In this document: piece by piece, positions 1 to 64,000 of the stretch | Layout of the letters: each line of letters starts with the position of its first letter | Numbering within the stretch: the stretch's first letter is position 1 | Made by a program: the position numbers and the translations under genes | The notes under the pieces: generated by a model | Database searches by the model: none | What the model saw: the letters and a program-made list of their open reading frames with translations, nothing else | What the model was told of the DNA's origin: nothing | From: Natronobacterium texcoconense | GTDB taxonomy: Archaea > Halobacteriota > Halobacteria > Halobacteriales > Natrialbaceae | Assembly (NCBI RefSeq): GCF_900104065.1 | Contig: NZ_FNLC01000003.1 | Span: 372,001 to 436,000 of the forward strand | DNA: 64,000 nt | Direction: 5' to 3'

Positions 1-1
1 C

Positions 2-358
2 AACATGTTGCTCTATAGCTCGGCGCTCGCCGCGATCGATCCGTCGTTGATCGAGTCGGCGAAAGTCGATGGTGCGGGTCCGTACCGCCGGTTCAGGGAC
101 ATCATCTGGCCGCTGGTCAAACCCGTGACTGCGGTCGTCGTCATCATGGGCATCATCTGGGTGCTCCGGGTGTTCGACATCGTCTACGCCGCTGGCGGCT
201 CCGCCGGCGGCCCGAACCACGTCTACTCCGTGCTCGGCATCGAGGTGTACCGGGCCGCGTTCGAACCGCCGATCGACTACGGGAAGGCGATGGTGGTGGC
301 GCTCGTCCAGCTCGTGATCGTCGCCCCACTCGCCGCCTACATCGCCCGCATGGGCTGA
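2..358 (+). CDS. Carbohydrate ABC transporter permease, MalF-like (5' truncated)
   Basis: This is the C-terminal part of an inner-membrane permease; the reading frame is open to the left window edge, so the true start lies outside. It contains the cytoplasmic EAA loop that docks the ATPase (ESAKVDGAGPYRRF, then IIWPLVKP), followed by two hydrophobic segments. The family imports sugars or related polyols. It ends 6 bases before the next permease gene, so the two are almost certainly co-transcribed and form a heterodimeric channel. The substrate cannot be read from the sequence. Confidence 0.9.
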   Translation, partial: NMLLYSSALAAIDPSLIESAKVDGAGPYRRFRDIIWPLVKPVTAVVVIMGIIWVLRVFDIVYAAGGSAGGPNHVYSVLGIEVYRAAFEPPIDYGKAMVVALVQLVIVAPLAAYIARMG

Positions 359-364
359 TCCGAC

Positions 365-1336
365 ATGAGTGAAGACGACTTCGAACCGACGCAACCGGGC
401 ACCGATTCCGAACAGGCGGCCGACGGACGAGGCTATCTCTCCGTCGAGGAGGTCCCAGACACCGCACCCGCGAGGGAACTCGACTGGCCGACGCGGATCG
501 CAAACGCCACGCCGTCGCTGCCGCGACTGCTCAAGTACGCCGTCGCCATCGCAGTCGCGGTCCTCTGGATCGTCCCGTTTCTCGGACTCTTTATGGCCTC
601 GCTGCGACCGCTCAGCGAGATCATCCAGGGCTGGTGGCACGTAGAGGGGATGACGCTCACCCTCGAGAACTACCGCCAGGCCTGGGACTACCAGACGGCA
701 CCGATGGGACGAGCGTTGCTCAACACCTTCATCGTTACCGTCCCCTCCGTGCTCGTGGTGATGCTTCTGGGAGCGATGGCGGCCTACCCCTTCGCCCGCT
801 TCGAGTTCCCGCTGAAGACGACGCTGTTCTTCCTGATCCTGCTGGTGATGGCCGCGCCGCCGGAACTGGTCGCGATGGGCAACTACAACACGCTGCGGGA
901 GGTGGGCCTGTTCGACACCTACATGGGGCTGATACTGGTCCACATCGGCTGGGGGCTGGGATGGGTCGTGCTTTTCCTGCGGAACTACCTGCTTGGCATT
1001 CCGGAGGAACTCGAGGAAGCCGCACGGATCGACGGCGCGTCTCGGTTCCAGATCTTCCGGACGATCATTCTGCCGCTGTCGGCCCCTGCACTGGTCTCGG
1101 TCGCCGTCATCCAGTTCACCTGGGTCTGGAACGCCTTCTTCTTCCCGCTCGTGTTCATGCGTTCGCCGGAACTCTATCTCGCGCCGCAGGTGCTGCCGCT
1201 AATGAGGGGGCGCATTCAGGTCGAATGGGGGCTCGTCGCCGCCGGATCGGTGCTGACGATGATCGTCCCCATCGTGTTGTTCCTGATGCTCGAGCGGTAC
1301 TACAAGCAGGGGATGGTCGCCGCCGTCACGGACTGA
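365..1336 (+). CDS. Carbohydrate ABC transporter permease, MalG-like
   Basis: This 323-residue membrane protein starts with a 60-residue acidic cytoplasmic extension, then shows about six transmembrane segments. The EAA loop is visible as EELEEAARIDGASRFQIF followed by IILPLSAP. It ends in a short cytoplasmic tail (YYKQGMVAAVTD) typical of MalG-type permeases. It directly follows the MalF-like gene and is the second half of the import channel. The long Glu/Asp/Pro-rich N-terminus is a haloarchaeal embellishment. The start ATG is the first in frame after the upstream stop. No ATPase gene is present in the window, so it probably lies upstream or elsewhere. Confidence 0.92.
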   Translation: MSEDDFEPTQPGTDSEQAADGRGYLSVEEVPDTAPARELDWPTRIANATPSLPRLLKYAVAIAVAVLWIVPFLGLFMASLRPLSEIIQGWWHVEGMTLTLENYRQAWDYQTAPMGRALLNTFIVTVPSVLVVMLLGAMAAYPFARFEFPLKTTLFFLILLVMAAPPELVAMGNYNTLREVGLFDTYMGLILVHIGWGLGWVVLFLRNYLLGIPEELEEAARIDGASRFQIFRTIILPLSAPALVSVAVIQFTWVWNAFFFPLVFMRSPELYLAPQVLPLMRGRIQVEWGLVAAGSVLTMIVPIVLFLMLERYYKQGMVAAVTD

Positions 1337-1371
1337 CTTCGACGGTGACGACCGTTCTCTTTCGGCGATGA

Positions 1372-1674
1372 TCACAGCGGCATCAGGTCCGCCCTCGTCG
1401 CGACGACCGTCAGCCCGATCACGAGGAGGTTCGCGACGAAGAACGGCTTCGAGGAGTTCCAGGCGAAGTAGAGCATCGTCGCGAGCGGGAGCGCCGCGAT
1501 CATCGCCGGCCAGAACCCACGAATCGCTAACGTCGCGAGAAACGCCGTCGTGAACACGTACAGCACGTCGACCGCGGTGGCGCTGGCGTTGCGCCGCCGG
1601 AACTCCTCGCCGACGAGGACCAGCGAGTCGACGACCCCGCTGCGGTCACTGTCGCTGCCGCGACTCCCGCTCAC
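1372..1674 (-). CDS. Small membrane protein of unknown function
   Basis: This is a 100-residue protein with a polar N-terminus (about 35 residues) and two to three hydrophobic segments (residues about 38-55, 57-70 and 76-92). I do not recognise a family. It starts with GTG only one base after the stop codon of the substrate-binding protein gene, so it is very likely translated from the same mRNA. It may be an accessory membrane component of the transporter, but nothing in the sequence proves this. It converges on the permease gene, 35 bases apart. Confidence 0.7.
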   Translation of the reverse strand: MSGSRGSDSDRSGVVDSLVLVGEEFRRRNASATAVDVLYVFTTAFLATLAIRGFWPAMIAALPLATMLYFAWNSSKPFFVANLLVIGLTVVATRADLMPL

Positions 1675-1675
1675 G

Positions 1676-2938
1676 TTACAGCCCTGGCTCGCCTTCGACG
1701 GTTTCCTGCAGGACGTCGTCGAGTCCCTGGACGAGGCTCTCGACGTCCTGATCCGGCTGTGCCCAGAGGCCGGTCAACGTCGCCCAGAACTCCGACTGGA
1801 ACGGATCGCCGAGCGTGTCGTCGAGGTCGGGGACGAGGTCCACTTCTTCGGCGTGTTCGGCGAGGTCACCCATGATCTCCACCTCGTAGGCCTCCTCGGG
1901 GACGTCGGCGTTCGAGGCGATGAAACCGCCCCGCTCTGCCCAGACCTGCTGGCCGTCCGCGGAGACGAACTCCGCGACGGCCGTCCGTGCCTCCTCGACG
2001 TTCTCGGAGTACTCCGGCACGGTAAGCCAGTTTTCGGCAGCGACCATCGCCTCCGTTCCGGGGAGCATGAAGTAGTCGAGGTCGTCCGGATCCTCGATCG
2101 CCTCGAACGCCGGGGTCCACGACCCCATGAAGTAAAGCGGTGTCTCGTTCTCCCAGAAGAACTCGTACTGGACGCCGAAGTCCCGGACTTCGCTGAAGTA
2201 GCCCGCCTCGAGGAGGTCCTGGACCTCTTCGAACGCGGTGACGACGCGGTCGTCCGTAAACTCGGCGTCGCCCTCGACGAGGTTTCGCTGGAGTTCGGCA
2301 CCGTCGTCCTGCCGGAGGATAAAGGCCTCCGTCACGTCGCTCAGCGGCCAGCCGTCGCCGTTACCCGAGGCGAGCGGTGCCTCGACGCCCTCGATCCCGT
2401 CGATCTCCGAGAGCAGTTCCTCGAACTCCGCGTAGTCCTCGGGCTCCTCGAGGTCGTTGTCCTCGAAGAACGACTCCCGATACCAGAAGCCGGGCTTCAG
2501 GTCCATCGCGAACGGGGCCGCGTAGGCCTCCCCGTCGGCGGTCACGAAGTCCGGATCGGGGGTGAACTCCTCGTCGTCCCAGATGTCGTCGAGCGAGGTC
2601 AGATGGCCCCGCTCGCCGTCCGCCTGGACTCGCGCTGGCGACGGCATGACGACGATGTCTGCGGTCGCGACGCCCGCCTCGTAGTCCATCAGGGTTCCAG
2701 TCAGAATGGCCTCGGTATCCCGTGGTTCGTACGAAATATCGATACCCGTCTCGTCCTCGACGTGGTCGACGACGGCGAGGAAGTCCTCCTCTTCTCCACC
2801 GGTCCAGACCGCGGTTACGGTGACCTCGTCCTGTGCGGCCGCCGTTCCGACGGCACCGACGCCCGCGAGTCCGACCGCTCCAGCACCCATTCCTCGTAGT
2901 ACAGTACGCCGATCGACCAGCCTGTTGCGCTCGCCCAT
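1676..2938 (-). CDS. Extracellular substrate-binding protein of a sugar-type ABC transporter
   Basis: This 420-residue secreted protein captures substrate for the permeases encoded convergently beside it. The start at 2938 was chosen because it gives a normal twin-arginine signal (VDRRTVLRGMGAGAV) followed by a hydrophobic stretch and AAAQ cleavage site; an in-frame upstream start at 3019 would add 27 unlikely residues. The mature part has the family-1 solute-binding layout, with features such as YAAPFAMDLKPGFWYR and the FMGSWTPAFEAI substrate-lid region. An AT-rich tract at about 2955-2985 fits a promoter. The ligand is unknown; the family binds mono- and oligosaccharides. Confidence 0.88.
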   Translation of the reverse strand: MGERNRLVDRRTVLRGMGAGAVGLAGVGAVGTAAAQDEVTVTAVWTGGEEEDFLAVVDHVEDETGIDISYEPRDTEAILTGTLMDYEAGVATADIVVMPSPARVQADGERGHLTSLDDIWDDEEFTPDPDFVTADGEAYAAPFAMDLKPGFWYRESFFEDNDLEEPEDYAEFEELLSEIDGIEGVEAPLASGNGDGWPLSDVTEAFILRQDDGAELQRNLVEGDAEFTDDRVVTAFEEVQDLLEAGYFSEVRDFGVQYEFFWENETPLYFMGSWTPAFEAIEDPDDLDYFMLPGTEAMVAAENWLTVPEYSENVEEARTAVAEFVSADGQQVWAERGGFIASNADVPEEAYEVEIMGDLAEHAEEVDLVPDLDDTLGDPFQSEFWATLTGLWAQPDQDVESLVQGLDDVLQETVEGEPGL

Positions 2939-3108
2939 ACCGAACGCTATCCCCGAACACAAACTTAATGATTTTTTCACATACCCATGTAATGGCAACG
3001 TCGGCGAGAGTCCGTTCACCGAATAGATCGCCGACCCTACTGACAGAAATCAGACCGTAATCGTCAGAAGGACGTGTGAAAATCGAGTTCGGGATAGTCG
3101 CCGACGCC

Positions 3109-3432
3109 TCAGCGCCAGCGCTCGAGCAACCGGGCCAGCAAACCAGCGGTCTCGTCCTCGGTCTCGTCGGTTCGTTCCTCGAGGATCCGCTCGTACTGGG
3201 TAACGATCTCCGCTCGCTGGTGCTCGCGCGTCTCGAGTGCGCGCTCGAGGGCCGTCACGCGGGCCTGCAGTTTCGTTCGTTCGATCCGGGAGTGGAGCTC
3301 GGCGTCGGTTCGTGTGGGAGTCTCGTCGGCTGGCTGGAACTCGAGTTCGACGTCGGTACTCGGTTCCGGCCCGGCGCTCGACTCGCGGGGGCGGTTCTCG
3401 CTGGGGGATGGGGGTCGCTGCTCGGCGGACAT
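3109..3432 (-). CDS. Hypothetical acidic coiled-coil protein
   Basis: This 107-residue protein has a disordered, Pro/Ser/Glu-rich N-terminal half and a C-terminal half (residues about 48-107) rich in Arg/Glu/Leu heptads (ARVTALERALETREHQRAEI), predicting a coiled coil. I do not recognise a family. It sits between the ABC binding-protein gene and threonine synthase with its own spacing of more than 130 bases on both sides. Codon use looks like neighbouring genes, unlike the overlapping frames, which are Arg-rich shadows. Confidence 0.6.
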   Translation of the reverse strand: MSAEQRPPSPSENRPRESSAGPEPSTDVELEFQPADETPTRTDAELHSRIERTKLQARVTALERALETREHQRAEIVTQYERILEERTDETEDETAGLLARLLERWR

Positions 3433-3572
3433 GGGCCACTTCTCCGATACAGTACGTTCCGGGAAAAGATTCAGTCAGTCGGCCGTCAGACGCGTCCGAC
3501 GCCGGTCGTGCGCTCGTCACGCACCGTTCGGGCGGGTGTTAGTTCTGCAGGTGCTCGAGAACGCCGTCGGAT

Positions 3573-4850
3573 CTATCGAGCCGACGAACTCTCACTCGCA
3601 AGGCTCGCGAGAACCCCTTCCGTCTCCGCCGGCACCGGCTCCGGATCCGCGCCAGCGGCCGCCGCCGCGTCGGGATCTTTGAGCAGGTGACCGGTCGTCA
3701 GGCAGGCGACGTGCTCGTCGTCGTCGACGATACCTTCCGCCCGCAGTTTCCGCAGGCCCGCGACCGAAGCGGCGGAGGCCGGCTCGACGCCGACGCCCTC
3801 GCTCGCGAGGTCGCGCTGGGCCTCCGTAATCTCCTCGTCGCTCACCGCGATTGCGGTGCCGCCGGTTTCGCGGATGCCCGGCAGCGCCTTCGGCGCGTTG
3901 ACTGGGTTGCCGATCCGGATCGCCGTCGCACGAGTCTCGACGTCGTCCCAGCGCCGGACTTCGTCCGCGCCGTTCTCGATCGCCTCGACCATCGGTGCGG
4001 CACCCTCGGCCTGGACGCCGGTCAGTTTCGGGACCTCGTCTTCCGCGAGTTCGCCCGCCTGCACGAGTTCGCGGAACGCCTTGTACAGCGCCGCAGTGTT
4101 GCCCGCGTTGCCGACCGGGAGGACGATCCGATCCGGGACCGTGCCGTAGTCGGCGAGGAATCCCTCGAGGATCTCGAGGCCGATCGTCTTCTGGCCCTCG
4201 AGGCGGAAGGGATTGAGAGAGTTGAGGAGGTAGGCTTCACCCTTCGCGGCGAGTTCCTGGACGATGTCCAGGCAAGCGTCGAAGTTGCCGTCGACCTCGA
4301 GAATGCGCGCCCCGTGGAGACTCGCCTGGGCGACCTTGCCCGCGGCGACCTTCCCTGCGGGCAGCAGGACGAGCGTCTCCATCCCACCGCGGGAACCGTA
4401 GGCCGCGAGTGCGGCGCTCGTGTTTCCAGTCGAAGCGCAAGCGAGTCGACCGACGCCGAGTTCCTTCGCGACCGCGACGCCGATGGTCATCCCGCGATCC
4501 TTGAACGACCCCGTCGGGTTCATCCCCTCGTGTTTGATTCGCAGGGCCTCGACACCGATATCGTCCTCGAGCCGTGGCACCTCGTACAGCGGCGTCGCCC
4601 CCTCCTGGGTGGTGACGCCTTCCTCGAGCGGCAAGGCCTCGGCGTAGCGCCAGACGCCCTGGCCCTCGAAGTCGTCGAAGGTCGGGAGGTCGGCGTAGCG
4701 GACCTCGAGCAATCCGTCACACTCGTCGCAGGTGTAGCGAACGTCCTCGAAGGGAGCGAACGTCTCGCCGCAGGCGATGCACTCGAGCCAGACGCCGTCG
4801 TCGGCGATGGCGGGCGCGGCCGGTTGTTCGGCCGAGAGACTGAGACTCAT
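3573..4850 (-). CDS. thrC: Threonine synthase
   Basis: This 425-residue PLP enzyme converts O-phosphohomoserine to threonine in the cytoplasm. The N-terminus carries a zinc-ribbon-like knuckle (CIACGETF, then CDECDG) seen in archaeal threonine synthases. The PLP lysine lies in NPTGSFKDRG, with STGNTSAALAAYG and the glycine-rich phosphate loop LPVGNAGN downstream. The start at 4850 gives MSLSLSAEQP; the 21-residue upstream extension is Arg/Ser-rich and unlike coding sequence. Its first 60 codons are partly duplicated at 8293-8458. It is transcribed divergently from the lipoprotein gene at 4979. Confidence 0.95.
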   Translation of the reverse strand: MSLSLSAEQPAAPAIADDGVWLECIACGETFAPFEDVRYTCDECDGLLEVRYADLPTFDDFEGQGVWRYAEALPLEEGVTTQEGATPLYEVPRLEDDIGVEALRIKHEGMNPTGSFKDRGMTIGVAVAKELGVGRLACASTGNTSAALAAYGSRGGMETLVLLPAGKVAAGKVAQASLHGARILEVDGNFDACLDIVQELAAKGEAYLLNSLNPFRLEGQKTIGLEILEGFLADYGTVPDRIVLPVGNAGNTAALYKAFRELVQAGELAEDEVPKLTGVQAEGAAPMVEAIENGADEVRRWDDVETRATAIRIGNPVNAPKALPGIRETGGTAIAVSDEEITEAQRDLASEGVGVEPASAASVAGLRKLRAEGIVDDDEHVACLTTGHLLKDPDAAAAAGADPEPVPAETEGVLASLASESSSAR

Positions 4851-4944
4851 TGTCGACCGAGAGGAAAGCGAGGGGGAAAAGCGCGTGGGTTGTGGCCGAT
4901 TTCCGCTATCCACGAATTCGGAGACTCGAACTCGAGACGCACAG

Positions 4945-4957
4945 AAAACATTTATCT
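4945..4957 (+). promoter_or_regulatory. TATA-like box of lipoprotein gene copy 1
   Basis: The run AACATTTATC lies about 28 nt before the ATG at 4979, the spacing expected for a haloarchaeal leaderless transcript. The same box is preserved in the second copy before 8586. Confidence 0.55.
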
Positions 4958-4978
4958 TCCAATACTTCAGGTGTGCGT

Positions 4979-5527
4979 ATGGATCGCCGGTCTCTGCTCG
5001 GAACCTGTACTGCTGGTACGATGGGTGCCCTCGCTGGCTGTCTCGGGACGATTCTCACGTCGGAGACGGCGACGTCGGAACTCGATACCGACGACGTGGA
5101 CGAAGAGCGAAGCGCGTCCGGCTATCACGGCTGGTTCGACATCGACCACGACGAGGCGACCGCCGTAAGCGCAGCGGAAATCGGCGACGGTCCGGGGACA
5201 CACCACGTCTACCTCTTCGTCGCGAGCGATAATCCGGTCCCAGTCGAGATCGACGTCGTCGTCGACTCCGACTCGCTCCTGGGCGGATCGTCCGAGACAA
5301 TTCGGTCCGAATCGGTCGACCTCGAGATCGGACGGTACGTCTACTACCACTTCACGGTCGAGGCGGCGTACTGGCTGGACGTTTCGCTCGAGGGGCACGA
5401 CCTCGAGTTAGAGATAGAGAAAGACCACATCGAGGCGTCCGGCGGCAGCTACATGCGCGGCTCGAACCAGGCGTTTTGCGTCTGGCCGGACGGAGAGGTC
5501 GAGGAGGTCGGCGGGATCGACGACTGA
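4979..5527 (+). CDS. Putative lipoprotein, copy 1 of a duplicated pair
   Basis: This 182-residue protein begins with MDRRSLLGTC, a twin-arginine hydrophobic signal and a lipobox LAGC, so it is probably exported by Tat and anchored by lipid. The mature part is acidic and predicted to be beta-rich (alternating VEIDVVVDSDSLL, YVYYHFTVEAAYWLDVSL), like haloarchaeal surface lipoproteins of unknown role. The start at 4979 is supported by the signal peptide and by a TATA-like box 28 nt upstream. It is nearly identical to the protein at 8586-9134: I see only three substitutions, all near residues 60-75. No function can be assigned. Confidence 0.8.
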   Translation: MDRRSLLGTCTAGTMGALAGCLGTILTSETATSELDTDDVDEERSASGYHGWFDIDHDEATAVSAAEIGDGPGTHHVYLFVASDNPVPVEIDVVVDSDSLLGGSSETIRSESVDLEIGRYVYYHFTVEAAYWLDVSLEGHDLELEIEKDHIEASGGSYMRGSNQAFCVWPDGEVEEVGGIDD

Positions 5528-5593
5528 CTGGCTACTGTTTCTGCGGGACTCGAGTGTAGGTCTGTGGGGGCTGTCACAGAAGACGGTTCCCGC

Positions 5594-7072
5594 TCACGCC
5601 ATCACGTGTTCGGCGGCGATCTCGCTCCCGATGATGCACGCGACGGTGCCGAGGCCGGGCCACGTCGTATCGCCGGCGAGATAGAATCCGTCGATCCCGA
5701 TGTCCTGTGGGACGGCGTTCTGGTTGGTATTCCGCATCGTCTGTCGATAGCCACCGACGGCTCCGCGAGGGCGGTTCGTGAACGACTCGTACGTGACTGG
5801 GGTTCCGACCTCACAGACGGCCGGATCCGAGGCGAGGTCGGGATAGACGGTGCGAGCGATCTCGATAAGCCGATCTCGCATCTCGTTCTTGCGTTGCTCG
5901 TACGATTCCGGCGTGAGATCCTGCCAGGGCTCGACGTCGCAGTGTGTCGAGAGCATCACCGCACGGTATCCTTCCGGTGCGGAGACGGTATCACCGGGTG
6001 CTGAGACGGTGATGAACATGTTGTTGCCGTCGCCCAGGGGTTCGTCGTACGCTGGAAGGACCTGGTGATGCGTGATCTCGTGATCGTCCACCTCGTGCTC
6101 CGGGACGCCGAGGAACACGACCACGGACCCGCCCTCGTGGGCCTCCATCATCGAGATGTGCCGGTCCAATCTGGTTCCGACGATCGATGGAGCGATCTGC
6201 TTCGTGAGATTGATCGGGAGGCTACTGACGACCTGTTCAGCACGGTAGTCGTTTCGATCCGTTCGAACGTGGAACCTGCCCTCGGTGCCCGTAATTTCGG
6301 TAACAGTCGTGCCGTTCATCACCGTGCCGCCGAGGTCCTCGTAGTGGTCTTCGAACGCCTGCCAGAAGCCGTACATTCCGCCCGTTGCCCGACCGATGCC
6401 AGCACGCCGGATCGTACTGCCGAGAACCGCGTTGATCAACGGTGCCTCCTCGAGGGTCGTGTGGACCGTATCCTCGACGAGCATAGCGATCACGTGCCCG
6501 AGCGCCGTCTCGTCGTCGACGCCGTAGGCGCTCATCGCGTCGGCCATCGTCCACCGGAGATAGCGAAGCGACAGAAGATCCCCGATCTGCATCGCCCGCA
6601 GGTTTCTCACGAGGTCACCGGGCGTCTGGACGGGCAACTTCACGCCATCTCGAGTGATCCGCCAGTACGTCTCGGCGAGGTCGTCTATGAAGGCGTAGAA
6701 CGCGCGGTGTCGGTCGCTGTTCCCCAGTTTCTCTGCTCGTTCCTCTCGCCACTTCTCTCGATCGTGATACAGCGTCACGCGTCGGTCGGGTAACCAGACT
6801 TCGTACGCATCCTGTATCGTGATATCTGGCGGCTCGAGACCGATATCCGCCAATAACTGTCCGCCGACGCCTCCGGGACGGAAATCGACGAGCGTCGTCG
6901 CACCCACGTCGAACGAGAACCCGTCGGTCCGGTAATAGCCTGCACAGCCACCGACGTGGTCGTGTTGCTCGAGGACGACGGTCTCGAGTCCAGCGGCCTG
7001 TAACCGTGCCGCGGTGCTCATTCCTGCGATGCCGCCGCCGACGACTGCGACCTCGGTAGAACGGAGGGACAT
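5594..7072 (-). CDS. FAD-dependent phytoene desaturase / carotenoid oxidoreductase family protein
   Basis: This 492-residue protein has an N-terminal FAD-binding dinucleotide fold (VAVVGGGIAGMSTAARL, then acidic Glu ending strand 2 in VVLEQHDHVGG) and the C-terminal FAD motif of the CrtI family (GIDGFYLAGDTTWPGLG). This family desaturates, saturates or isomerises carotenoids and related isoprenoids. I cannot tell which step it performs; no other carotenoid gene is in the window. It lies between two direct repeats (4667-5548 and 8293-9155), with two membrane-protein genes upstream on the same strand. A TATA-like tract lies at about 7105-7115. Confidence 0.88.
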   Translation of the reverse strand: MSLRSTEVAVVGGGIAGMSTAARLQAAGLETVVLEQHDHVGGCAGYYRTDGFSFDVGATTLVDFRPGGVGGQLLADIGLEPPDITIQDAYEVWLPDRRVTLYHDREKWREERAEKLGNSDRHRAFYAFIDDLAETYWRITRDGVKLPVQTPGDLVRNLRAMQIGDLLSLRYLRWTMADAMSAYGVDDETALGHVIAMLVEDTVHTTLEEAPLINAVLGSTIRRAGIGRATGGMYGFWQAFEDHYEDLGGTVMNGTTVTEITGTEGRFHVRTDRNDYRAEQVVSSLPINLTKQIAPSIVGTRLDRHISMMEAHEGGSVVVFLGVPEHEVDDHEITHHQVLPAYDEPLGDGNNMFITVSAPGDTVSAPEGYRAVMLSTHCDVEPWQDLTPESYEQRKNEMRDRLIEIARTVYPDLASDPAVCEVGTPVTYESFTNRPRGAVGGYRQTMRNTNQNAVPQDIGIDGFYLAGDTTWPGLGTVACIIGSEIAAEHVMA

Positions 7073-7156
7073 AACTGCCGTACGTTCATTATTGGTTACT
7101 ATACTATCAAGTTTGGGCGCTACAGCCTCAGCGCAGACGCCATCGCCCGACTGCTT

Positions 7157-7375
7157 TCACGAGCGATACTGTAGTGACAGCCCCCAGATCAGCAGTCCTG
7201 CTCCGCCGACGAGATAGACGACACCGGGAATACTGTACGCGATAGTGTCCGTCAACCGACCGACGCCGTATCCGACGAGAACGAGTCCGAGACAGAGGAG
7301 GAGAACACTCTCTATTCGACTGTGTCCTGTGCTCGAGTCGTGGGGGCCATACGCCACCGGAGCACACCAGAACAT
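7157..7375 (-). CDS. Small two-helix membrane protein, hypothetical
   Basis: This 72-residue protein has two hydrophobic helices (roughly residues 22-40 and 47-66) with a short polar loop, and no motif I recognise. I chose the ATG at 7375; a start at 7453 would overlap the end of the neighbouring membrane-protein gene and adds Cys/Arg-rich residues unlike haloarchaeal proteins. It is on the same strand as, and upstream of, the FAD enzyme gene. Confidence 0.5.
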   Translation of the reverse strand: MFWCAPVAYGPHDSSTGHSRIESVLLLCLGLVLVGYGVGRLTDTIAYSIPGVVYLVGGAGLLIWGLSLQYRS

Positions 7376-7407
7376 ATAGTCCTTCACACACTTTGGCCAC
7401 CGGACCT

Positions 7408-7998
7408 CTACCTGCGGAATACGTAGTATAGCACCGCACAGACGCCGCCCCACCAGGTTGCCATCATCAACGTCTGTTCCAGGGTCGTTTCTCGCCCCGG
7501 TGGATCGCCGGCCAGCATCCGGAACGACGTGAGCACGGCCACGATGAAGACGAAGAGCGTGCCGGCTTTGGCCAGCGCCGCAGTATCTCTTCGAATCGTC
7601 GTGAGCACCCAGTTGCTGATCATCGCGCCTACCATCCCGACCAGTGCAGAGAGGCCAGCGACGAGTGCGTAGAAGAAGACGAGGAATGCGACTTGCACGC
7701 CGCTAAACCAGAGTGGCTGTGCCAGGCCGCTGATGAACGCGAGCGAATCGACGAACGGCCAGAATGCCGGAAGTATACCGACGAGTCCGGTCCGCGAACC
7801 GACCCGTCGTTCGTCGAGTTCGCGCCCGCTGGCGAGAACCCCGACGAGCAGTCCGGCGACAAACACGGGTTCGAACCCGTACGAGTACCCGTTCGACGAC
7901 TGCCAGTAGAGAGTCGCTGTGAACGGCGTCGAGGCGAGACCGACGAGGATCGCGTACCGCCACGCATCGTCGGACGCTATCTTCGGGAGGGCTTTCAT
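7408..7998 (-). CDS. Multi-pass membrane protein, hypothetical
   Basis: This 196-residue protein shows about five or six transmembrane segments (starting near residues 16, 41, 70, 98, 142 and 178) separated by short loops. The start at 7998 (MKALPKIASDDAWRY) is preferred over 8022 because it places a short polar tail before the first helix. It resembles haloarchaeal DUF5518-type membrane proteins in general layout, but I cannot confirm the family. It may form a transcription unit with the 72-residue membrane protein and the carotenoid-type oxidoreductase. Confidence 0.65.
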   Translation of the reverse strand: MKALPKIASDDAWRYAILVGLASTPFTATLYWQSSNGYSYGFEPVFVAGLLVGVLASGRELDERRVGSRTGLVGILPAFWPFVDSLAFISGLAQPLWFSGVQVAFLVFFYALVAGLSALVGMVGAMISNWVLTTIRRDTAALAKAGTLFVFIVAVLTSFRMLAGDPPGRETTLEQTLMMATWWGGVCAVLYYVFRR

Positions 7999-8106
7999 CG
8001 AAACGTGTTGTAGACACAACACTATAGGCTCATAAAACCGACTACACGATTCGACGCCAGTTTCGGAGCGACGTACGATGTTCTCGCCTTCGAGAAGGTA
8101 ATAGTG

Positions 8107-8291
8107 CTACTCGAGCAGCCAGCTCAACAACGCCTTCTGTGCGTGCAGTCGGTTCTCTGCCTGGTCGAAGACGATCGAGTGGTCGCTCTCGATGGCGTCG
8201 TCTGAGATTTCCTCACCCTGGTGTGCGGTGAGACGATGTGTCACCGAGGCGTCGGGTGCGTCGACCAAGACCGCCTCGTTCACCTGGTACC
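8107..8291 (-). pseudogene. Degraded 3' fragment of ornithine carbamoyltransferase (argF remnant)
   Basis: On the minus strand this stretch encodes about 60 residues matching the C-terminus of the intact ArgF at 10093-11004: the last 24 residues (IVFDQAENRLHAQKALLSW and the end) are identical. Upstream the match weakens, and the catalytic HCLPAHRG has become HRLTAHQG, so the fragment cannot be an active enzyme. There is no start of its own. It abuts a copy of the thrC 5' end. Confidence 0.85.
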
Positions 8292-8292
8292 C

Positions 8293-8458
8293 CCGAAGTC
8301 GTCGAAGGTGGGTGGATCGGTGCATTCGACCTCGAGCAGGCCGTTACACTCGTTTCAGGTGTAGCGAACGTCTCCCCGCAGGCGATGCACTCGAGCCAGA
8401 CGCCGTCGTCGGCGATGGCGGGTGCGGCCGGTTGTTCGGCCGAGAGACTGAGACTCAT
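8293..8458 (-). pseudogene. Truncated 5' fragment of threonine synthase (thrC remnant)
   Basis: The first 32 codons from the ATG at 8458 repeat those of thrC (MSLSLSAEQPAAPAI onward, including CIACGETF). A deletion of about 17 bases relative to thrC then shifts the frame, and the homology stops near 8293. The zinc knuckle and all PLP residues are missing or out of frame, so it is non-functional. It is part of the second copy of the direct repeat. Confidence 0.85.
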
Positions 8459-8585
8459 TGTCGACCGAGAGGCAATCGAGGGGGAAAGCGCGTGGATTGT
8501 GGCCGATTTCCGCTATCCACGAATTCGGAGACTCGAACTCGAGACGCACAGAAAACATTTATCTTCCAACACTTCAGGTGTGCGT

Positions 8586-9134
8586 ATGGATCGCCGGTCT
8601 CTGCTCGGAACCTGTACTGCTGGTACGATGGGTGCCCTCGCTGGCTGTCTCGGGACGATTCTCACGTCGGAGACGGCGACGTCGGAACTCGATACCGACG
8701 ACGTGGACGAAGAGCGAAGCGCGTCCGGCTATCACGGCTGGTTCGACATCGACCACGACGAGGCGACCGCCGCGAGCGCAACGGAAATCGGCGACGGTCC
8801 GGGGATACACCACGTCTACCTCTTCGTCGCGAGCGATAATCCGGTCCCAGTCGAGATCGACGTCGTCGTCGACTCCGACTCGCTCCTGGGCGGATCGTCC
8901 GAGACAATTCGGTCCGAATCGGTCGACCTCGAGATCGGACGGTACGTCTACTACCACTTCACGGTCGAGGCGGCGTACTGGCTGGACGTTTCGCTCGAGG
9001 GGCACGACCTCGAGTTAGAGATAGAGAAAGACCACATCGAGGCGTCCGGCGGCAGCTACATGCGCGGCTCGAACCAGGCGTTTTGCGTCTGGCCGGACGG
9101 AGAGGTCGAGGAGGTCGGCGGGATCGACGACTAA
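8586..9134 (+). CDS. Putative lipoprotein, copy 2 of a duplicated pair
   Basis: This 182-residue lipoprotein is the near-identical partner of the one at 4979-5527, with the same twin-arginine signal, lipobox LAGC and TATA-like box. The visible protein differences are Val to Ala, Ala to Thr and Thr to Ile near residues 60-75. The frame is intact, and the stop codon differs (TAA here, TGA in copy 1). The high similarity implies recent duplication or gene conversion. Its function is unknown. Confidence 0.8.
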   Translation: MDRRSLLGTCTAGTMGALAGCLGTILTSETATSELDTDDVDEERSASGYHGWFDIDHDEATAASATEIGDGPGIHHVYLFVASDNPVPVEIDVVVDSDSLLGGSSETIRSESVDLEIGRYVYYHFTVEAAYWLDVSLEGHDLELEIEKDHIEASGGSYMRGSNQAFCVWPDGEVEEVGGIDD

Positions 9135-9155
9135 CCGGCTACCGTTTCTGCGGGA

Positions 9156-9582
9156 GACGTCGAACGTGCGGGCTCGAGTCGTTTTGCTCGCGCTAGCAAC
9201 GAGGAGTCGCCACATCCTCCCCAGCGGATTCGTTCGCTTTCCGCGACGCTACGTGTCGCGTGCTCTCACTCATCCACCGGAAGACACGAAGCGTCTTCCG
9301 AGCCTTCGCTCGCCCAGCTCGCGAAAACCTCGCGCGACATCGTCGAGGCTGCCCTCGCACCTGCTCGGGCAGCCGGACAGTACGCGCCACACGAGTGATT
9401 CCCTCGCCGAGCTGGGTCGGCACAGTACACCACGGACGCCTCGAGGGTGAGAGAACAGGTGAGGGCACCGAGTCGAGTTCGACGGCGTCTCACCTACTCC
9501 GGCACGGTTCGGAACCGACGAGTGTGCGTCGGGGTCTCCCAACCGGGACACGCGTATGCTGCCCTATGACGTGTGGGTATAT
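9156..9582. other. 427-base intergenic stretch without a supportable gene
   Basis: All overlapping ORFs here are short, Arg/Ser-rich and contradict each other on both strands, so I call none. The stretch contains a perfect hairpin (GGAAGAC at 9279-9285, GTCTTCC at 9293-9299) and several CG-rich partial repeats such as CTCGCGAAAACCTCGCGCG. It may be a decayed mobile or repeat sequence, but no terminal repeats or transposase fragment could be recognised. Confidence 0.5.
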
Positions 9583-10050
9583 ATGGCATCCAGAACAGCA
9601 ACACGACTCGGCGTCGGGCGCGGAACTGTACTCGAGCCCTGGCAGGCCGGCACCGTCGGCGGTATCGTCGCAGCGATCGCGTTCGGCATCCTGATGTCCA
9701 TCCAGACGCCGGCCGTCCTCGAGATGGGCATTCCGGCGATGTACGGCCTCGAGGGTGGCCTCGTCGGCTGGACGATCCACGTCGCCCACGGCGCAGTACT
9801 CGGCGTCGTCTTCGCCGCGCTCGTTTCGACCACGAACCGAGACCTGACTCCCCGCGGAACGCTCGCCGCAGGACTCGTCTACGGGCTGGTCGTGTGGGCG
9901 CTCCTCGCGGTCCTCGTCATGCCGGTCTGGCTCTCGACGGTCGGCTTCGAGATGGCACCAGCCTTCCCGAACGTCGACACCATGAGCCTGATGGGCCACG
10001 CGATCTACGGCATCGTACTCGGGGCGGTGTACGTCGTCCTCGAGCGGTGA
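9583..10050 (+). CDS. Four-helix haloarchaeal membrane protein
   Basis: This 155-residue protein has about four transmembrane helices (near residues 18-38, 50-75, 88-110 and 130-150) with small Gly/Ala-rich packing motifs. Its overall pattern recalls haloarchaeal DUF6789-like membrane proteins, but that is a resemblance only. I chose ATG 9583 (MASRTATRLG); an ATG at 9556 would add nine residues. It converges on argF, 42 bases apart. Function unknown. Confidence 0.7.
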   Translation: MASRTATRLGVGRGTVLEPWQAGTVGGIVAAIAFGILMSIQTPAVLEMGIPAMYGLEGGLVGWTIHVAHGAVLGVVFAALVSTTNRDLTPRGTLAAGLVYGLVVWALLAVLVMPVWLSTVGFEMAPAFPNVDTMSLMGHAIYGIVLGAVYVVLER

Positions 10051-10092
10051 CGCAGTTGCTGTTTTCGGGAGGGAAAAACGGACTCCAGAACG

Positions 10093-11004
10093 CTACTCGA
10101 GCAGCCAGCTCAACAACGCCTTCTGTGCGTGCAGTCGGTTCTCGGCCTGGTCGAAGACGATCGAGCGGTCGCTCTCGATAGCGTCGTCGGTGATCTCTTC
10201 GCCACGATGGGCCGGCAGGCAGTGCATGATCGACGCCTCTGGAGCGTGCTCGAGCAGGTCCGAACAGACCTGGAAGCCCTCGAAGTCGTTCATGCGGACG
10301 TCGCGTTCGTCCTCCTGGCCCATGCTGATCCAGACGTCGGTGTAGATGATATCGGCGTCCGTGACGGCTTCGACGGGATCGGTCGTGATCGTCGGATCGC
10401 CGCCGAGTTCGCGGGCGCGGTCGACGACCTCGTCGTCGATTCCGTACCCCTCCGGCGTCGCCACCGTCAGGTCGATGTCGGTCATCGCCGCGCCGACGGT
10501 AAAGGACTGGGCGACGTTGTTCCCGTCGCCGATCCAGGCCGCCGAGACGCCCTCGAAGCCACCCTCCTGCTCGCGGATCGTCTGCAAGTCCGCGAGCGTC
10601 TGGCAGGGGTGGGCGTCGTCGGTTAGCCCGTTGACGATCGGAACCGACGCGTAGTCGGCAAGCACCTCGATGTTCTCGTGTTTGAACACCCTCGCCATCA
10701 CCACGTCGACGTACCGCGAGAGCGTCCTCGAGGTGTCTTTCAGGGGTTCGCCCCGGCCCAGTTGGATGTCGTCCTCGCCGAGGAAGACGGCGTGGCCGCC
10801 CAGCTGGGTCATTCCCGTCTCGAAGGAGACCCGCGTCCGGGTACTGGGCTTCTGGAAGATCATCCCGAGGGTCTGGCCCTCGAGGTCTTCGTGTGGCTCG
10901 CCCTCGTGCTGGGCGCGTTTGTACTCCGCTGCACGGTCGAGTATCGTCTCGAGTTCGTCGCGCGTGACGTCGTCGATCTCGAGGAAGTGTGTTGGGTTCG
11001 TCAT
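10093..11004 (-). CDS. argF: Ornithine carbamoyltransferase
   Basis: This 303-residue enzyme transfers the carbamoyl group of carbamoyl phosphate to ornithine, giving citrulline. It contains the carbamoyl-phosphate site STRTR (in FQKPSTRTRVSFE), the HPCQ motif (DDAHPCQTLAD) and the ornithine-loop/catalytic HCLPAHRG. Its ATG overlaps the stop codon of lysK by four bases (ATGA), which makes it the last gene of the arginine operon. A degraded copy of its 3' end lies at 8107-8291. Confidence 0.97.
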   Translation of the reverse strand: MTNPTHFLEIDDVTRDELETILDRAAEYKRAQHEGEPHEDLEGQTLGMIFQKPSTRTRVSFETGMTQLGGHAVFLGEDDIQLGRGEPLKDTSRTLSRYVDVVMARVFKHENIEVLADYASVPIVNGLTDDAHPCQTLADLQTIREQEGGFEGVSAAWIGDGNNVAQSFTVGAAMTDIDLTVATPEGYGIDDEVVDRARELGGDPTITTDPVEAVTDADIIYTDVWISMGQEDERDVRMNDFEGFQVCSDLLEHAPEASIMHCLPAHRGEEITDDAIESDRSIVFDQAENRLHAQKALLSWLLE

Positions 11005-12113
11005 GGGTTCTCACCTCTGAGCGTCGTCGCCACTCGCTCGAGGATCTCGACGGACTGGTCGAACTCCGTAAGCGAGAGGCGTTCGTCGGGTGCGTGATCG
11101 AGGTCGGAGTTGCCCGGACCGTAGGTGGCTATCGGGCAGTCCCACGCACCGGCGTAGATGTTCATGTCGCTGGTCCCGGTCTTCCGGACCAGCCGCGGCT
11201 CTTCGCCTGCATCGCGGATGGCGACGCGGAAGGCTCGTGCGACCGCCGTTCGCGGGCTCGTCATCACGGGTGGGACCTCGTCTTTCCAGGTGACGGTCCC
11301 GACCTCGAGTTCGGCTTCCGCGGCCTCGCAGACGGTCTCGACGTCGAGCGACGGTGGAACGCGAAGCTGGACGTCCATCGTTGCCTCGACGGAGAGGCCG
11401 TCGTCGCTGACGCCGCCGTCGACGTCGACCGGTTTGGTCGTCACCTGTTCGAAGACGGGTTCATACTCGTCGCCTTCGAAGTGCTCTTCGACGGCTGACC
11501 ACCAGCGGACGGCGTGCTGGATCGCGTTCGGGTCCGGCCGCGAGGTGTGTCCTGACTCGCTGGTCGCGACGTAGGTGCCGGCAAGCAAGCCGCGATAGCC
11601 GAGCGTGATCCCATCGGTTCCGGAGGGTTCGCCGTTGACGACGGCCTCTGGGGCCGACTCTCGATCGTCGACCAGGAAACGCGAGCCACGGGAGTCGACT
11701 TCCTCGCCGACGACGCCGACGAACGAGACGCCCGTGCGGACGGCGGCCGCGGCCATCGCTGCGAGCGGCCCCGTCGCGTCGACACTGCCACGACCCCAGA
11801 GAACGTCTTCGCCCTCTTCGTCGGCGACGCCGGCCTCTATGTCCTCGGCGTCCGCCGGCTGCACTTCGACCGGAATCTCGCCGGGGACGGTGTCGACGTG
11901 TGAGGTCAACAGTACGGAATCGTCGGCCGGCGCGCGAACGTTTCCGATCTCGTCGATCCAGGCCTCGCGGCCGTGTGCCGCGAAGAACTCGACGAGCCGT
12001 TCGGCCGCCTCGGTCTCTTCGTCCGTCGGTGAGGGAATCGAGACGAGGTCGATCAACAGCTCTCGGGCGTCCTCGAGCGAGACGTCGTCCATGTCGTCCA
12101 TCTTGGCGTTCAT
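11001..12113 (-). CDS. lysK: [LysW]-ornithine/lysine hydrolase (M20 peptidase family)
   Basis: This 370-residue M20-family zinc hydrolase releases the product amino acid (ornithine here) from its LysW carrier. The metal ligands are visible as TSHVDTVPG, the Asp in GRGSVDATGP and the glutamates in VGEEVDSRGSRF. It takes the place of acetylornithine deacetylase ArgE. It overlaps argD upstream and argF downstream by four bases each. The context makes ornithine the expected product; whether it also serves lysine synthesis cannot be decided. Confidence 0.9.
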   Translation of the reverse strand: MNAKMDDMDDVSLEDARELLIDLVSIPSPTDEETEAAERLVEFFAAHGREAWIDEIGNVRAPADDSVLLTSHVDTVPGEIPVEVQPADAEDIEAGVADEEGEDVLWGRGSVDATGPLAAMAAAAVRTGVSFVGVVGEEVDSRGSRFLVDDRESAPEAVVNGEPSGTDGITLGYRGLLAGTYVATSESGHTSRPDPNAIQHAVRWWSAVEEHFEGDEYEPVFEQVTTKPVDVDGGVSDDGLSVEATMDVQLRVPPSLDVETVCEAAEAELEVGTVTWKDEVPPVMTSPRTAVARAFRVAIRDAGEEPRLVRKTGTSDMNIYAGAWDCPIATYGPGNSDLDHAPDERLSLTEFDQSVEILERVATTLRGENP

Positions 12114-13264
12114 GATTCGGCTTCTGCCTCGGGGGCGAGTACGGCCGATAGCGCGGTGACGATCTCGTCAGTCTCTTCCTCGTCGATCACCAGCGGCGGT
12201 AGCAGCCGGAGGACGGTCCGTCCTGCGGGCAGTGCCAGCACCTGGTGGTTCATCGCCAGGTCTCGGGCGACGCGGTTGGCCCCCCGTTTCAACTCGAGGC
12301 CGACGAGCAATCCTTCGCCGCGGACCTCTCGGACCTCGTCGCCGACGGCCGCCTCGAGTTCGCCGGCGAGGTAGTCGCCAACGTCGGCGGCGTGAGCGGG
12401 CCACTCCTCTTCGACTAGCGTCGAGATCGTCGCGTGGACCGCCGCGGACACGACGGGGCCGCCGCTGAACGTCGAGTTGTGCGAGGCCGCGCCGTCGGCG
12501 ATCCAGTCCTGTACTGCGATTCCCCCGATCGGGAGACCGTTCCCGAGTCCTTTCGCCGTCGTGAGCACGTCGGGCGTGACGCCGACGTTCTGGCAGGCCC
12601 ACATCGACCCCGTCCGTCCCATGCCGGTCTGGACCTCGTCGAGGACGAGCGCCGCACCGACGTCTTCGGTGACCTCGCGGGCGTGCTCGAGGTAGCCCGC
12701 CGGTGGGACGTTGATCCCACCCTCGCCCTGGATCGGCTCCAGAATCACGGCCGCGGTCTCGTCGTCGACGGCCGCCGCGAGTTCTCCGCTATCGCCGTAG
12801 GGGACGAACTCGACGTCGCCAGCCAGCGGCTCGAACGGTTTCTTGTACTTGTCCTTCCAGGTCGCCGCGAGCGATCCCATCGTTCGCCCGTGGAACGATC
12901 GGGTCGCGGCGACGATCTTCGAGTTGCCGGTCGCCGACCGCGCGAACTTCAGCGCGGCTTCGTTGGCCTCGGTGCCGGAGTTACAGAACCAGGCCGAGTC
13001 GAGTCCGTCTGGCGTCGACGCGACGAACGCGGCGTAGGCGTCCTCGCGCGACTGGACGGGGAACGAGGAGTCGACGAACGTCAGTTCGCCGACCTGCTTC
13101 TGGACGGCGTCGACGACCGCCGGATGGCTGTGTCCCAGCGGCGTGCACGCGAAACTCGCGCCGGCGTCGAGGTATTCCGTTCCGTCCGGGGTGTAGAGGG
13201 ACGCTCCTTCACCCCGTTCGAAGGCGATCGGTTTGCTCCCGGAGACGAAGTCGTGGTCGCTCAC
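12110..13264 (-). CDS. argD: Acetylornithine / [LysW]-aminoadipate-semialdehyde aminotransferase
   Basis: This 384-residue class-III PLP aminotransferase converts the carrier-bound semialdehyde to the amine using glutamate. Hallmarks are NSGTEANEAALKFAR, the Asp in LVLDEVQTGMGRTG and the PLP lysine in LTTAKGLGNG. It begins with GTG, overlapping the argB stop (GTGA). It sits in the middle of the minus-strand arginine operon. Family members from LysW systems are also called LysJ. Confidence 0.94.
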   Translation of the reverse strand: MSDHDFVSGSKPIAFERGEGASLYTPDGTEYLDAGASFACTPLGHSHPAVVDAVQKQVGELTFVDSSFPVQSREDAYAAFVASTPDGLDSAWFCNSGTEANEAALKFARSATGNSKIVAATRSFHGRTMGSLAATWKDKYKKPFEPLAGDVEFVPYGDSGELAAAVDDETAAVILEPIQGEGGINVPPAGYLEHAREVTEDVGAALVLDEVQTGMGRTGSMWACQNVGVTPDVLTTAKGLGNGLPIGGIAVQDWIADGAASHNSTFSGGPVVSAAVHATISTLVEEEWPAHAADVGDYLAGELEAAVGDEVREVRGEGLLVGLELKRGANRVARDLAMNHQVLALPAGRTVLRLLPPLVIDEEETDEIVTALSAVLAPEAEAES

Positions 13265-14115
13265 GGTTCCACCTCCTCGCCCTCAGCGAGGGAACCGGGC
13301 TCGAGGGTCGTCCCCTCGCCCGCCAGCGCACTCGAGATCGGGTCGTCGGCGTTCGCTGTCGCGACCGTCACCCTCGAGGCACCGCCCTCGAGTGCTTCCT
13401 CGGCGGCCATGACCTTCTTCGTCATGAAGCCTTCAGCGGCCGCTTTCACGGTCTCGAACTCCTCGGGCGTCGCAGCCGAGTCGATCTTCGTCGACTCGTC
13501 GTCGGGGTCCTCGTAGATGCCCGAGACGTCAGTGAGGACGACGAGGTCGGCCTCGAGCGCGCCCGCGATGGCGGCCGCAGCGCGATCGGCGTCGGCGTTG
13601 ACGGCGGTGTAGCCGCCGTCTTTCTCTTTGCCGAGTATCGGAACGGAGACGACTGGCGTGTAGCCGCCCGCCAGCATCGTCTCGAGCAGGTCCGCGTTCA
13701 CCGACGCGATCGTGCCCGAGTGGTCGCCGCGCTTGATCTTCTTCTTGCCGTCCTCCTTCACGCGGACGGCGGACTTGCGTTTCCCCTCGAGCAACTTTCC
13801 GTCGGTACCCGAGAGGCCGACGGCGTTCACGCCCTCGTTCTGGAGTGACTCGACGAGGTCGGTGTTGAGTTTGCCCGGCATGACCATCTTGAAGACGTCC
13901 ATCGTCTCCTCGTCGGTGAACCGACCCACCACTCCGCCAGGAGTCTCGACGTAGGTCGGTTCCTTGCCGAGATCCTCGAGGGTCTCGTCGACGGCGGTCG
14001 AACCGCCGTGGGTGAGAACGACGTCTTCTTCATCTTCAACGAGCGAGGCGACGTCCGCGAGCGCACCCTCGGGATCGACGGCGCGTGCGCCGCCGATCTT
14101 GACGACGACAGTCAT
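13261..14115 (-). CDS. argB: [LysW]-glutamate/aminoadipate kinase (acetylglutamate kinase family)
   Basis: This 284-residue amino-acid kinase phosphorylates the side-chain carboxylate of LysW-bound glutamate. It opens with the nucleotide-binding strand MTVVVKIGGA and contains GLSGTDGKLLEGKR and ADLVVLTDVSGIYED. It overlaps argC by four bases upstream and argD by four bases downstream. In LysW pathways this enzyme is also named LysZ. The Lys/Arg-rich insert around residues 108-126 (KGKRKSAVRVKEDGKKKIK region) fits binding of the acidic carrier. Confidence 0.93.
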   Translation of the reverse strand: MTVVVKIGGARAVDPEGALADVASLVEDEEDVVLTHGGSTAVDETLEDLGKEPTYVETPGGVVGRFTDEETMDVFKMVMPGKLNTDLVESLQNEGVNAVGLSGTDGKLLEGKRKSAVRVKEDGKKKIKRGDHSGTIASVNADLLETMLAGGYTPVVSVPILGKEKDGGYTAVNADADRAAAAIAGALEADLVVLTDVSGIYEDPDDESTKIDSAATPEEFETVKAAAEGFMTKKVMAAEEALEGGASRVTVATANADDPISSALAGEGTTLEPGSLAEGEEVEP

Positions 14116-15188
14116 GGTGCTCCCACCGGGTGGAGCCCCGTAAACTCGAGTCCGGCCGTCTCCTCTAATCCGAGCGCGATATTGGCTGCGTGGACCGCCT
14201 GGCCCGCGGAGCCTTTCATCATGTTGTCGATCGCCGAGAAGACGACCACGCGCTTGTTCGATGGGTCGAGTTCGAAGCCGACTTCGGCGTAGTTCGTCCC
14301 CGCGACTGCCTTCGGTTCGGGGTAGCGGTAGACGCCGGAGCCGCCGGCGGCCATGCGAACGAACGGTTCGTCCTCGTAGCAGCCACGGTAGGCCTTCCAG
14401 AGGTCACCCTTCGAAACCGGCGAACTCGGGAAGACGTGGCTCGTCGCACTGGCACCGCGGATCATGTCCACCGCGTGGCAGGTGAACGCGACCGACGTGC
14501 CGAGGAACTGCTCGATCTCGGCCTCGTGGCGGTGACCCGTCGGCGCGTACGGACGCACGACGCCCGAACGCTCGGGATGCGAGGAGGCCTCGCCGCCGCC
14601 GGCACCCCCTTCCGAGGAGCCGACTTTGACGTCGACGACGACCTGTTCGCCCCCGTCGAGAATGCCGTGCTCGAACAGCGGATACAGCCCCAGGATGGTC
14701 GCGGTGGCGTTACAGCCGCCGCCCGCGATCAGTTCGGCGCCCTCGAGGTTCTCGCGGTTGATCTCGGGGAGCGCATATTCGGCTTTCTCGAGGTACTCGG
14801 GCGCGTCGTGGCCGTCGTACCACTCGTCGTACTGCTCCTCCGTCTCGAGGCGGAAGTCTGCCGAGAGGTCGACGACCGTGTCGGCAATCTCGAAGAACTC
14901 GTCGATCTGCCGCATGGAGACGCCGTGTGGTGTCGCTGCGAACAGGACGTCGACGGACTCGAGGTCGTCGGGCTCGGTAAAGCGCAGGTCCGCTCCGCGC
15001 AGCGGCGGGTGAACGGAGCCGACGCTCTTGCCGGCCTTCGAGCGACTCGTCACCTCGGCGATTTCGAAGTTCGGATGGCCCGCGAGCAGACGCAAGAGTT
15101 CACCGCCCGTGAAGCCGGAACCACCGATGACGCTCGCTGTGACGGTCTCGGCGTTTTCGTCAGCGCCGGTTTCGGTTCCAACGGCCAT
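14112..15188 (-). CDS. argC: [LysW]-glutamyl phosphate / N-acetyl-gamma-glutamyl-phosphate reductase
   Basis: This 358-residue NADPH-dependent reductase makes the semialdehyde from the acyl phosphate. It shows the N-terminal Rossmann motif (ASVIGGSGFTGGELLRLL), the catalytic cysteine in IAGGGCNATATILGLYP and the His-containing GHRHEAEIEQ. Its ATG overlaps the lysX stop by one base. The order X-C-B-D-K-F is the usual haloarchaeal arginine arrangement. Confidence 0.95.
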   Translation of the reverse strand: MAVGTETGADENAETVTASVIGGSGFTGGELLRLLAGHPNFEIAEVTSRSKAGKSVGSVHPPLRGADLRFTEPDDLESVDVLFAATPHGVSMRQIDEFFEIADTVVDLSADFRLETEEQYDEWYDGHDAPEYLEKAEYALPEINRENLEGAELIAGGGCNATATILGLYPLFEHGILDGGEQVVVDVKVGSSEGGAGGGEASSHPERSGVVRPYAPTGHRHEAEIEQFLGTSVAFTCHAVDMIRGASATSHVFPSSPVSKGDLWKAYRGCYEDEPFVRMAAGGSGVYRYPEPKAVAGTNYAEVGFELDPSNKRVVVFSAIDNMMKGSAGQAVHAANIALGLEETAGLEFTGLHPVGAP

Positions 15189-16060
15189 CAGGGAGTCACC
15201 TCGAGTTCGTTCTCGGCGTTTGCCTTCGTCTCGAGCCAGTCGACGACGGTGCCGGCGACGTCGGTCTCGACGGCCTCGTCGAGAGCCTTGAACTCGACGG
15301 TGTGGTTGACCTCGTGGACGGTGTACCCATCCTCGGTTTCCATGAGGTCGACGCCGAGCAGTCCGCCGCCGACGGCGTCGCTTGCCTTCTGCACCAGCTC
15401 TTCGGCCTCGTCATCGAGTTCGAAGACGTCCGTCTCGGCTCCTTTCGCGGCGTTGGTGATCCAATGGTCCGACGAGCGGACCATCGCCGCGACCGGTTCG
15501 CCGTCGGTCGCGAGCACGCGGATGTCGCGTCCGGGTTTCTCGACGAACTCCTGGACGTAGAACACCTTGTGCTCGTAGTGGCCGAGCGTGGCCTTGTGCT
15601 CGAGGATAGCCTCTGCCGCGTCGGGCGAGTCGATCTTCGCCATCAGGCGACCCCACGAACCCACGACGGGTTTGAGGACGCAGGGGTAGCCGAAGTCCTC
15701 GATGGCTTCCATCGCGGTCTCTTTGGTAAAGGCGACTTTCGTCGCAGGCGTGGGGACGCCTGCCTTCTCGAGCGCGAGGCTGTTTTTCACTTTGTCCGCA
15801 CAGACCTCGGCCGTCTCGTTGCTGTTGACCACGGGGATCCCGTAGGCCTCGAAGAACTTCGTAGCGTAGAGGCTCCGACTCGTGGCCAGACAGCGGTCGA
15901 CGACGAGGTCGAGGTTGGCGAAGGCTTCGGGAACCTCGCCGACGTCGAACTCCTGTTTGCGGACGTCGATCTTGACGACCTCGTGGTCGCGCTCGCGTAG
16001 CTCGTTCAACAGGAGCTTCTCGTCCTTGCGGATCCTGGAGTAGAGTATTCCTATTTTCAC
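15188..16060 (-). CDS. lysX: Glutamate/aminoadipate-LysW ligase, ATP-grasp (RimK-like)
   Basis: This 290-residue ATP-grasp enzyme attaches glutamate (or alpha-aminoadipate) to the C-terminal glutamate of LysW. Visible features are the N-terminal GILYSRIRKDEKLL, the ATP-grasp lysine in CVLKPVVGSWGR, and the metal-binding VDLMET and VHEVNHTVEF. The GTG at 16060 was chosen because it starts exactly at the conserved VKIGILYSR; the longer frame to 16201 overlaps lysW. Whether it takes glutamate (arginine), aminoadipate (lysine) or both cannot be decided by eye. Confidence 0.93.
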   Translation of the reverse strand: MKIGILYSRIRKDEKLLLNELRERDHEVVKIDVRKQEFDVGEVPEAFANLDLVVDRCLATSRSLYATKFFEAYGIPVVNSNETAEVCADKVKNSLALEKAGVPTPATKVAFTKETAMEAIEDFGYPCVLKPVVGSWGRLMAKIDSPDAAEAILEHKATLGHYEHKVFYVQEFVEKPGRDIRVLATDGEPVAAMVRSSDHWITNAAKGAETDVFELDDEAEELVQKASDAVGGGLLGVDLMETEDGYTVHEVNHTVEFKALDEAVETDVAGTVVDWLETKANAENELEVTP

Positions 16061-16121
16061 GCGAGCCACCTCCTGTGGCGAGTGTGAGCAGGGAGCAACT
16101 GTGTTGCGACCGTGTGCAAGG

Positions 16122-16286
16122 TCACTCACCCCAGTCCTCTTCGAGCTCGGGGGCTCGCTCGAGGACTGGCGGCTCGGTGTCGACGACTTCCAGTTCGGCA
16201 CCGCAGGTCGTACAGTCGATGATCTCTCCAGCTTCCAGATCGTCGTGCAGGGACACTTCGGCCCCGCACTCGACGCATTCGGTCAT
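16122..16286 (-). CDS. lysW: Amino-group carrier protein LysW
   Basis: This 54-residue zinc-binding protein carries the growing amino acid through the arginine/lysine pathway. It has two CxxC knuckles (Cys4/Cys7 in MTECVECGAE, Cys25/Cys28 in CTTCGAEL), an acidic body and the diagnostic C-terminus EEDWGE whose last glutamate is the attachment point. Being short, it is easy to miss. It starts at 16286, 33 nt after a TTTAAGG box, and is followed after 61 bases by lysX. Confidence 0.96.
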   Translation of the reverse strand: MTECVECGAEVSLHDDLEAGEIIDCTTCGAELEVVDTEPPVLERAPELEEDWGE

Positions 16287-16312
16287 TGTACTCCCAACTG
16301 CGGGCCGACTAT

Positions 16313-16319
16313 CCTTAAA
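16313..16319 (-). promoter_or_regulatory. TATA-like box before lysW
   Basis: TTTAAGG on the minus strand lies about 33 nt before the lysW ATG, suggesting a short or absent leader and an internal promoter that separates lysW-argF from argGH. The surrounding 16287-16420 is markedly AT-rich. Confidence 0.55.
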
Positions 16320-16424
16320 CCCATCGAAAATAACAGAGAAATTATAAGACTATACTGGCGACTAACGGTACAAAAAGGCTATTTGCGGCAAGATTTAGTT
16401 TGACATATCATTATTTAGGCAGTA

Positions 16425-16442
16425 GGTCCCCGGGAGGGGACC
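16425..16442 (-). terminator. Hairpin downstream of argH
   Basis: A perfect 7-bp stem (GGTCCCC / GGGGACC) with a 4-nt loop lies about 70 bases past the argH stop and before the lysW promoter. It could end argGH transcripts or process them; there is no immediate U tract, though TTTTTG follows some 60 bases later. Confidence 0.4.
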
Positions 16443-16510
16443 GCCGCTCCCGTCGCGGTCGAATTCGTACCTGTCGCGGCGGTTCCGGCGAGAACGGCTG
16501 CGGTGTACCC

Positions 16511-18046
16511 TCAGACATAGTCGTTGACCTCCGAACGAAGCTGCTGGTGGGCGTTCTCGAGTACGTCGTCTGCTTCCGTGAGCGCGGTTTCGTCCTCAGC
16601 GAGCGCCTCGCGAGCGGACTCGAGCTGATCGCCGACCGCGTCGGGTGCGGGGCCACCCTGCGAGTTGCGACTCGCGACGCTTTCGGCGGGGTCGAGTGCT
16701 TCCTCGACGGCTGCGGGTTCGACGTACGACTCGAGTGGTTCTTCGAGAACCTCCTCGGCAGCAGCCGCGAGCGCGTCGTAGTCGCCCCCCGTTTCGGCTG
16801 CAACTGCAACCATCTCGTGGGCCGTCCGGAACGGCAACCCGTTCGCCGCCAGCAGGTCCGCGACACCGGTCGCCGTCGAGAAGCCCTCGCCGGCTTCCGC
16901 CGCGAGGACGTCCTCGTTCCAGTCAGCCGTTGCAACGGCACCCGCCGCGACCTCGCTTGCCTCCGTCACCGCGTCGACGGTCTCCCAGGCGTGAGTCGTC
17001 GCACGCTGGAGGTCACGGTTGTACGCACGCGGCAGCCCCTTCAACGTCGTCGTCAGTCCCTGGACCGCGCCCGCGGCGTCGCCCGCGACCGCGCGGACGA
17101 GTTCGAGCGTGTCCGGGTTCTTCTTCTGGGGCATGATCGACGACGTCGAGGAGTAGTCGTCCGAGAGGTCGACGAAGCCGCGGTTCGCGAAGATAATCAC
17201 GTCCTCCGCTAGCCCCGACAGCGTCGTCGCGTGGGTCGACAGCGCCTGAACCGTCTCGAGCAGAAAGTCGCGACTCGAGGAGGCGTCCATCGAGTTCTCG
17301 ACGACGCCCTCGAAACCCAGTAGCTCGGCGGTACGTTCGCGGTCGATATCGAACGTTGTCCCCGCGAACGCGGCTCCACCCAGCGGCGACTCGTTGACCC
17401 TGTCGTAGGCCTCGAGCAGACGCGCGGTGTCGCGACGCACCGCGCCCTCGTAGGAGAGCGCCCAGTGCGCGACGGTCGTCGGCTGGGCCGGCTGAAGGTG
17501 CGTGTAGCCGGGCATGATCGTCTCTTCGTGTTCTTCGGCGACCTCGAGCAGCGACTCGCGCAGGGCGAGGGTCGACTCGATCGCCTCGAGGACGTCTTCA
17601 CGCAGGCGATAGCGGATGCAGGTCGCGACCTCGTCGTTGCGCGAGCGGGCGGTGTGCATCTTCCCGCCGTCCTCGCCGATGCGTTCGATCACGGCCGTCT
17701 CGATCGCCTCGTGGACGTCCTCGCCATCGGGGAGTCCGTCGTGGCCGTCGACTTCGATCGCATCCAGGGCAGTGAGGATCGCACCTGCCGTCTCGTCGTC
17801 GACGATCCCCTGTTCGGCGAGCATGAGGACGTGTGCGCGGTCGACCTCGAGGTCGGCCTCGAAGATGCGTTCGTCCGCGGCGAGCGAGGAGAGGAAACTC
17901 CGGGCGGGGCCGCCGCTGAACCGGTCCCGACGGACGACCCCCTCGTCGGGGGAGCCGCCGTCGGTCGCGATCACGGGATCGAACGCGCCACCGTCGGATC
18001 GCGATCTACTGGATCGCTCACCGTCGCGAGTGCTCTCCTCGGTCAT
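16511..18046 (-). CDS. argH: Argininosuccinate lyase
   Basis: This 511-residue enzyme cleaves argininosuccinate into arginine and fumarate. The fumarase-superfamily signature is clear (SSIMPQKKNPDTLE), as are HTARSRNDEVAT and PGYTHLQPAQPTTVAHW. It begins two bases after the argG stop, so the two are co-transcribed. The N-terminal 35 residues are a Ser/Arg/Asp-rich haloarchaeal extension before FSGGPARSFLSSL. Confidence 0.97.
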   Translation of the reverse strand: MTEESTRDGERSSRSRSDGGAFDPVIATDGGSPDEGVVRRDRFSGGPARSFLSSLAADERIFEADLEVDRAHVLMLAEQGIVDDETAGAILTALDAIEVDGHDGLPDGEDVHEAIETAVIERIGEDGGKMHTARSRNDEVATCIRYRLREDVLEAIESTLALRESLLEVAEEHEETIMPGYTHLQPAQPTTVAHWALSYEGAVRRDTARLLEAYDRVNESPLGGAAFAGTTFDIDRERTAELLGFEGVVENSMDASSSRDFLLETVQALSTHATTLSGLAEDVIIFANRGFVDLSDDYSSTSSIMPQKKNPDTLELVRAVAGDAAGAVQGLTTTLKGLPRAYNRDLQRATTHAWETVDAVTEASEVAAGAVATADWNEDVLAAEAGEGFSTATGVADLLAANGLPFRTAHEMVAVAAETGGDYDALAAAAEEVLEEPLESYVEPAAVEEALDPAESVASRNSQGGPAPDAVGDQLESAREALAEDETALTEADDVLENAHQQLRSEVNDYV

Positions 18047-18048
18047 GT

Positions 18049-19272
18049 TCAGTCGTCCCCGCTGCCGTCGGTCGCGAGCTCGACGGTTTCGTCGTCGTCC
18101 TCGAGGACGCCGTTCGCGAGGCGACGCTGGAATCCGTGGTACTTCGCGACGCCCGTGGCGTCTTCCTGCTTGATCTTGCCCACGGTCTCGGTGTCGAAGG
18201 AAGCGTGTGCGGCCGAGTACGCGGCGTACTCGCTGTCACGGGCGACGGGACGGGCCTTGCCGCCCTCGAAGCGGATCGTAACGGTACCGGTGACGCGCTT
18301 CTGGGTTTCGTCGATGAAGCCCTCGAGTGCGCTCACGAGCGGTGCATCGACGAGTCCTTCGTAGCCCTTCTGGGCCCACTGCTGGTCGATCTGCTGTTTG
18401 AACTGGCGCTCTTCCTGAGTGAGGACGAGGCCCTCGAGGGACTCGTGAGCGTTCAGTAGCGTCGTCGCCGCGGGGTGCTCGTAGTTCTCGCGGACCTTCA
18501 GCCCGAGCATGCGGTCTTCCATCACGTCGGTACGGCCGACGCCGTAGGAGCCCGCGAGGTCGTTCAGGTACTCGATGAGCGCAACCGGCTCCATCTCCTC
18601 GCCGTCGATGGCGACGGGGTACCCCTCCTCGAACGTGATCTCGATTTCTTCGATTTCGCCGGACGGCTCGTCGGTCCAGTTGTAGATATCCGTCGGCGGA
18701 ACGTAGTTCGGATCCTCGAGTTTATCTCCCTCGACCGAGCGACTCCAGAGATTGGTGTCGATCGACCAGTCGCCGCCGCTGCCGCCCTCGACGGGGAGGT
18801 CCTTCTCGGCGGCGTACTCCTGTTCCCACTCACGGGTGAGACCGAGTTCACGCACGGGCGCGATGACCTCGAGATCCGAGTCGCGCCAGACGGCCTCGAA
18901 CCTGAGCTGGTCGTTGCCCTTGCCCGTACAGCCGTGGGCGATACCCGTACAGCCCTGTTCCTCCGCGACCTCGAGGATCGCTTCGGCGATTACCGGGCGA
19001 GCCAGCGCGGTTCCGAGCGGATAGCCCTGGTAGGTCGCGTTCGCGCGGACGCCGTCGAAACAGAGGTCGGCGAACTCCGATTTCGCGTCGACCACGTAGT
19101 GCTCGAGGTCGAGTGCCTCGGCGGTCTCTTCGGCTTCTTCGAACTCCGATTCTGGCTGGCCGACGTCTACTGTGACGCCGATCACTTCGTCGTATCCGTA
19201 TTCCTCCTCGAGCAGCGGGACACAGATCGTCGTGTCCAGTCCGCCCGAGAACGCGAGTGCCACACGTGTCAT
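18049..19272 (-). CDS. argG: Argininosuccinate synthase
   Basis: This 407-residue enzyme joins citrulline and aspartate using ATP. The PP-loop motif is at the N-terminus (LAFSGGLDTTICVPLL), followed by GCTGKGNDQLRFE and the citrulline-binding region. It is the first full gene of the arginine cluster. A TATA-like TTTAAG at 19302-19307 could drive it with a very short leader, while a second promoter and a 29-codon Arg-rich ORF lie further upstream. Confidence 0.97.
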   Translation of the reverse strand: MTRVALAFSGGLDTTICVPLLEEEYGYDEVIGVTVDVGQPESEFEEAEETAEALDLEHYVVDAKSEFADLCFDGVRANATYQGYPLGTALARPVIAEAILEVAEEQGCTGIAHGCTGKGNDQLRFEAVWRDSDLEVIAPVRELGLTREWEQEYAAEKDLPVEGGSGGDWSIDTNLWSRSVEGDKLEDPNYVPPTDIYNWTDEPSGEIEEIEITFEEGYPVAIDGEEMEPVALIEYLNDLAGSYGVGRTDVMEDRMLGLKVRENYEHPAATTLLNAHESLEGLVLTQEERQFKQQIDQQWAQKGYEGLVDAPLVSALEGFIDETQKRVTGTVTIRFEGGKARPVARDSEYAAYSAAHASFDTETVGKIKQEDATGVAKYHGFQRRLANGVLEDDDETVELATDGSGDD

Positions 19273-19301
19273 GTCGTACTCGAATACAACGACAGCATGG
19301 A

Positions 19302-19307
19302 CTTAAA
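19302..19307 (-). promoter_or_regulatory. Proximal TATA-like box of argG
   Basis: TTTAAG on the minus strand (centre about 32 nt before the ATG at 19272) would give a transcript with a leader of a few nucleotides. If it is the main promoter, the upstream Arg-codon ORF would be bypassed. Confidence 0.45.
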
Positions 19308-19411
19308 TTCGTTGGTTTAAGTTACGAAATTTAATGGTAGAGTGCACGCTAACCGGAGAATTGTGGTTTTCTGGAACGTCGAAACGGACGGGGTCGATGG
19401 GTATGGTATAT

Positions 19412-19432
19412 GACGGGCTCAAAGGGCCCGTC
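19412..19432 (-). promoter_or_regulatory. Hairpin overlapping the Arg codons and stop of the leader ORF
   Basis: The minus-strand RNA can form GACGGGC / GCCCGTC (perfect 7-bp stem, 7-nt loop). The 5' arm contains the last Arg codons and the loop contains the UGA of the 29-codon ORF. No U run follows (AUAUACC), so it is not a standard intrinsic terminator. Confidence 0.6.
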
Positions 19433-19508
19433 GTCGCCGCCGTCGCCGGGAAACGGCAGAGCCACCGGTAGCGAAAAGGGCGAGTGCAGTACCGGTGGAC
19501 TGACTCAT
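19419..19508 (-). CDS. Candidate arginine leader peptide (seven consecutive Arg codons)
   Basis: This 29-codon ORF starts with ATG at 19508 and ends with TGA, 146 bases before argG on the same strand. Residues 1-20 are Ser/Thr/Ala/Gly-rich and residues 21-27 are seven arginines in a row (codons CGG and CGA only), then Ala-Leu-stop. A TATA-like TTTTAATA lies about 28 nt (centre) before the ATG, so the transcript could be leaderless and the ORF translated at once. The RNA can form an 8-bp hairpin inside the ORF (19462-19469 with 19491-19498) and another over the Arg codons and stop. Its layout resembles bacterial amino-acid leader peptides. Alternatively it is a small basic protein or a chance ORF. 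Confidence 0.55.
   Translation of the reverse strand: MSQSTGTALALFATGGSAVSRRRRRRRAL
19462..19498 (-). repeat. 8-bp inverted repeat inside the candidate leader ORF
   Basis: CCACCGGT and ACCGGTGG are perfect complements separated by 21 nt, covering leader codons 4-16. A weaker alternative pairing, GCCGT with ACGGC, lies just downstream over the first Arg codons. Several mutually adjacent hairpins are therefore possible in about 90 nt of RNA. Confidence 0.65.
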
Positions 19509-19532
19509 TGGTAACTCAGTATCGCCCTGCCC

Positions 19533-19540
19533 TATTAAAA
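19533..19540 (-). promoter_or_regulatory. TATA-like box upstream of the Arg leader ORF
   Basis: TTTTAATA on the minus strand is centred about 28 nt before the leader ATG at 19508, predicting transcription start at or next to the ATG. Confidence 0.55.
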
Positions 19541-19581
19541 TCTGTCTGTGCTGCAAATGTTGCGGCAGGAGGATCGGTCCG

Positions 19582-20745
19582 TCAGTCGTCGCTTTCGCGG
19601 TCGTCCGGGAGTGCCAACACGTTCTCACGGCCGATTCGGAAGACTTCGATTTCGCCGTCCTCACGGAGGCCGCCGACGACCTGACTCGTCTTGGCCTCGG
19701 TCCAGTCCAGTTCCGAGACGACTTCCTGCTGTTTGATCCGTCCGCCTCGCTGGTCGAGCAACTGCAGGATCCGTTCCTCGTTGCTCAACAGTTCCGGCGG
19801 CGGGCCGTTGGTCTCTTGCTCTCCCTGGGTAACGTCGCCTCCGCTCGTGGCCGGCTCTGCCGTTCCTGCAGGCGGCTCCGCTTCGCTCGAGGCGCCGTTC
19901 GGTGCGAGGATCTCTTCGTGTCTGATCCACCAGCCGGCGGCACCGACGCTCGCGAGTAACGCGAGCGCGGCGGCGACGGTGAGCCATGGCATCGCCGGGC
20001 CGGGGTCGGATTCGTCGGCCGGGCCGCTGGCGTTCCCTTCCTCCATAAGGTCTATCCAGGGCTGGTCGTCGGTGAACTCGGTTCCATCGCCATCCCAGAA
20101 GACGGATCCCTCGGGTGGATCGTCCGGCGACGGTTCGACGCCGTCGACGACATACCCCTCCGGCGGGAAGACCTGTAGCGTGGTGTCTTTCGGGAGGGTA
20201 AAGCCCGAGAGTGCATCGCCGACTTCGATCCGATTCAATTCGATGTAGGCGAAGCCGGTCCACTCGAAGGTAAACTCGACGTGACCGAGTTCCCGCGGCG
20301 CGGTACTGACGTCGGTCACGACCGAAACGTTGCGAATCTCCATTTCCCGGTCGGTCTCGTTCTCGCCGTCCTCGAGGATCGCGTTCCAGTCGTCTCTTTC
20401 CTCGGCGGCGTACGCGTCGGGATTCGCCTCGACGTCGTCACGGAGCGTGTTCCAGTTCGCATCCGAATCGTTCTCGAATCGGTAGTCGACGACGAACGTC
20501 GCTGCGCCGTTCTCGTGGACGAACACGTCGATGTGAACTTCGTCCGCGTCGTCGAGTTGATCGGTTTCGTTGGCCGTCTGATCGGTTTCGTTGGCTGTCT
20601 CCTGCAGCAGCGGCTGTTCCGGCCCCGAATCGACCACACCGACACCACCGGACGTGGCCGACGCGGATGGAACGAATGCCACCAGGCATCCCACCAGTGC
20701 GAGCACACAGACCAGGGCCCACAGCCCCCTCGCGTCCATTATCAC
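19582..20745 (-). CDS. Membrane-anchored winged-helix regulator with extracellular domain
   Basis: This 387-residue protein has an N-terminal signal/anchor (residues about 7-30), an extracytoplasmic acidic domain (about 35-245) with FVVDYRFEND-type beta strands, a transmembrane helix (about 253-273), a disordered linker and a cytoplasmic winged helix-turn-helix (about 320-380; LDQRGGRIKQQEVVSELDW, KTSQVVGGLREDG). This layout matches haloarchaeal DUF7345/DUF7343-type proteins, thought to couple surface signals to transcription. ANETDQ is tandemly repeated at residues 51-63. Start may be ATG 20745 or 20739. It is the gene upstream of the arginine leader region on the same strand, though its target is unknown. 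Confidence 0.75.
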   Translation of the reverse strand: MIMDARGLWALVCVLALVGCLVAFVPSASATSGGVGVVDSGPEQPLLQETANETDQTANETDQLDDADEVHIDVFVHENGAATFVVDYRFENDSDANWNTLRDDVEANPDAYAAEERDDWNAILEDGENETDREMEIRNVSVVTDVSTAPRELGHVEFTFEWTGFAYIELNRIEVGDALSGFTLPKDTTLQVFPPEGYVVDGVEPSPDDPPEGSVFWDGDGTEFTDDQPWIDLMEEGNASGPADESDPGPAMPWLTVAAALALLASVGAAGWWIRHEEILAPNGASSEAEPPAGTAEPATSGGDVTQGEQETNGPPPELLSNEERILQLLDQRGGRIKQQEVVSELDWTEAKTSQVVGGLREDGEIEVFRIGRENVLALPDDRESDD

Positions 20746-20855
20746 ACAATGCTGGTGCTGGCTAAATAGGTCTTTCCGACCACAGATGCGAATCGTAATT
20801 GGATCGCAGCGACCTCGACCGAGCGTTTTTCAAACAGTCGCTCGAAGAAGAACGT

Positions 20856-21041
20856 ATGATCGGTTCCCGCGGAAAACTCGAGGTAGAGGCTCTGTTGAAG
20901 ATCGTCCTCGCCCTGGTCGCCGTCCTCCTCGTGCTCGAGATACTGAGTGCGATCGTCAGCGGCATCCTCGGGCTCTTACAGCCGCTGCTCATGATTGCGA
21001 TCCTCGTCGTTATCGGTCTCTGGCTGGTGGACCGTCTCTAG
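20856..21041 (+). CDS. Small membrane protein, hypothetical
   Basis: This 61-residue protein has a short charged N-terminus (MIGSRGKLEVEALL) and two closely spaced hydrophobic helices (residues about 13-33 and 38-57), ending in VDRL. I chose ATG 20856; the longer frame to 20799 adds a charged segment. It diverges from the membrane regulator gene. Small two-helix proteins of this form are common in haloarchaea; the role is unknown. Confidence 0.6.
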   Translation: MIGSRGKLEVEALLKIVLALVAVLLVLEILSAIVSGILGLLQPLLMIAILVVIGLWLVDRL

Positions 21042-21173
21042 TGGCGGTCCAAGCCTGATCTGATGGGGCGAACCGAACCGCACAACAGGGTTCGCCCCAT
21101 CAGTCGACGCTTGGAACGGTACTAGTCGCGAGGCGTCACACTGATATCGCTTACTCTCGTCGTCTCCCAGTAC

Positions 21174-21674
21174 GTGTACAGCGTCAACGTTCCCGTTCCG
21201 GGCCGGGTTCGAACGCTCGCGAACGAACTCTATCCCGAACTCGTGGGGTTCGACTCCGTCCGGGACACTCACTCGTGTCTGCTCAAACGGCTCGGCGACG
21301 CCGACCACGTCGCCCAACTCCAGCACCGCGCCCATCGCGCACTCGAGGGTACCCCGGCCGTCGAAGCGACGATCACCGGTATCGACTACTTCGAGGATCC
21401 GCCGCTTGGCTCCGCGCCCGTCGTCTACCTGGCCGTCGAGAGCCCCGGTCTCGAGAAGATCCACGACGACCTCACCGACACCTTCGACGTCATCGAGGGA
21501 CTCGAGGGCGCCGATTACGTCCCACACGTCACGCTCGCTCGCGGAGGCGACGCGGCTACAGCGACACGGCTGGCCGACCGCGAGATCGATCCCGTCACCT
21601 GGACCGTCAGCGAACTCGAGTTCTGGGATGGATCGTACAAATTGCCGGTCAGTCGCGTGTCGTTGCCTGCCTGA
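21174..21674 (+). CDS. 2'-5' RNA ligase / cyclic phosphodiesterase family protein
   Basis: This 166-residue protein has the two HxT/S-x repeats of the 2H phosphoesterase superfamily: DTHSCLLKRL near residue 32 and PHVTLARG near residue 122, each placing a catalytic His and Ser/Thr. Such enzymes act on RNA 2',3'-cyclic phosphates or make 2'-5' linkages; the true substrate in archaea is uncertain. The start ATG is the first in frame. It stands alone between small genes. Confidence 0.85.
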   Translation: MYSVNVPVPGRVRTLANELYPELVGFDSVRDTHSCLLKRLGDADHVAQLQHRAHRALEGTPAVEATITGIDYFEDPPLGSAPVVYLAVESPGLEKIHDDLTDTFDVIEGLEGADYVPHVTLARGGDAATATRLADREIDPVTWTVSELEFWDGSYKLPVSRVSLPA

Positions 21675-21723
21675 CGTTCTGTCGGCCAGAAAGTATTACG
21701 GGTTGGTGTCGCTACCTCGAGTC

Positions 21724-22074
21724 ATGCATCGACGATCGTTCATCGCGCTTGCGGCAGTGACGCCACTTGCAGGTTGCTCCGGTCTCCTCGGCGGCGGCGT
21801 CGATTCGACGCTGAGCGACGAGGAGTTCGTCCAGTTCGAGGCCGAAGAGGGAGCGGAACTGACGGTCTCCGTCGACGTCCAGGAGATCGACGAACCGGCC
21901 TCGGACGCCGACGTCGAACGTGACTCGGTCGGCGTCCAGATTCAGCACGAAGAGGAAAACTGGGCCCGAACGGAGGATATCGAGGGCTCCGAGACGTACG
22001 AAGTAACTATCGAACACGGCGGTGACCACCGCGTTCTGGTCATCGGTGGTACCGCCGACGTCTCGATCGAGTAA
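21724..22074 (+). CDS. Small lipoprotein, hypothetical
   Basis: This 116-residue protein starts MHRRSFIALAAVTPL and has a twin-arginine signal with lipobox LAGC, then a Gly linker and an acidic beta-rich domain (LTVSVDVQEID, TYEVTIEHGGDHRVLVIGG). It is probably a Tat-exported, lipid-anchored surface protein. The start at 21724 is fixed by the signal sequence. It converges on the XPD helicase gene, 16 bases apart. Function unknown. Confidence 0.75.
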   Translation: MHRRSFIALAAVTPLAGCSGLLGGGVDSTLSDEEFVQFEAEEGAELTVSVDVQEIDEPASDADVERDSVGVQIQHEEENWARTEDIEGSETYEVTIEHGGDHRVLVIGGTADVSIE

Positions 22075-22090
22075 CGACCGTCGCGAATTC

Positions 22091-24262
22091 TTACGGTGCC
22101 GGCGGTTCGCCGTCGTAGGTATCGTGGTCGCCGTAGAAGTTGAGCATCGCGAACTTGAGTTTCGCCGGGTCGATGTCGATCAGTTCTTCCCGTTCTTCGT
22201 GGGGGAAGGTTCCATTGACGCTGTACTTGCCGAGATCCGACTTCGCCCGGTTCGAGTAGCGACGGTCGAGCAACGCCCGGACGCCGACGTCCTCGGGCGA
22301 TCGGATCACGCGACCGAGCGCCTGTCTGGTCTTTCGAACCGTCGGAATCTCGACGGCGTAGCGCCATCCCGTCTCCGTCCCGTCGAACGCGACGTCGTAG
22401 GCGTCCTGAACTGCCTCGGCGCGGTCGTCGAGGTGTGGGTAGGGGACGCCGACCACGAGTACCGTCCGTGCATCTTCGCCGTCGAAACTCACACCTTCGG
22501 CGAGGGTACCCCACAGCGAGGTACACAGGACGGCGTCGTCGTCCGCGACGAACTCCTGGCGGAGTTCCTCGACGGCGACGCCCGGTTCGTCCACGTAGAC
22601 CGTCCGATCCGTCCGCGACTCGAGCCGATCCGCGTACCGACTCGCCTCGCTGTAGTTGGGGAAAAAGGCGAGCGTGTTCCCCGACGTCATCCGAACGGCG
22701 TCGTGGATGGCGTCGGTGACCTCCTCCTGGACGGCGGGGTCGTCCCGGTCCGAGGAGAAAAGCGGCGGCGTCTCGACGGCGTACGTTCGGCGGTTCTCCT
22801 CGGGGAACTGTAGCCCATAGGCCATCGTGATCGGGTCCTCGAGTCCGAGAACGTTCTCGGTGACGTCGAAGGGCTGTAGCGTCGCGCTCATCAGGACGGT
22901 GGCGTACACCTCCTCGAAGAGCTGGCCCGTGACCTGCCGTGGGAGACAGGTGTACAGTTCCGCGCGGCCGTAGATCTCGTCGGTCCCGGCGTCGCGGGTG
23001 ACCGAGACCACCGGGTACAGCCCCTCCTTGGCACCCTCGTTCATCCAGGCGGAGACGAACCCCGCGGCCTGGAGAGTCTGACACTCTGTCCTCGTCGCAG
23101 TTTCGCCCTCGCGGTAGGCCTCTTCGTACTCCTCGTCGAGTCGCTGGCCGAGTTTCATCGCGGCCTCTAAATCGTCGTCGATCCCCTGGCCCGAGTAGCG
23201 CTGCAGGAACTCGAGTGTGAGGTCGTCCCGTCGGTCTTCGTTGGCGATGGGAACGTCCTCCCAGTTCTCGCCGATTCGCTCTCGTTCTCCGAACCCGAAC
23301 GATTCCTCGTAGGCTTCGACGAGCGCGCGGTGGAACGCCGAGAGAACGTTCGCGGCGTCCTCGCTACGAGGATCGTCGGACTCCTCGAGTTCGTCCAGTG
23401 CGGACTCGAAGGTCCGTTCCGAGCAGGTCCGGGTCGCGTGCTCACGGGCGGCGTCCTCGACGTTGTGCGCCTCGTCGAAGACGGCGATGACGTCCTCGGG
23501 GTCGCGGCCGAGCCACCGGAAGAACTGTTCGCGTATCGTCGAGTCGAGCAGGTGGTGGTAGTTACAGACGACGAGGTCGACACCCTCGATACCCTCTTTC
23601 AGGAGTTCGTAGCCGCAGAACTCCTGGCGCTCGGCGTACTCGTAGATCTCGTCGGGCGTGCGGACGTCCTCGAACAGCCACGCGAAGAAGTCGTCCGTGT
23701 TCCCGGTGAGGTTGTTCCGGTAGTAATCACAGACGTTCTGCTCCCCGAGATCCTCGAGACGGTCCTCGATCGACTCGAGTTCGTCCATCACGGCCGAGCG
23801 AGCGTCGGCCGCCGCGCCGTCGCCGTCCTGACTCTCCGCGAGCAGTTCGCGCTGGCGGCGCTCGAGTTGTTCTTTCTCCTGTTCGGCGTCGACGAGCGCG
23901 CGGGTGTTGTCCCGCAGCGCCTGACACTCCTCGTAGCCGACGTCGATGTGACACATCGATCCTTTCCCCTTGAAGACGACGGCGCGGATTCGTTCCTCGC
24001 GGGTGATCGCGCGGGCCTCGGCGACGAACTGTCGCATCTGCTGGTGGACGTCGGTCGTGATGACGACCGTCTTGTCCTCCTCGCGGGCAACCTCGAGGGC
24101 GGGAGCGAGCGAGGACAGCGTCTTCCCGGTTCCGCAGGCCCCCTCGAAGAGGACGTTCTGGCCGCGGCTCAGGGCGTTGTGGATCCGGCCCATCGCCTCG
24201 CGCTGATTCTCGTACGGCTGGTCGTACGGGAAAAAGCGCATGTAACCGCTCGTTTCGGACAC
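22091..24262 (-). CDS. XPD/Rad3-family iron-sulfur DNA helicase
   Basis: This 723-residue superfamily-2 helicase probably opens DNA 5' to 3' in repair. It has Walker A GACGTGKT near residue 43, DEAH in VFDEAHNVEDAA, and motif V/VI regions (LGRVIRSPED). Four cysteines of the iron-sulfur domain can be picked out (GSMCHID, YEECQAL, QNVCDYY, EFCGYELL). I chose GTG 24262 because it yields the typical VSETSGYMRFFPYD opening and a TTTTACC box lies about 30 nt upstream; the ATG at 24310 would precede that. Haloarchaea use such proteins beside UvrABC, so the exact repair role is open. Confidence 0.92.
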   Translation of the reverse strand: MSETSGYMRFFPYDQPYENQREAMGRIHNALSRGQNVLFEGACGTGKTLSSLAPALEVAREEDKTVVITTDVHQQMRQFVAEARAITREERIRAVVFKGKGSMCHIDVGYEECQALRDNTRALVDAEQEKEQLERRQRELLAESQDGDGAAADARSAVMDELESIEDRLEDLGEQNVCDYYRNNLTGNTDDFFAWLFEDVRTPDEIYEYAERQEFCGYELLKEGIEGVDLVVCNYHHLLDSTIREQFFRWLGRDPEDVIAVFDEAHNVEDAAREHATRTCSERTFESALDELEESDDPRSEDAANVLSAFHRALVEAYEESFGFGERERIGENWEDVPIANEDRRDDLTLEFLQRYSGQGIDDDLEAAMKLGQRLDEEYEEAYREGETATRTECQTLQAAGFVSAWMNEGAKEGLYPVVSVTRDAGTDEIYGRAELYTCLPRQVTGQLFEEVYATVLMSATLQPFDVTENVLGLEDPITMAYGLQFPEENRRTYAVETPPLFSSDRDDPAVQEEVTDAIHDAVRMTSGNTLAFFPNYSEASRYADRLESRTDRTVYVDEPGVAVEELRQEFVADDDAVLCTSLWGTLAEGVSFDGEDARTVLVVGVPYPHLDDRAEAVQDAYDVAFDGTETGWRYAVEIPTVRKTRQALGRVIRSPEDVGVRALLDRRYSNRAKSDLGKYSVNGTFPHEEREELIDIDPAKLKFAMLNFYGDHDTYDGEPPAP

Positions 24263-24363
24263 GATGGGTGATACGTTCCTGCTTCGGTAAAAGCGTTCGT
24301 CTCGTTTCACCGTCTTTCACCAGAAACTACAGGTTCGCTCGGATTGGAGACGTGACCGAACGG

Positions 24364-24939
24364 ATGGACGACGCCTCCCGCACGCTCGAGACCTACGAGT
24401 CGGACGTCGATGCGTACGTCCGGAAGTACCGCGAGCAGTCCGTTGCAGTTCTCTACGGCGAGCCGTTCCTCGACGCGCTCGCCGGCGATCGTCTGCTCGA
24501 CGTCGGCTGTGGTCCCGGGTCGGATCTCTCGACGTTCGAGTCCGCCGGCTACGAGCCGGTCGGGTTCGACCTCACCGACGGATTTCTGCGGGCCGCCGGT
24601 GAATCCGCGTCGTCCGCGCCGCTGGTCCGTGGCGACATGCGAGCGTTGCCGTTCGCCGACGCGACGTTCGACGGCGTCTGGAGTTCCGCGTCGTTCCTCC
24701 ACGTTCCCCGGTCGGACGCAGCCGAAACGCTGGGCGAGTTCCGTCGAGTGCTGCGTCCCGACGGCGTCGTCTTCCTCTCGGTCAAACGCGCCTCCGCGAG
24801 GCCGGAGGAATCTCGCGACCGACACTTCGAATACTACCGCCCGGACGAGATTCGCTCGAGCGTTGCGGACGCAGGATTCGTTCCCGAAATCGTCGAAACC
24901 ACCGAAGAATGGATTGCAATAGTCGCCGAGTCGAAGTAG
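24364..24939 (+). CDS. SAM-dependent methyltransferase (type 11 family)
   Basis: This 191-residue class-I methyltransferase has the SAM-binding motif I LLDVGCGPGSDL, the acidic motif II end GFDLTDGF, and FDGVWSSASFLHV followed by FRRVLRPDGVVFLS. It methylates an unknown small molecule or protein. ATG 24364 is used; a GTG at 24352 is also possible. It diverges from the helicase gene across about 100 bases. Confidence 0.85.
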   Translation: MDDASRTLETYESDVDAYVRKYREQSVAVLYGEPFLDALAGDRLLDVGCGPGSDLSTFESAGYEPVGFDLTDGFLRAAGESASSAPLVRGDMRALPFADATFDGVWSSASFLHVPRSDAAETLGEFRRVLRPDGVVFLSVKRASARPEESRDRHFEYYRPDEIRSSVADAGFVPEIVETTEEWIAIVAESK

Positions 24940-25071
24940 CCCGACCTCGGTACAACCACCCTCATTCGACGCGGTCCCGTTTTCACCCCGTTTCGGGAAT
25001 CGCCGCCAGCGATCCATCTGCCAGCGTACGCCTGCTACATCGACATACTACTCGAGTTCGATCCCTCGTGT

Positions 25072-25485
25072 ATGGCTATCCCAGGATACGATTCCAACAG
25101 CGTCGCCGAAGCAACACTCGATCGCGTCGGCGCACGGATCGCCGTCGTCGCGGGCGTCGTCCCCGACGAGTTCGACCTCGAGCGAAGCGGGACCGAACCG
25201 CCCGTCGATGCGCTCTCGGAGCCGGTTTCGATCACCGAGCTCGACGGGCTGAAGGCAGTTGAGGCCGTCCGACTGACGCTCGCGTACGACCCCTCGAAGC
25301 TCCCGCCGGGTGCGAGTCCGACCGACGTCGCGGTTGCTGTCCGAACTGACGACGGCTGGGAACCGCTGGAGTCGACGACCGACCTCGAGGAGACGACGGT
25401 GACCGCCGTCCTGAACGACCGCCCGCCGGGATCGACGATCGTGGCGGGCTACGACGACCGCGACGTCGACGAACTCGGCCGGTAG
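25072..25485 (+). CDS. Hypothetical haloarchaeal protein
   Basis: This 137-residue acidic protein shows alternating beta-like segments (VRLTLAYDPSKLPPGASPTDVAVAV, given here only as a region near residues 66-90) that recall a small beta-sandwich. It has no signal peptide, membrane segment or catalytic motif I can recognise. It lies 44 bases upstream of the phosphoesterase gene on the same strand and may be co-transcribed with it. Confidence 0.6.
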   Translation: MAIPGYDSNSVAEATLDRVGARIAVVAGVVPDEFDLERSGTEPPVDALSEPVSITELDGLKAVEAVRLTLAYDPSKLPPGASPTDVAVAVRTDDGWEPLESTTDLEETTVTAVLNDRPPGSTIVAGYDDRDVDELGR

Positions 25486-25529
25486 CGACAGGTCGAAACG
25501 CACGTCTTTCCCGCGACCGATCGTCCGGT

Positions 25530-26042
25530 ATGATCGCGATTTTCTCCGATACACACAGCAGCGACGGCCACGAACTCGAGGGGGAAGCGCTGAACGCCGC
25601 TCGAGAGGCCGACACCGTCGTCCACGCGGGCGATTTCACGAGCGAAGCGGCACTCGAGGCGTTCCAGAAGGAGTGTGCGACGCTCTTTCCAGTACACGGC
25701 AACGCCGACAGCGCGGCGATCCGGGAGCGACTGCCGACTGCCCGCGTGGTCGAAGCCGGCGGCGTGCGATTCGCCGTGACCCACCGACGCGACGGCGGCG
25801 AGATGGGGCTCGCGATGTTCGGCCGGTCGCGGGACGCCGACGTCGTCGTTTCGGGTCACACCCACCGACCGACGGTCATCGAGACCGAGGACTGTCTCCT
25901 CCTCAATCCCGGGAGCCACGCACAGCCACGTGGACACCGTCCGGGATTCGCCGTGCTCGAGGAGAGTGAGGTCGGACTCGAGGGCGAAATTCGGGAACCG
26001 GACGGCACGCTCGTCGAGTCGTTCGAGATCCCACAGAAATAG
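25530..26042 (+). CDS. YfcE/MJ0936-family metallophosphoesterase
   Basis: This 170-residue phosphodiesterase carries all calcineurin-like metal motifs: FSDTHSSDG, HAGDFTS, HGNADS and SGHTHRP, ending with LNPGSHAQPRG. It binds two metals and hydrolyses phosphodiesters; the natural substrate is not known for most archaeal members. It is complete and of normal length. A second member of the family lies at 33827-34495. Confidence 0.9.
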   Translation: MIAIFSDTHSSDGHELEGEALNAAREADTVVHAGDFTSEAALEAFQKECATLFPVHGNADSAAIRERLPTARVVEAGGVRFAVTHRRDGGEMGLAMFGRSRDADVVVSGHTHRPTVIETEDCLLLNPGSHAQPRGHRPGFAVLEESEVGLEGEIREPDGTLVESFEIPQK

Positions 26043-26399
26043 CGGCAACAGGGCGTGGAGGGCTGCGTCAGCGGAGCGGCGGAAACGTGGGGGCGGGTGG
26101 TGTGGGAGAGGGTAGGCCGGTTCGAAGAACCGGTGATCGGATGATCGGCGGGCAGTCGTCGACTGCCCAGTTGTCGGGGCACAGGGCTAGTGGTCTCGAA
26201 TCCGGAGAGGACACGGTCCGAAACTCGAGACGCAATTCGACGTAGGAGCTATAGGGAAATATACGTAGTGTAAGGTGAAAAACCGGTTTTAGCTAGCCAA
26301 ATCTGGCCCGTCGCCGGCTCTCGAACGCACCAGTACGAAGCCTCGAGACGCCGCGACACGTCGAAACGGTTTTGCACGGTGATGCTGTAGGCCTCGCGT
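26043..26399. other. 357-base intergenic region with a 12-bp palindrome
   Basis: No gene is supported here. The region contains an AT-rich box (AAATATACG at about 26257-26265) and the perfect palindrome AAAACCGGTTTT (26279-26290), then about 110 bases before the small gene at 26400. Confidence 0.5.
26279..26290. repeat. 12-bp palindrome, possible operator
   Basis: AAAACCGGTTTT is perfectly symmetric and lies next to a TATA-like tract in an otherwise empty region. A dimeric regulator could bind it, but nothing further supports this. Confidence 0.35.
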
Positions 26400-26531
26400 A
26401 TGCTGGACCTCATTCCCGACGATCCCGTCATCATCGCGGTCGTCCTGATCCTGCTGTCGCTGATCTTCTTCTCGTACCTGCTACTGCGACGGACGGTCCT
26501 CGAGTTCCGCGATGGGATGCGAGGGCGCTAA
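26400..26531 (+). CDS. 43-residue single-helix membrane protein
   Basis: This ORF starts MLDLIPDDPVIIAVV and continues as one uninterrupted hydrophobic helix (residues about 9-29), then a basic cytoplasmic tail (LLRRTVLEFRDGMRGR). It ends by overlapping four bases with the 3' end of the convergent threonine aldolase gene. The tidy hydrophobic-then-basic plan and haloarchaeal codon use support a real gene. Function unknown. Confidence 0.65.
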   Translation: MLDLIPDDPVIIAVVLILLSLIFFSYLLLRRTVLEFRDGMRGR

Positions 26532-27541
26532 ACGGCTTCCTCGACCCGCTCGAGCGCCGTTTCGACGTCGTCTCTCGAGATATTGCGGTGTGTACAGAAC
26601 CGAACCGTCGTCGGACCGAACTGCGTCGCCAGCACGTCTTCTTCCTGCAACCGCTCGAGAACGGCCTCCGTCTCCAGCCCCGTCTCCGAGACGTCCGCGA
26701 GCACGATGTTCGTCTCCGGCGGCTGAACGTCGAAGCCGTCGACGTCGTCGAGACCCTCTGCGAGCAGCTCTGCGTGCTCGTGATCGTCCTCGAGGTCGTC
26801 GACGTTTTCGAGTGCCTCGAGTCCGGGCGCGGCGATGATGCCTGCCTGTCGGAGTCCGCCACCGAAGAGTTTGCGGACGCGCTGGGCCTCCTCGATGAAT
26901 TCCTCGCTGCCGGCAAGCATCGACCCGATCGGTGCGCCGAGGCCCTTCGAGAGACAGAACATCACCGAGTCGACCGGCTCCGTGATCTCGGTGACCGGCA
27001 CGTCGAGTGCCGTCGCAGCGTTGAACACCCGTGCGCCGTCGAGGTGGACCGGCACGTCGCGGTCGTGTGCAGCGTCGGCCGCTGCAGCGATCTTCTCCGG
27101 TTCGATCGCGAGGCCGCCGCGGGCATTGTGCGTGTTCTCGAGACAGAGCAGGCCGGTTCCGGGCCGGTGCAGGTCCTCCTCGACGTAGCCCTCGACGACC
27201 TGCTCCGGCGAGAGGACGCCGCGCTCGGCGTCGACCATCCGGATCTGCAGGTTCGAGTGATCCGCGAACCCGCCGAGTTCGTACTTCACGACGTGGCTCT
27301 TCTCGTCGGCCAGCACCTCCTGACCGCGCTCGGTGTGGACGCGAGCCGCGATCTGGTTACCCATCGTCCCGCTGGGAACGTAGAGGGCGGCTTCCATACC
27401 GACCATCTCGGCCGCTCGCTCCTCGAGTTCGTTGACGGTCGGATCCTCGCCGTAGACGTCGTCGCCGACATCAGCGGCGTGTGCTGCATCGCGCATCTCG
27501 TCGTCGGGCTTCGTGACGGTATCCGAACGGAGATCGATCAT
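26528..27541 (-). CDS. Low-specificity L-threonine aldolase
   Basis: This 337-residue fold-type-I PLP enzyme cleaves threonine or allo-threonine to glycine and acetaldehyde. It begins MIDLRSDTVTKP, the family's diagnostic opening, with VPSGTMGNQIA, LENTHNARGG, the Asp in VHLDGARVFNAA and the PLP lysine in MFCLSKGLGAPIGS. The start at 27541 was chosen from this opening; the longer frame adds 22 residues with no match to the family pattern. It diverges from the membrane protein gene at 27659. Confidence 0.93.
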   Translation of the reverse strand: MIDLRSDTVTKPDDEMRDAAHAADVGDDVYGEDPTVNELEERAAEMVGMEAALYVPSGTMGNQIAARVHTERGQEVLADEKSHVVKYELGGFADHSNLQIRMVDAERGVLSPEQVVEGYVEEDLHRPGTGLLCLENTHNARGGLAIEPEKIAAAADAAHDRDVPVHLDGARVFNAATALDVPVTEITEPVDSVMFCLSKGLGAPIGSMLAGSEEFIEEAQRVRKLFGGGLRQAGIIAAPGLEALENVDDLEDDHEHAELLAEGLDDVDGFDVQPPETNIVLADVSETGLETEAVLERLQEEDVLATQFGPTTVRFCTHRNISRDDVETALERVEEAV

Positions 27542-27658
27542 TGCCGAACCCTCGAGTCGGCGGCGTCCTAACGCTGTCGAACCGGACGCTACGTGTCGTT
27601 CGGTCACAGACGACGAAGGTTCCGAAGATTTACTATTCAGTCCGCCAACACGTCAGCC

Positions 27659-28657
27659 GTGACCGATGCCAGCCCTCCCTCCGGTTCAGTGAACGGTCCC
27701 CCTGCCGATCGAAACCCGTTCTTCCGTCACGTCTCGCGGGTCGTCGACCGGTTCGGTGACCTCTTGCCGTTTCTCGTCGTCCCGCTGTTCACGACGCTAC
27801 TCGAGTTCGACGCCGTGCGCCGAGCGGTCACTGGCGCAGGTCGTGGGTTCTCGATCGAATTCAACTTCCAGTTTCCATCGCCGCTGCTCGATCTGTGGAC
27901 GTTCACCGATCCGCCGGAGCCCGCTCCGGAACTGGGATCGCCAGGAACGGATGGCGGCGGATTCGGCGATTCGCTTGGCTCGCCGCCCGCCGGCTCCGGG
28001 CCCGAGCCCGGCGGGGATATCGTCACCGTCGACCCCCCGCACCAGGCTGGGTCGGTCCCGCTCGAGTCGCTCGGACTCGAATTCTTCGGTTTGATGCTGG
28101 CGATCTTGGTCGGACACGCTCTCGTTTACTCGGTCGTCTCCGCGATTTACCTCGGTGGAATAGACCGTCGGCTCCGCAACGAACCCGTCGCGGTCGTCGA
28201 TTGCGTGCGATCGTACGCCGGGCGGTTCCTGGCGTACTTCGCAGTCATTTTCGGTGCCTTCCTCCTCGCGATACCGATCCTACTCGTACAGCCGCTGTTC
28301 GCATTGCTCGCCATTCCCGCGGTGTTGGTCGCTATGTACCTCTTCTACGGGGTCCCGTTCCTGTTCGTCGCCGCGGACGCGTCGGTCCTCGAGGCGTTCC
28401 GGAACTCGTACCGGCTGGGGCTCGCCGGCGGCTCCTACCTGCGATTCGGGCTCTGGCACTTCGCCGTCGTCCTGGTCGTTTCACCTGTGGTCTCGTTTGC
28501 GGTTACGAGCGGTGGCGCTGTCGGCTTCCTCTTTGGCTCGGTCGTCGTCGTGCCGCTCTCGCTGCTCCTGGCGGCGGCGACGGTGTCCTTCTTCGACGAA
28601 CTGGTCGACCGAGACCCGAACGCTTTCGACGAGGGCGCGGGTACTGCCCACCCATGA
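27659..28657 (+). CDS. Multi-pass membrane protein, hypothetical
   Basis: This 332-residue protein has one N-terminal hydrophobic segment (about residues 28-45), a Pro/Gly/Asp-rich loop, then about five transmembrane helices in the C-terminal 200 residues, with FRNSYRLGLAGGSYLRFGLW between them. It resembles DUF7544-like or glycerophosphoryl-type haloarchaeal membrane proteins only in topology. The GTG at 27659 is chosen because a TTTACTATT box lies about 28 nt upstream; an ATG at 27593 precedes that box. Its TGA overlaps the next ATG. Confidence 0.65.
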   Translation: MTDASPPSGSVNGPPADRNPFFRHVSRVVDRFGDLLPFLVVPLFTTLLEFDAVRRAVTGAGRGFSIEFNFQFPSPLLDLWTFTDPPEPAPELGSPGTDGGGFGDSLGSPPAGSGPEPGGDIVTVDPPHQAGSVPLESLGLEFFGLMLAILVGHALVYSVVSAIYLGGIDRRLRNEPVAVVDCVRSYAGRFLAYFAVIFGAFLLAIPILLVQPLFALLAIPAVLVAMYLFYGVPFLFVAADASVLEAFRNSYRLGLAGGSYLRFGLWHFAVVLVVSPVVSFAVTSGGAVGFLFGSVVVVPLSLLLAAATVSFFDELVDRDPNAFDEGAGTAHP

Positions 28658-28884
28658 CCGGAAACACGACGGAATCCGGACCGATCGCCGCCCATCAGGT
28701 CGTCTCCGTGCTCCGTCTCGTCGCCCTTGCACTCGTCGTGGTCGGCTTCGCTGGCTGGGCACTCGAGGACGCCGCCGCGTTCGACCTCGAGTCGCCGTAC
28801 ACGATCGCCTTCGGCGTCGGGGTCGCGTGTGCGTTCGCGTCGATCTATCTGGGGATCTTTCTCGCTGACGGCGGCGACGAGTGA
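28654..28884 (+). CDS. Small two-helix membrane protein, hypothetical
   Basis: This 76-residue protein has helices at about residues 18-36 and 48-70 and an acidic C-terminus (ADGGDE). Its ATG overlaps the stop of the preceding membrane-protein gene (ATGA), so translation is likely coupled and the two products may act together. Function unknown. Confidence 0.65.
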   Translation: MTGNTTESGPIAAHQVVSVLRLVALALVVVGFAGWALEDAAAFDLESPYTIAFGVGVACAFASIYLGIFLADGGDE

Positions 28885-28938
28885 GCGTGAGAATTTCGAT
28901 TCGAAACTCGTATGCCGGCGGCGGTGAACGCGTGTCAC

Positions 28939-30036
28939 ATGGACCCGCGAATCCGCGAACATGCCGAAATAATCGCGAACCACTCTGTCGATCTGCAGGA
29001 AGGAGACAACGTCGTGATCGACGCCCACCCAGTCGCCGAGGATCTGGTCGTCGCCCTCCACGAGGTCGCTGGCGAGAAGGGTGCGAACCCGCTTACGACG
29101 ACCAAGCGATCCGGCAAGCGCCAGACTCGGGCGTATCTCCGCGCGTCTGACGTCGACGACTTCGAGACACCCGAACACGAACTCGCGCTCATCGAGGAGA
29201 CGGACGTCTACATCGCCATTCGTGCATCGGACAACGTCACCCAGACTAGCGACGTCGACCCCGAAATCCAGTCCGCCTCTCAACAGGCCTACCGTCCTAT
29301 CCTCGAGGAACGCCTTGGGACGCGATGGTGTCTCACGCAGTTCCCCGCGCCGGCGAACGCCCAGCTCGCCGAGATGTCGACCGAGGGCTACGAGAACTTC
29401 GTCTGGGACGCCGTCAACAAGGACTGGGACGAACAGCGCGAGCATCAGGAGAACATGGTCGAGATCATGGATCCGGCCGACGAGATCCGCATCGTCAGCG
29501 GCGACACGACCGACGTGACGATGTCGATCGACGGCAACCCGACGCTGAACGACCACGGGAAACACAACCTCCCCGGCGGCGAGGTCTTCACCGCACCTGT
29601 CCCCGACAGCGTCGAGGGCGAGGTGCTGTTCGACATGCCGCTGTACCATCAGGGCCGAGAGATCACGGACGTCTACCTCGAGTTCGAGGGCGGCGAAGTC
29701 GTCGACCACTCCGCAGCCAAGAACGAGGAGACGCTGACTGAAGTCCTGAATACGGACGAGGGTGCCCGCCGACTCGGTGAACTCGGTATCGGGATGAACC
29801 GCGACATCGACCAGTTCACGTACAACATGCTGTTCGACGAGAAGATGGGCGACACCGTCCACATGGCGGTCGGCCGCGCCTACGACGACACGATCGGCGA
29901 GGACAACGAAGGTAACGATTCCGCGGTCCACGTCGACATGATCGTCGACATGAGCGAGGATTCGTTCATCGAGGTCGACGGTGAGGTCGTCCAGCGGGAC
30001 GGTACCTTCAGATTCGAGGACGGATTCGAGGAGTAG
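28939..30036 (+). CDS. M29-family aminopeptidase
   Basis: This 365-residue metallopeptidase removes N-terminal residues from peptides in the cytoplasm. M29 features include EGDNVVIDAHP near the N-terminus, FPAPANAQLAEMS, NLPGGEVFTAPV and the metal-binding IGMNRDIDQFTYNMLFDEK with TVHMAVGRAYDD. The start at 28939 (MDPRIREHAE) matches the family's usual opening; an ATG at 28912 would add nine residues. It is complete. Confidence 0.9.
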   Translation: MDPRIREHAEIIANHSVDLQEGDNVVIDAHPVAEDLVVALHEVAGEKGANPLTTTKRSGKRQTRAYLRASDVDDFETPEHELALIEETDVYIAIRASDNVTQTSDVDPEIQSASQQAYRPILEERLGTRWCLTQFPAPANAQLAEMSTEGYENFVWDAVNKDWDEQREHQENMVEIMDPADEIRIVSGDTTDVTMSIDGNPTLNDHGKHNLPGGEVFTAPVPDSVEGEVLFDMPLYHQGREITDVYLEFEGGEVVDHSAAKNEETLTEVLNTDEGARRLGELGIGMNRDIDQFTYNMLFDEKMGDTVHMAVGRAYDDTIGEDNEGNDSAVHVDMIVDMSEDSFIEVDGEVVQRDGTFRFEDGFEE

Positions 30037-30124
30037 CGAGATCTGACCACCAGCGAAAATCTCGGATCTGAACGGGGAGCGTAGCGACCCGTGAGGAGTA
30101 GATTTGATCGTCGTAGCTCTCTTA

Positions 30125-30775
30125 TCAAGGTCCGAAGGCCGCGATATCGGCTCCTACCGTCGCCAGTGCGTCGGCGGGGTTCGGGTCGCTATCGGCCAGA
30201 TGCGTGTACCGATGTTCCGGAACGCTCGAGAGCGCCGTCGCGACGGCATCGCTGTACGTCTCGACGCCCGGTTCCGTCGGGTCGTTGCCGCCCCAGACGT
30301 CTCGGATGACCGTCATCGAATCGATCCGCACTTCCAGGCTCCGTGGCTCGTAGCGAGCCAGTAGTTCGGAGAGTCCCAGCTGGAGAGCGACGTATTCGGC
30401 GGTGTTGTTCCCCGTCCGGGAGCCGACAGGTCGGCCGAGACGTGCGAGTTCGTCCCCCGAAGCATCCACGATGACAGCACCCGCACCTGCGGGGCCAGGG
30501 TTGCCACGCGAACTGCCGTCGACGTAGAGGACGAACGCGTCACTCGCCGGCTCGGCGACGGGTGGCCGGCCGAGTCCCGACTCGAGCAGGCTCTCGAGCG
30601 CACCACGCAACTCGTCCGAGGTGGTATTGGGGTCGAAGAGACCGCCGTAGCCGGGGACGGCGTCGTCGATAGCGTCGGTAGCAGCCGCCACCTCGTAGCC
30701 GACGCCCGCGAGTACCTCGTCGACGAGCGCGGCGAGCGGCGAGAGGTGTTCGTTCGGAAGTCGGTCGTCGGTCAC
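30125..30775 (-). CDS. rnhA: Ribonuclease HI family protein
   Basis: This 216-residue protein has an archaeal N-terminal helical domain of about 75 residues followed by an RNase H fold. Catalytic acidic residues are visible in LYVDGSSRGNPGPAG, NNTAEYVALQLGL and VRIDSMTVIRDVWG. It removes RNA from RNA-DNA hybrids. It converges on the aminopeptidase gene. The 410 bases upstream hold no other gene. Confidence 0.9.
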   Translation of the reverse strand: MTDDRLPNEHLSPLAALVDEVLAGVGYEVAAATDAIDDAVPGYGGLFDPNTTSDELRGALESLLESGLGRPPVAEPASDAFVLYVDGSSRGNPGPAGAGAVIVDASGDELARLGRPVGSRTGNNTAEYVALQLGLSELLARYEPRSLEVRIDSMTVIRDVWGGNDPTEPGVETYSDAVATALSSVPEHRYTHLADSDPNPADALATVGADIAAFGP

Positions 30776-31185
30776 GCTGTCTGCCTCCTCGAGTTTCGAT
30801 TCCAGGCTCTTTCACCTTCACCCTCGATCCCGGCCGATTTCGTCGGCTGGTTGCACCGCTGCATATCGGTTCTCGGTGATCGAGCGGGATATTTCTTCAG
30901 ACTCCACCGGTGGCAGCCATTTCGAATTCATTGACTCCTGAGATCCTCGGTGGCTGACGCAAACGGCTCGTTGAATATAGAGCAGCAATGCAGTACGACG
31001 ACTCCGTTTGTTTCAGACCGAGGTCGATGACCCATCTGCTCACTACACGCTCGAACTGAGCACCATCACTTAGGTCCAGTTTTCGATACGATGACGACCT
31101 GTCGATCCACCGTTCGGGAAGCGACGTAAATGATAACTGGTAAAGAGTTATTTGGAATCATGGTAAAGTAAGCAACAACCCCATT
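30776..31185. other. 410-base intergenic region of lower GC
   Basis: I find no ORF, RNA gene or clear repeat here. The stretch 30930-31185 has lower GC than its surroundings (for example GAATATAGAGCAGCAATG, GTAAAGAGTTATTTGG) and may be decayed acquired DNA. The AT-rich end next to 31186 probably holds the promoter of that small gene. Confidence 0.4.
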
Positions 31186-31437
31186 ATGACCGAATTCCCG
31201 AAATTGAATGTATACGGGAAACTCGTCGCGCTGAGCTCCCTTGCTACCCTCGGGCTTACAGTAATCGACGGGTTTGCCGCGCCAGCAATGACGACGGCCG
31301 CTTTCGCCGTACTCGTCCTCTTCGTTGCTATGTATCGGAACGAGGACAACTCCGAATCGAGGAGCTCCGATAATGGCGGCGGAACCTCGGACCGCGAAAA
31401 AGAAGCGATGGTCGGGCCAGCGGAAGGCGATCTTTAG
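31186..31437 (+). CDS. Small two-helix membrane protein, hypothetical
   Basis: This 83-residue protein has two hydrophobic helices (about residues 12-30 and 34-50) and a long polar, disordered tail rich in Ser/Asp/Gly. Codon use is less GC-biased than the neighbours, in keeping with the lower-GC region around it. No family recognised. Confidence 0.55.
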   Translation: MTEFPKLNVYGKLVALSSLATLGLTVIDGFAAPAMTTAAFAVLVLFVAMYRNEDNSESRSSDNGGGTSDREKEAMVGPAEGDL

Positions 31438-31699
31438 TATATAGAGCGGTTCGACCAGCGAGACACGATATTCAGGACGTAGTTCCCACCCGAAACTTTG
31501 GCTACCTGTACTGACTGATCACTCTTCTCCGCAGATTGCCTCTCAGTTCGCTCCATACTTGCCAGCACGACTGCCGAAATGTCTCACTATTTGTGGGATT
31601 AGCAGATTCACCACATCAGAAATCGAAGCGTCGAATCGTTTCTCCTGCGTTCTGGAGACTGTTCTGGGGGTTTATGATCTCCCGTTCGGTACGGTGCGT

Positions 31700-32122
31700 A
31701 TGGCAGTTCTCGTAGCCTACGACGGATCGATGCCCGCACAGAAGGCAGTCGATCGTGCGTTCGAAGAGTACGCCGACGAAGAGATCGTTTTGCTGCGCGT
31801 CGTCGAGGCGGCGGGCGGGTCGACCAGTGCTGGCATCAATCTCGCACAGGAGGCGCTCAAAGGCGAGCGTGAGGAAGCCTCGAGCGACCTCGAGGAGCAG
31901 GTCGACGACCTTGAGGGAACGGAGGACGTCGACTACCGAACCGAGATCGTCGTCGGGGATCCGGCCCACGAGGTCGTCGAGTTCGCCGAGGACGAGGACA
32001 ACGACGTCGATCACATCCTCGTCGGCAGCCACGGCCGGTCGGGTGTCTCCCGGATCCTGCTCGGGAGCGTCGCCGAAAAGATCGTCCGCCGGGCACCGGT
32101 CCCGGTCACCGTCGTTCGCTGA
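31700..32122 (+). CDS. Universal stress protein (UspA family)
   Basis: This 140-residue protein has the UspA alpha/beta fold: MAVLVAYDGSMPAQKAV at the N-terminus and the ATP-binding GxxGxxG-type loop VGSHGRSGVSRILLGSVAEK at the C-terminus. Such proteins support survival under stress. The start at 31700 was chosen from this opening, and a TTTATG box lies about 30 nt upstream. The longer frame to 31559 is not coding-like. Confidence 0.88.
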   Translation: MAVLVAYDGSMPAQKAVDRAFEEYADEEIVLLRVVEAAGGSTSAGINLAQEALKGEREEASSDLEEQVDDLEGTEDVDYRTEIVVGDPAHEVVEFAEDEDNDVDHILVGSHGRSGVSRILLGSVAEKIVRRAPVPVTVVR

Positions 32123-32145
32123 CGCTGGACCGAGAGAAGGGTGCG

Positions 32146-32649
32146 TCACTCGCTCTCCAGAATCACGACGTCCCCTCGCTGTCCTTCGGGCTGGTACTCA
32201 CAGCGGTAGGTTTCGATATCCGCTGTCGCCTCGAGCGTGAGCGACTCGACTTCACCGACGACCTCGTTTCCGGGGCTCGAGTAGTCTTCGACGATCTCGC
32301 GGTCCGCGTCCCAGAACGCGATATTGTGGTGGATGCCGTCCATGTTCTCCCAGATCACCTCGTACTCGCGGCCCGGGACGAGGACGAGCGTCGGGTTCTC
32401 GACTCGATCGATCGCTGGCGGTTCGACGCCGACCCAGCCGCCGACCCAGCCGTCGAACCGGATCGTCTCGACGTCACGCCACGCGTCGGGGGCGGTGTTG
32501 CCTTCGGTGGTCTCGGCTTCGTCGACGACGGGTTCGTCTTCCTCGCTCTCGCTGTCGGGGTCGCCGCCGAGACAGCCGGCGACCGCAGCCGCGACTGTCG
32601 TTCCGACGCCCGTCAGGAGCGTCCGTCGTCGGATGTCACTCGAGGCCAT
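32146..32649 (-). CDS. Cupredoxin-like lipoprotein with incomplete copper site
   Basis: This 167-residue protein starts MASSDIRRRTLL with a twin-arginine signal and lipobox VAGC, then an acidic linker and a plastocyanin/halocyanin-like domain. The first ligand His is present in GIHHNIAFWD and the Cys in YRCEYQPEGQRG. However, the usual C-terminal His and Met of this loop are both Gln here, so normal type-1 copper binding looks unlikely. It may have another electron-transfer or binding role. The start at 32649 is fixed by the signal. Confidence 0.75.
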   Translation of the reverse strand: MASSDIRRRTLLTGVGTTVAAAVAGCLGGDPDSESEEDEPVVDEAETTEGNTAPDAWRDVETIRFDGWVGGWVGVEPPAIDRVENPTLVLVPGREYEVIWENMDGIHHNIAFWDADREIVEDYSSPGNEVVGEVESLTLEATADIETYRCEYQPEGQRGDVVILESE

Positions 32650-32794
32650 TGACGGACGTAGGGCTCCCAGCGGCATAAGACGCAGTCGTTCTCCATCTGA
32701 CTGTTTCACGGGTTGGAACGTCACCGACCGTCTTCGAACCCCTGGTTGCGTACTCCGGGCCTGTGCTTACCGACCTCGCCGTTCATGAACGGAT

Positions 32795-33163
32795 ATGAGC
32801 CAGCGAAACGACGACGCTGCCTACACTGAACTGACGCCCGACTCCTGGCATCAGAACGACGAGGGGAACTACTACATCGAGTGTCCGGAGTGTGGCTCAG
32901 CGGCGACGCTGATGAACGTCGTCAAACACGGCCGCTGTAACGGCTACCTCGATCAGCAAGAGGGTGAGACGGAACTCGACGAGGAGAAATTCGATTGCAC
33001 GGCGAAACTCTGGTTCGAACTCGGCTACACGTCCGATCCCGACGACGAAATGACGGATGACGCCGTCGGCGAATCCGCGAGCGACGTCGAGATGGAGGAG
33101 GGAGTGCCGGCAGAGGGATCGCCACCAGGAACGGACGGGACGGTCGACGACGACCAGACGTAA
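32795..33163 (+). CDS. Putative zinc-binding haloarchaeal protein
   Basis: This 122-residue protein has an N-terminal domain with CPECGS near residue 30 and further cysteines in HGRCNGY and FDCTAKLWFE, which could bind one zinc. The last 45 residues are acidic and disordered. I do not recognise the family. It diverges from the cupredoxin lipoprotein and is followed by an inverted-repeat element at 33184-33259. Confidence 0.65.
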   Translation: MSQRNDDAAYTELTPDSWHQNDEGNYYIECPECGSAATLMNVVKHGRCNGYLDQQEGETELDEEKFDCTAKLWFELGYTSDPDDEMTDDAVGESASDVEMEEGVPAEGSPPGTDGTVDDDQT

Positions 33164-33183
33164 GGAAAACCAGCAGTCTCATA

Positions 33184-33259
33184 CGGACTGCTGTAACGAC
33201 GTACCGGCGCAACCGCAGGACGGGCCGCGGTTGCGCTGGAAGTGACTTACAGTAGTCCG
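33184..33259. repeat. 76-base nested inverted repeat (haloarchaeal intergenic element)
   Basis: The outer arms are CGGACTGCTGTAA and TTACAGTAGTCCG (13 bp, one mismatch); the inner arms are GCGCAACCGC and GCGGTTGCGC (perfect 10 bp). The element sits exactly between two convergent genes, so it may act as a terminator or be a miniature repeat. A degenerate relative appears near 38364-38413. Confidence 0.75.
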
Positions 33260-33261
33260 TC

Positions 33262-33774
33262 TCACTCGTCGATTCGCCGGGCCGGAACGCCAGCGACAGT
33301 CACACCCGGATCGACGTCGTCGGTGACGACCGAGCCAGCGCCGACAGCTGCGTCCTCGCCGATGGTGATGTCCCCGAGCAGCGTCGCGTTCGCGCCGATT
33401 TTCACCCCTTCCTCGACCGTCGGGTGACGTTTGACGGGTTCGGCCGTGTCACCGCCGAGCGTGACGCCGTGGTACATGTGGACGTCGTCGCCCACTTCGG
33501 CCGTCTCGCCGATGACGACGCCCATCCCGTGGTCGATCGTCACCCGGCGACCGATCGTCGCGCCGGGATGGATCTCGACGCCGGTCAGCCACCGCACCAG
33601 CTGGGAGAACAGCCGTGCGAACAGCCGAAGCCTGGCGTTCCAGAGTCGGTGAGCGATCCGGTGTCCCCAGACGGCGTGGACGCCCGGATAGCAGAGCGCG
33701 ACCTCGAGACATCCTTTCGCGGCCGGATCCCGATCACACATCGTCCGCACGTCTTCGCGGAGCCGTCCGAGCAT
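33262..33774 (-). CDS. cysE: Serine O-acetyltransferase
   Basis: This 170-residue enzyme acetylates serine in cysteine synthesis. It is of the short EpsC type and has the left-handed beta-helix hexapeptide repeats ([23 protein letters not shown] and [13 protein letters not shown] regions) with catalytic His residues in IHPGATIGR and [10 protein letters not shown]. The ATG is the first in frame. No other sulfur gene is nearby. Confidence 0.92.
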
Positions 33775-33826
33775 CTGTGGTGGCTCGGAATCGGGAGCAC
33801 CCGCTCTAAAAAGAATCGTTTCTCGA

Positions 33827-34495
33827 TCACTTCCCGCGAGCGAGTCTGCGCCCGATCCGCTCGGGGAGCCCTGCCTCCGTGACCGCCTCCTGGACTGCTT
33901 CGATATCGTACTCGACGCGATGGGTCTCGACGGTCATCGCCTCGAGGTCGACCACCGCGTACCCCGCTCGCGGATCGCCGTCTCGAGGTTGGCCGACGCT
34001 GCCGGGGTTGAGGACGATCCCTTCCGCGAATTTCTCGACGCCCTGGACGTGGGTGTGACCGAGCACGAGCACGTCCTCGTCGTCGAGCAGCCGTGGCGAG
34101 AACTCCTCGGGATACGTGTACCGTGCGTATCGGTCCGGATCGTCGGGATGACCGTGGACGATCTTCAGCCGACCGTCACACTCGAGGCGCTCTTTCGGGA
34201 GATTCGCGAGCCACTCGAGTTGGTCGTCCGAAAGCTGCTCTTTGGCGTGTTCGACGCCCGCCTTCGCCATCCCGTTAAATTGGAACGGTGTCGTCGCAGC
34301 GACTGCCGCGTCGTGGTTGCCCATCACCGTCGGCACCCCTCGCTGCCGGAGTTCGTCGACACAGTCGCCCGGCCAGGGGTTGTAGCCGACGACGTCGCCC
34401 GCACAGACGAGTTCGTCGACCGGCGGCATGTCCTCGAGGACGGCCTCGAGGGCGACGCGATTGCTGTGGACGTCCGAGATGAGTCCGACCTTCAT
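33827..34495 (-). CDS. Metallophosphoesterase
   Basis: This 222-residue calcineurin-like phosphoesterase shows [48 protein letters not shown] and LGHTHVQG, ending [18 protein letters not shown]. It is larger than the YfcE-type protein at 25530 and closer to MJ0912-like archaeal phosphoesterases. The substrate is unknown. It ends 52 bases before cysE on the same strand. Confidence 0.88.
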
Positions 34496-34653
34496 GTCCG
34501 TGCTCGAGGCTAACGGGTGCGAGGCGTTTGTAGGTTATCCGGACCGTCTTCAGTCGCTGGCGCTCCCGTTCCTGTGGCCGGTTCGAACCGATGCCGATTT
34601 TGGGATGCTCGGTCGAGCAAAAGACACTTTTCAATCTGGTACCAAGTTAGCTC

Positions 34654-35115
34654 GTGACCCGTATCACGCGCCGCCGCGCCCTCCAGTTCGGTAGCGTCAC
34701 CCTCGGAGCCGTGGTTGCGGGCTGTTCGTCGCTCGGAGTAGGGGCGGCCGAATCGACTCGCCTGACAGGGATACGGATCAAGAACCGTGACCCGACCTCT
34801 CGAGCCGTTCACGTGTTGATTCTCGACGGTGACGATCCGGTTTACTGGGGCTCGGAAGTGGCGGATGCGTATTCGGTGGGAGAGGATCGTCGCGATGAGG
34901 CGGATTTCGAGGGGGTCCCGACCGAACTCGGAACCCACGTCCTGTACGCATGGCGCGACGACCAGCCCAGAGACGAGTGGGAACGGTTCGACTTCGGCGA
35001 CTACGAGCCCTCCTGTGGGCAACTCGTGATCGGGATCGGTTACACCGACGATGATCAGGGAGAACTCACGATTATGACAGCAGACGAGTGTCCCCGCGAC
35101 GACCACGAACGCTGA
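34654..35115 (+). CDS. Lipoprotein, hypothetical
   Basis: This 153-residue protein opens (GTG start) with TRITRRRALQFG, a twin-arginine signal, and lipobox VAGC, followed by an acidic beta-rich domain with two cysteines (YEPSCGQ, ADECPRD). A TTTTCAAT box lies about 27 nt before the GTG, supporting this start. It is probably Tat-exported and lipid anchored. Function unknown. Confidence 0.7.
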   Translation: MTRITRRRALQFGSVTLGAVVAGCSSLGVGAAESTRLTGIRIKNRDPTSRAVHVLILDGDDPVYWGSEVADAYSVGEDRRDEADFEGVPTELGTHVLYAWRDDQPRDEWERFDFGDYEPSCGQLVIGIGYTDDDQGELTIMTADECPRDDHER

Positions 35116-35119
35116 CGGC

Positions 35120-35707
35120 TCAGTCGCCGTTCTCTATTGCCGTCTCGAACCCGTCGTCGGTCAGCGCCACACCTGCCGCACAGACCTCGTGTTCGAAGTC
35201 GAGTCCGTACGCCTCCTGCGCCGCGTCCTCGGCACTCTCGACGTCGAATTCGTACGCGTCGGGAGAGTCTTTCTCGTAGGTCGCGACCAGCGTCGGTTCG
35301 TCGACGGTCTCGACGACGAGAGCGTCCTTGCGGACCGTACCGATCAGCGCCTCGTCGTCGTCGATCGTCGCGGCGATGCGTGGCGTGTCGTAGTCGTCTT
35401 TCTCGTAGTCCAGTGCCAGCAGGCTCTCCGCGAGGGCGTCTCGAGCGGGGTAGCCCAACTCGAGTTTCTCCGCGATCGGATCGACGTGCGAGCCGTTACC
35501 GAACGCGGCAGTCTCGCCAGTCGGCGTCTCGACGACGCGCAGGCAGTTGTAGGAGACGTACGGGTTGTCCGTCTCCGGCGCGTCCTCGGTGGGACCGACG
35601 GTGAGCGCTTCGTCTCGAGCGGTGATCTCGCGGTTCGGGAACGACCTCGAGGAGACGCGATAGGCGCCGACCTCGGGGCCAACGACGACGAATCGTCCGA
35701 CGTACAT
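35120..35707 (-). CDS. purO: Archaeal IMP cyclohydrolase
   Basis: This 195-residue enzyme closes the purine ring to make IMP, the last step of the purine pathway; archaea use PurO instead of the bacterial PurH domain. The diagnostic opening [12 protein letters not shown] and [11 protein letters not shown] are present, with YNCLRVVE and [13 protein letters not shown] further in. Its length fits the family. It converges on the lipoprotein gene, 4 bases apart. Confidence 0.95.
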
Positions 35708-35778
35708 GGGTGTGGATGCGCGAGGGGTGGGAAAAGGAATGTCGGTTCTCGATCGTGGACCTCGAGAGGCCGGGGGCG

Positions 35779-36810
35779 CTACTCGGGCTTCAGACCGCCG
35801 TCTTCGACACGCATGACGGCTTCGCCGTCGGCGAGGTTCGGCGCGTCGACGAGTCGAACGATCCGCTTGTCACCCTTGGACTTGCGGAGGTAGATGCGGA
35901 ACGTGGACTTGTGGCCGAGGATGTTGCCACCGATCGGCTGGGTCGGGTCGCCGAAGTAGGAGTCGGGGTTCGAGGCGACCTGGTTGGTGACGATGACAGC
36001 GGCGTTGTAGAGGTTGCCGACCTTGTCGAGGTCGTGAAGGTGCTTGTTGAGTTTCTGCTGGCGGTCCGCGAGTTCGCCACGGCCGACGTACTCGGCACGG
36101 AAGTGGGCCGTCAGGGAGTCGACACAGAGCAGTCGGATCGGGTACTCGGAGTCCTCGTGTTCGCTCGCCAGGTCCTTGGCCTTCTCGGCCAGCAGCATCT
36201 GGTGGTTGGAGTTGAACGCCTTCGCGACGTGGATCTTCTCGAGAATGGCTTCGACGAGTTCCTCGAGTGCGTCTTCGTCGTCGGCCGAGCCTTCGATCTC
36301 GCGGTCCTCCATGGTGGCCTCGATGACGTCGTCGGGGAGGCCACGGACCATGTCGTCGATTCGTTCGGGACGGAACGTGTCCTCGCTGTCGATGAACATC
36401 GCGCTACCGTGGAGACCGCCGACCTCCTCGGGGAGCTGGACGTTGACGGCCATCTGGTGGGTAACCTGGGACTTACCGGAACCGAATTCGCCGTACACCT
36501 CGGTGATCGACTGGGTCTCGATTCCGCCGCCGAGCAGGTCGTCGACCTCGTCGATGTGCCAGCTCAGTTTGCCGATCTGGTTTCGTCGTTCGAGGACCGT
36601 CGAACCGGTCTCGAAACCGCCGACGTCGGCGGCGTCACGAGCAGCACGGACGATGTCCGCGGCGGTGGACTCGCCGACGTCCGCCGTGTTCGATAGTTCG
36701 GAGGGCGAGGCCACGGCGAGACTCTGGAAGGACTCGAAGCCTGCGTCCTGGAGTTTCTCTGCGGTTGCCGGTCCAACGCCGGGGAGCGTCTCGAGATCTG
36801 CGTCGGGCAT
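35779..36810 (-). CDS. radA: DNA repair and recombination protein RadA
   Basis: This 343-residue archaeal recombinase forms filaments on single-stranded DNA and drives strand exchange. It has the N-terminal helix-hairpin-helix domain ([12 protein letters not shown]), the polymerisation linker [11 protein letters not shown], Walker [10 protein letters not shown] and Walker [13 protein letters not shown]. No intein is present. The start at 36810 ([11 protein letters not shown]) matches the family; the frame to 36837 adds nine residues. Confidence 0.97.
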
Positions 36811-36939
36811 ACTCCGTCGTTGTGCCGGACCCCCCATAAACCCTCGTTAACAGGGAAGTGAAAGTGAAAGTGCGGGACTGCGACGACCCGGTCGGAAGCG
36901 AAGCAGTAGGTTTAGGTAGGAGAAGGCTGGCTCGAGTCG

Positions 36940-38133
36940 CTACGGCCGCGACTCGTCGGGGTCCCAGGTCAGGCAGTACAGTCGACCGTCGTCGCTGCCG
37001 ACGAACAGCTGGCGGTCGCCGATTGCGGGCGTGCTCGAGATGCCGTCGGCGGCGCCGAAGTGCCAGAGGTGGGTACAGTCGTCGGCGAGGTCGAGTCCGT
37101 ACAGCGAGCCGGTCGCGTCGGCGACGCAGACGACGTCGCCGACGACGACGGGACAGCCACGGACTGGCCCGTCGAGCGGGACGCCCTTCTTGGCGAACAG
37201 CCAGCCGCGGAGTTTGCGCCGGCCGAACTTCGTGTCGGTGACGTGGAGGTAGCCGTCGGTCGCTCCGACGAGCGTCGTATCGACCTCGGGCAGCACCGTC
37301 GCCGAGGAGTTGAACGCGTCACGGATCTCGTAGGAGAACCACGACTGGCCCGAATCCGTATCCATCGCGAGCATGGTGCCGTCGTCGTCGCTCACGTAGA
37401 CCAGTCCGTCAGCGACCGTCGGCCCGCCAGCGATACCGCCGTCGGCGGGTGCGGTCCAGACTTCTTCGCCCGTCTCGACCTCGAGGCCGTAGACCGTCCC
37501 GTCCTCGGTGCCGGCGTAGACGCCCGCGTCATCCGCGTCGCCCTCGTCGTCTCCGGACGATATTGTTACGTCGACTGAGATGTCGCCGGATTCCGGAACC
37601 TGAGGCTGGCTCTCCTCGAGCGGCGCGGTTTCGGCTTCGTCGTCGGCGACCGCGGGAGAACCGACGATCGGCGACTCGGTTTCGTACGTCCAGCACAGTT
37701 CGCCGCTCTCGCCTTCGAGAGCGGACAACCCTGCCGTGTGGCCGACGTACAACTGTCCGTCGTCGGCGGTCAACGACGAGGAGAGCGATCCGGGTAGTTC
37801 GGTACGCCAGCGTTCGTCTCCGGTTCCGGGATCGATCGCGTAGACGGTGCCGTCCTCGGTGGCGAGAAACAGTCGATCGCGGGTGACGACCGGCGTCGCG
37901 CCCGTGGCGTTTAGCGTCTCGAAGGTCCACCGGCGACGGCCCGTCTCGCGCTCGAGCGCGTAGAGATTGCCTCGCCCGGTGCCGACGAAGACGGTGTCGC
38001 GATCCAGTACCGGCGATCCGACCGGTCCGGTGAGGTCGACGGTCCAGTCGGTCTCGATCCGAAGCGGCCCGTCGAGGTCGCGCCGGACGCCCGAGTTCTG
38101 TGGGTCGCCCTTGTGCTGGTTCCAGCTAGTCAC
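36940..38133 (-). CDS. PQQ-like beta-propeller repeat protein
   Basis: This 397-residue protein consists of about seven PQQ/BamB-type blades, with repeated VFVGTGRGNLYALERETG, LFLATEDGTVYAIDPGTG and VYAGTEDGTVYGLEVETG motifs. An acidic 40-residue insert (near residues 168-210) interrupts one blade. It starts with GTG at 38133, and a CATTATAC box lies about 27 nt upstream. There is no signal peptide, so it appears cytoplasmic, which is unusual for this fold. Function unknown; likely a binding scaffold. Confidence 0.85.
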   Translation of the reverse strand: MTSWNQHKGDPQNSGVRRDLDGPLRIETDWTVDLTGPVGSPVLDRDTVFVGTGRGNLYALERETGRRRWTFETLNATGATPVVTRDRLFLATEDGTVYAIDPGTGDERWRTELPGSLSSSLTADDGQLYVGHTAGLSALEGESGELCWTYETESPIVGSPAVADDEAETAPLEESQPQVPESGDISVDVTISSGDDEGDADDAGVYAGTEDGTVYGLEVETGEEVWTAPADGGIAGGPTVADGLVYVSDDDGTMLAMDTDSGQSWFSYEIRDAFNSSATVLPEVDTTLVGATDGYLHVTDTKFGRRKLRGWLFAKKGVPLDGPVRGCPVVVGDVVCVADATGSLYGLDLADDCTHLWHFGAADGISSTPAIGDRQLFVGSDDGRLYCLTWDPDESRP

Positions 38134-38363
38134 TGGCAGGGGCTACTCAATGGACCAGTATAATGGAATGGATACGTCTCGAGGGTTGGGGGAAAGGGGG
38201 AAAACCGGCAGGAACCGAGTCGATGCGTGTATGGCGCAGCTGATGATGTGGCGTCGGTCGCCTGCCGTACCCTTCTCTACCGGTTGGAGCGGCATACGCG
38301 TGCTCCCAAAGTGATTTGGACGGACGATCCGACGGATCTCATCCTGTCACGTCATTTCCGCCA

Positions 38364-38413
38364 CAACCGCGACACATCCTTCGGTTGCGCCGGGCTACCG
38401 TTACAGCAACCCG
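38364..38413. repeat. Degenerate relative of the 33184-33259 inverted repeat
   Basis: CGGTTGCGCCGG, then ACCGTTACAGCA and CCGTAT, matches the right half of the element at 33184-33259; the left half survives only as CACAACCGC. It ends at the stop of the pspAB gene. Confidence 0.4.
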
Positions 38414-38415
38414 TA

Positions 38416-39021
38416 TTACTCCCAGGGATGAGTGCCGCTCGAACTCGGCCACAGCGGGTACCAGTACTCCTTCTCGCGTTCGATCTCGAGTTCGCCGTCC
38501 AGCGCGGCCTCGAGTTTGAACTCCGCGCTCGAGTCGCGCTCTCGCCCTGGCCGTGGCGCGAAGGGGTAGTACGCGCCCCGACGGAACGAGTAGATCCAGT
38601 AGGCGGGACCGTCCCGCCCCTCGTAGGCGAAGACGGCGGCGAGCAGCCGCGAGCCGTAGTCGTGCTCGATGAACGTGTCCGCGGCGAAGTGGAGGCTGGT
38701 GATCAGGTCCTCGGGGTCGTCGTCCTCCAAGATCACCCAGTGATAGCCGTGGTCGTCTTCGGAGACGTCGAAGTCGGTGCCGGTCTCTTGCTGGCCGGCC
38801 TCGAGGATCGCCTCGACCTCGTCGACGGCCTCCTGGAAGCTATGCGAGTCGACGCCGGAGAAACAGAGCGCGCCGACGTCCGCCGACTCGTAGCCGAGTT
38901 CGGCCTCCATCGTCAGGTATGCGGTGCTCATCCCGAAGAGGTCGTCGGGGTCGGCGTCACGACTCGCGTCGGTTTCGGCGCGTACCCCGAGTACGGACCG
39001 GATCCCGTCCAGCAGTCCCAT
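38416..39021 (-). CDS. pspAB: PspA-associated protein PspAB
   Basis: This 201-residue protein has the characteristic MGLLDGIRSVLG opening, DDLFGMSTAYLTMEAELGY and SSLHF-like ADTFIEHDYGSRLLAAVFAYE, followed by WIYSFRRGAYYPFAP. PspAB is a haloarchaeal partner of PspA-type membrane stress proteins; its exact activity is unknown. No pspA gene is in the window. It diverges from the oxidoreductase gene at 39085. Confidence 0.85.
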   Translation of the reverse strand: MGLLDGIRSVLGVRAETDASRDADPDDLFGMSTAYLTMEAELGYESADVGALCFSGVDSHSFQEAVDEVEAILEAGQQETGTDFDVSEDDHGYHWVILEDDDPEDLITSLHFAADTFIEHDYGSRLLAAVFAYEGRDGPAYWIYSFRRGAYYPFAPRPGRERDSSAEFKLEAALDGELEIEREKEYWYPLWPSSSGTHPWE

Positions 39022-39084
39022 AGCCGATAGGACGGCCGCGGCCCTTTAGAATTCACGTGTTTCGGCACGATTGCCCGAACAGTG

Positions 39085-39567
39085 ATGGCCCTCTCGCCCA
39101 TCTCGTCGATCGTGTCTCGAGTCTCGAGTAGCGTAGCGACGATCGCCCGCGAGTTCGAAACGCGGGTCGCGAACCCGGTCGTACGGTGGCTCCTCCGATC
39201 GCCGTTGCACCCGCTCGCCAGTTTCGCGCTCGTGCTCGTCACCTACAGGGGACGACGGAGCGGCCGGGAGTACACGATCCCGGTCGCGTACGCTCGCGAC
39301 GACGGTCCGCTCGTCGCTGTCACGCCGAAGTCGGAGACGATCTGGTGGACCAACTTCCGGGAGCCAGCCGCGTGTGTGGTCCGACTCCAGGGTACCCGAG
39401 AGGCAGCGATCGGTGAACTCGTCACTGACGACGCCGAACGGGCCGAGCTGCTCGAGGTCTACGCCGAACAACGACGCCTGCTGGGGCGAGTGCTCGGACT
39501 CGGGGATCGGGATGGCGACTCGAGTGGAGACGAACTCGCTGTCGTTCGGTTCTCGCTCGACTCCTGA
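39085..39567 (+). CDS. Deazaflavin-dependent nitroreductase-family protein
   Basis: This 160-residue protein has a split-barrel fold seen in F420-dependent Ddn-type oxidoreductases: LVTYRGRRSGREYTIPVAY and WWTNFREPAACVVRL are typical. Such enzymes reduce quinones or nitro compounds with reduced F420. A GTG at 39082 directly precedes the ATG used here. The N-terminal 45 residues include an amphipathic region that may touch the membrane. Substrate unknown. Confidence 0.8.
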   Translation: MALSPISSIVSRVSSSVATIAREFETRVANPVVRWLLRSPLHPLASFALVLVTYRGRRSGREYTIPVAYARDDGPLVAVTPKSETIWWTNFREPAACVVRLQGTREAAIGELVTDDAERAELLEVYAEQRRLLGRVLGLGDRDGDSSGDELAVVRFSLDS

Positions 39568-39683
39568 CTGAAGTCACCATTTCAGACTTACAGTCCTTCT
39601 AACCTCCGACGAGGCCGTTATACGCGTCGAACCCGTAGTGAAGTCGAATAGCCAACCGACCAGTTCGCCCCTTCGATGCACCC

Positions 39684-40319
39684 ATGAAAACAAAAGCATC
39701 ACCGAAAGCACCCTTGCCAGTACCGCCCACGGATCACCTCGAGGAGCGGTCGCTCCGGGCGCACACCGAGCCGATGTCGGTGCTCCCGCTGGGCGACGGC
39801 CTCTACGAGGTCGAGTCCGGTAGCGACCACACCTATCTCGTCGACCTCGAGGCCGGCCGCTGTACCTGTCCCGACCACGTCTTCCGTGGCGTCCGGTGCA
39901 AACACGTCCGCCGGATCGCCATCGAGATCACCGAGGGTCGGACGCCGCCGCCGGGAGAGGTTTCGCTCGAGTGCCACGATTGCGAGGGGGCGGTGTTCGT
40001 AGATGAAGAGGACGCCGTCCAGCCTGTCTACTGCGACGAACACGAGATCTGGCCGGGAGACCCGGTTCGCGACCGCGAGACGGGCGACCGGCTGACGGTC
40101 GTCGACGTCTCTCCCTACCGTGCGGACGCGGTCTCGATTTCGGAGGCCGACACCTCCGTAGCCGACTATCCGACGAACGAAGCCTACGACCCCGACGTGC
40201 CGGTCGTCGGCGCGGTCTACCCCCACGCCAACGTGAAGCAAAACGGCGTCGTACCATCGTCGCTGAAGGTGTACGTCTTCCCGCGGACGCGGCTCACGAA
40301 GGCAGAGGGCCAGTCGTAG
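39684..40319 (+). CDS. SWIM zinc-finger protein
   Basis: This 211-residue protein carries a SWIM motif (CTCPDHVFRGVRCKHVRR, near residues 59-76) that binds zinc and often DNA or protein. A second putative zinc site follows (ECHDCEG with YCDEHE), then a C-terminal beta-rich domain. Haloarchaea encode many small SWIM proteins of unclear role. The first ATG in frame is used. Confidence 0.82.
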   Translation: MKTKASPKAPLPVPPTDHLEERSLRAHTEPMSVLPLGDGLYEVESGSDHTYLVDLEAGRCTCPDHVFRGVRCKHVRRIAIEITEGRTPPPGEVSLECHDCEGAVFVDEEDAVQPVYCDEHEIWPGDPVRDRETGDRLTVVDVSPYRADAVSISEADTSVADYPTNEAYDPDVPVVGAVYPHANVKQNGVVPSSLKVYVFPRTRLTKAEGQS

Positions 40320-40334
40320 CACTCGAGTCGGTCG

Positions 40335-40709
40335 CTACGACAGATGTGCCGTGACGTCCGTCGAGGAGACCATTCCGACGTAGTCGTCGTCGACGACCGG
40401 GAGGTGTTTGATCCCGTAGGTAGTCATCATCGCGGCGACCTCCTCCATGTAGAGGTCCGGTGCGGCAGTTTCGACGTCGGTCGTCATCACGTCCGAGACC
40501 TCGAGTTCCGTGGGGTCTTTCCCCTCGGCGACGGCGTCGAGGACGTCCGTACTACTGATGATCGCCCGTGGCGTGGTCCGGACTACGAGCGCGTTGATGT
40601 CCTTTTCTCGCATCTGCTGGGTCGCTTCCATCACGGTCGCGTCTTTTGCGATCGTCTCGAGCGGCGCTGACATCACGTCTTCGACGGTCGTTCGGTCGTC
40701 TGTGTTCAT
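40335..40709 (-). CDS. CBS-domain protein
   Basis: This 124-residue protein consists of two CBS motifs: VEDVMSAPLETIAKDATVMEA with ALVVRTTPRAIISSTDVLD, and VSDVMTTDVETAAPDLYMEE with HLPVVDDDYVGMVSSTDV. Paired CBS motifs bind adenine nucleotides and regulate other proteins. The ATG at 40709 places the start directly before the first motif; the frame to 40751 adds a Met/Gly/Val-rich stretch. Partner unknown. Confidence 0.88.
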   Translation of the reverse strand: MNTDDRTTVEDVMSAPLETIAKDATVMEATQQMREKDINALVVRTTPRAIISSTDVLDAVAEGKDPTELEVSDVMTTDVETAAPDLYMEEVAAMMTTYGIKHLPVVDDDYVGMVSSTDVTAHLS

Positions 40710-40847
40710 AGGCCACACGACGACCCCGCCCATCATGATAGTTTCCCGCACGGCAATCTGTCGAATGGATCGTCGAAAAACGCTCGAACACGGACGAGCC
40801 GTTTGTTTGCACCGGTTTTATCGAGATTCGTGAGCAAGTACCAGGGT

Positions 40848-42728
40848 ATGAGTCGGCCCATCGATTACGGCGAGTTCGAGGAGGGACGGAACGTCAACTA
40901 CTGGGAACTCGACCGGGCGATCCAGCGCGAACTCCGGCGAATCTACGCCGACGACGAGTTCGCATGGGCCAAGCCACGACTCTCGGAGTTCGGCGCCGTC
41001 GTCGGCCATACGATCGCCGACAACGCCGACTACGTCGACGATCACGGTCCCGAACTCGAGTCCTACGACAAACACGGCGACGTCCAGAACCGCGTTCGGT
41101 ATCCCGCGGAACTGCTCGAGAGCGAGCAACTCGCTTACGAACGCGGAATCGTCGCCGACGCGTTCGAAGCGCCACCGGGCCGCGACGAACCGATGCCGCT
41201 TGCGCACAACCTCGCGATGCAGTACCTGCTGTCCTACGCCGACCCTGGTTTCGACTGCCCGGTCGCGATGACCGCAGGTGCGGCGCTCGTCCTCGAGAAG
41301 TTCGACGACGGTTCGCTCGAAGAGTACTACGAGGCTCTGACCAGCCGCGACTACGAGGGGCTGATCGAGGGCGCGATGTTCCTCACCGAGAAGCAAGGTG
41401 GCAGCGACGTCGGGGCCGCCGAGACGCTCGCCGAGTACGACGAGGAAGCCGACTGCTGGCGGCTCACGGGCGAAAAGTGGTTCTGCTCGAACATCGACGC
41501 CGAAGGGACGCTCGCACTGGCACGCACTCCCGACGCGCCCGAGGGCACCGACGGCCTCTCGATGTTTCTCGTTCCCCACGCGGATCCCGACCACTCCGAG
41601 GGGCCGTGGACCAAGGGCGACCGACTCGAGGACGGCTCGCTCTCCCCCGACGAGGCCAACGACCAGTTCTACCGGCGACTCAAGGACAAACTCGGCACCA
41701 TCTCGGTGCCGACGGGCGAGGTCGAGTTCGACGGCGCGAAGGCTTACCTCGTCGGCGAGGAAGAGCGTGGCTTCAAGCAGATGACCGAGATGCTCAACTT
41801 AGAGCGGCTGTCGAACGCTGCGGCCTCTTGCGGCATTATGGGACGGGCGCTGCTCGAGAGCAAGATCCACGCCGCGAACCGGGAGGCGTTCGGCGAGACG
41901 ATCGATCAGTACCCGCTGATGCGTGAGGACCTGGTGGACATGACGGTCGACCACGAGGCTGCGACGGCGTACGTCTTCGAGGTCGCGCGGCTGTTTTCGG
42001 AACGCGAGCGCGCCGAACGGGGCGCGGAGCCACGCTCCGCGGAATCCACGAGCGGTGGAACCGCGAGCGCCGGTGAGGACGCCGACGACGTTTACCGTCT
42101 CATGCGCCTGCTGATCCCCATCGCCAAACTCCGGACGGCACGGATGGCCGTCGACACGGCCTCCTACGCGATGGAGGTCCAGGGCGGCAACGGCTACGTG
42201 AACGACTTCGTCACCAACCGGCTGCTGCGGGACGCCCAGGTGCTGCCGATCTGGGAGGGCACCGAGAACGTCCTCTCGCTGGATGTCCTGCGGGCCCTCG
42301 AGCGCGAGGACGCCCACGAACCGCTCCGAGAGGCCGTCGAGGAACGACTCGAGTCAGTTACCCATCCGGCGCTCGAGGACGCCGCGGAGACGGTCGAGAG
42401 CGAGTTCCGCGACCTCGAGACGGCGCTCGTGACGCTTGCAGGCGAGGACGCCGAGTACGCACAGCTGTCGGCCAAACGGCTCGCTCACTACGTCTTCGAT
42501 GTGTTCACGGCGGCGCTGTTGCTCGAGGAGGCACAGACGAAACTGGAAGACGACGAGGACGGACGGCTGGCACTGATCGCGAACCGCTTCGTGACGAACG
42601 AACTCGAGAATCGGGAGGCCCGTGGAATCACGAGCGGGGACCGATTCCCGCTCGAGAGCTTCGACGCGGTCGTTCGCCACGAACCGGTCGACTCCGAGTC
42701 CCTGCTCGAGCGCCGGGAAGCCGTGTGA
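40848..42728 (+). CDS. Acyl-CoA dehydrogenase family protein
   Basis: This 626-residue flavoprotein oxidises acyl-CoA thioesters or a related compound. It contains FLTEKQGGSDVGAAET and TGEKWFCSNIDAEGT of the FAD/substrate site, LNLERLSNAAASCG, and VQGGNGYVNDF with WEGTENVLSLDVL near the C-terminus. Its length and features resemble AidB-like long members, so fatty-acid oxidation is not certain. A Gly/Ser/Ala/Glu-rich insert near residues 391-410 is encoded by two adjacent DNA hairpins. Start at 40848 (MSRPIDYGEF) is preferred over 40803. Confidence 0.88.
   Translation: MSRPIDYGEFEEGRNVNYWELDRAIQRELRRIYADDEFAWAKPRLSEFGAVVGHTIADNADYVDDHGPELESYDKHGDVQNRVRYPAELLESEQLAYERGIVADAFEAPPGRDEPMPLAHNLAMQYLLSYADPGFDCPVAMTAGAALVLEKFDDGSLEEYYEALTSRDYEGLIEGAMFLTEKQGGSDVGAAETLAEYDEEADCWRLTGEKWFCSNIDAEGTLALARTPDAPEGTDGLSMFLVPHADPDHSEGPWTKGDRLEDGSLSPDEANDQFYRRLKDKLGTISVPTGEVEFDGAKAYLVGEEERGFKQMTEMLNLERLSNAAASCGIMGRALLESKIHAANREAFGETIDQYPLMREDLVDMTVDHEAATAYVFEVARLFSERERAERGAEPRSAESTSGGTASAGEDADDVYRLMRLLIPIAKLRTARMAVDTASYAMEVQGGNGYVNDFVTNRLLRDAQVLPIWEGTENVLSLDVLRALEREDAHEPLREAVEERLESVTHPALEDAAETVESEFRDLETALVTLAGEDAEYAQLSAKRLAHYVFDVFTAALLLEEAQTKLEDDEDGRLALIANRFVTNELENREARGITSGDRFPLESFDAVVRHEPVDSESLLERREAV
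42024..42064. repeat. Palindromic insert within the acyl-CoA dehydrogenase gene
   Basis: Two adjacent perfect hairpins occur: GCGGAGC / GCTCCGC (42024-42040, 3-nt loop) and GCGGT / ACCGC (42052-42064, 3-nt loop). They encode a Ser/Gly/Ala-rich stretch lying in a predicted loop. The frame is kept. Confidence 0.65.
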
Positions 42729-42906
42729 GCGAGTTCGTCGTGACGCATTTCGGGACGGTCGTCCGTGAGTCGACCGCCGTGGCGGTCACTCGAGTGTACT
42801 GCCCGGACTGACCGGTCGATAATTGTGCTCGTGGGACCGCTGTGTCGATTCCTGATAGCAGGTAATTGGAACAACACACTTGTCGTCCGGACTGGAAGTC
42901 TCGACT

Positions 42907-43353
42907 ATGGTGATACTTGCTGCGATCGACGAGACGGAACGGTCGAAACGGGTCGTCGAAGTAGCCAACGACCTCGCGACGACGTACGACGATCCGCTCG
43001 TCGCGTTACACGTCGTTCCGGAAGAGGAGTACAGGGCACACAAGGAGAGTCTCGAGAGCATTCAGGGGATGGGTGACTTCTCGCTGAGTCAGCAGGCCGA
43101 CAGCGCAAAGCGGTTCGCACAGCAGTTCGTCATCGAAACGGTCGACGTCGATATGGACCGGCTCAGGGCTCGCGGTCGCGTCGGCGAGGTATCCGACGAG
43201 ATTCTGGCCGAAATCGACGCCCTCGAGCCACGGTACCTCGTCATCGGCGGCCGTCGTCGGTCCCCAGCCGGCAAAGCCGTCTTCGGAAGCACCGCACAGC
43301 GACTCCTGCTGGACGCGGAGTGTCCCGTCGTCTCGCAGATCGTCGACGAATGA
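42907..43353 (+). CDS. Universal stress protein (UspA family)
   Basis: This 148-residue protein has the Usp fold, starting [21 protein letters not shown] and ending with [22 protein letters not shown], where the ATP-binding glycine/serine residues are found. It differs considerably from the one at 31700. The start at 42907 is set by the conserved first strand. It converges on the hjc gene. Confidence 0.88.
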
Positions 43354-43366
43354 GACGGCGAGGCGG

Positions 43367-43885
43367 CTACTCGAGCAACTCGGCCGCTTCCTCTACTTCC
43401 ATCGTCCCCTGTTTGACCGCGTTCAGGACCCGGAGGGTGTCCTCGTCGAGGCCGTCGTCGTCGCTGCTGATCTCCTCGAGCGTGACTTTCTCGGTGTCGC
43501 CGACGAACTCCGGGAAGTCGGTGCCGTCGGCGAGCGCGGTCTCTTTCTTGACGCGGTAGTTGCCGCCGTCAGTGACGTGCAGGTCGGCGGGGTGGAAGAA
43601 GTACCAGTCCTCGCGGTCGAACCGGACGCCGATTCGCGGTTTCGCACCGAAGTTCTGGGCGAAGTAGGTCAGGGCCTCGACTTCCTCGCCGGTGAGATAG
43701 ATCGGATCGCCGGAACTCGATTTGGCCTCGATCGCATAGAACTGCTCGCCGTCGCCGGCGAGTACGTCGGGGAGTTCACGTTCCGTCGCAGAGCCGCTCG
43801 CGGGCGCTCGCATCACCGCGAAGCCGGCCTCGTCGAGTTCGTTGACGAGTTCCCGTTCGCGGCGGTCGCCCTTCGCCTGAGACAT
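43367..43885 (-). CDS. hjc: Holliday junction resolvase Hjc
   Basis: This 172-residue nuclease resolves four-way junctions. The catalytic glutamate is in [17 protein letters not shown], and the metal-binding [18 protein letters not shown] motif follows. The C-terminal 60 residues are an acidic haloarchaeal extension not needed for the fold. The ATG gives [10 protein letters not shown], the normal opening. Confidence 0.92.
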
Positions 43886-43942
43886 ACCCCACTCTCTCCC
43901 GCGGCGACTAATAAAGGAACGGACAGCGGAGTGAACGTGGTA

Positions 43943-44776
43943 CTACAGCGGGACGAACGCGACTGCCTCGATCAGCGAGGTTGCAACGTCTTGCTCGAGG
44001 CCGTAGGCCATCGATATGTAGAGAATGACGAACTGGAACGCGTTGAGTGCGGCGTGGGCGATAGTCGGGACCAGGAGGTTGTCGGCCCTGACGTACACGT
44101 AGCCGAAGATCACGGACCCACCGAACATGATGACGAGCGACGCGAGGGTTGCGACGACCGATCCGGCGAGTGCGTACATCGGGAAGTGGACGAGAGCGAA
44201 GATGACGCTCGTGACCAGGACCGCTTGCATCGGGGTAAACGCCTCGTACAGTCGCTTCTGGATGACGTTCCGGAAGAGAAACTCCTCTGCTGGTGCATTG
44301 AAGAAAAAGACGATGACGATCATGATCAGGACCATCGTCTGGTCGCCGCCGATGATGTCGACGACCTGGCTATCCGCGGCGGGAACGCCGAGCAACTCGT
44401 AGAGAAAACTGACGACGAACAGGAAGGCGATGCTCCCGACGCTGCCGGCAAGCATGTAGATCCAGTCCCGTTTCGTCGGCACGCGAAGGTCGATCCACGA
44501 CAGTCCGCGATCGGTCCACAGCAGGTAGATGATACCCGCAAGCGTAATTCCGACGAAGTTCAACGCCATGAAGAGCGTTCGTCCCAGGAGGGAGGTCTCA
44601 CCGTACTCGCCGGTCTGGGTGGCCTCGAGCAGTGCGGGGTCGACCAGAAACGCTGGCAGCGTCGTAACCTGTGGCACGACGACGAGGCCGAAGGCCATCA
44701 GTCCGACGGCGACGAGCATCGATCGGACCGGCGCGCCGTCGCGCTCTATATCGGCAGGGCGGGAGGGTGTTTCCAT
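43943..44776 (-). CDS. CPBP-family intramembrane metalloprotease
   Basis: This 277-residue protein has about seven to eight transmembrane helices and the CPBP/Abi signature: EE in NAPAEEFLFRNVIQKRL, then HFPMYAL and later His in ADNLLVPTIAHAALNAFQF. Such membrane proteases process or modify membrane-associated proteins; substrates in archaea are mostly unknown. It lies between hjc and the large LOV/Bat regulator, all on the minus strand but well spaced. Confidence 0.88.
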   Translation of the reverse strand: METPSRPADIERDGAPVRSMLVAVGLMAFGLVVVPQVTTLPAFLVDPALLEATQTGEYGETSLLGRTLFMALNFVGITLAGIIYLLWTDRGLSWIDLRVPTKRDWIYMLAGSVGSIAFLFVVSFLYELLGVPAADSQVVDIIGGDQTMVLIMIVIVFFFNAPAEEFLFRNVIQKRLYEAFTPMQAVLVTSVIFALVHFPMYALAGSVVATLASLVIMFGGSVIFGYVYVRADNLLVPTIAHAALNAFQFVILYISMAYGLEQDVATSLIEAVAFVPL

Positions 44777-44849
44777 GTGTACGGCTAGCCGATCACGCTC
44801 CTTGGGCGTTCCTGTCTTTATCCGTTTCAGAATTAACGTACGAACAGGG

Positions 44850-47800
44850 TCACTCTCCTGTAACCGCGATCGTGCCGTCCTCGAGCAGCTGTGCGAGCAA
44901 CCGTCCCTGACCGATCCTGAGGTGGCGGTTGACCGTCGGCTGGCTCACGTCTAACATCGTGGCGATCTCTTCGCCGGTGCTCTCGCGAGGCCACTCGAAA
45001 AAGCCCGCGAAGTAGGCCGTCCGAAGCACCTCGAGTTGGCGGTCCGTGAGGTCGTCGAACAGCGAGGTGACGAGCTCTCGCCGGGTGTGCATCGCACGTT
45101 CGACGTGACGGCGTCGTCTGAGGTCGGCCTCGCCGTAATCGTCTGCGATCACCTCGACGAACTCTCGGACGTCGGTTCCCGTCGGGACGTCGACGGTAAC
45201 GACCGTCTCGTCGCCGTCGGCGCGGATCGATCGAGGACTCCCGCCGTGGCGAACCAGTTGCGAAGCGATGGCGGAACCGGTCACGAGCGCCTCGAACCGG
45301 CAGGTGTTGACCTCGTCGCCGTCGTCACCGTCGTCGCTGATCAGCCGGTACTGCGAGACGGAGACGAGATCCTCGAGTACGTCCGTCACTGCCTCGGACT
45401 CGACGCCGTGGGTCTCGAAGAAAAGCAGCGTCTCCTCGCCGGAGTTGGTTCCCATCCCCTCGTACTCGACACGTGCGCCCGTCATCGACGCGATCCGGGA
45501 CAGGACGTCGCTCGAGTCGGGTATCTCGAGAGTGAGTTCGACCGCTGTCTCCGCGTGGAGTGCCTCTCGAGTCTTCGTCGCGGTGATCGCGTTTGCGATC
45601 GCCTCGCCGAGTTCGGTGAAGACGGTTCGCTCGAGTGACGTGAACGCGTCAGGATCGGTCGCGTACACGGTCAGGACGCCGTAGCTGTAGTCTTCGATCG
45701 TGAGTGGGACGCTGATGACCGACTGGAAACCGGCGTCGAGAGCCTGCTTGCGCCACGACTCCTCTTGCAGTCGGTCGACGACGTTCTCGACGACCGTCGT
45801 CTCCCCGTTTCGTTCCGTACGGACTGCCGGTTCGCTCGAGCCGTCGCTGTCGAACGAGACGGCGTCCATGTACTCTTCGTGTCCTCCTGCCCAGCTTCGA
45901 GGCTCGAGCGTTCCTTCGGCCGAGTTCGCGTCGCCGATCCAGGCGAACGCGACGTCGTCGTTCTCGACCAGTCGTTCCGGGACGGTTTCCTCGATCTCGT
46001 CGCGACTCGTCGCCCCGATCAGCGACTGGTTGATCCGCCGAATCGTCTCGTTGACCGTAACCTGGCGCCTGAGCCGCTGGTTTCGCGTCTCGAGTTCGGC
46101 GTCGCGCTCGCGGAGGCTGGCCTCGCTCTCGAGGCGATCGAACGCGGCCTCGGCCGTCGCGACGAGCGTCTCGATCAGTCGACGCGCTTCGATGTCGATC
46201 GGTTCCGAGTCGGACGCGACCGTGAAGACGCCGTGGTCACCGATCGGAACGACGACTGCGCTCTCGGCGTCCGCTTCGAAGGCGTCGGAGCGATCGAACG
46301 CGGCCGGATCCTCGACGACCGTCTGTGCCCCGGTGACGAACGCATTCCAGAGCACGGAGTCGCTGTTGCCGGCCGCAGCCGACGGCTCGTCGCTCGAGAG
46401 CCGATCGAACGCGTCCGTGTGGCTGACCGGGACAAGGTGGTTCACGTCCGAATCGAGTCGGTAGAGAGCGACGGCCTGTGCCTCGAGGACGTCTTCTGCG
46501 GCGTCGACCACCTGGTCGGCGATCTCCGTGACCGTCTCCGCACCGAGCAGTCCGCGGGTCGCCTCGTGGAGCGACTCGAGGGCCAGTTCCCGTCGTTTCA
46601 GGTCGGTGATATCCTGGAGCGCCCCCTGGTACTTGACGAGTTCGCCGTCCTCGAAGACGGGAGCGCCGAATCCGCGAACCCACCGCAATTCGTCGGGCGA
46701 CGGCTGCATCCGCGCCTCGAGGTCGTAGACGGTTTCGGTCTCGATCGCCGTTTCGAGTGTGTCCCACACTTCTTGCCTGTCTTCTGGATGATACTGTTCG
46801 ATTGCGGCCGCCAGATCGGACCCCTCCTCTTTCGACATGCCGTGGATTCGGTACAGCTCTTCCGTCCACGTCGACTCGCGGGGTTCTTCCCGCAGGTCGA
46901 GTTCCCAGCCACCGATGTTCGCCATCCGCTGGATCCGCTCGAGGAACGCCTGCGTCCGCTCGAGTTCCTGTTCGCGTTCTTTCTGGTCGGTAATGTCCTG
47001 GATCGACCCGCGGACCGCGACGATCTCACCGTCGTCGACGACCGGTTCGCCGATCGTCCGGACCCATCGCTGTTCGCCGTCGTCCCGGATAAATCGCAGT
47101 TCGAGGTCGTAGGGGTCGCCGTCCTCGATCGCCCGTTCGACCGCCTGCTCGAGTTCCGGACGGTCCTCGGGATGGTAGTATTCGAGACCTAACTCGAGAG
47201 TTCCGTCGATCCCGGGTTCGAGGCCGTAGATGCGAGCCGTCTCGTCGGTCCACTCGACGTGTCGTTCGTCTACGTCGAGTTCCCAGCCACCGACGTTTGC
47301 GACTCGCTGAGACTGCTCGAGCAGGGCCTGTGTCCGCTCGAGTTCCCGTTCTCGTTCTTTCTGGTCGGTAATGTCCTGGATCGACCCACGGATCACGACG
47401 GCCTCGGTATCGTCGTATCTGTCGGTGTCGTGGCCGCTGCCGATCGGTTCACCGATCGCCCGAACCCACCGCGTTTCGCGGTCGTCTCCGAGGACGCGCA
47501 GTTCGAGATCGTAGGGGTCGCCGTCCTCGATCGCTCGCTCGATCGCACGCTCGAGTTCTGGCCGATCGTCGGGATGATACAACTCGAGTGCCCGCTCGTA
47601 GTCGACGTCCGAACCGGGTTCGATACCGTGAATTCGTGCCGTCTGGTTGGACCACCGGATGCCGTACTCGTCTTCGTCGGCGTGCAGTTCCCAGCCGCCG
47701 ACGTCTGCGACCCGCTGGGACTGCTCGAGCAGGGCGCGCGTCCGCTGGAGTTCCCGCTCGCTCTCGACCTGGGGAGTGATGTCGATGATAACTCCCTCGA

Positions 47801-49421
47801 GATGGTCGAGATCGCCGTCTTCGTCGAACACGCCACGACCCTGTTCGCTCAGCCAGCGCCGTTCGCCGTCGGCGGTTTCGATCGGGTACGTCACCTGGTA
47901 GGGCTCTTTTGCTGCTATCGCTCGCTGTACGCTGCTCCAGAGACCGTCGTTGCCGTCGAGAATGACGTCTTCGGACCAGTCGACGTCTCCGTCGACCAGT
48001 TCGTTCGTGTCGTACCCCGTAATTTCAAACGCGCCGTCGCTCACGAACTCGAAGGGCCACTTCGGTTCGTTCTCGCAGCGGTAGACGATCCCTGGAACGT
48101 TGCTCATCAGCGTCGACAGCTCTCGTTCCTGTTCCTGGAGTTTTCGCTCGCGTTCCTTGCGTTCGGTGACGTCTTCCTGGAAGCCGACGAAGTTGATCAC
48201 GTCTCCCTCGTCGTCTTCGATCGGCGCGATACTCACCCGGTTCCAGAATTCGGTGCCGTCCTTCCGGTAATTGCGGAGTTCGACGACCGCCGACTCCGCA
48301 GCGTCGACCCCCTCTCGGAGCGTCGCAACCCGTTCGGGGTCGGTGTCCGCTCCCTGCAGGAACCGACAGTTCCGGCCACGAACGTCGGACTCGAGGTACC
48401 CCGTCAACCGCTCGAACGTCTCGTTTGCGTACACGATCGGATTGTCCGGTTCGTCGGGATCCGTGACGGTAACCCCGATCGGTGCCGCATCGAGCACGCG
48501 ACTCTTGAACTGTAGTTCCCGTTCGTACTCCTGGCGCTCGAGTACGTCTTCTACCCGCCGACAGACGAGATCGACGAAGGCACGTTCACTCTCCGTAACC
48601 GGCGGTTCCCGTGATTCCCGATCGACGAAACAGACCGCGCCGTACAGTTCGCCGCTGATCTCGATTCGACCACCTGCGTACCACTCGATTTCTTCGTCTT
48701 CGGAACCCTCGTTTCCGTCCCCGTCGTGGTTCGCAACCACGTTCGAACCGCCGTTCGAGTCGATCACGTACCGGCGGAGTATCTTCCGGAGCTGTGAGTT
48801 ACTTCCACAGTCGATCGCTGGTTGCGTTGATTCTGAGTGTCGTACTCGGATCTCGGGCTGTGTCCCACCCTCGTCGATGCGTGCGACGACCCCCGCCTTC
48901 AGGTCGAGCCGTTCGCACCCTACCTCGAGTATCTCTGCGATCGTCTCCTCACTGTTTGCGTCGGATTCCGACGTGATTCGATCGACTTTTCTCCGGTATC
49001 GCTCGTTCGCGGCGAGACCACGCGTTCGTTCCTGAACGACGCTCGTCAGGTCGCCGATCGCTTCGGATAGATCCTCGAGTTCGTCGTCCCGGCCCGGCCC
49101 GTGGCCGTGATCGAGGTCGACGTCGAGACTCTCTATCTCGGCAGTCGCTTCCGTTTCCTCGAGCGTGTCGGTGACGGACCGAACCTCGGCGGTGAGTCGT
49201 TCGACGACGCTCGATCGACCGGGACTGCCACCGGCGGCGAGTGCGAGAACGCCCGGAACCTCCGACTCGAACGGAAGGGGGAGCGACGAAGCAGCGACGG
49301 CAAGTACGAACGCGCAGATCCCGATCGTCGCCACGAGCCACGATCCGGCCTCCACCGTTCGGTTTTCCCGACACCCGGAACTGGAGGTATCTCTTCGGGA
49401 CGGAACAGGGCCGCGGAACAT
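44850..49421 (-). CDS. Multi-PAS/GAF bacterioopsin-activator-type regulator with a LOV domain
   Basis: This 1523-residue protein is a one-component sensor-regulator. Residues about 27-49 form a hydrophobic membrane segment, 68-140 a coiled region, and 145-295 a GAF domain. Residues 305-425 form a LOV-type PAS domain with the flavin-binding GRNCRFLQ (349-356; Cys352 would form the photo-adduct), NYRKDGTEFWN and GFQEDVTERK. Four more PAS domains follow (about 430-555, 565-690, 700-815, 825-945), then two GAF domains (950-1095, 1120-1290), a Bat N-terminal-like domain (1295-1435) and a C-terminal HTH_10 (LTDRQLEVLRTAYFAGFFEWPR). TATAAT lies about 29 nt before the ATG. A GTG 22 codons in would still keep the membrane segment. 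PAS 3 and 4 are near-duplicates. Confidence 0.9.
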   Translation of the reverse strand: MFRGPVPSRRDTSSSGCRENRTVEAGSWLVATIGICAFVLAVAASSLPLPFESEVPGVLALAAGGSPGRSSVVERLTAEVRSVTDTLEETEATAEIESLDVDLDHGHGPGRDDELEDLSEAIGDLTSVVQERTRGLAANERYRRKVDRITSESDANSEETIAEILEVGCERLDLKAGVVARIDEGGTQPEIRVRHSESTQPAIDCGSNSQLRKILRRYVIDSNGGSNVVANHDGDGNEGSEDEEIEWYAGGRIEISGELYGAVCFVDRESREPPVTESERAFVDLVCRRVEDVLERQEYERELQFKSRVLDAAPIGVTVTDPDEPDNPIVYANETFERLTGYLESDVRGRNCRFLQGADTDPERVATLREGVDAAESAVVELRNYRKDGTEFWNRVSIAPIEDDEGDVINFVGFQEDVTERKERERKLQEQERELSTLMSNVPGIVYRCENEPKWPFEFVSDGAFEITGYDTNELVDGDVDWSEDVILDGNDGLWSSVQRAIAAKEPYQVTYPIETADGERRWLSEQGRGVFDEDGDLDHLEGVIIDITPQVESERELQRTRALLEQSQRVADVGGWELHADEDEYGIRWSNQTARIHGIEPGSDVDYERALELYHPDDRPELERAIERAIEDGDPYDLELRVLGDDRETRWVRAIGEPIGSGHDTDRYDDTEAVVIRGSIQDITDQKERERELERTQALLEQSQRVANVGGWELDVDERHVEWTDETARIYGLEPGIDGTLELGLEYYHPEDRPELEQAVERAIEDGDPYDLELRFIRDDGEQRWVRTIGEPVVDDGEIVAVRGSIQDITDQKEREQELERTQAFLERIQRMANIGGWELDLREEPRESTWTEELYRIHGMSKEEGSDLAAAIEQYHPEDRQEVWDTLETAIETETVYDLEARMQPSPDELRWVRGFGAPVFEDGELVKYQGALQDITDLKRRELALESLHEATRGLLGAETVTEIADQVVDAAEDVLEAQAVALYRLDSDVNHLVPVSHTDAFDRLSSDEPSAAAGNSDSVLWNAFVTGAQTVVEDPAAFDRSDAFEADAESAVVVPIGDHGVFTVASDSEPIDIEARRLIETLVATAEAAFDRLESEASLRERDAELETRNQRLRRQVTVNETIRRINQSLIGATSRDEIEETVPERLVENDDVAFAWIGDANSAEGTLEPRSWAGGHEEYMDAVSFDSDGSSEPAVRTERNGETTVVENVVDRLQEESWRKQALDAGFQSVISVPLTIEDYSYGVLTVYATDPDAFTSLERTVFTELGEAIANAITATKTREALHAETAVELTLEIPDSSDVLSRIASMTGARVEYEGMGTNSGEETLLFFETHGVESEAVTDVLEDLVSVSQYRLISDDGDDGDEVNTCRFEALVTGSAIASQLVRHGGSPRSIRADGDETVVTVDVPTGTDVREFVEVIADDYGEADLRRRRHVERAMHTRRELVTSLFDDLTDRQLEVLRTAYFAGFFEWPRESTGEEIATMLDVSQPTVNRHLRIGQGRLLAQLLEDGTIAVTGE

Positions 49422-49446
49422 AACTCCAGTACAGTCCGCCAGGGAT

Positions 49447-49536
49447 TATACGTTGGGGAGGGACGGCCGGCGCCCTCCCGTTCTTCCACAGGGGGGTTAT
49501 ACACGTAGTGTCCAACGTAGAGAGGCTCAACGTATA
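49447..49536. promoter_or_regulatory. Divergent promoter region with CAACGTA repeats and a GC hairpin
   Basis: CAACGTATA occurs on the minus strand at 49447-49455 (over the regulator's TATA box) and on the plus strand at 49528-49536 (over the HalOD1 gene's TATA box); a third copy, CAACGTA, is at 49513-49519. Between them is GGGAGGG / CCCTCCC (49456-49479) with a palindromic loop. These could be sites for a shared regulator. Confidence 0.5.
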
Positions 49537-49576
49537 TAACGGACAGAGAAATCCCCCGTTCGCCCCTTGATCAGGT

Positions 49577-49834
49577 ATGGCAGAAACAACCCTGGACTAC
49601 CACACTGACTCGCCAAGCCTCCGCGTCGTCGATGCACTCGCTGCCGTAACCGACACCGACCCGCTCGAACTCGAGCCGCTGTACCACGCCGTCGATCCCG
49701 AAGCACTCGATCAGCTGTTTCGCGACGAGTCGGACGCGTACGCGAGCGTACGCTTCGACTATCAGGACCACACGGTCGAAGTTCGGGGGGACGGCACCGT
49801 CGCCATCGATGGAACCGTCCATGAAAGCGGATGA
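49577..49834 (+). CDS. HalOD1 output-domain protein
   Basis: This 85-residue protein is a lone HalOD1 domain, a small haloarchaeal output module found with sensor proteins. Recognisable segments are SPSLRVVDALAAVTDTDPLEL, PLYHAVDPEALDQLF and FDYQDHTVEVRGDGTVAI. It is transcribed divergently from the LOV/Bat regulator and precedes a receiver-PAS gene. Its biochemical role is unknown. Confidence 0.85.
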   Translation: MAETTLDYHTDSPSLRVVDALAAVTDTDPLELEPLYHAVDPEALDQLFRDESDAYASVRFDYQDHTVEVRGDGTVAIDGTVHESG

Positions 49835-49909
49835 CCGGAATCAGCCGTCAGTCCACACGGCTCTCACAGCTCGCCCGCTGAACGCCTCACGACCCACCTC
49901 CACCAGACG

Positions 49910-50680
49910 ATGAGTACCCCATCGATAGACACCATCCCCTACGAACCGCCGATGGGCGACGACGTACTCGCTGTTCTCGTTACCGGTGACGACCGCGTAG
50001 CCAGACACCTCGAGACGCCACAGACGAACTCGATCCCGCTCGATATCACGACGGCTCCGACGCTCTCCGCTGCCTTCGATCGACTGTCCGGTATCGACTG
50101 TTTCGTCTGCCGATATCCGCTCGAAACGGCATCCCTCGAGGAGACGATCGAGCGCGTCCGCCGCCGACGTCCGGGCCTCCCGGTTCTCGTCGTAACTGAC
50201 GACAGTCGCCTGACGGCGGTTCGTGACGCCACGGCCGACCACCGCTGGATCGATGTCATCGTCGCCGACGAAACGGCGAGCATCGACGAGCGACTCCGCT
50301 ATCGAGTCCCGCGACTCGTCGAACGAAAGCACCTGTCGACCCTCTCGAACCGGTCGCTGGCTGGCATCGAACTCGCCGGCGACGCGATCGCGATCGTTAA
50401 CCCCAACGGGACACTCGAGTTCCCGAACCGATCGTTCGCGGTGAAGTTCGGCACCGACCGCGACGACCTCGTCGGCCAGCCGTGGCAGGACCTGTTCACG
50501 CCGGAGACCGTCGACCGACTCGAAACGACTGCAATCCCGACGGTCGAAGACGGGTGGCGATGGACCGGCACCTGTACCGGCCGCCGGACCGACGGCACGG
50601 AGTTCCAGACGCGAGTCAGCGTCGGCGGACTCGAGGACGGCAGTCTGGTGTTCGTGGTCGACGGACTCGAGACGGCGTAG
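49910..50680 (+). CDS. Receiver-like / PAS-domain signalling protein
   Basis: This 256-residue protein has an N-terminal receiver-like domain (VLAVLVTGDDRVARHL, DCFVCRYPLE, GLPVLVVTDD) and a C-terminal PAS domain (about 150-256; AIAIVNPNGTLEFPNRSFAV, then LVGQPWQDLFTPE). The phosphoacceptor position looks replaced (Cys/Tyr region instead of a clear Asp), so it is probably a pseudo-receiver. There is no kinase or HTH. It follows the HalOD1 gene by 75 bases and probably belongs to the same signalling group. Confidence 0.75.
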   Translation: MSTPSIDTIPYEPPMGDDVLAVLVTGDDRVARHLETPQTNSIPLDITTAPTLSAAFDRLSGIDCFVCRYPLETASLEETIERVRRRRPGLPVLVVTDDSRLTAVRDATADHRWIDVIVADETASIDERLRYRVPRLVERKHLSTLSNRSLAGIELAGDAIAIVNPNGTLEFPNRSFAVKFGTDRDDLVGQPWQDLFTPETVDRLETTAIPTVEDGWRWTGTCTGRRTDGTEFQTRVSVGGLEDGSLVFVVDGLETA

Positions 50681-50709
50681 GCCGTCTCAGCGACAATCTC
50701 GTTTTTCCT

Positions 50710-52005
50710 TTACGTTCCGTGGTCCCAGGAGTCCATGTACTCGCGCTGGGTGTCCGTCAGCGAATCGAACTCGACGCCTTCGGCCTCGAGTTTGATCTTG
50801 GCGATCTCGCGGTCGAGTTCGTCCGGCACGTCGTGGACGCCCGCGTCGTACTCGTCGCCGTTTTCGAGCATTTCACGCACACAGACGGCCTGGATACCGA
50901 AGCTCTGGTCCATCACTTCGACGGGGTGGCCCAGCGAGACGGGCGCGGCGAGGTTCACGAGTCGGCCCTCGGCGATGACGTTCAGTCGGCGGCCGTCCTC
51001 GAGTTCGTAGGCTTCGACACCGTCACGGGCCTCGTAACGGTCGACGGCGAGGTCGTCGAGTGCATCGAGGTCGATCTCGATGTCGAAGTGACCTGCGTTT
51101 GCGAGCAGGACGCCGTCTTTCATCTGCTCGAAGTGTTCCTCGACGATGACGTCGCGGTTGCCCGTCGTCGTCAGGAAGACGTCGCCGACCTCGGCGGCTT
51201 CCGCCATCGGCATGACCTCGTAGCCCTCCATGTGGGCCTCGAGGGCGCGCCGTGGTTCGACTTCGGTGACGACGACGTTCGCGTTCTGGCCGGCAGCCTT
51301 CTTCGCGACGCCCTTGCCACAGTAGCCGAAGCCGGAGACGACGACCGTCTTGCCGGCCCACGAGAGGTTCGTCGTCATGGCGATGGAGGCAAGCGAGGAT
51401 TCGCCGGTGCCGTGGACGTTGTCGAAGAGTCGCTTCATGGGGGTGTCGTTGACGGCAAACACGGGGTAGTCGAGCGCGCCGTCTTCGTCCATCGCGCGCA
51501 GGCGGTGGACGCCCGTCGTGGTCTCCTCGGCACCACCGATAATGCCGTCGATCAGTTCGGGGTAGTCCTCGTGAATCGCGGCGACGAGGTCCATCCCGTC
51601 GTCGACCGTGATCGTCGGTTCGTGGGCGATGACGGCCTCGATAGCCTCGTAGTACTCCTCGTCGTCGACGCCGCGTTTCGCGTAACAGGTGATGTTCTCG
51701 TGGGCGTCGAGTGCGGCCGAGACGTCGTCGTGCGTCGAGAGCGGGTTGCAACCCGTCACTGCGACTTCCGCGCCGCCCTCGGCGAGCGTCTCGACGAGGA
51801 TCGCCGTCTTCGCCTCGACGTGCATCGCCATCGCGATCCGCTCGCCCTCGAAGGGTTTCTCCGCGACGAACTCCTCGCGGACGTGCTCGAGGATGGGCAT
51901 GTGCTGGGCGGCCCAGTCCATCTTTCGCCGCCCTTCCTCCTGGGCGGTTTCGACGTCGTCTAGCTGTTCGCTGATCGGGGGATAGGAACTCCCGGTCTCG
52001 GTCAT
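50710..52005 (-). CDS. ahcY: Adenosylhomocysteinase (SAH hydrolase)
   Basis: This 431-residue NAD-dependent enzyme splits S-adenosylhomocysteine into adenosine and homocysteine, keeping methylation going. It shows GCNPLSTHDDVSAAL, the catalytic region VNDTPMKRLFDNVHGTGES, and the NAD-binding VVVSGFGYCGKGVA. The C-terminus ends SWDHGT as in archaeal members. The start at 52005 (MTETGSSYPP) is used; the frame to 52032 adds nine residues. A SAH-type deaminase gene lies 1.3 kb upstream. Confidence 0.95.
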   Translation of the reverse strand: MTETGSSYPPISEQLDDVETAQEEGRRKMDWAAQHMPILEHVREEFVAEKPFEGERIAMAMHVEAKTAILVETLAEGGAEVAVTGCNPLSTHDDVSAALDAHENITCYAKRGVDDEEYYEAIEAVIAHEPTITVDDGMDLVAAIHEDYPELIDGIIGGAEETTTGVHRLRAMDEDGALDYPVFAVNDTPMKRLFDNVHGTGESSLASIAMTTNLSWAGKTVVVSGFGYCGKGVAKKAAGQNANVVVTEVEPRRALEAHMEGYEVMPMAEAAEVGDVFLTTTGNRDVIVEEHFEQMKDGVLLANAGHFDIEIDLDALDDLAVDRYEARDGVEAYELEDGRRLNVIAEGRLVNLAAPVSLGHPVEVMDQSFGIQAVCVREMLENGDEYDAGVHDVPDELDREIAKIKLEAEGVEFDSLTDTQREYMDSWDHGT

Positions 52006-52207
52006 GTCTCGACAGAGAGCGACCGAAGGCAAAACGGTACCGAAGCGAAACGACTCGATGCCGACAGAAACGAACTCGATCGGGTTCGGGGGTGACCCGT
52101 GTTCGTGACGGTAGCCCCGCCACCGCCATCGACGACGAAGCGTGCCTCTGACAGTATCGCGTTTTTCCGTCGTTCGATGCCGGTTCAGTTAGCGACTCGT
52201 GACCTGA

Positions 52208-53197
52208 TCAGGGTCCGGCGTGGTCGGGCGGACCGCCACCGTTGCCGCCACCACTGTTTCCGCTACTGCTGCCACCACTGTTCCCGTTGCCGCCGTCGTT
52301 ACCCGGTCCCGCGTGATCCGGCGGTCCCTGGCCGTTCTCGTCATCATCGTCGCCCGGCGGTCCAGCGTGTTCTGGTGGACCCTGGGTACTCTCGTTGCCG
52401 TCGTCACTCCCCGGCGGGCCAGCGTGACTCGGCGGACCGGCGTGGTCCGGCGCGTTGCCCGGGTTGTTCTCGACCACGAAGGACGCGATCTGCAGTCCCT
52501 GCGTCTCGTTGTCCGTCAGTTCGTTCTCCTTGAAGTCCTGGAGGAGCTGGCCGAAGTTCTCCGGTTCCTCTTCCTCGCCGACGCCCTGGAGCGTCTCCGT
52601 CGTTTCGGCGGACTCGTCGTCGACCGTCGCGGTGAACGTCACGTCGACAGTCTCGTCGGGACCGGCGAGACTGACAGTTCCGTTGTCGTCGGTCGTGTAG
52701 CTGCCCGTGCCCGCGTACGAGACGTTCTCGCTGTCTTCGCCGTCAGCGAGTGCCACGTCGACGGTCACACCCTCGAGCGATTCGTTGCCGTCGGTGACCT
52801 CGACGAGCACGTCACCGTTCTGAGTGACGTCGAGCGAGAGGTCCTCGACGCCGTCGTCGGCTGCGAGCGTGGTCGTCGTCGAGACGCTATCCGCGGTCGT
52901 CGAGGCGGTGACTTCGATCTCGACTGGTTCTTCGGGTTCCGGCAAGTCGACCTCGCCGTCGGCGTCGGTCGGGTACGTGCCGGTACCCGCGTACGACGCG
53001 TTATCGTCGGTGAGTTCGACCTCGACGGTCGCGTTCTCGACGGCCGTTTCGTTCGCTGTGACGGAAACGAGACCGTCGTCCGATACTACGAGCTCGAGGT
53101 CGTCGTCGTCCGGTTCTGCCGCTACCGCGCCGGGAGCGAGCATCGCCAGGACCACGACGACTGCGAGCGTGGATACGAATAATCTGAGGCGGTTCAT
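52208..53197 (-). CDS. Secreted acidic protein with Ig-like repeats and a His-Ala-Gly-Pro tail
   Basis: This 329-residue protein starts MNRLRLFVSTLAVVVVL with a Sec signal ending AVAAEP. The mature protein has two related beta-sandwich-like units (each with SYAGTG followed by a Thr-rich strand) and a C-terminal low-complexity tail of about 80 residues with five HAGP motifs (GPPDHAGP, GPPEHAGP and variants) mixed with Asp/Gly/Asn/Ser. ATG 53197 is chosen because a TTTATG box lies 31 nt upstream; ATG 53209 is also possible. No membrane anchor is seen, so it may be shed or cell-wall bound. Function unknown. Confidence 0.75.
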   Translation of the reverse strand: MNRLRLFVSTLAVVVVLAMLAPGAVAAEPDDDDLELVVSDDGLVSVTANETAVENATVEVELTDDNASYAGTGTYPTDADGEVDLPEPEEPVEIEVTASTTADSVSTTTTLAADDGVEDLSLDVTQNGDVLVEVTDGNESLEGVTVDVALADGEDSENVSYAGTGSYTTDDNGTVSLAGPDETVDVTFTATVDDESAETTETLQGVGEEEEPENFGQLLQDFKENELTDNETQGLQIASFVVENNPGNAPDHAGPPSHAGPPGSDDGNESTQGPPEHAGPPGDDDDENGQGPPDHAGPGNDGGNGNSGGSSSGNSGGGNGGGPPDHAGP

Positions 53198-53344
53198 CCA
53201 GCTGGACATTCACTCAAAGAAGCATAAACCCGACCGGCAGTTGCCGACGATTTGTGATCGATCAAACGGGCGGAGAATGGGCTAAAGCGTTTACAAACGA
53301 ATTTGAACGTTCGAATTCCGTTCACGTCACGCCGCTCTATGGGA

Positions 53345-54643
53345 TCACTCGCCGGCGCGAGCGAGCAGTTTCTCGGTCTCCTCGACCGCCCGTTCGCGGA
53401 CCGCAGACTCGTCCAGGGTGAGCACGTCACGGTCGCGCATGAGCACCTGCCCGTCACAGATCGTGTGCCGAACGTCGGCAGCGGCCGCGGCGTACGCGAG
53501 GTGGCTCACGAGGTCGTTTCGCGGTGTCAGGTGTGGCTTCTCGAGGTCGATCACCGCGAGGTCTGCGGGAGCACCTTCCTCGAGTCGGCCGGACTCGAGG
53601 CCGATGGCGTCGGCGCTTCCCTGCGTCATCATCTCGACGACGGCCTCCGCGGGGACCGCGCTCGCGTCGTCGGCCGCGAGTTTGCCGATCATCGCTGCGT
53701 CGCGGGCCTCGTCGAGCATGGAGAGGTCGTTGTTCGAGGCCGCGCCGTCGGTTCCGATACCGACGGTGACGCCTGCCTCGCGCATCCGCTCGACGGGAGC
53801 CATTCCGCTGGCGAGTTTCATGTTCGAGGCCGGGCAGTGGATCACGCCCGTGCCTGCCTCCGCGAGCAGGCCGATTTCGCTCTCGTCGAGGTGAACGCCG
53901 TGAGCGATGAAGTCTTCCGGCTCGAGCATCCCCTTCTCGGCGGCGTAGGCCAGCGGCCGGACGCCGTGTTCTTCGACGATCGGCGTCACTTCGTCGGTGG
54001 TCTCGTTGGCATGGTAGTGGATCGGCACGCCGATATCGCGAGCCTTCGGGACGAACTCTTCCAAGTACTCGCCGTCGACGGTCGTCAGCGAGTGTGGCAT
54101 GAAGGCCGACGAGATGCGGCCGTCGCCCATCCCGTCGACTTCTTCGGCGACTGCGAGCCCCTCACGGGCGTCCTCGCGGGCCTCCTCGTCGTCTTTGGCG
54201 ACCGAAATGAAGCCGTGGCCGAGGCGGGCGCGCAGTCCCGCATCCGCGACCGCATCGGCGATCGTCGGCACGAAGAAGTACATGTCTGCAAAAGCCGTGA
54301 CGCCGCCTTTGATCATTTCGAGGGCACCGAGTTCGGTGCCGGCACGCACCGTCTCCGCGGTCAGTTCCGCCTCGACGGGCCAGATGTCTTCCTGCAGCCA
54401 GGCGTCTAAGGGCTTGTCGTCGGCGTTCCCCCGGAGCAGCGTCATCGCGACGTGACAGTGGCCGTTGACGAAGCCAGGCGTCACGAGCGAATCCGACGCG
54501 TCGAGCGTCTCGTCGGCATCGGCCGTGAGGTCCGTTCCGACCTCGAGGACCTCGCCGCGGTCCTGGTCGATCAGCACGTCCGCTCGTTCGACGGTCAACT
54601 CGGGCGAAAGAACCTGCCCGTCGGTGATCGCAAGCGTGGTCAT
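53345..54643 (-). CDS. SAH/MTA/5'-deoxyadenosine deaminase (amidohydrolase)
   Basis: This 432-residue metal-dependent amidohydrolase deaminates adenosine-type by-products of SAM (S-adenosylhomocysteine, methylthioadenosine or 5'-deoxyadenosine). Metal and catalytic motifs are GFVNGHCHVAMTLLRG, HYHANET, AHGVHLDESE and TDGAASNNDLSML. The start at 54643 (MTTLAITDGQ) is used; the frame to 54763 is not protein-like. It is of the MtaD/DadD group; the preferred substrate cannot be read by eye. It lies near ahcY. Confidence 0.88.
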   Translation of the reverse strand: MTTLAITDGQVLSPELTVERADVLIDQDRGEVLEVGTDLTADADETLDASDSLVTPGFVNGHCHVAMTLLRGNADDKPLDAWLQEDIWPVEAELTAETVRAGTELGALEMIKGGVTAFADMYFFVPTIADAVADAGLRARLGHGFISVAKDDEEAREDAREGLAVAEEVDGMGDGRISSAFMPHSLTTVDGEYLEEFVPKARDIGVPIHYHANETTDEVTPIVEEHGVRPLAYAAEKGMLEPEDFIAHGVHLDESEIGLLAEAGTGVIHCPASNMKLASGMAPVERMREAGVTVGIGTDGAASNNDLSMLDEARDAAMIGKLAADDASAVPAEAVVEMMTQGSADAIGLESGRLEEGAPADLAVIDLEKPHLTPRNDLVSHLAYAAAAADVRHTICDGQVLMRDRDVLTLDESAVRERAVEETEKLLARAGE

Positions 54644-54668
54644 GCTCCGGTGTTTACCCCGGGTGGCC

Positions 54669-55460
54669 TTATTCTTCCCTCTCTTGGCTGGGCTCACACC
54701 GCCAGAATCCGCCGCGCTCTCGGACGGCGTATCCGACGTCTTCGAGCACTGTACGGCTCTCACCCGCGACGTCTCGCTCGAGGCCGTCCCCGTGGATCTC
54801 GAGGAAGATCTGCGGTCGATAGTGCTCGAGAACGTCTCGAGCGCCGGCCAGTACCGACGGCGCGGCCCCCTCGACGTCGATCTTGATCGCGTCCGGCGGC
54901 GGGAGGTCGTCGCTCCCGTCCCCGACGAGCGAGTCCAGTCGCCGAACCGGGACCGACTGGACCTCGGCTACCGACGCACCCCACCGGCGCGCGCTCTCCC
55001 GGTCGAACGCCGACAGTTCGGGGTTGGTCGACCGGAAGAACGGCCGCTCTCCGTCCTCGTCGCCGACGCCACAGGTTCGGACGTCGATCCGGTCCTCGAG
55101 GTCGTTTAGCGCAACGTTCGCACGGAGTCGCGACGCGACCGACGGCGCGGGTTCGAACGCGACGACGTGCCGATCCGGACTTCCGGCCGCGAGCGCGAGC
55201 GCGTAGATCCCCACGTTCGCGCCGACGTCGAAGACGACCGCAGATGGGCTACAGACGTCGTCCAGTTCCGCGAGCATCCGGTCGCTCCCGTGGCGGTTAA
55301 TGAGTTCGTAACATCGAAACGAGCCAGCGGGCGTTCCGTTTCGTCTCGACCGTCGGACGTAAGCATAGTTTACTCGACTCACTCGGTGGTAGGTCACGTG
55401 GACGATACCGCGAGCGGTCTCGAGTACTCGCCTCGCGGTACCGTTCGCGTCGACTCCCAT
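54669..55460 (-). CDS. FkbM-family methyltransferase
   Basis: This 263-residue SAM-dependent methyltransferase has VVFDVGANVGIYALALA (motif I), VVAFEPAPSVASRLRANV and DAIKIDVEGAAPSVLAGA, the FkbM hallmark. Members O-methylate sugars, lipids or polyketides. The start ATG at 55460 fits. It ends 25 bases before the deaminase gene and may be co-transcribed with it. It diverges from the kinase gene; TAGCCC-AA-GGGCTA (55497-55510) lies in the divergent region. Confidence 0.88.
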   Translation of the reverse strand: MGVDANGTARRVLETARGIVHVTYHRVSRVNYAYVRRSRRNGTPAGSFRCYELINRHGSDRMLAELDDVCSPSAVVFDVGANVGIYALALAAGSPDRHVVAFEPAPSVASRLRANVALNDLEDRIDVRTCGVGDEDGERPFFRSTNPELSAFDRESARRWGASVAEVQSVPVRRLDSLVGDGSDDLPPPDAIKIDVEGAAPSVLAGARDVLEHYRPQIFLEIHGDGLERDVAGESRTVLEDVGYAVRERGGFWRCEPSQEREE

Positions 55461-55536
55461 CTTACGGCGTCCAATGCTGGCCTCCCTGTTGTACGTTAGC
55501 CCAAGGGCTACGTTTCACCGTCCCGTATCGACCACC

Positions 55537-56526
55537 GTGGCCGATGTCCTCGAACGCCTCGAGCGGATCGTCCGCGTCGCTCTCGAGACCAATCTCGAGT
55601 CAGTTCGTCGCCCGGAACAGGGATCGGTCGCCGACACCTACGTGCTCGACCTCGCGAGCGATCCGTCACGGGCAGTCTGCAAACTCGGCGGCACGAACGT
55701 CTGGACCGGCGACGTAATCGAGCCACACGTCCTCGAGGTCGTCGCCGAACGGACCGATCTTCCGGTCCCCACGGTCCTCGTGTCGGGATCGCTCGCAGGC
55801 GTCGACGACGCGCTCGATCGCTGGGCGCTCTACGAGTACTGCGAGGGTCGAAATCCGAGAGCTGATTACAGCGCGCTCGAGCCCCCGGTTCGCCGCCAAC
55901 TGGTCGCCGACGCCGGCAAGTTGCTCGGGCGGCTACACGCCACGTTTTCGGGGGAGTTCGATCGGGTCGGTGGGCTCGAGCGGGTTAGCGACGGCTGTCG
56001 GCTGGGTTCCGGTTCCCTCGGCCCTTCGCTTCGTCTCTGCGAGCCTGCGGGATGGCACGCCGTCGACAGCGACGTCGGGCCGTTTCTCGAGGATCTTCCA
56101 CTCCCTCGCCCGCTAACTGACGACGACGCCCGTGATCACGTCCTCACTCACGGCGATTACGGGCCAGGAAACCTCCTGATCGCGGACGACGGGACCGTCA
56201 CCGCCGTCCTCGACTGGGGAAACGCCCACGTCACGCACTCGGGATACGCCCTCGCTCGCGCCGAAGCGCGGTTCGTCGACGTTCATCGCCGGCTCTCGCG
56301 GCGCGAACGATCCCGACTCCGGCAAGCGTTTCGGGAGGGGTACGCTCGAGTCGCTTCTCTCGAGGCAGGGTTCGATCGTTACGCCCCGGTCTACAAACTG
56401 CTCTGGATCTGCCAGTCGATCGCGAACTACGCACGAATCGCACGGAGTGGGCGGGGACGGAAACAACTGTGGCGGCAGTGCCGACGGCTTCGTGCTGCCA
56501 GTCAAATATCGTTTCACGTGCGATAG
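55537..56526 (+). CDS. Aminoglycoside-phosphotransferase-like kinase
   Basis: This 329-residue protein has a protein-kinase-like fold of the APH family. The catalytic loop HGDYGPGNLLI and the metal-binding VLDWGNAHV are clear. Such enzymes phosphorylate small molecules, for example sugars, choline or antibiotics. I chose GTG 55537 because the 21 codons from the ATG at 55474 use codons (TTG, AGG) that are rare nearby and contain a perfect inverted repeat. Substrate unknown. Confidence 0.78.
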   Translation: MADVLERLERIVRVALETNLESVRRPEQGSVADTYVLDLASDPSRAVCKLGGTNVWTGDVIEPHVLEVVAERTDLPVPTVLVSGSLAGVDDALDRWALYEYCEGRNPRADYSALEPPVRRQLVADAGKLLGRLHATFSGEFDRVGGLERVSDGCRLGSGSLGPSLRLCEPAGWHAVDSDVGPFLEDLPLPRPLTDDDARDHVLTHGDYGPGNLLIADDGTVTAVLDWGNAHVTHSGYALARAEARFVDVHRRLSRRERSRLRQAFREGYARVASLEAGFDRYAPVYKLLWICQSIANYARIARSGRGRKQLWRQCRRLRAASQISFHVR

Positions 56527-56599
56527 TGATAGAAATTGGATTTGTTCGTGCCGACGATAGTCGGCGGATTTATCCCACAGATTTGCGTACCGTTGGCAC

Positions 56600-57760
56600 A
56601 TGAACGGTGGCGGCAACGGTACGGAGGACGATTACGACGACGAGGAGTCCGACGGTCCGGACGAGGAGGACTCCGAGGGGGGATTCGTATTCGGGCCCGA
56701 GCGCCACCCGGTTCCGGACGCAGACGACGATTCGGAGCCCGATCAGGAGCCAGAGACGGAGACGACGTCGACGTCGGAACCACAGCAGGAGCAAGCGTCC
56801 GAGCCGAAACCGGAGTCGGAATCACAGTCGGCCGACGATACCGATGAGGACCCGACGATCAAGATCAACCTTCCCGACGAAGACGAACCCGAAGACGCGT
56901 CGGCGACCGACTCGCCGGAATCCGATCCCGAACCGAGTTCTGGCGGGCCCAGTCGGGGGCCGGAGCCGAGTCCGAACGCCGTCCGAAACTGGTCGCTTCT
57001 CACGCTCGTGCTCGCACTGGCGTCGTTTTTCACCGCGGGAGTCACGTACGTCACCCACGACGACGTCACACCGGTCGTCGGTGCCGCCGCTGTCGGAATC
57101 GCCTTCACCGTACTCGCCGTTACCGCTCTGATCGACCGCATTTCCGTCCTCGAGATGCTCTCTTCGGGCTGGATCGAGCACCGCCGCCCGGTCTGGTTCT
57201 CGATCGGACTGTTCGCGTTCGGGATGCTCGTCGGTATCGCGCTTATGCTCGCCGGCGTCGACCTGACGCAGTTGTTTATCGAAGCGATCGAGCAACAGTA
57301 CCCGGAACTCGCTGAAGACGATGAGATCGGAACGACGGCCTCGTTCTATCTCGAGAACAACTCGCTGGCGTTTCTCGTCACCATCGCTGGGGCAGTGTCG
57401 GTCGGTCTGCTAACCGCGTTCGCGATGATCGTCAACGGGATCATCGTCGGGAACATCAGCGCCGTCCTCGGGAGCACTGCCGGCGTCGACTACGTCGTCG
57501 CTGGACTGGCACCGCACGGCGTCTTCGAACTCCCGGCGCTGTTTATCGCCGCCGGCGTCGGCTTCCGACTGCTCTATCGGTTCGGCGAACGCCTCTTCGG
57601 GACTCGAGCGGAGTTCCTCACGAAACCCTACGTCTACCGGACCATCGCGTTCGTCGTCTTCGGCTGGCTCCTGCTCGCGCTGGCCGCGTTCGTCGAAGCG
57701 TACGTCACGCCGGAACTGCTCGAGATGCTGTTCCCCGAGATCGTCGCGGAAGAACCGTAG
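56600..57760 (+). CDS. Stage II sporulation protein M-like membrane protein
   Basis: This 386-residue protein has an acidic, disordered N-terminal 130 residues (Glu/Asp/Pro-rich, EDEPEDASATDSPESD), two helices, then a SpoIIM domain of about five helices, with VNGIIVGNISAVLG and GLAPHGVFELPALFIAAG as family marks. Archaeal SpoIIM proteins are widespread; no sporulation role applies, and their function is unknown. An ATTTATC box lies about 30 nt before the ATG. Confidence 0.85.
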   Translation: MNGGGNGTEDDYDDEESDGPDEEDSEGGFVFGPERHPVPDADDDSEPDQEPETETTSTSEPQQEQASEPKPESESQSADDTDEDPTIKINLPDEDEPEDASATDSPESDPEPSSGGPSRGPEPSPNAVRNWSLLTLVLALASFFTAGVTYVTHDDVTPVVGAAAVGIAFTVLAVTALIDRISVLEMLSSGWIEHRRPVWFSIGLFAFGMLVGIALMLAGVDLTQLFIEAIEQQYPELAEDDEIGTTASFYLENNSLAFLVTIAGAVSVGLLTAFAMIVNGIIVGNISAVLGSTAGVDYVVAGLAPHGVFELPALFIAAGVGFRLLYRFGERLFGTRAEFLTKPYVYRTIAFVVFGWLLLALAAFVEAYVTPELLEMLFPEIVAEEP

Positions 57761-57853
57761 CTGGGGACTCGACACGACGTTTCGGACGCCTTCTCTACGA
57801 AGACTGGTAGTGATGAAACGCCTCGAGTTTCGTTTCCTGGAGTGGGGACACAT

Positions 57854-57888
57854 TTCACTTTTCATCCGTAAGTGAATCGGTGGATGAA
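57854..57888. promoter_or_regulatory. Interleaved inverted repeats upstream of copA
   Basis: TTCACTT (57854-57860) pairs with AAGTGAA (57870-57876) and TTCATCC (57861-57867) pairs with GGATGAA (57882-57888). Both are perfect 7-bp arms, interleaved, about 70-100 bases before the copA start. They look like regulator-binding sites. Confidence 0.5.
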
Positions 57889-57954
57889 TATTGGTCTATT
57901 AGTGACAAACCGCTTCAAACGTCGGCCCCTTAGTACGACACGAGTGATCACATC

Positions 57955-60669
57955 GTGAAATCTACTATTAGCATCACCGGGATGTCGTGTGCGACGTGTT
58001 CCGGGACGGTCGAGGAGGCCGTCGGCGACCTCGAGGGGGTCGAGGCCGTCGACGTCAACTTCGCGACCGACGAGGGAACTGTCGAGTACGATCCCGACGA
58101 GACCTCGCTGGCCGAAATCTACGCGGCGATCGAGGACGCCGGATACGACCCCGATCGGACGAAGACGACGGTCGAGATCGCCGGTATGTCGTGTTCGACC
58201 TGCGCCCAGACGAACGAGGACGCCATCGAGGAGATCCCGGGCGTGCTCTCGGCGACGGTCAACTACGCGACCGAGGAGGGAACCGTCGAGTTCAACCCAC
58301 AGGATACCTCGCTTTCGGCGATCTACGACGCCATCGAGGACGCGGGGTTCGAACCCGAACGCGCCGGTGACGACGGCGACGAACTGACCGAACAGCGAGA
58401 GAGCGCCGTCGAGCGAGAACTCCGCACGAAGCGCAAGTGGACGATTATCGGCGGACTCCTCACCGCGCCGTTCGTCCTCGTGATGATCGACATGTTCGTC
58501 CCCGGTTTCCTGCCGGAAACGATCCTCGGCGTCGATCCCGACTGGATCGAGTTCGTCCTTGCGACGGCGCTGATGGCGACGCTCGGCAAACACTTCATCG
58601 AGGGCGCGTACAAGTCACTGGTCAACAACTGCCAGGCGAACATGGACACGCTCGTGTCGGTCGGTACCACCACGGGCTACGTCTACAGTACGGCCGTCGT
58701 CCTCGGTACCATCGAGGGTGGCCTTTACTTCGAGGCCGTCGCCTTCATCCTGTGGTTCATCTACCTCGGCGTCTGGCTCGAGGCCCGCTCGAAGGCCCGC
58801 GCGAGTTCCGCGCTGCGGGAGTTGCTCGAGATGCAGGCCGAGGAAGCCACCGTCGTTGAGTGGGAGACGCCTCCGGCGTCTCGAGCGGACGGCGACGCCG
58901 TCCCTGGTGACGAGATGGTCGTCCCGCTCGAGGAGGTCGAACCCGGCGACGTGATGAAGGTCCGACCGGGCGAGAAGGTGCCGACGGACGGCGTCGTCGT
59001 CGACGGCCAGAGCGCGGTCGACGAGTCGATGGTCACCGGCGAGTCGGTTCCGGTCGAGAAAAGCGAGGACGACGAGGTCGTCGGCTCGACGATCAACGAG
59101 AACGGCGTCCTCTACGTCGAAGCAACTAACGTCGGCGAAGAGACGGCGATCCAGCAGATCGTCCAGCGGGTCAAGGAGGCCCAGGCGCGCCAACCCGACG
59201 TCCAGCGACTGGTCGACAAAGTCAGCGCCTACTTCGTCCCTGCGGTGATCGTCAACGCCGTCGTCTGGTCGATCCTGTGGTTCTTCTTCCACGACGCGCT
59301 GTACCCCATCGCCTCCTCGCTTGGCGGATGGATCCCGCTGTTAGAGCCAGTCGGCGGCGGGCCCGTCGTCGGCGGCGTCCCCGTCTTCGAGTTCTCGATC
59401 ATCGTCCTCGCCTCCGCCATCCTGATCGCCTGTCCCTGCGCGCTGGGGCTGGCGACGCCGATGGCGACGATGGTCGGTTCCACGCTATCGGCGAAAAACG
59501 GCGTCCTCTACAAGGGTGCCGACGTCCTCGAGAAGGCCCGCGGCATCGACACGGTCGTCTTCGACAAGACGGGGACGCTGACCCACGGCGACATGCGGCT
59601 GACGGACGTCGTGCCGGTGGACGAAGCCGTCGAGACGGACGGGGGTGAGCCGAGCGGCGCGAGGCGATCCTCGTCGGACCCCGGGTCCGACGGTGGCGCA
59701 CCAGCCGCCGATGGCGGCGTCCTCGAGGAAGCCGACGAACCCACCCCCGACGAGGACCTCCTCCTATCGGTCGCAGCAAGCGCCGAATCCGGCTCCGAAC
59801 ACCCGCTCGCACAGGCCATCGTAGCGGGGGCCGAAGAGCGCGGCGTCGACCTCGAGAATCCGACCGAGTTCGAGAACGTCCCCGGCCACGGCATCCGCGC
59901 GACGGTGCCCGAGGGCGAGGTGCTCGTCGGGAACCGCAAGCTGATGGCGGACAACGGCGTCGATCCCGCGCCCGTCGAGGCGACGATGGAGCGACTCGAG
60001 CGCGAGGGCAAGACTGCGATGCTCGTTGCCTTGGACGGGGAACTACTCGGCGTCGTCGCCACCGCGGACACGGTCCGTGACAGCGCCAAGGAAACCGTCG
60101 CCGAGCTACAGGACCGTGGCTACGACGTGATGATGCTGACCGGCGACAACGAACGCACCGGCCGTGCGATCGGCGACCAGCTCGGGATGGACCCCGACGA
60201 CGTCCACGCCGAAGTTCTCCCGGAGGACAAGGCCGACGAGATCGACGCGATCCAGGCAGACGGGAGTCGGGCTATCATGGTCGGCGACGGCGTCAACGAC
60301 GCGCCCGCACTGACGACCGCTCACGTCGGCGTGGCGATCGGCTCCGGTACCGACGTCGCCATCGAGAGCGCCGACATCACGCTGATGCGGGACGACCCCG
60401 CCGACGTGCTGAAGGCAATGCGGGTCGCGAACGCGACCATCTCGAAGGTCCGCCAGAACCTGTTCTGGGCGTTCGTCTACAACGCGACGCTGATCCCGAT
60501 CGCGTCGATCGGCCTCCTGAACCCCGCTCTCGCGGGACTCGCGATGGCCGCCTCGAGCGTCTCGGTCGTCTCCAACAGCCTGGCGTTCATGCAGTGGGAC
60601 CCCCACGAAGACTACGTCTTCTTGCCGTTCCGACCGTTCGTGTGGGTCTCCGAGAAGGTGACGGGCTGA
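57955..60669 (+). CDS. copA: Copper-exporting P-type ATPase
   Basis: This 904-residue P1B-type ATPase exports Cu+ from the cytoplasm. It has two N-terminal metal-binding domains (GMSCATC near residue 9, GMSCSTC near 77), eight membrane helices, the transport motif CPC ([12 protein letters not shown], Cys493/Cys495), the phosphorylation site DKTGTLT (Asp537), SEHPLAQAI and [10 protein letters not shown]. Two low-complexity, hairpin-encoded inserts lie before the A-domain (near residue 304) and after the phosphorylation site (near residues 563-590). It begins with GTG. Its stop overlaps the ATG of the DUF411 gene. Confidence 0.97.
58864..58903. repeat. Palindromic insert 1 within copA
   Basis: Two adjacent perfect hairpins with 3-nt loops are seen: GAGACGCC / GGCGTCTC (58864-58882) and GGACGGC / GCCGTCC (58887-58903). 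They encode a Pro/Ala/Asp/Gly stretch in a loop. Confidence 0.7.
59661..59718. repeat. Palindromic insert 2 within copA
   Basis: A chain of hairpins lies here: GAGG / CCTC (59661-59672), the perfect 19-base GTCGGACCC-C-GGGTCCGAC (59673-59691), and GCCGCC / GGCGGC (59704-59718). It codes for a Ser/Gly/Ala/Asp-rich loop absent from ordinary CopA proteins. Confidence 0.7.
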
Positions 60670-61157
60670 TGGCCGGCGCTCGCTCGAGTCGGCGCGGCTT
60701 CCTCGCGGCGGGAGCCGCGACGATTGGCCTCACCGTCGCCGGCTGTCTCGGCGACAACACGGACGAGTGGGAATCCGGAGAGACGTTCGCCGTCGCCTCG
60801 GCGACCCAGTATCAGGGCCCGAACTGCGACTGCTGTGACGTCTACGCCGACTACCTCGCGGATCACCTCGAGAGCGATCTCGAGACCGTCACCACCGACG
60901 ACCTCGCGGGCGTCAAAGCCGGGTACGGAATCGCCGAGCCACTGCAAAGCTGTCACACTGTCGTGCTCGACGGGACGATCGTCGAGGGCCACGTGCCGGT
61001 CGAGGTCGTCGGGTCGGCGCTCTCCGACGACGTGACGGGAATCGCGCTCCCCGGAATGCCCGCCGGTTCGCCGGGGATGGGCGGCGAGAAAGACGAGACG
61101 TGGACGGTGTACGAACTCGAGGACGGCGGGGAACCGGCGGTCTATACGGAACTGTAA
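60669..61157 (+). CDS. DUF411-family exported metal-binding protein
   Basis: This 162-residue protein starts with a twin-arginine signal (SSRRGFLAAGAAT) and lipobox VAGC, so it is an exported lipoprotein. The mature part is DUF411: GPNCDCCDVYADYL, YGIAEPLQSCHTVV and GIALPGMPAGSPGM, a set of Cys and Met residues able to bind copper. Its ATG overlaps the copA stop (ATGA-type), so it is expressed with the exporter and may take over Cu+ outside the membrane. Confidence 0.88.
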   Translation: MAGARSSRRGFLAAGAATIGLTVAGCLGDNTDEWESGETFAVASATQYQGPNCDCCDVYADYLADHLESDLETVTTDDLAGVKAGYGIAEPLQSCHTVVLDGTIVEGHVPVEVVGSALSDDVTGIALPGMPAGSPGMGGEKDETWTVYELEDGGEPAVYTEL

Positions 61158-61247
61158 TCGAAGCGTATCGTCCGGGAACCTGCTATCGTTTTTCAGGCGG
61201 CTCTGGCAGGCGAAAACAATGAGGGAGGTTCGGAGTGTTCGGGGCCG

Positions 61248-61529
61248 TCAGTGACACGCCTCGTGAGCGTGCTCGCCGTCGTGGTGAGCGTCGTGGTGTT
61301 CTCCGCGGTCGCCGGCGTGATGGGCATCGTGGTGAGCGTCGTGATGCTCTCCGTGGTCGCCGGCGTGGTGGTCAGCGTGATCGACCACGTGATCGGCCAT
61401 CCAGTCGTGAGCGTCCGTCCAGTCGATTCCGTCGCCGTTACCGTCGTCTGCGCTCACGAGCGCTACGCCGCCGAGTAACGTGACGGCGACGAGCGCGGCG
61501 AGTGCGATCCGGAGCGTGTGTCTGTGCAT
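61248..61529 (-). CDS. Exported His/Asp-rich probable metal-binding protein
   Basis: This 93-residue protein has a Sec-type signal (MHRHTLRIALAALVAVTL, ending VSADD), followed by about 60 residues dominated by His, Asp, Glu, Gly and Ala, with repeated EHHDAHHD and DHHAGDHG units and a C-terminal HEACH. There is no further hydrophobic segment. The composition strongly suggests binding of Cu, Zn, Ni or Co outside the cell membrane. Its position between two metal exporters supports this. The repeats could make the opposite frame appear coding, but only this frame has a signal peptide. Confidence 0.75.
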   Translation of the reverse strand: MHRHTLRIALAALVAVTLLGGVALVSADDGNGDGIDWTDAHDWMADHVVDHADHHAGDHGEHHDAHHDAHHAGDRGEHHDAHHDGEHAHEACH

Positions 61530-61604
61530 TGCCTGTCACCTCGGTCGACTGTAGGTGCCGGGGAGATTTGTCGAACTGGGCGTGAACGAACTCGAGTGCG
61601 CCGC

Positions 61605-61624
61605 CCGAGAACGTCCGAGAACGT
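61605..61624. promoter_or_regulatory. Tandem 10-bp repeat upstream of the His-rich gene
   Basis: CCGAGAACGT is repeated twice without a gap, 76-95 bases before the start of the His-rich gene. The core CCGAGAACG recurs at 62295-62303 before the SHOCT/ATPase genes. Confidence 0.45.
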
Positions 61625-61656
61625 TTTTCGAGCGGTCTAATCGTTTCTCGCCGTGA

Positions 61657-62241
61657 TTACGACTCGAGGTCGTCGCTCGGGTACACGCGGTACGTTCGTC
61701 CCTGTTTCTCGCGGTAGAGCAGCCCTCGTTTCTCGAGTTCGGTGACGGTCTGGCTGACCTTGCTCTTCGAGAAGTCGGCCCGATCGCGGAGTTCGATCTG
61801 GGTCAATCCCGGCGACTCGAGGACGGGCTCGAGAACCCGGCGTTCGTCCTCGGGAAGGACGGTCAGCACGTCCGGTCTCGAGGGCTGGCTTTGATCCGCG
61901 TCGTCGATCGGTTCCTGTGATGGATCTGCGTCGGCAGAACCCTTCTCGCCACTCAATACGAACGGCTCCGCGGGCGGTTCTGCGCCCCGTCCCTCGTGGC
62001 CGACTCCATCCGCCCCGAGTTGATTCCGAACGAGTAGGTAGGCACCGGCGACGACGCTCGCGACGAGGACGGTGCCGAGCAGGTACCAGACCGGGTGGAA
62101 GCCGTGACCCATCCCGCCGTGGCCCATCATCTCGGCGTGGGCCTGCGTCTGTCGGTACGTCTGCCAGGCCGCACCGGCACCGAGGACGAGGATTCCGGCG
62201 ACGAGGATCGCTACGGCGGCGTCGAGGGTCGTTCGGTCCAC
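61657..62241 (-). CDS. Membrane-spanning winged-helix regulator with Met/His-rich loop
   Basis: This 194-residue protein (GTG start) has two transmembrane helices (about residues 7-26 and 52-70) joined by an extracytoplasmic loop with MMGHGGMGHGFH, ideal soft-metal ligands. A disordered linker leads to a cytoplasmic winged helix (about 125-190; LTQIELRDRADFSKSKVSQTV, LEKRGLLYREKQG). This suggests a one-component regulator that senses metal outside and binds DNA inside. It lies between the His-rich protein and the SHOCT-ATPase operon, from which it diverges. The metal and targets are inferred. Confidence 0.75.
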   Translation of the reverse strand: MDRTTLDAAVAILVAGILVLGAGAAWQTYRQTQAHAEMMGHGGMGHGFHPVWYLLGTVLVASVVAGAYLLVRNQLGADGVGHEGRGAEPPAEPFVLSGEKGSADADPSQEPIDDADQSQPSRPDVLTVLPEDERRVLEPVLESPGLTQIELRDRADFSKSKVSQTVTELEKRGLLYREKQGRTYRVYPSDDLES

Positions 62242-62294
62242 TGTAGTCGTTTCGACGTTGTCCGGGCGGCTCCCTACCTGTTACGATCTGGTGC

Positions 62295-62333
62295 CCGAGA
62301 ACGCCCCTGGCAGCCGAACACGTTCCCTGGCAG
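62295..62333. promoter_or_regulatory. Motif cluster between the metal regulator and the SHOCT-ATPase operon
   Basis: CCGAGAACG (62295-62303) is followed by two direct copies of CCCTGGCAG (62305-62313 and 62325-62333) spaced 20 bases, about two helical turns. A TATA-like CTATATG lies near 62357, about 30 nt before the ATG at 62389. Confidence 0.45.
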
Positions 62334-62388
62334 ACGCGTCTCCTCGAGCGTGTGAGGTCTATATGTCTGTGCGTGGGAGTGACAGTCG

Positions 62389-62769
62389 ATGGCTGCCGAC
62401 GATTCCATCGCGCGAACCGTTCTGCTCGTCGGCGTAGTGCTCGTGTTCGGTCTCTTGCTCGTCTCGCTGCTCTCGATGACGGTCATGATGCCGATGATGG
62501 GTGGGTTCCACGGGAACTGGAACGGAACGACGGGCTTCGCGTGGCCCTGGCTGGTCGGCTGGGGGGTTCACGTTCTCCTGCTTCTGGCCGTCGGATACGC
62601 GCTGTACCGCGTTCTCGCTGGGTCGAGCGATCGGCCGACGGAACCCCGCGGCGATCGAGATCAGGCGTTAGAGGAACTCCGAATCGCCTACGCCAGGGGT
62701 GAAATCTCGAGCGAGGAGTTCGAAGAACGGCGGGAGCGACTCGAGGGGGTGAGTCGATCCGATGAGTGA
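62389..62769 (+). CDS. SHOCT-domain membrane protein
   Basis: This 126-residue protein has two transmembrane helices (about residues 8-34 and 52-75) with a Met/Gly-rich loop ([14 protein letters not shown]), then a C-terminal SHOCT motif ([24 protein letters not shown] region). SHOCT segments mediate oligomerisation. The Met/His loop again suggests metal contact. The following ATPase gene starts inside its last codons (overlap of eight bases), so the two are co-translated. Confidence 0.82.
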
Positions 62770-64000
62770 GTCGGAACCCGTCCACGACGACCCGCCGGGG
62801 TCGAGCGGGAAGCCGACCGACGAGTACTGCTCGTGCTGTCGAGTCTGTCACTGCTACCGGGATATGCCGGAACCCGGCGGGGAGCCTCACGAGCACCGTC
62901 GGCCGGACCGCGACGAGGAGCACGACCACGATCACGGCGACGGCGCTCACGTCGATCACTCGGACCACGAAGAGATGTTCAAGCGCCGGTTTTTCATCTG
63001 CCTCGTCCTCTCGCTCCCGGTGCTGTATTACAGCCCGATGCTCCAGGAGTGGTTCGGGTACGCTGCGATCGCGTTCCCGGGAAGCGAGTTCGTCGGGCCA
63101 GTCCTCGGCGTCGTCGTCTTCGCATACGGTGGAATCCCGTTTCTTCGGATGGGTGCGGTCGAGGCCAGGAACCGTGAACCCGGAATGATGCTGCTGATCT
63201 CGCTGGCGATCACCGTCGCGTTCGTCTATAGCCTCGCCGCCGTCCTCTTCGGAATCGGCGAGCCGTTCTTCTGGGAACTCGTGACGCTGATCGTCATCTT
63301 TCTGCTGGGCCACTGGATCGAGATGCGGTCAGTCAGACGTGCGTCGGGGGCGCTCGACGAACTCGCGGAACTGCTCCCGGACACGGCCGAACGGATCGCG
63401 GAGGATGGGGGGACCGAGGAGGTCCCCGTCGACGACCTCGAGGAGGGCGACCTCGTGCTCGTCCGGCCGGGAGCGAACGTGCCTGCGGACGGCGTCGTCG
63501 AGGACGGGGAGTCGAAGGTCAACGAGGCGATGGTCACCGGCGAGTCCAAACCGGTCGCGAAGGAACCCGGCGACGAGGTCATCGGCGGAACGACGAACCG
63601 GGAGGGGAGTCTGCGGGTCCGCATCTCGGCGACCGGCGACGAGACGACGCTGTCGGGGATCGTGCGACTCGTCGAGGAGGCCCAGGAGAGTCGCTCGCGG
63701 ACGCAGGTGCTCGCCGATCGCGCGGCGGGGTGGCTCTTCTACGCCGCGATCGCAGTCGCGGCGGTGACGGCCGTCGCCTGGACTGCCGCGGTCGGGTTCG
63801 GGCTCCCGGTGGTCGAACGGGTCGTCACGGTACTCGTGATCGCCTGCCCGCACGCGCTCGGACTGGCGGTTCCGCTCGTGGTCGCGATCAACACCTCGAT
63901 GGCCGCCCGGAACGGCATGCTCGTCCGCGACCGAATCGCTATGGAGCAGGCCCGCGAACTCGACACGGTCGTCTTCGACAAGACGGGGACGCTCACCGAG
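62762..64000 (+). CDS. Heavy-metal P1B-type ATPase, CPH type (3' truncated by window end)
   Basis: The first 413 residues of a metal-exporting P-type ATPase are present; the frame stays open to the window edge. In place of HMA domains it has a Cys cluster ([10 protein letters not shown], near residues 23-32) and a His/Asp-rich tract ([18 protein letters not shown]). The A-domain MVTGES, the CPH transport motif ([10 protein letters not shown], Cys362-His364) and DKTGTLT (Asp406) follow. CPH is typical of CopB-type exporters. The overlap with the SHOCT gene implies a shared job. Confidence 0.9.

Follow-up and report, generated by a model that had tools for sequence, protein, structure and literature searches.

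The argG Leader and Its Surroundings

The window, i.e., the whole 64-kb stretch of DNA analysed here, carries an arginine cluster on its minus strand, with the cluster running from argG (18049..19272, its ATG at 19272) downwards and with gene content as in the haloarchaea of PMC10433800. The genome to which the window belongs consists of 4.0 Mb in 9 contigs, and its ArgG is 91% identical to Natrialbaceae ArgG. Upstream of argG, and also on the minus strand, is found a small open reading frame (ORF), MSQSTGTALALFATGGSAVSRRRRRRRAL followed by its stop, which runs from 19508 to 19419 (19419..19508) and comprises 29 codons plus TGA. Near its end are seven consecutive Arg codons (CGG CGA CGG CGG CGA CGA CGG; 19428..19448, minus strand), and 146 nt separate the leader stop from the argG ATG. 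An earlier, sequence-only reading of this DNA had singled out just this ORF, gap, and Arg run as a candidate arginine leader, and all three are present as described.

That reading further held that the leader ORF possesses its own TATA-like box, spaced as for a leaderless mRNA. This too stands, with the box, TTTTAATA, found at 19533..19540 (minus strand), with a BRE-like CAGACAGA just 5' of it, and with the first T of its TTTAAT 31 nt before the leader ATG. Among 129 leaders, the distance from the first base of the TATA hexamer to the leader ATG is 28-34 nt with a mode of 31 nt, thus matching what is expected of leaderless haloarchaeal mRNAs. The possibility that the leader might instead be a portion of the upstream gene, one encoding an HTH-domain membrane protein, is excluded, as the ORF of that gene ends at 19582, that is, ahead of the leader TATA box.

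The upstream gene itself (19582-20745, minus strand) encodes a membrane-anchored protein with an HTH-like region at its C-terminus. At the DNA level, its 3' end is 77% identical to a stretch elsewhere in the genome (G000:C2:943781-943975), suggesting a paralogue. Rfam covariance models, including those of riboswitches, T-boxes, and protein leaders, have no match at gathering score anywhere in the window.

Two Hairpins and a G-Free Tract

Hairpin 1 (CCACCGGTA / TACCGGTGG; 19462..19498, minus strand) lies inside the leader ORF and 5' of the Arg run, with arms at 19498-19490 and 19470-19462 and a 19-nt loop. A hairpin in this place had been claimed previously, but with a stem of 8 bp, which instead is 9 bp long. 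Its sequence is wholly different between families, yet the hairpin is kept. Pairing of its own arms yields -25.5 kcal/mol versus -21.0 kcal/mol for arms swapped between genera (permutation sd 0.48).

Hairpin 2, the putative attenuator hairpin (19412..19432, minus strand), is as previously proposed, its stem being 7 bp long and its loop containing the stop codon (GACGGGC / GCCCGTC, loop CCTTTGA), with arms at 19432-19426 and 19418-19412. Across 61 genus representatives its stem takes such different forms as GGGCC/GGCCC, GGCCC/GGGCC, GGGGTC/GACCCC, GGGGCT/AGTCCC, and others. The stem score with own arms is 4.88, falling to 4.19 (sd 0.08) upon swapping of 3' arms between genera and to 2.35 with shuffles. 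Since the MAFFT alignment A1 misaligned hairpin-2 loops of unequal length, it was replaced by a subset with equal loop lengths (A2) and by the scoring of each leader's own stem. In an alignment of 38 leaders, both sides of one hairpin-2 pair have changed in six sequences, and the covariation score is reached by 0 of 500 shuffles. Reversed-arm controls reproduce part of the swap effects of hairpin 1 as well as of hairpin 2, so sequence composition contributes to these differences. A GC-rich, terminator-like hairpin thus is found right at the presumptive regulatory codons and is conserved through compensation, just as one looks for in an attenuator.

One also looks, in an attenuator, for a U tract after that hairpin, such a tract being the usual archaeal intrinsic termination signal. 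The sequence-only reading had warned that none is present, and this caveat holds in the window and everywhere among the leaders compared. What is found there instead is a tract of C, A, and U without G. In the window this G-free tract, ATATACCATACCCATC, occupies the 16 bases directly 3' of hairpin 2 (19396..19411, minus strand, i.e., from 19411 to 19396), and it is a part of the element that shows strong conservation and had been overlooked earlier. Its length across argG leaders is 15-20 nt. G makes up only 1-3% of bases at +9 to +20 after the leader stop in a set of 136 leaders, but about 15-35% in most bins from +24 onward, with these averages slightly blurred by the few wrong picks which the set includes (e.g., L199, L010). 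C and U predominate, with no U run. From its composition and place, the tract may be considered a candidate termination or factor-landing signal.

Classical attenuation would call additionally for an antiterminator, that is, a three-segment arrangement in which the 3' arm of hairpin 1 pairs with the 5' arm of hairpin 2. This pairing can be drawn in some species, but not in a species-specific manner, and it was not adopted. Specifically, segments 2:3 pair no better when hairpin 1 and hairpin 2 are taken from the same genus than when they come from different genera, a comparison of low power since these segments vary little. With alternative antiterminator pairing lacking support, the model is better framed as one in which the ribosome masks hairpin 2 directly.

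Conservation Before argG

The alignment of other Natrialbaceae had been put forward earlier as a means of checking for a conserved short ORF with an Arg run and for compensatory changes in the stems. Both are seen, and far beyond the Natrialbaceae. A single scan over genomic contigs yielded 80 named haloarchaeal argG loci, and in nearly all of these argG is preceded, at a distance of 120-160 nt, by a short ORF with an Arg run at its end. Haloferax (e.g., MATRSTFATFAPLRAAAVRPRRRAL), Halorientalis, Halobaculum, and Halobacterium are among them. A second panel consisted of one genome per genus from 60 genera outside of the Natrialbaceae, plus ten Natrialbaceae genera; families in it are anonymous (f2-f11) and can be named only via the named loci.

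Arginine need not be looked for at all for the element to be found. A detector blind to arginine, requiring a TATA box, an ORF of at least 15 codons whose stop codon lies in a GC-rich hairpin loop, and a tail poor in G, yields 66 matches in the 1.13 Mb of strand sequence from the 80 named loci, 64 of them at the argG leader, with 64/80 of these loci positive. In both strands of the 64-kb window there is but one match, which is the leader before argG. Outside of the Natrialbaceae, 48 of the 60 genera are positive and nine more have a variant form. These variants consist of a hairpin just 5' of the stop in five genera (L151, L152, L154, L158, L176), a long ORF (L181), a GTG start (L184), and diverged versions (L159, L160). 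A diverged form is seen in Halohasta/Halonotius-like genera. The element is absent from three genera of two deep families, f5 and f11, in which ArgG is 56-57% identical.

Wider searches were also made. An exact-pattern search matched 94 of 391 genomes whereas its control, the same pattern reversed, matched 3. R1, a covariance model built on hairpin 2, has matches in 23 of 295 genomes of the phylum, all within the window's own order, and each of the 18 matches that were compared with known argG coordinates lies just upstream of argG (18/18). R1 matched argG leaders only and none outside of Halobacteria, but its strict filters missed many true leaders, and indeed in the large search the window's own leader, so R1 absences are weak evidence. 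Within its own genome the window site is the best R1 match (E 0.06). The leader element, then, is near-universal before argG in Halobacteria, and its position is that of an attenuator, being always before argG, co-directional with it, and with its own promoter.

The stop codon is not everywhere in its usual place. At four Natrialbaceae loci (L005, L010, L021, L023) the ORF extends past hairpin 2, the TGA being out of frame. In these, i.e., in Natronorubrum and Salinadaptatus, the Arg ORF reaches to 76-88 nt before argG with hairpin 2 retained, and they thereby represent a natural test of the role of stop codon position.

Reading Frame and Putative Sensor Codons

With ORFs chosen solely by a TATA box plus correctly spaced ATG, Arg being ignored, 121 of 134 leaders have three or more Arg in their final 12 codons when read in frame, with the two remaining frames giving 51 and 9. 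Third codon positions account for 52% of the substitutions over this 12-codon stretch. Could an ORF, GC-rich hairpins, and an Arg run nevertheless have come together by chance? CGN repeats and hairpins are, after all, common in a GC-rich genome. The tests of conservation, frame, codon use, and covariation all contradict this explanation, leaving it with next to no probability.

Which Arg codons are used differs strikingly between leaders and genes. CGA accounts for 238 of 378 Arg codons (63%) in the last 12 positions of the named leaders, versus 27 of 1283 (2%) in the argG bodies of the same loci, where CGC is found 950 times. In the window's own genes CGA numbers 26 of 221. The frequency of Arg peaks 4-7 codons before the leader stop (136 leaders), and these codons, -4 to -7, lie immediately ahead of the 5' arm of hairpin 2 and run into it; the arm itself ends 2-6 nt before that stop. 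Regulatory codons overlapping the 5' arm of a terminator hairpin are what is expected of direct masking, as of the actinobacterial ilvB type, just as a short 5'-leader ORF with tandem codons for the end product is what is expected of an attenuator generally.

This bias bears also on what the signal might be. If the nascent, Arg-rich peptide were to arrest the ribosome, then the signal would not be tRNA charging. Arg runs at the peptide's end would suit such an arrest peptide, as would the alternation of Arg and Pro in many leaders. A peptide, though, cannot perceive a third-position bias, here strongly toward CGA, and Arg number and position are variable. The parallel leaders described below, moreover, have rare Ile/Val or Phe codons and encode unrelated peptide. 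Peptide-mediated arrest consequently appears quite improbable.

Parallel Leaders Before ilvB and pheS

The same leader anatomy precedes ilvB in 15 of 15 haloarchaeal genera (L254-L268), including in the window's own genome (L259; G000:C4:209493-211148, minus strand). The ORFs here are leaderless and have (L/I)IIVGA or the like at their ends, and their stop codon is located within, or adjacent to, the loop of a hairpin of the type GTAGGGG..CCCCTAC, after which come about 20 G-free bases. Codons which are rare in the genes are again prominent, with ATT making up 23 of 29 Ile codons versus 17 of 313 in ilvB bodies, and GTA 16 of 33 Val codons versus 1 of 717. By its sequence features, the ilvB leader is a second putative attenuator of the same kind as the argG leader.

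The gene pheS, too, is preceded by a leaderless ORF, one with a Phe-rich end (FGFFF, GFGFFF-type), in 14 of 15 genera (L329-L343; own genome, L332). Here the Phe codons are overlapped by a hairpin, CCGAACCC..GGGTTCGG, which is followed by a different, GGCGGACTCC-like sequence. What precedes pheS is, on this anatomy, classed as a related but distinct leader type. It is very likely that transcript support for it already exists, as the leader of a Haloferax-like genome is 26 aa long with a pI of 5.9, thus equaling in size and pI a TSS-supported uORF in the pheS 5' UTR from the H. volcanii start-site map (PMC4983044). Neither argG nor ilvB is in the H. volcanii uORF table, all entries of which have a low pI (PMC4983044). 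With the Haloferax arginine leader having a pI of 12, the absence of argG from that table is uninformative. At control genes the same anatomy is seen in 0 of 15 (trpC), 1 of 15 (hisG), and 1 of 30 (trpE/pabB) cases, and trpS shows no conserved leader ORF.

A further reading of the argG leader is that of an ordinary microprotein gene which, equipped with its own promoter and terminator, is found before argG by accident. Besides that promoter and a terminator-like hairpin, the presence of a proximal argG promoter in many families is in keeping with this. Conservation, however, is limited to the run of Arg and to that end of the peptide which the hairpin encodes, the ORF is always before argG, which in other families has no second promoter, and the leaders of ilvB and pheS match their own amino acid. 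We therefore see a microprotein gene as highly improbable.

A Proposed Attenuation Mechanism

The best explanation of the locus, and one which we consider to be quite likely, is that of a ribosome-mediated attenuator of the arginine cluster. Under this model, transcription would start at the distal TATA box, giving a leaderless mRNA that begins with the codons of the leader ORF. Hairpin 1 would probably serve to pace polymerase and ribosome. With charged tRNA-Arg plentiful, above all that which reads CGA, the translating ribosome would get to the stop codon and depart. With arginine scarce, it would stall instead at Arg codons lying 4-7 positions short of the stop. So stalled, and presuming the usual ribosome footprint, it would sit over the 5' arm of hairpin 2 and remain close behind the polymerase, such that termination would be avoided and argG read. 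Attenuation, that is, would occur by direct masking of a terminator-like hairpin, and the termination signal would be a non-canonical one, lacking a U tract.

How might transcripts be terminated by such a signal? T stretches are the main termination signal in H. volcanii, and a hairpin without a T stretch ended 59% of transcripts in vivo (PMC7237163). A ribosome coupled to RNA polymerase has been proposed to exclude aCPSF1/FttA (PMC8116511, PMC11616081), which would suit a switch operated by a stalled ribosome. Given the reported preference of FttA for U-rich RNA (PMC11616081), a G-free tract of mixed C, U, and A is only a partial fit. An unstructured G-free tract after the hairpin is thus only consistent with factor-dependent attenuation, with aCPSF1/FttA as analogue of Rho in tna.

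Alternatively, the leader may sense arginine but have as its output not termination but instead RNA cleavage or decay, or ribosome access to argG, with hairpin 2 and the G-free tract representing a processing or stability element. Unstructured G-free RNA after a hairpin, with no U tract, would suit an RNase too, and Arg codons in the Salmonella speF leader ORF do act via RNA structure, RNase G decay, and Rho (PMC6386406). On the other hand, argG begins more than 100 nt downstream, often with its own promoter, so control of its translation by hairpin 2 is not obvious, nor is there a conserved element over the argG start codon, and in vivo termination at haloarchaeal hairpins lacking T runs is documented (PMC7237163). 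An output via decay, processing, or ribosome access thus seems rather unlikely, if deserving of some weight.

Comparison with Known Systems

The attenuators of enterobacterial trp, his, leu, ilv, and phe operons employ mutually exclusive antiterminator and terminator hairpins, a U tract, and a bacterial polymerase. The argG leader resembles these in its peptide rich in the regulated amino acid, its pacing hairpin, and its terminator-like hairpin, but differs in having no supported antiterminator, among segments which vary little. In E. coli pyrBI, the ribosome, closely trailing the polymerase, prevents the terminator directly, with UTP as the signal, whereas in E. coli tna the ribosome masks a G-poor factor-loading site, with tryptophan as the signal. 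Both differ from the argG leader in relying on E. coli Rho or on intrinsic, U-tract termination, and we know of no Rho in archaea.

The actinobacterial ilvB leaders of Corynebacterium, Mycobacterium, and Streptomyces have runs of end-product codons in a short ORF that overlaps the terminator hairpin, no clear antiterminator, and a position before a biosynthetic operon, all as seen with the argG leader, but with poly-U runs after the hairpin and with branched-chain amino acids as the subject (PMC1262725). The argG leader mRNA by contrast is predicted to be leaderless, with the stop usually in the hairpin loop and a G-free tract in place of the U run. No arginine element is reported in the actinobacterial leader survey (PMC1262725). 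In Salmonella, Arg codons of the speF leader orf34 sense arginine, as is predicted here for the argG leader, and translation of orf34 also blocks factor-dependent (Rho) termination; what is controlled there, though, is an ornithine decarboxylase, via RNA decay plus Rho, and the sensing codons are at ORF positions 12-13 of an unrelated sequence (PMC6386406). The H. volcanii uORFs similarly are small ORFs within long leader transcripts, ones with mapped starts, but for these no regulatory role, codon bias, or hairpin was proposed (PMC4983044).

A search of open-licence papers found no description of a haloarchaeal arg or ilv leader and no report of leader-peptide attenuation in archaea, and as of 2021 no archaeal attenuation was known (PMC8448881). 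Leader-peptide attenuation as such is known from bacteria, in which a ribosome stalled for want of an amino acid turns on the operon; new here are the archaeal lineage, the leaderless ORF, and the G-free tail. Going beyond argG, there may exist a general haloarchaeal attenuation system (argG for Arg, ilvB for Ile/Val, and probably pheS for Phe) that uses rare sensor codons and, with argG and ilvB, a new termination signal, i.e., a hairpin whose loop usually holds the leader stop, followed by a 15-20-nt G-free tract that replaces the U tract. We give this broader proposal a somewhat better than even prospect. If true, then this system would be the first attenuation known in archaea and would suggest that archaea, with their eukaryote-like RNA polymerase, evolved or retained operons governed by the ribosome. 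The argG leader, as present in Haloferax, would provide a natural and genetically tractable system for directly testing the proposed exclusion of aCPSF1/FttA by ribosomes, and the leader anatomy offers a simple genome search for further operons under ribosome control.

The Proximal argG Promoter

In the window a second TATA-like box, TTTAAG (19302..19307, minus strand), is found 35 nt before the argG ATG. The sequence-only reading had cautioned that such a closer box could allow the leader to be bypassed. That caution applies to the window, to the Natrialbaceae, and to the Haloferacaceae, among which the proximal TATA box is conserved, so in these families the leader may be one of two inputs to argG. 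It does not extend to families f2, f8, and most f3 genera, where no TATA-like box is visible proximal to argG and where argG expression thus probably relies on read-through from the leader promoter.

Some 30 nt 5' of the proximal box is TAGCGTGCACTCTA (19351-19338, minus strand). This sequence is conserved in Natrialbaceae (TAG..N..CTCTA), is near-palindromic in L032, and resembles TATAGGCATCTCT in Haloferacaceae. It is possibly a transcription-factor operator, a candidate that would act on the proximal argG promoter. Several Haloarculaceae-type loci (L051, L064, L072, L078, and similar) have an extra small hairpin between leader and argG, about 40-70 nt before the latter, e.g., ACCGTC-CGGTT-GACGGT or TACCGCC-CGGTC-GGCGGTA, with apparent compensatory changes.
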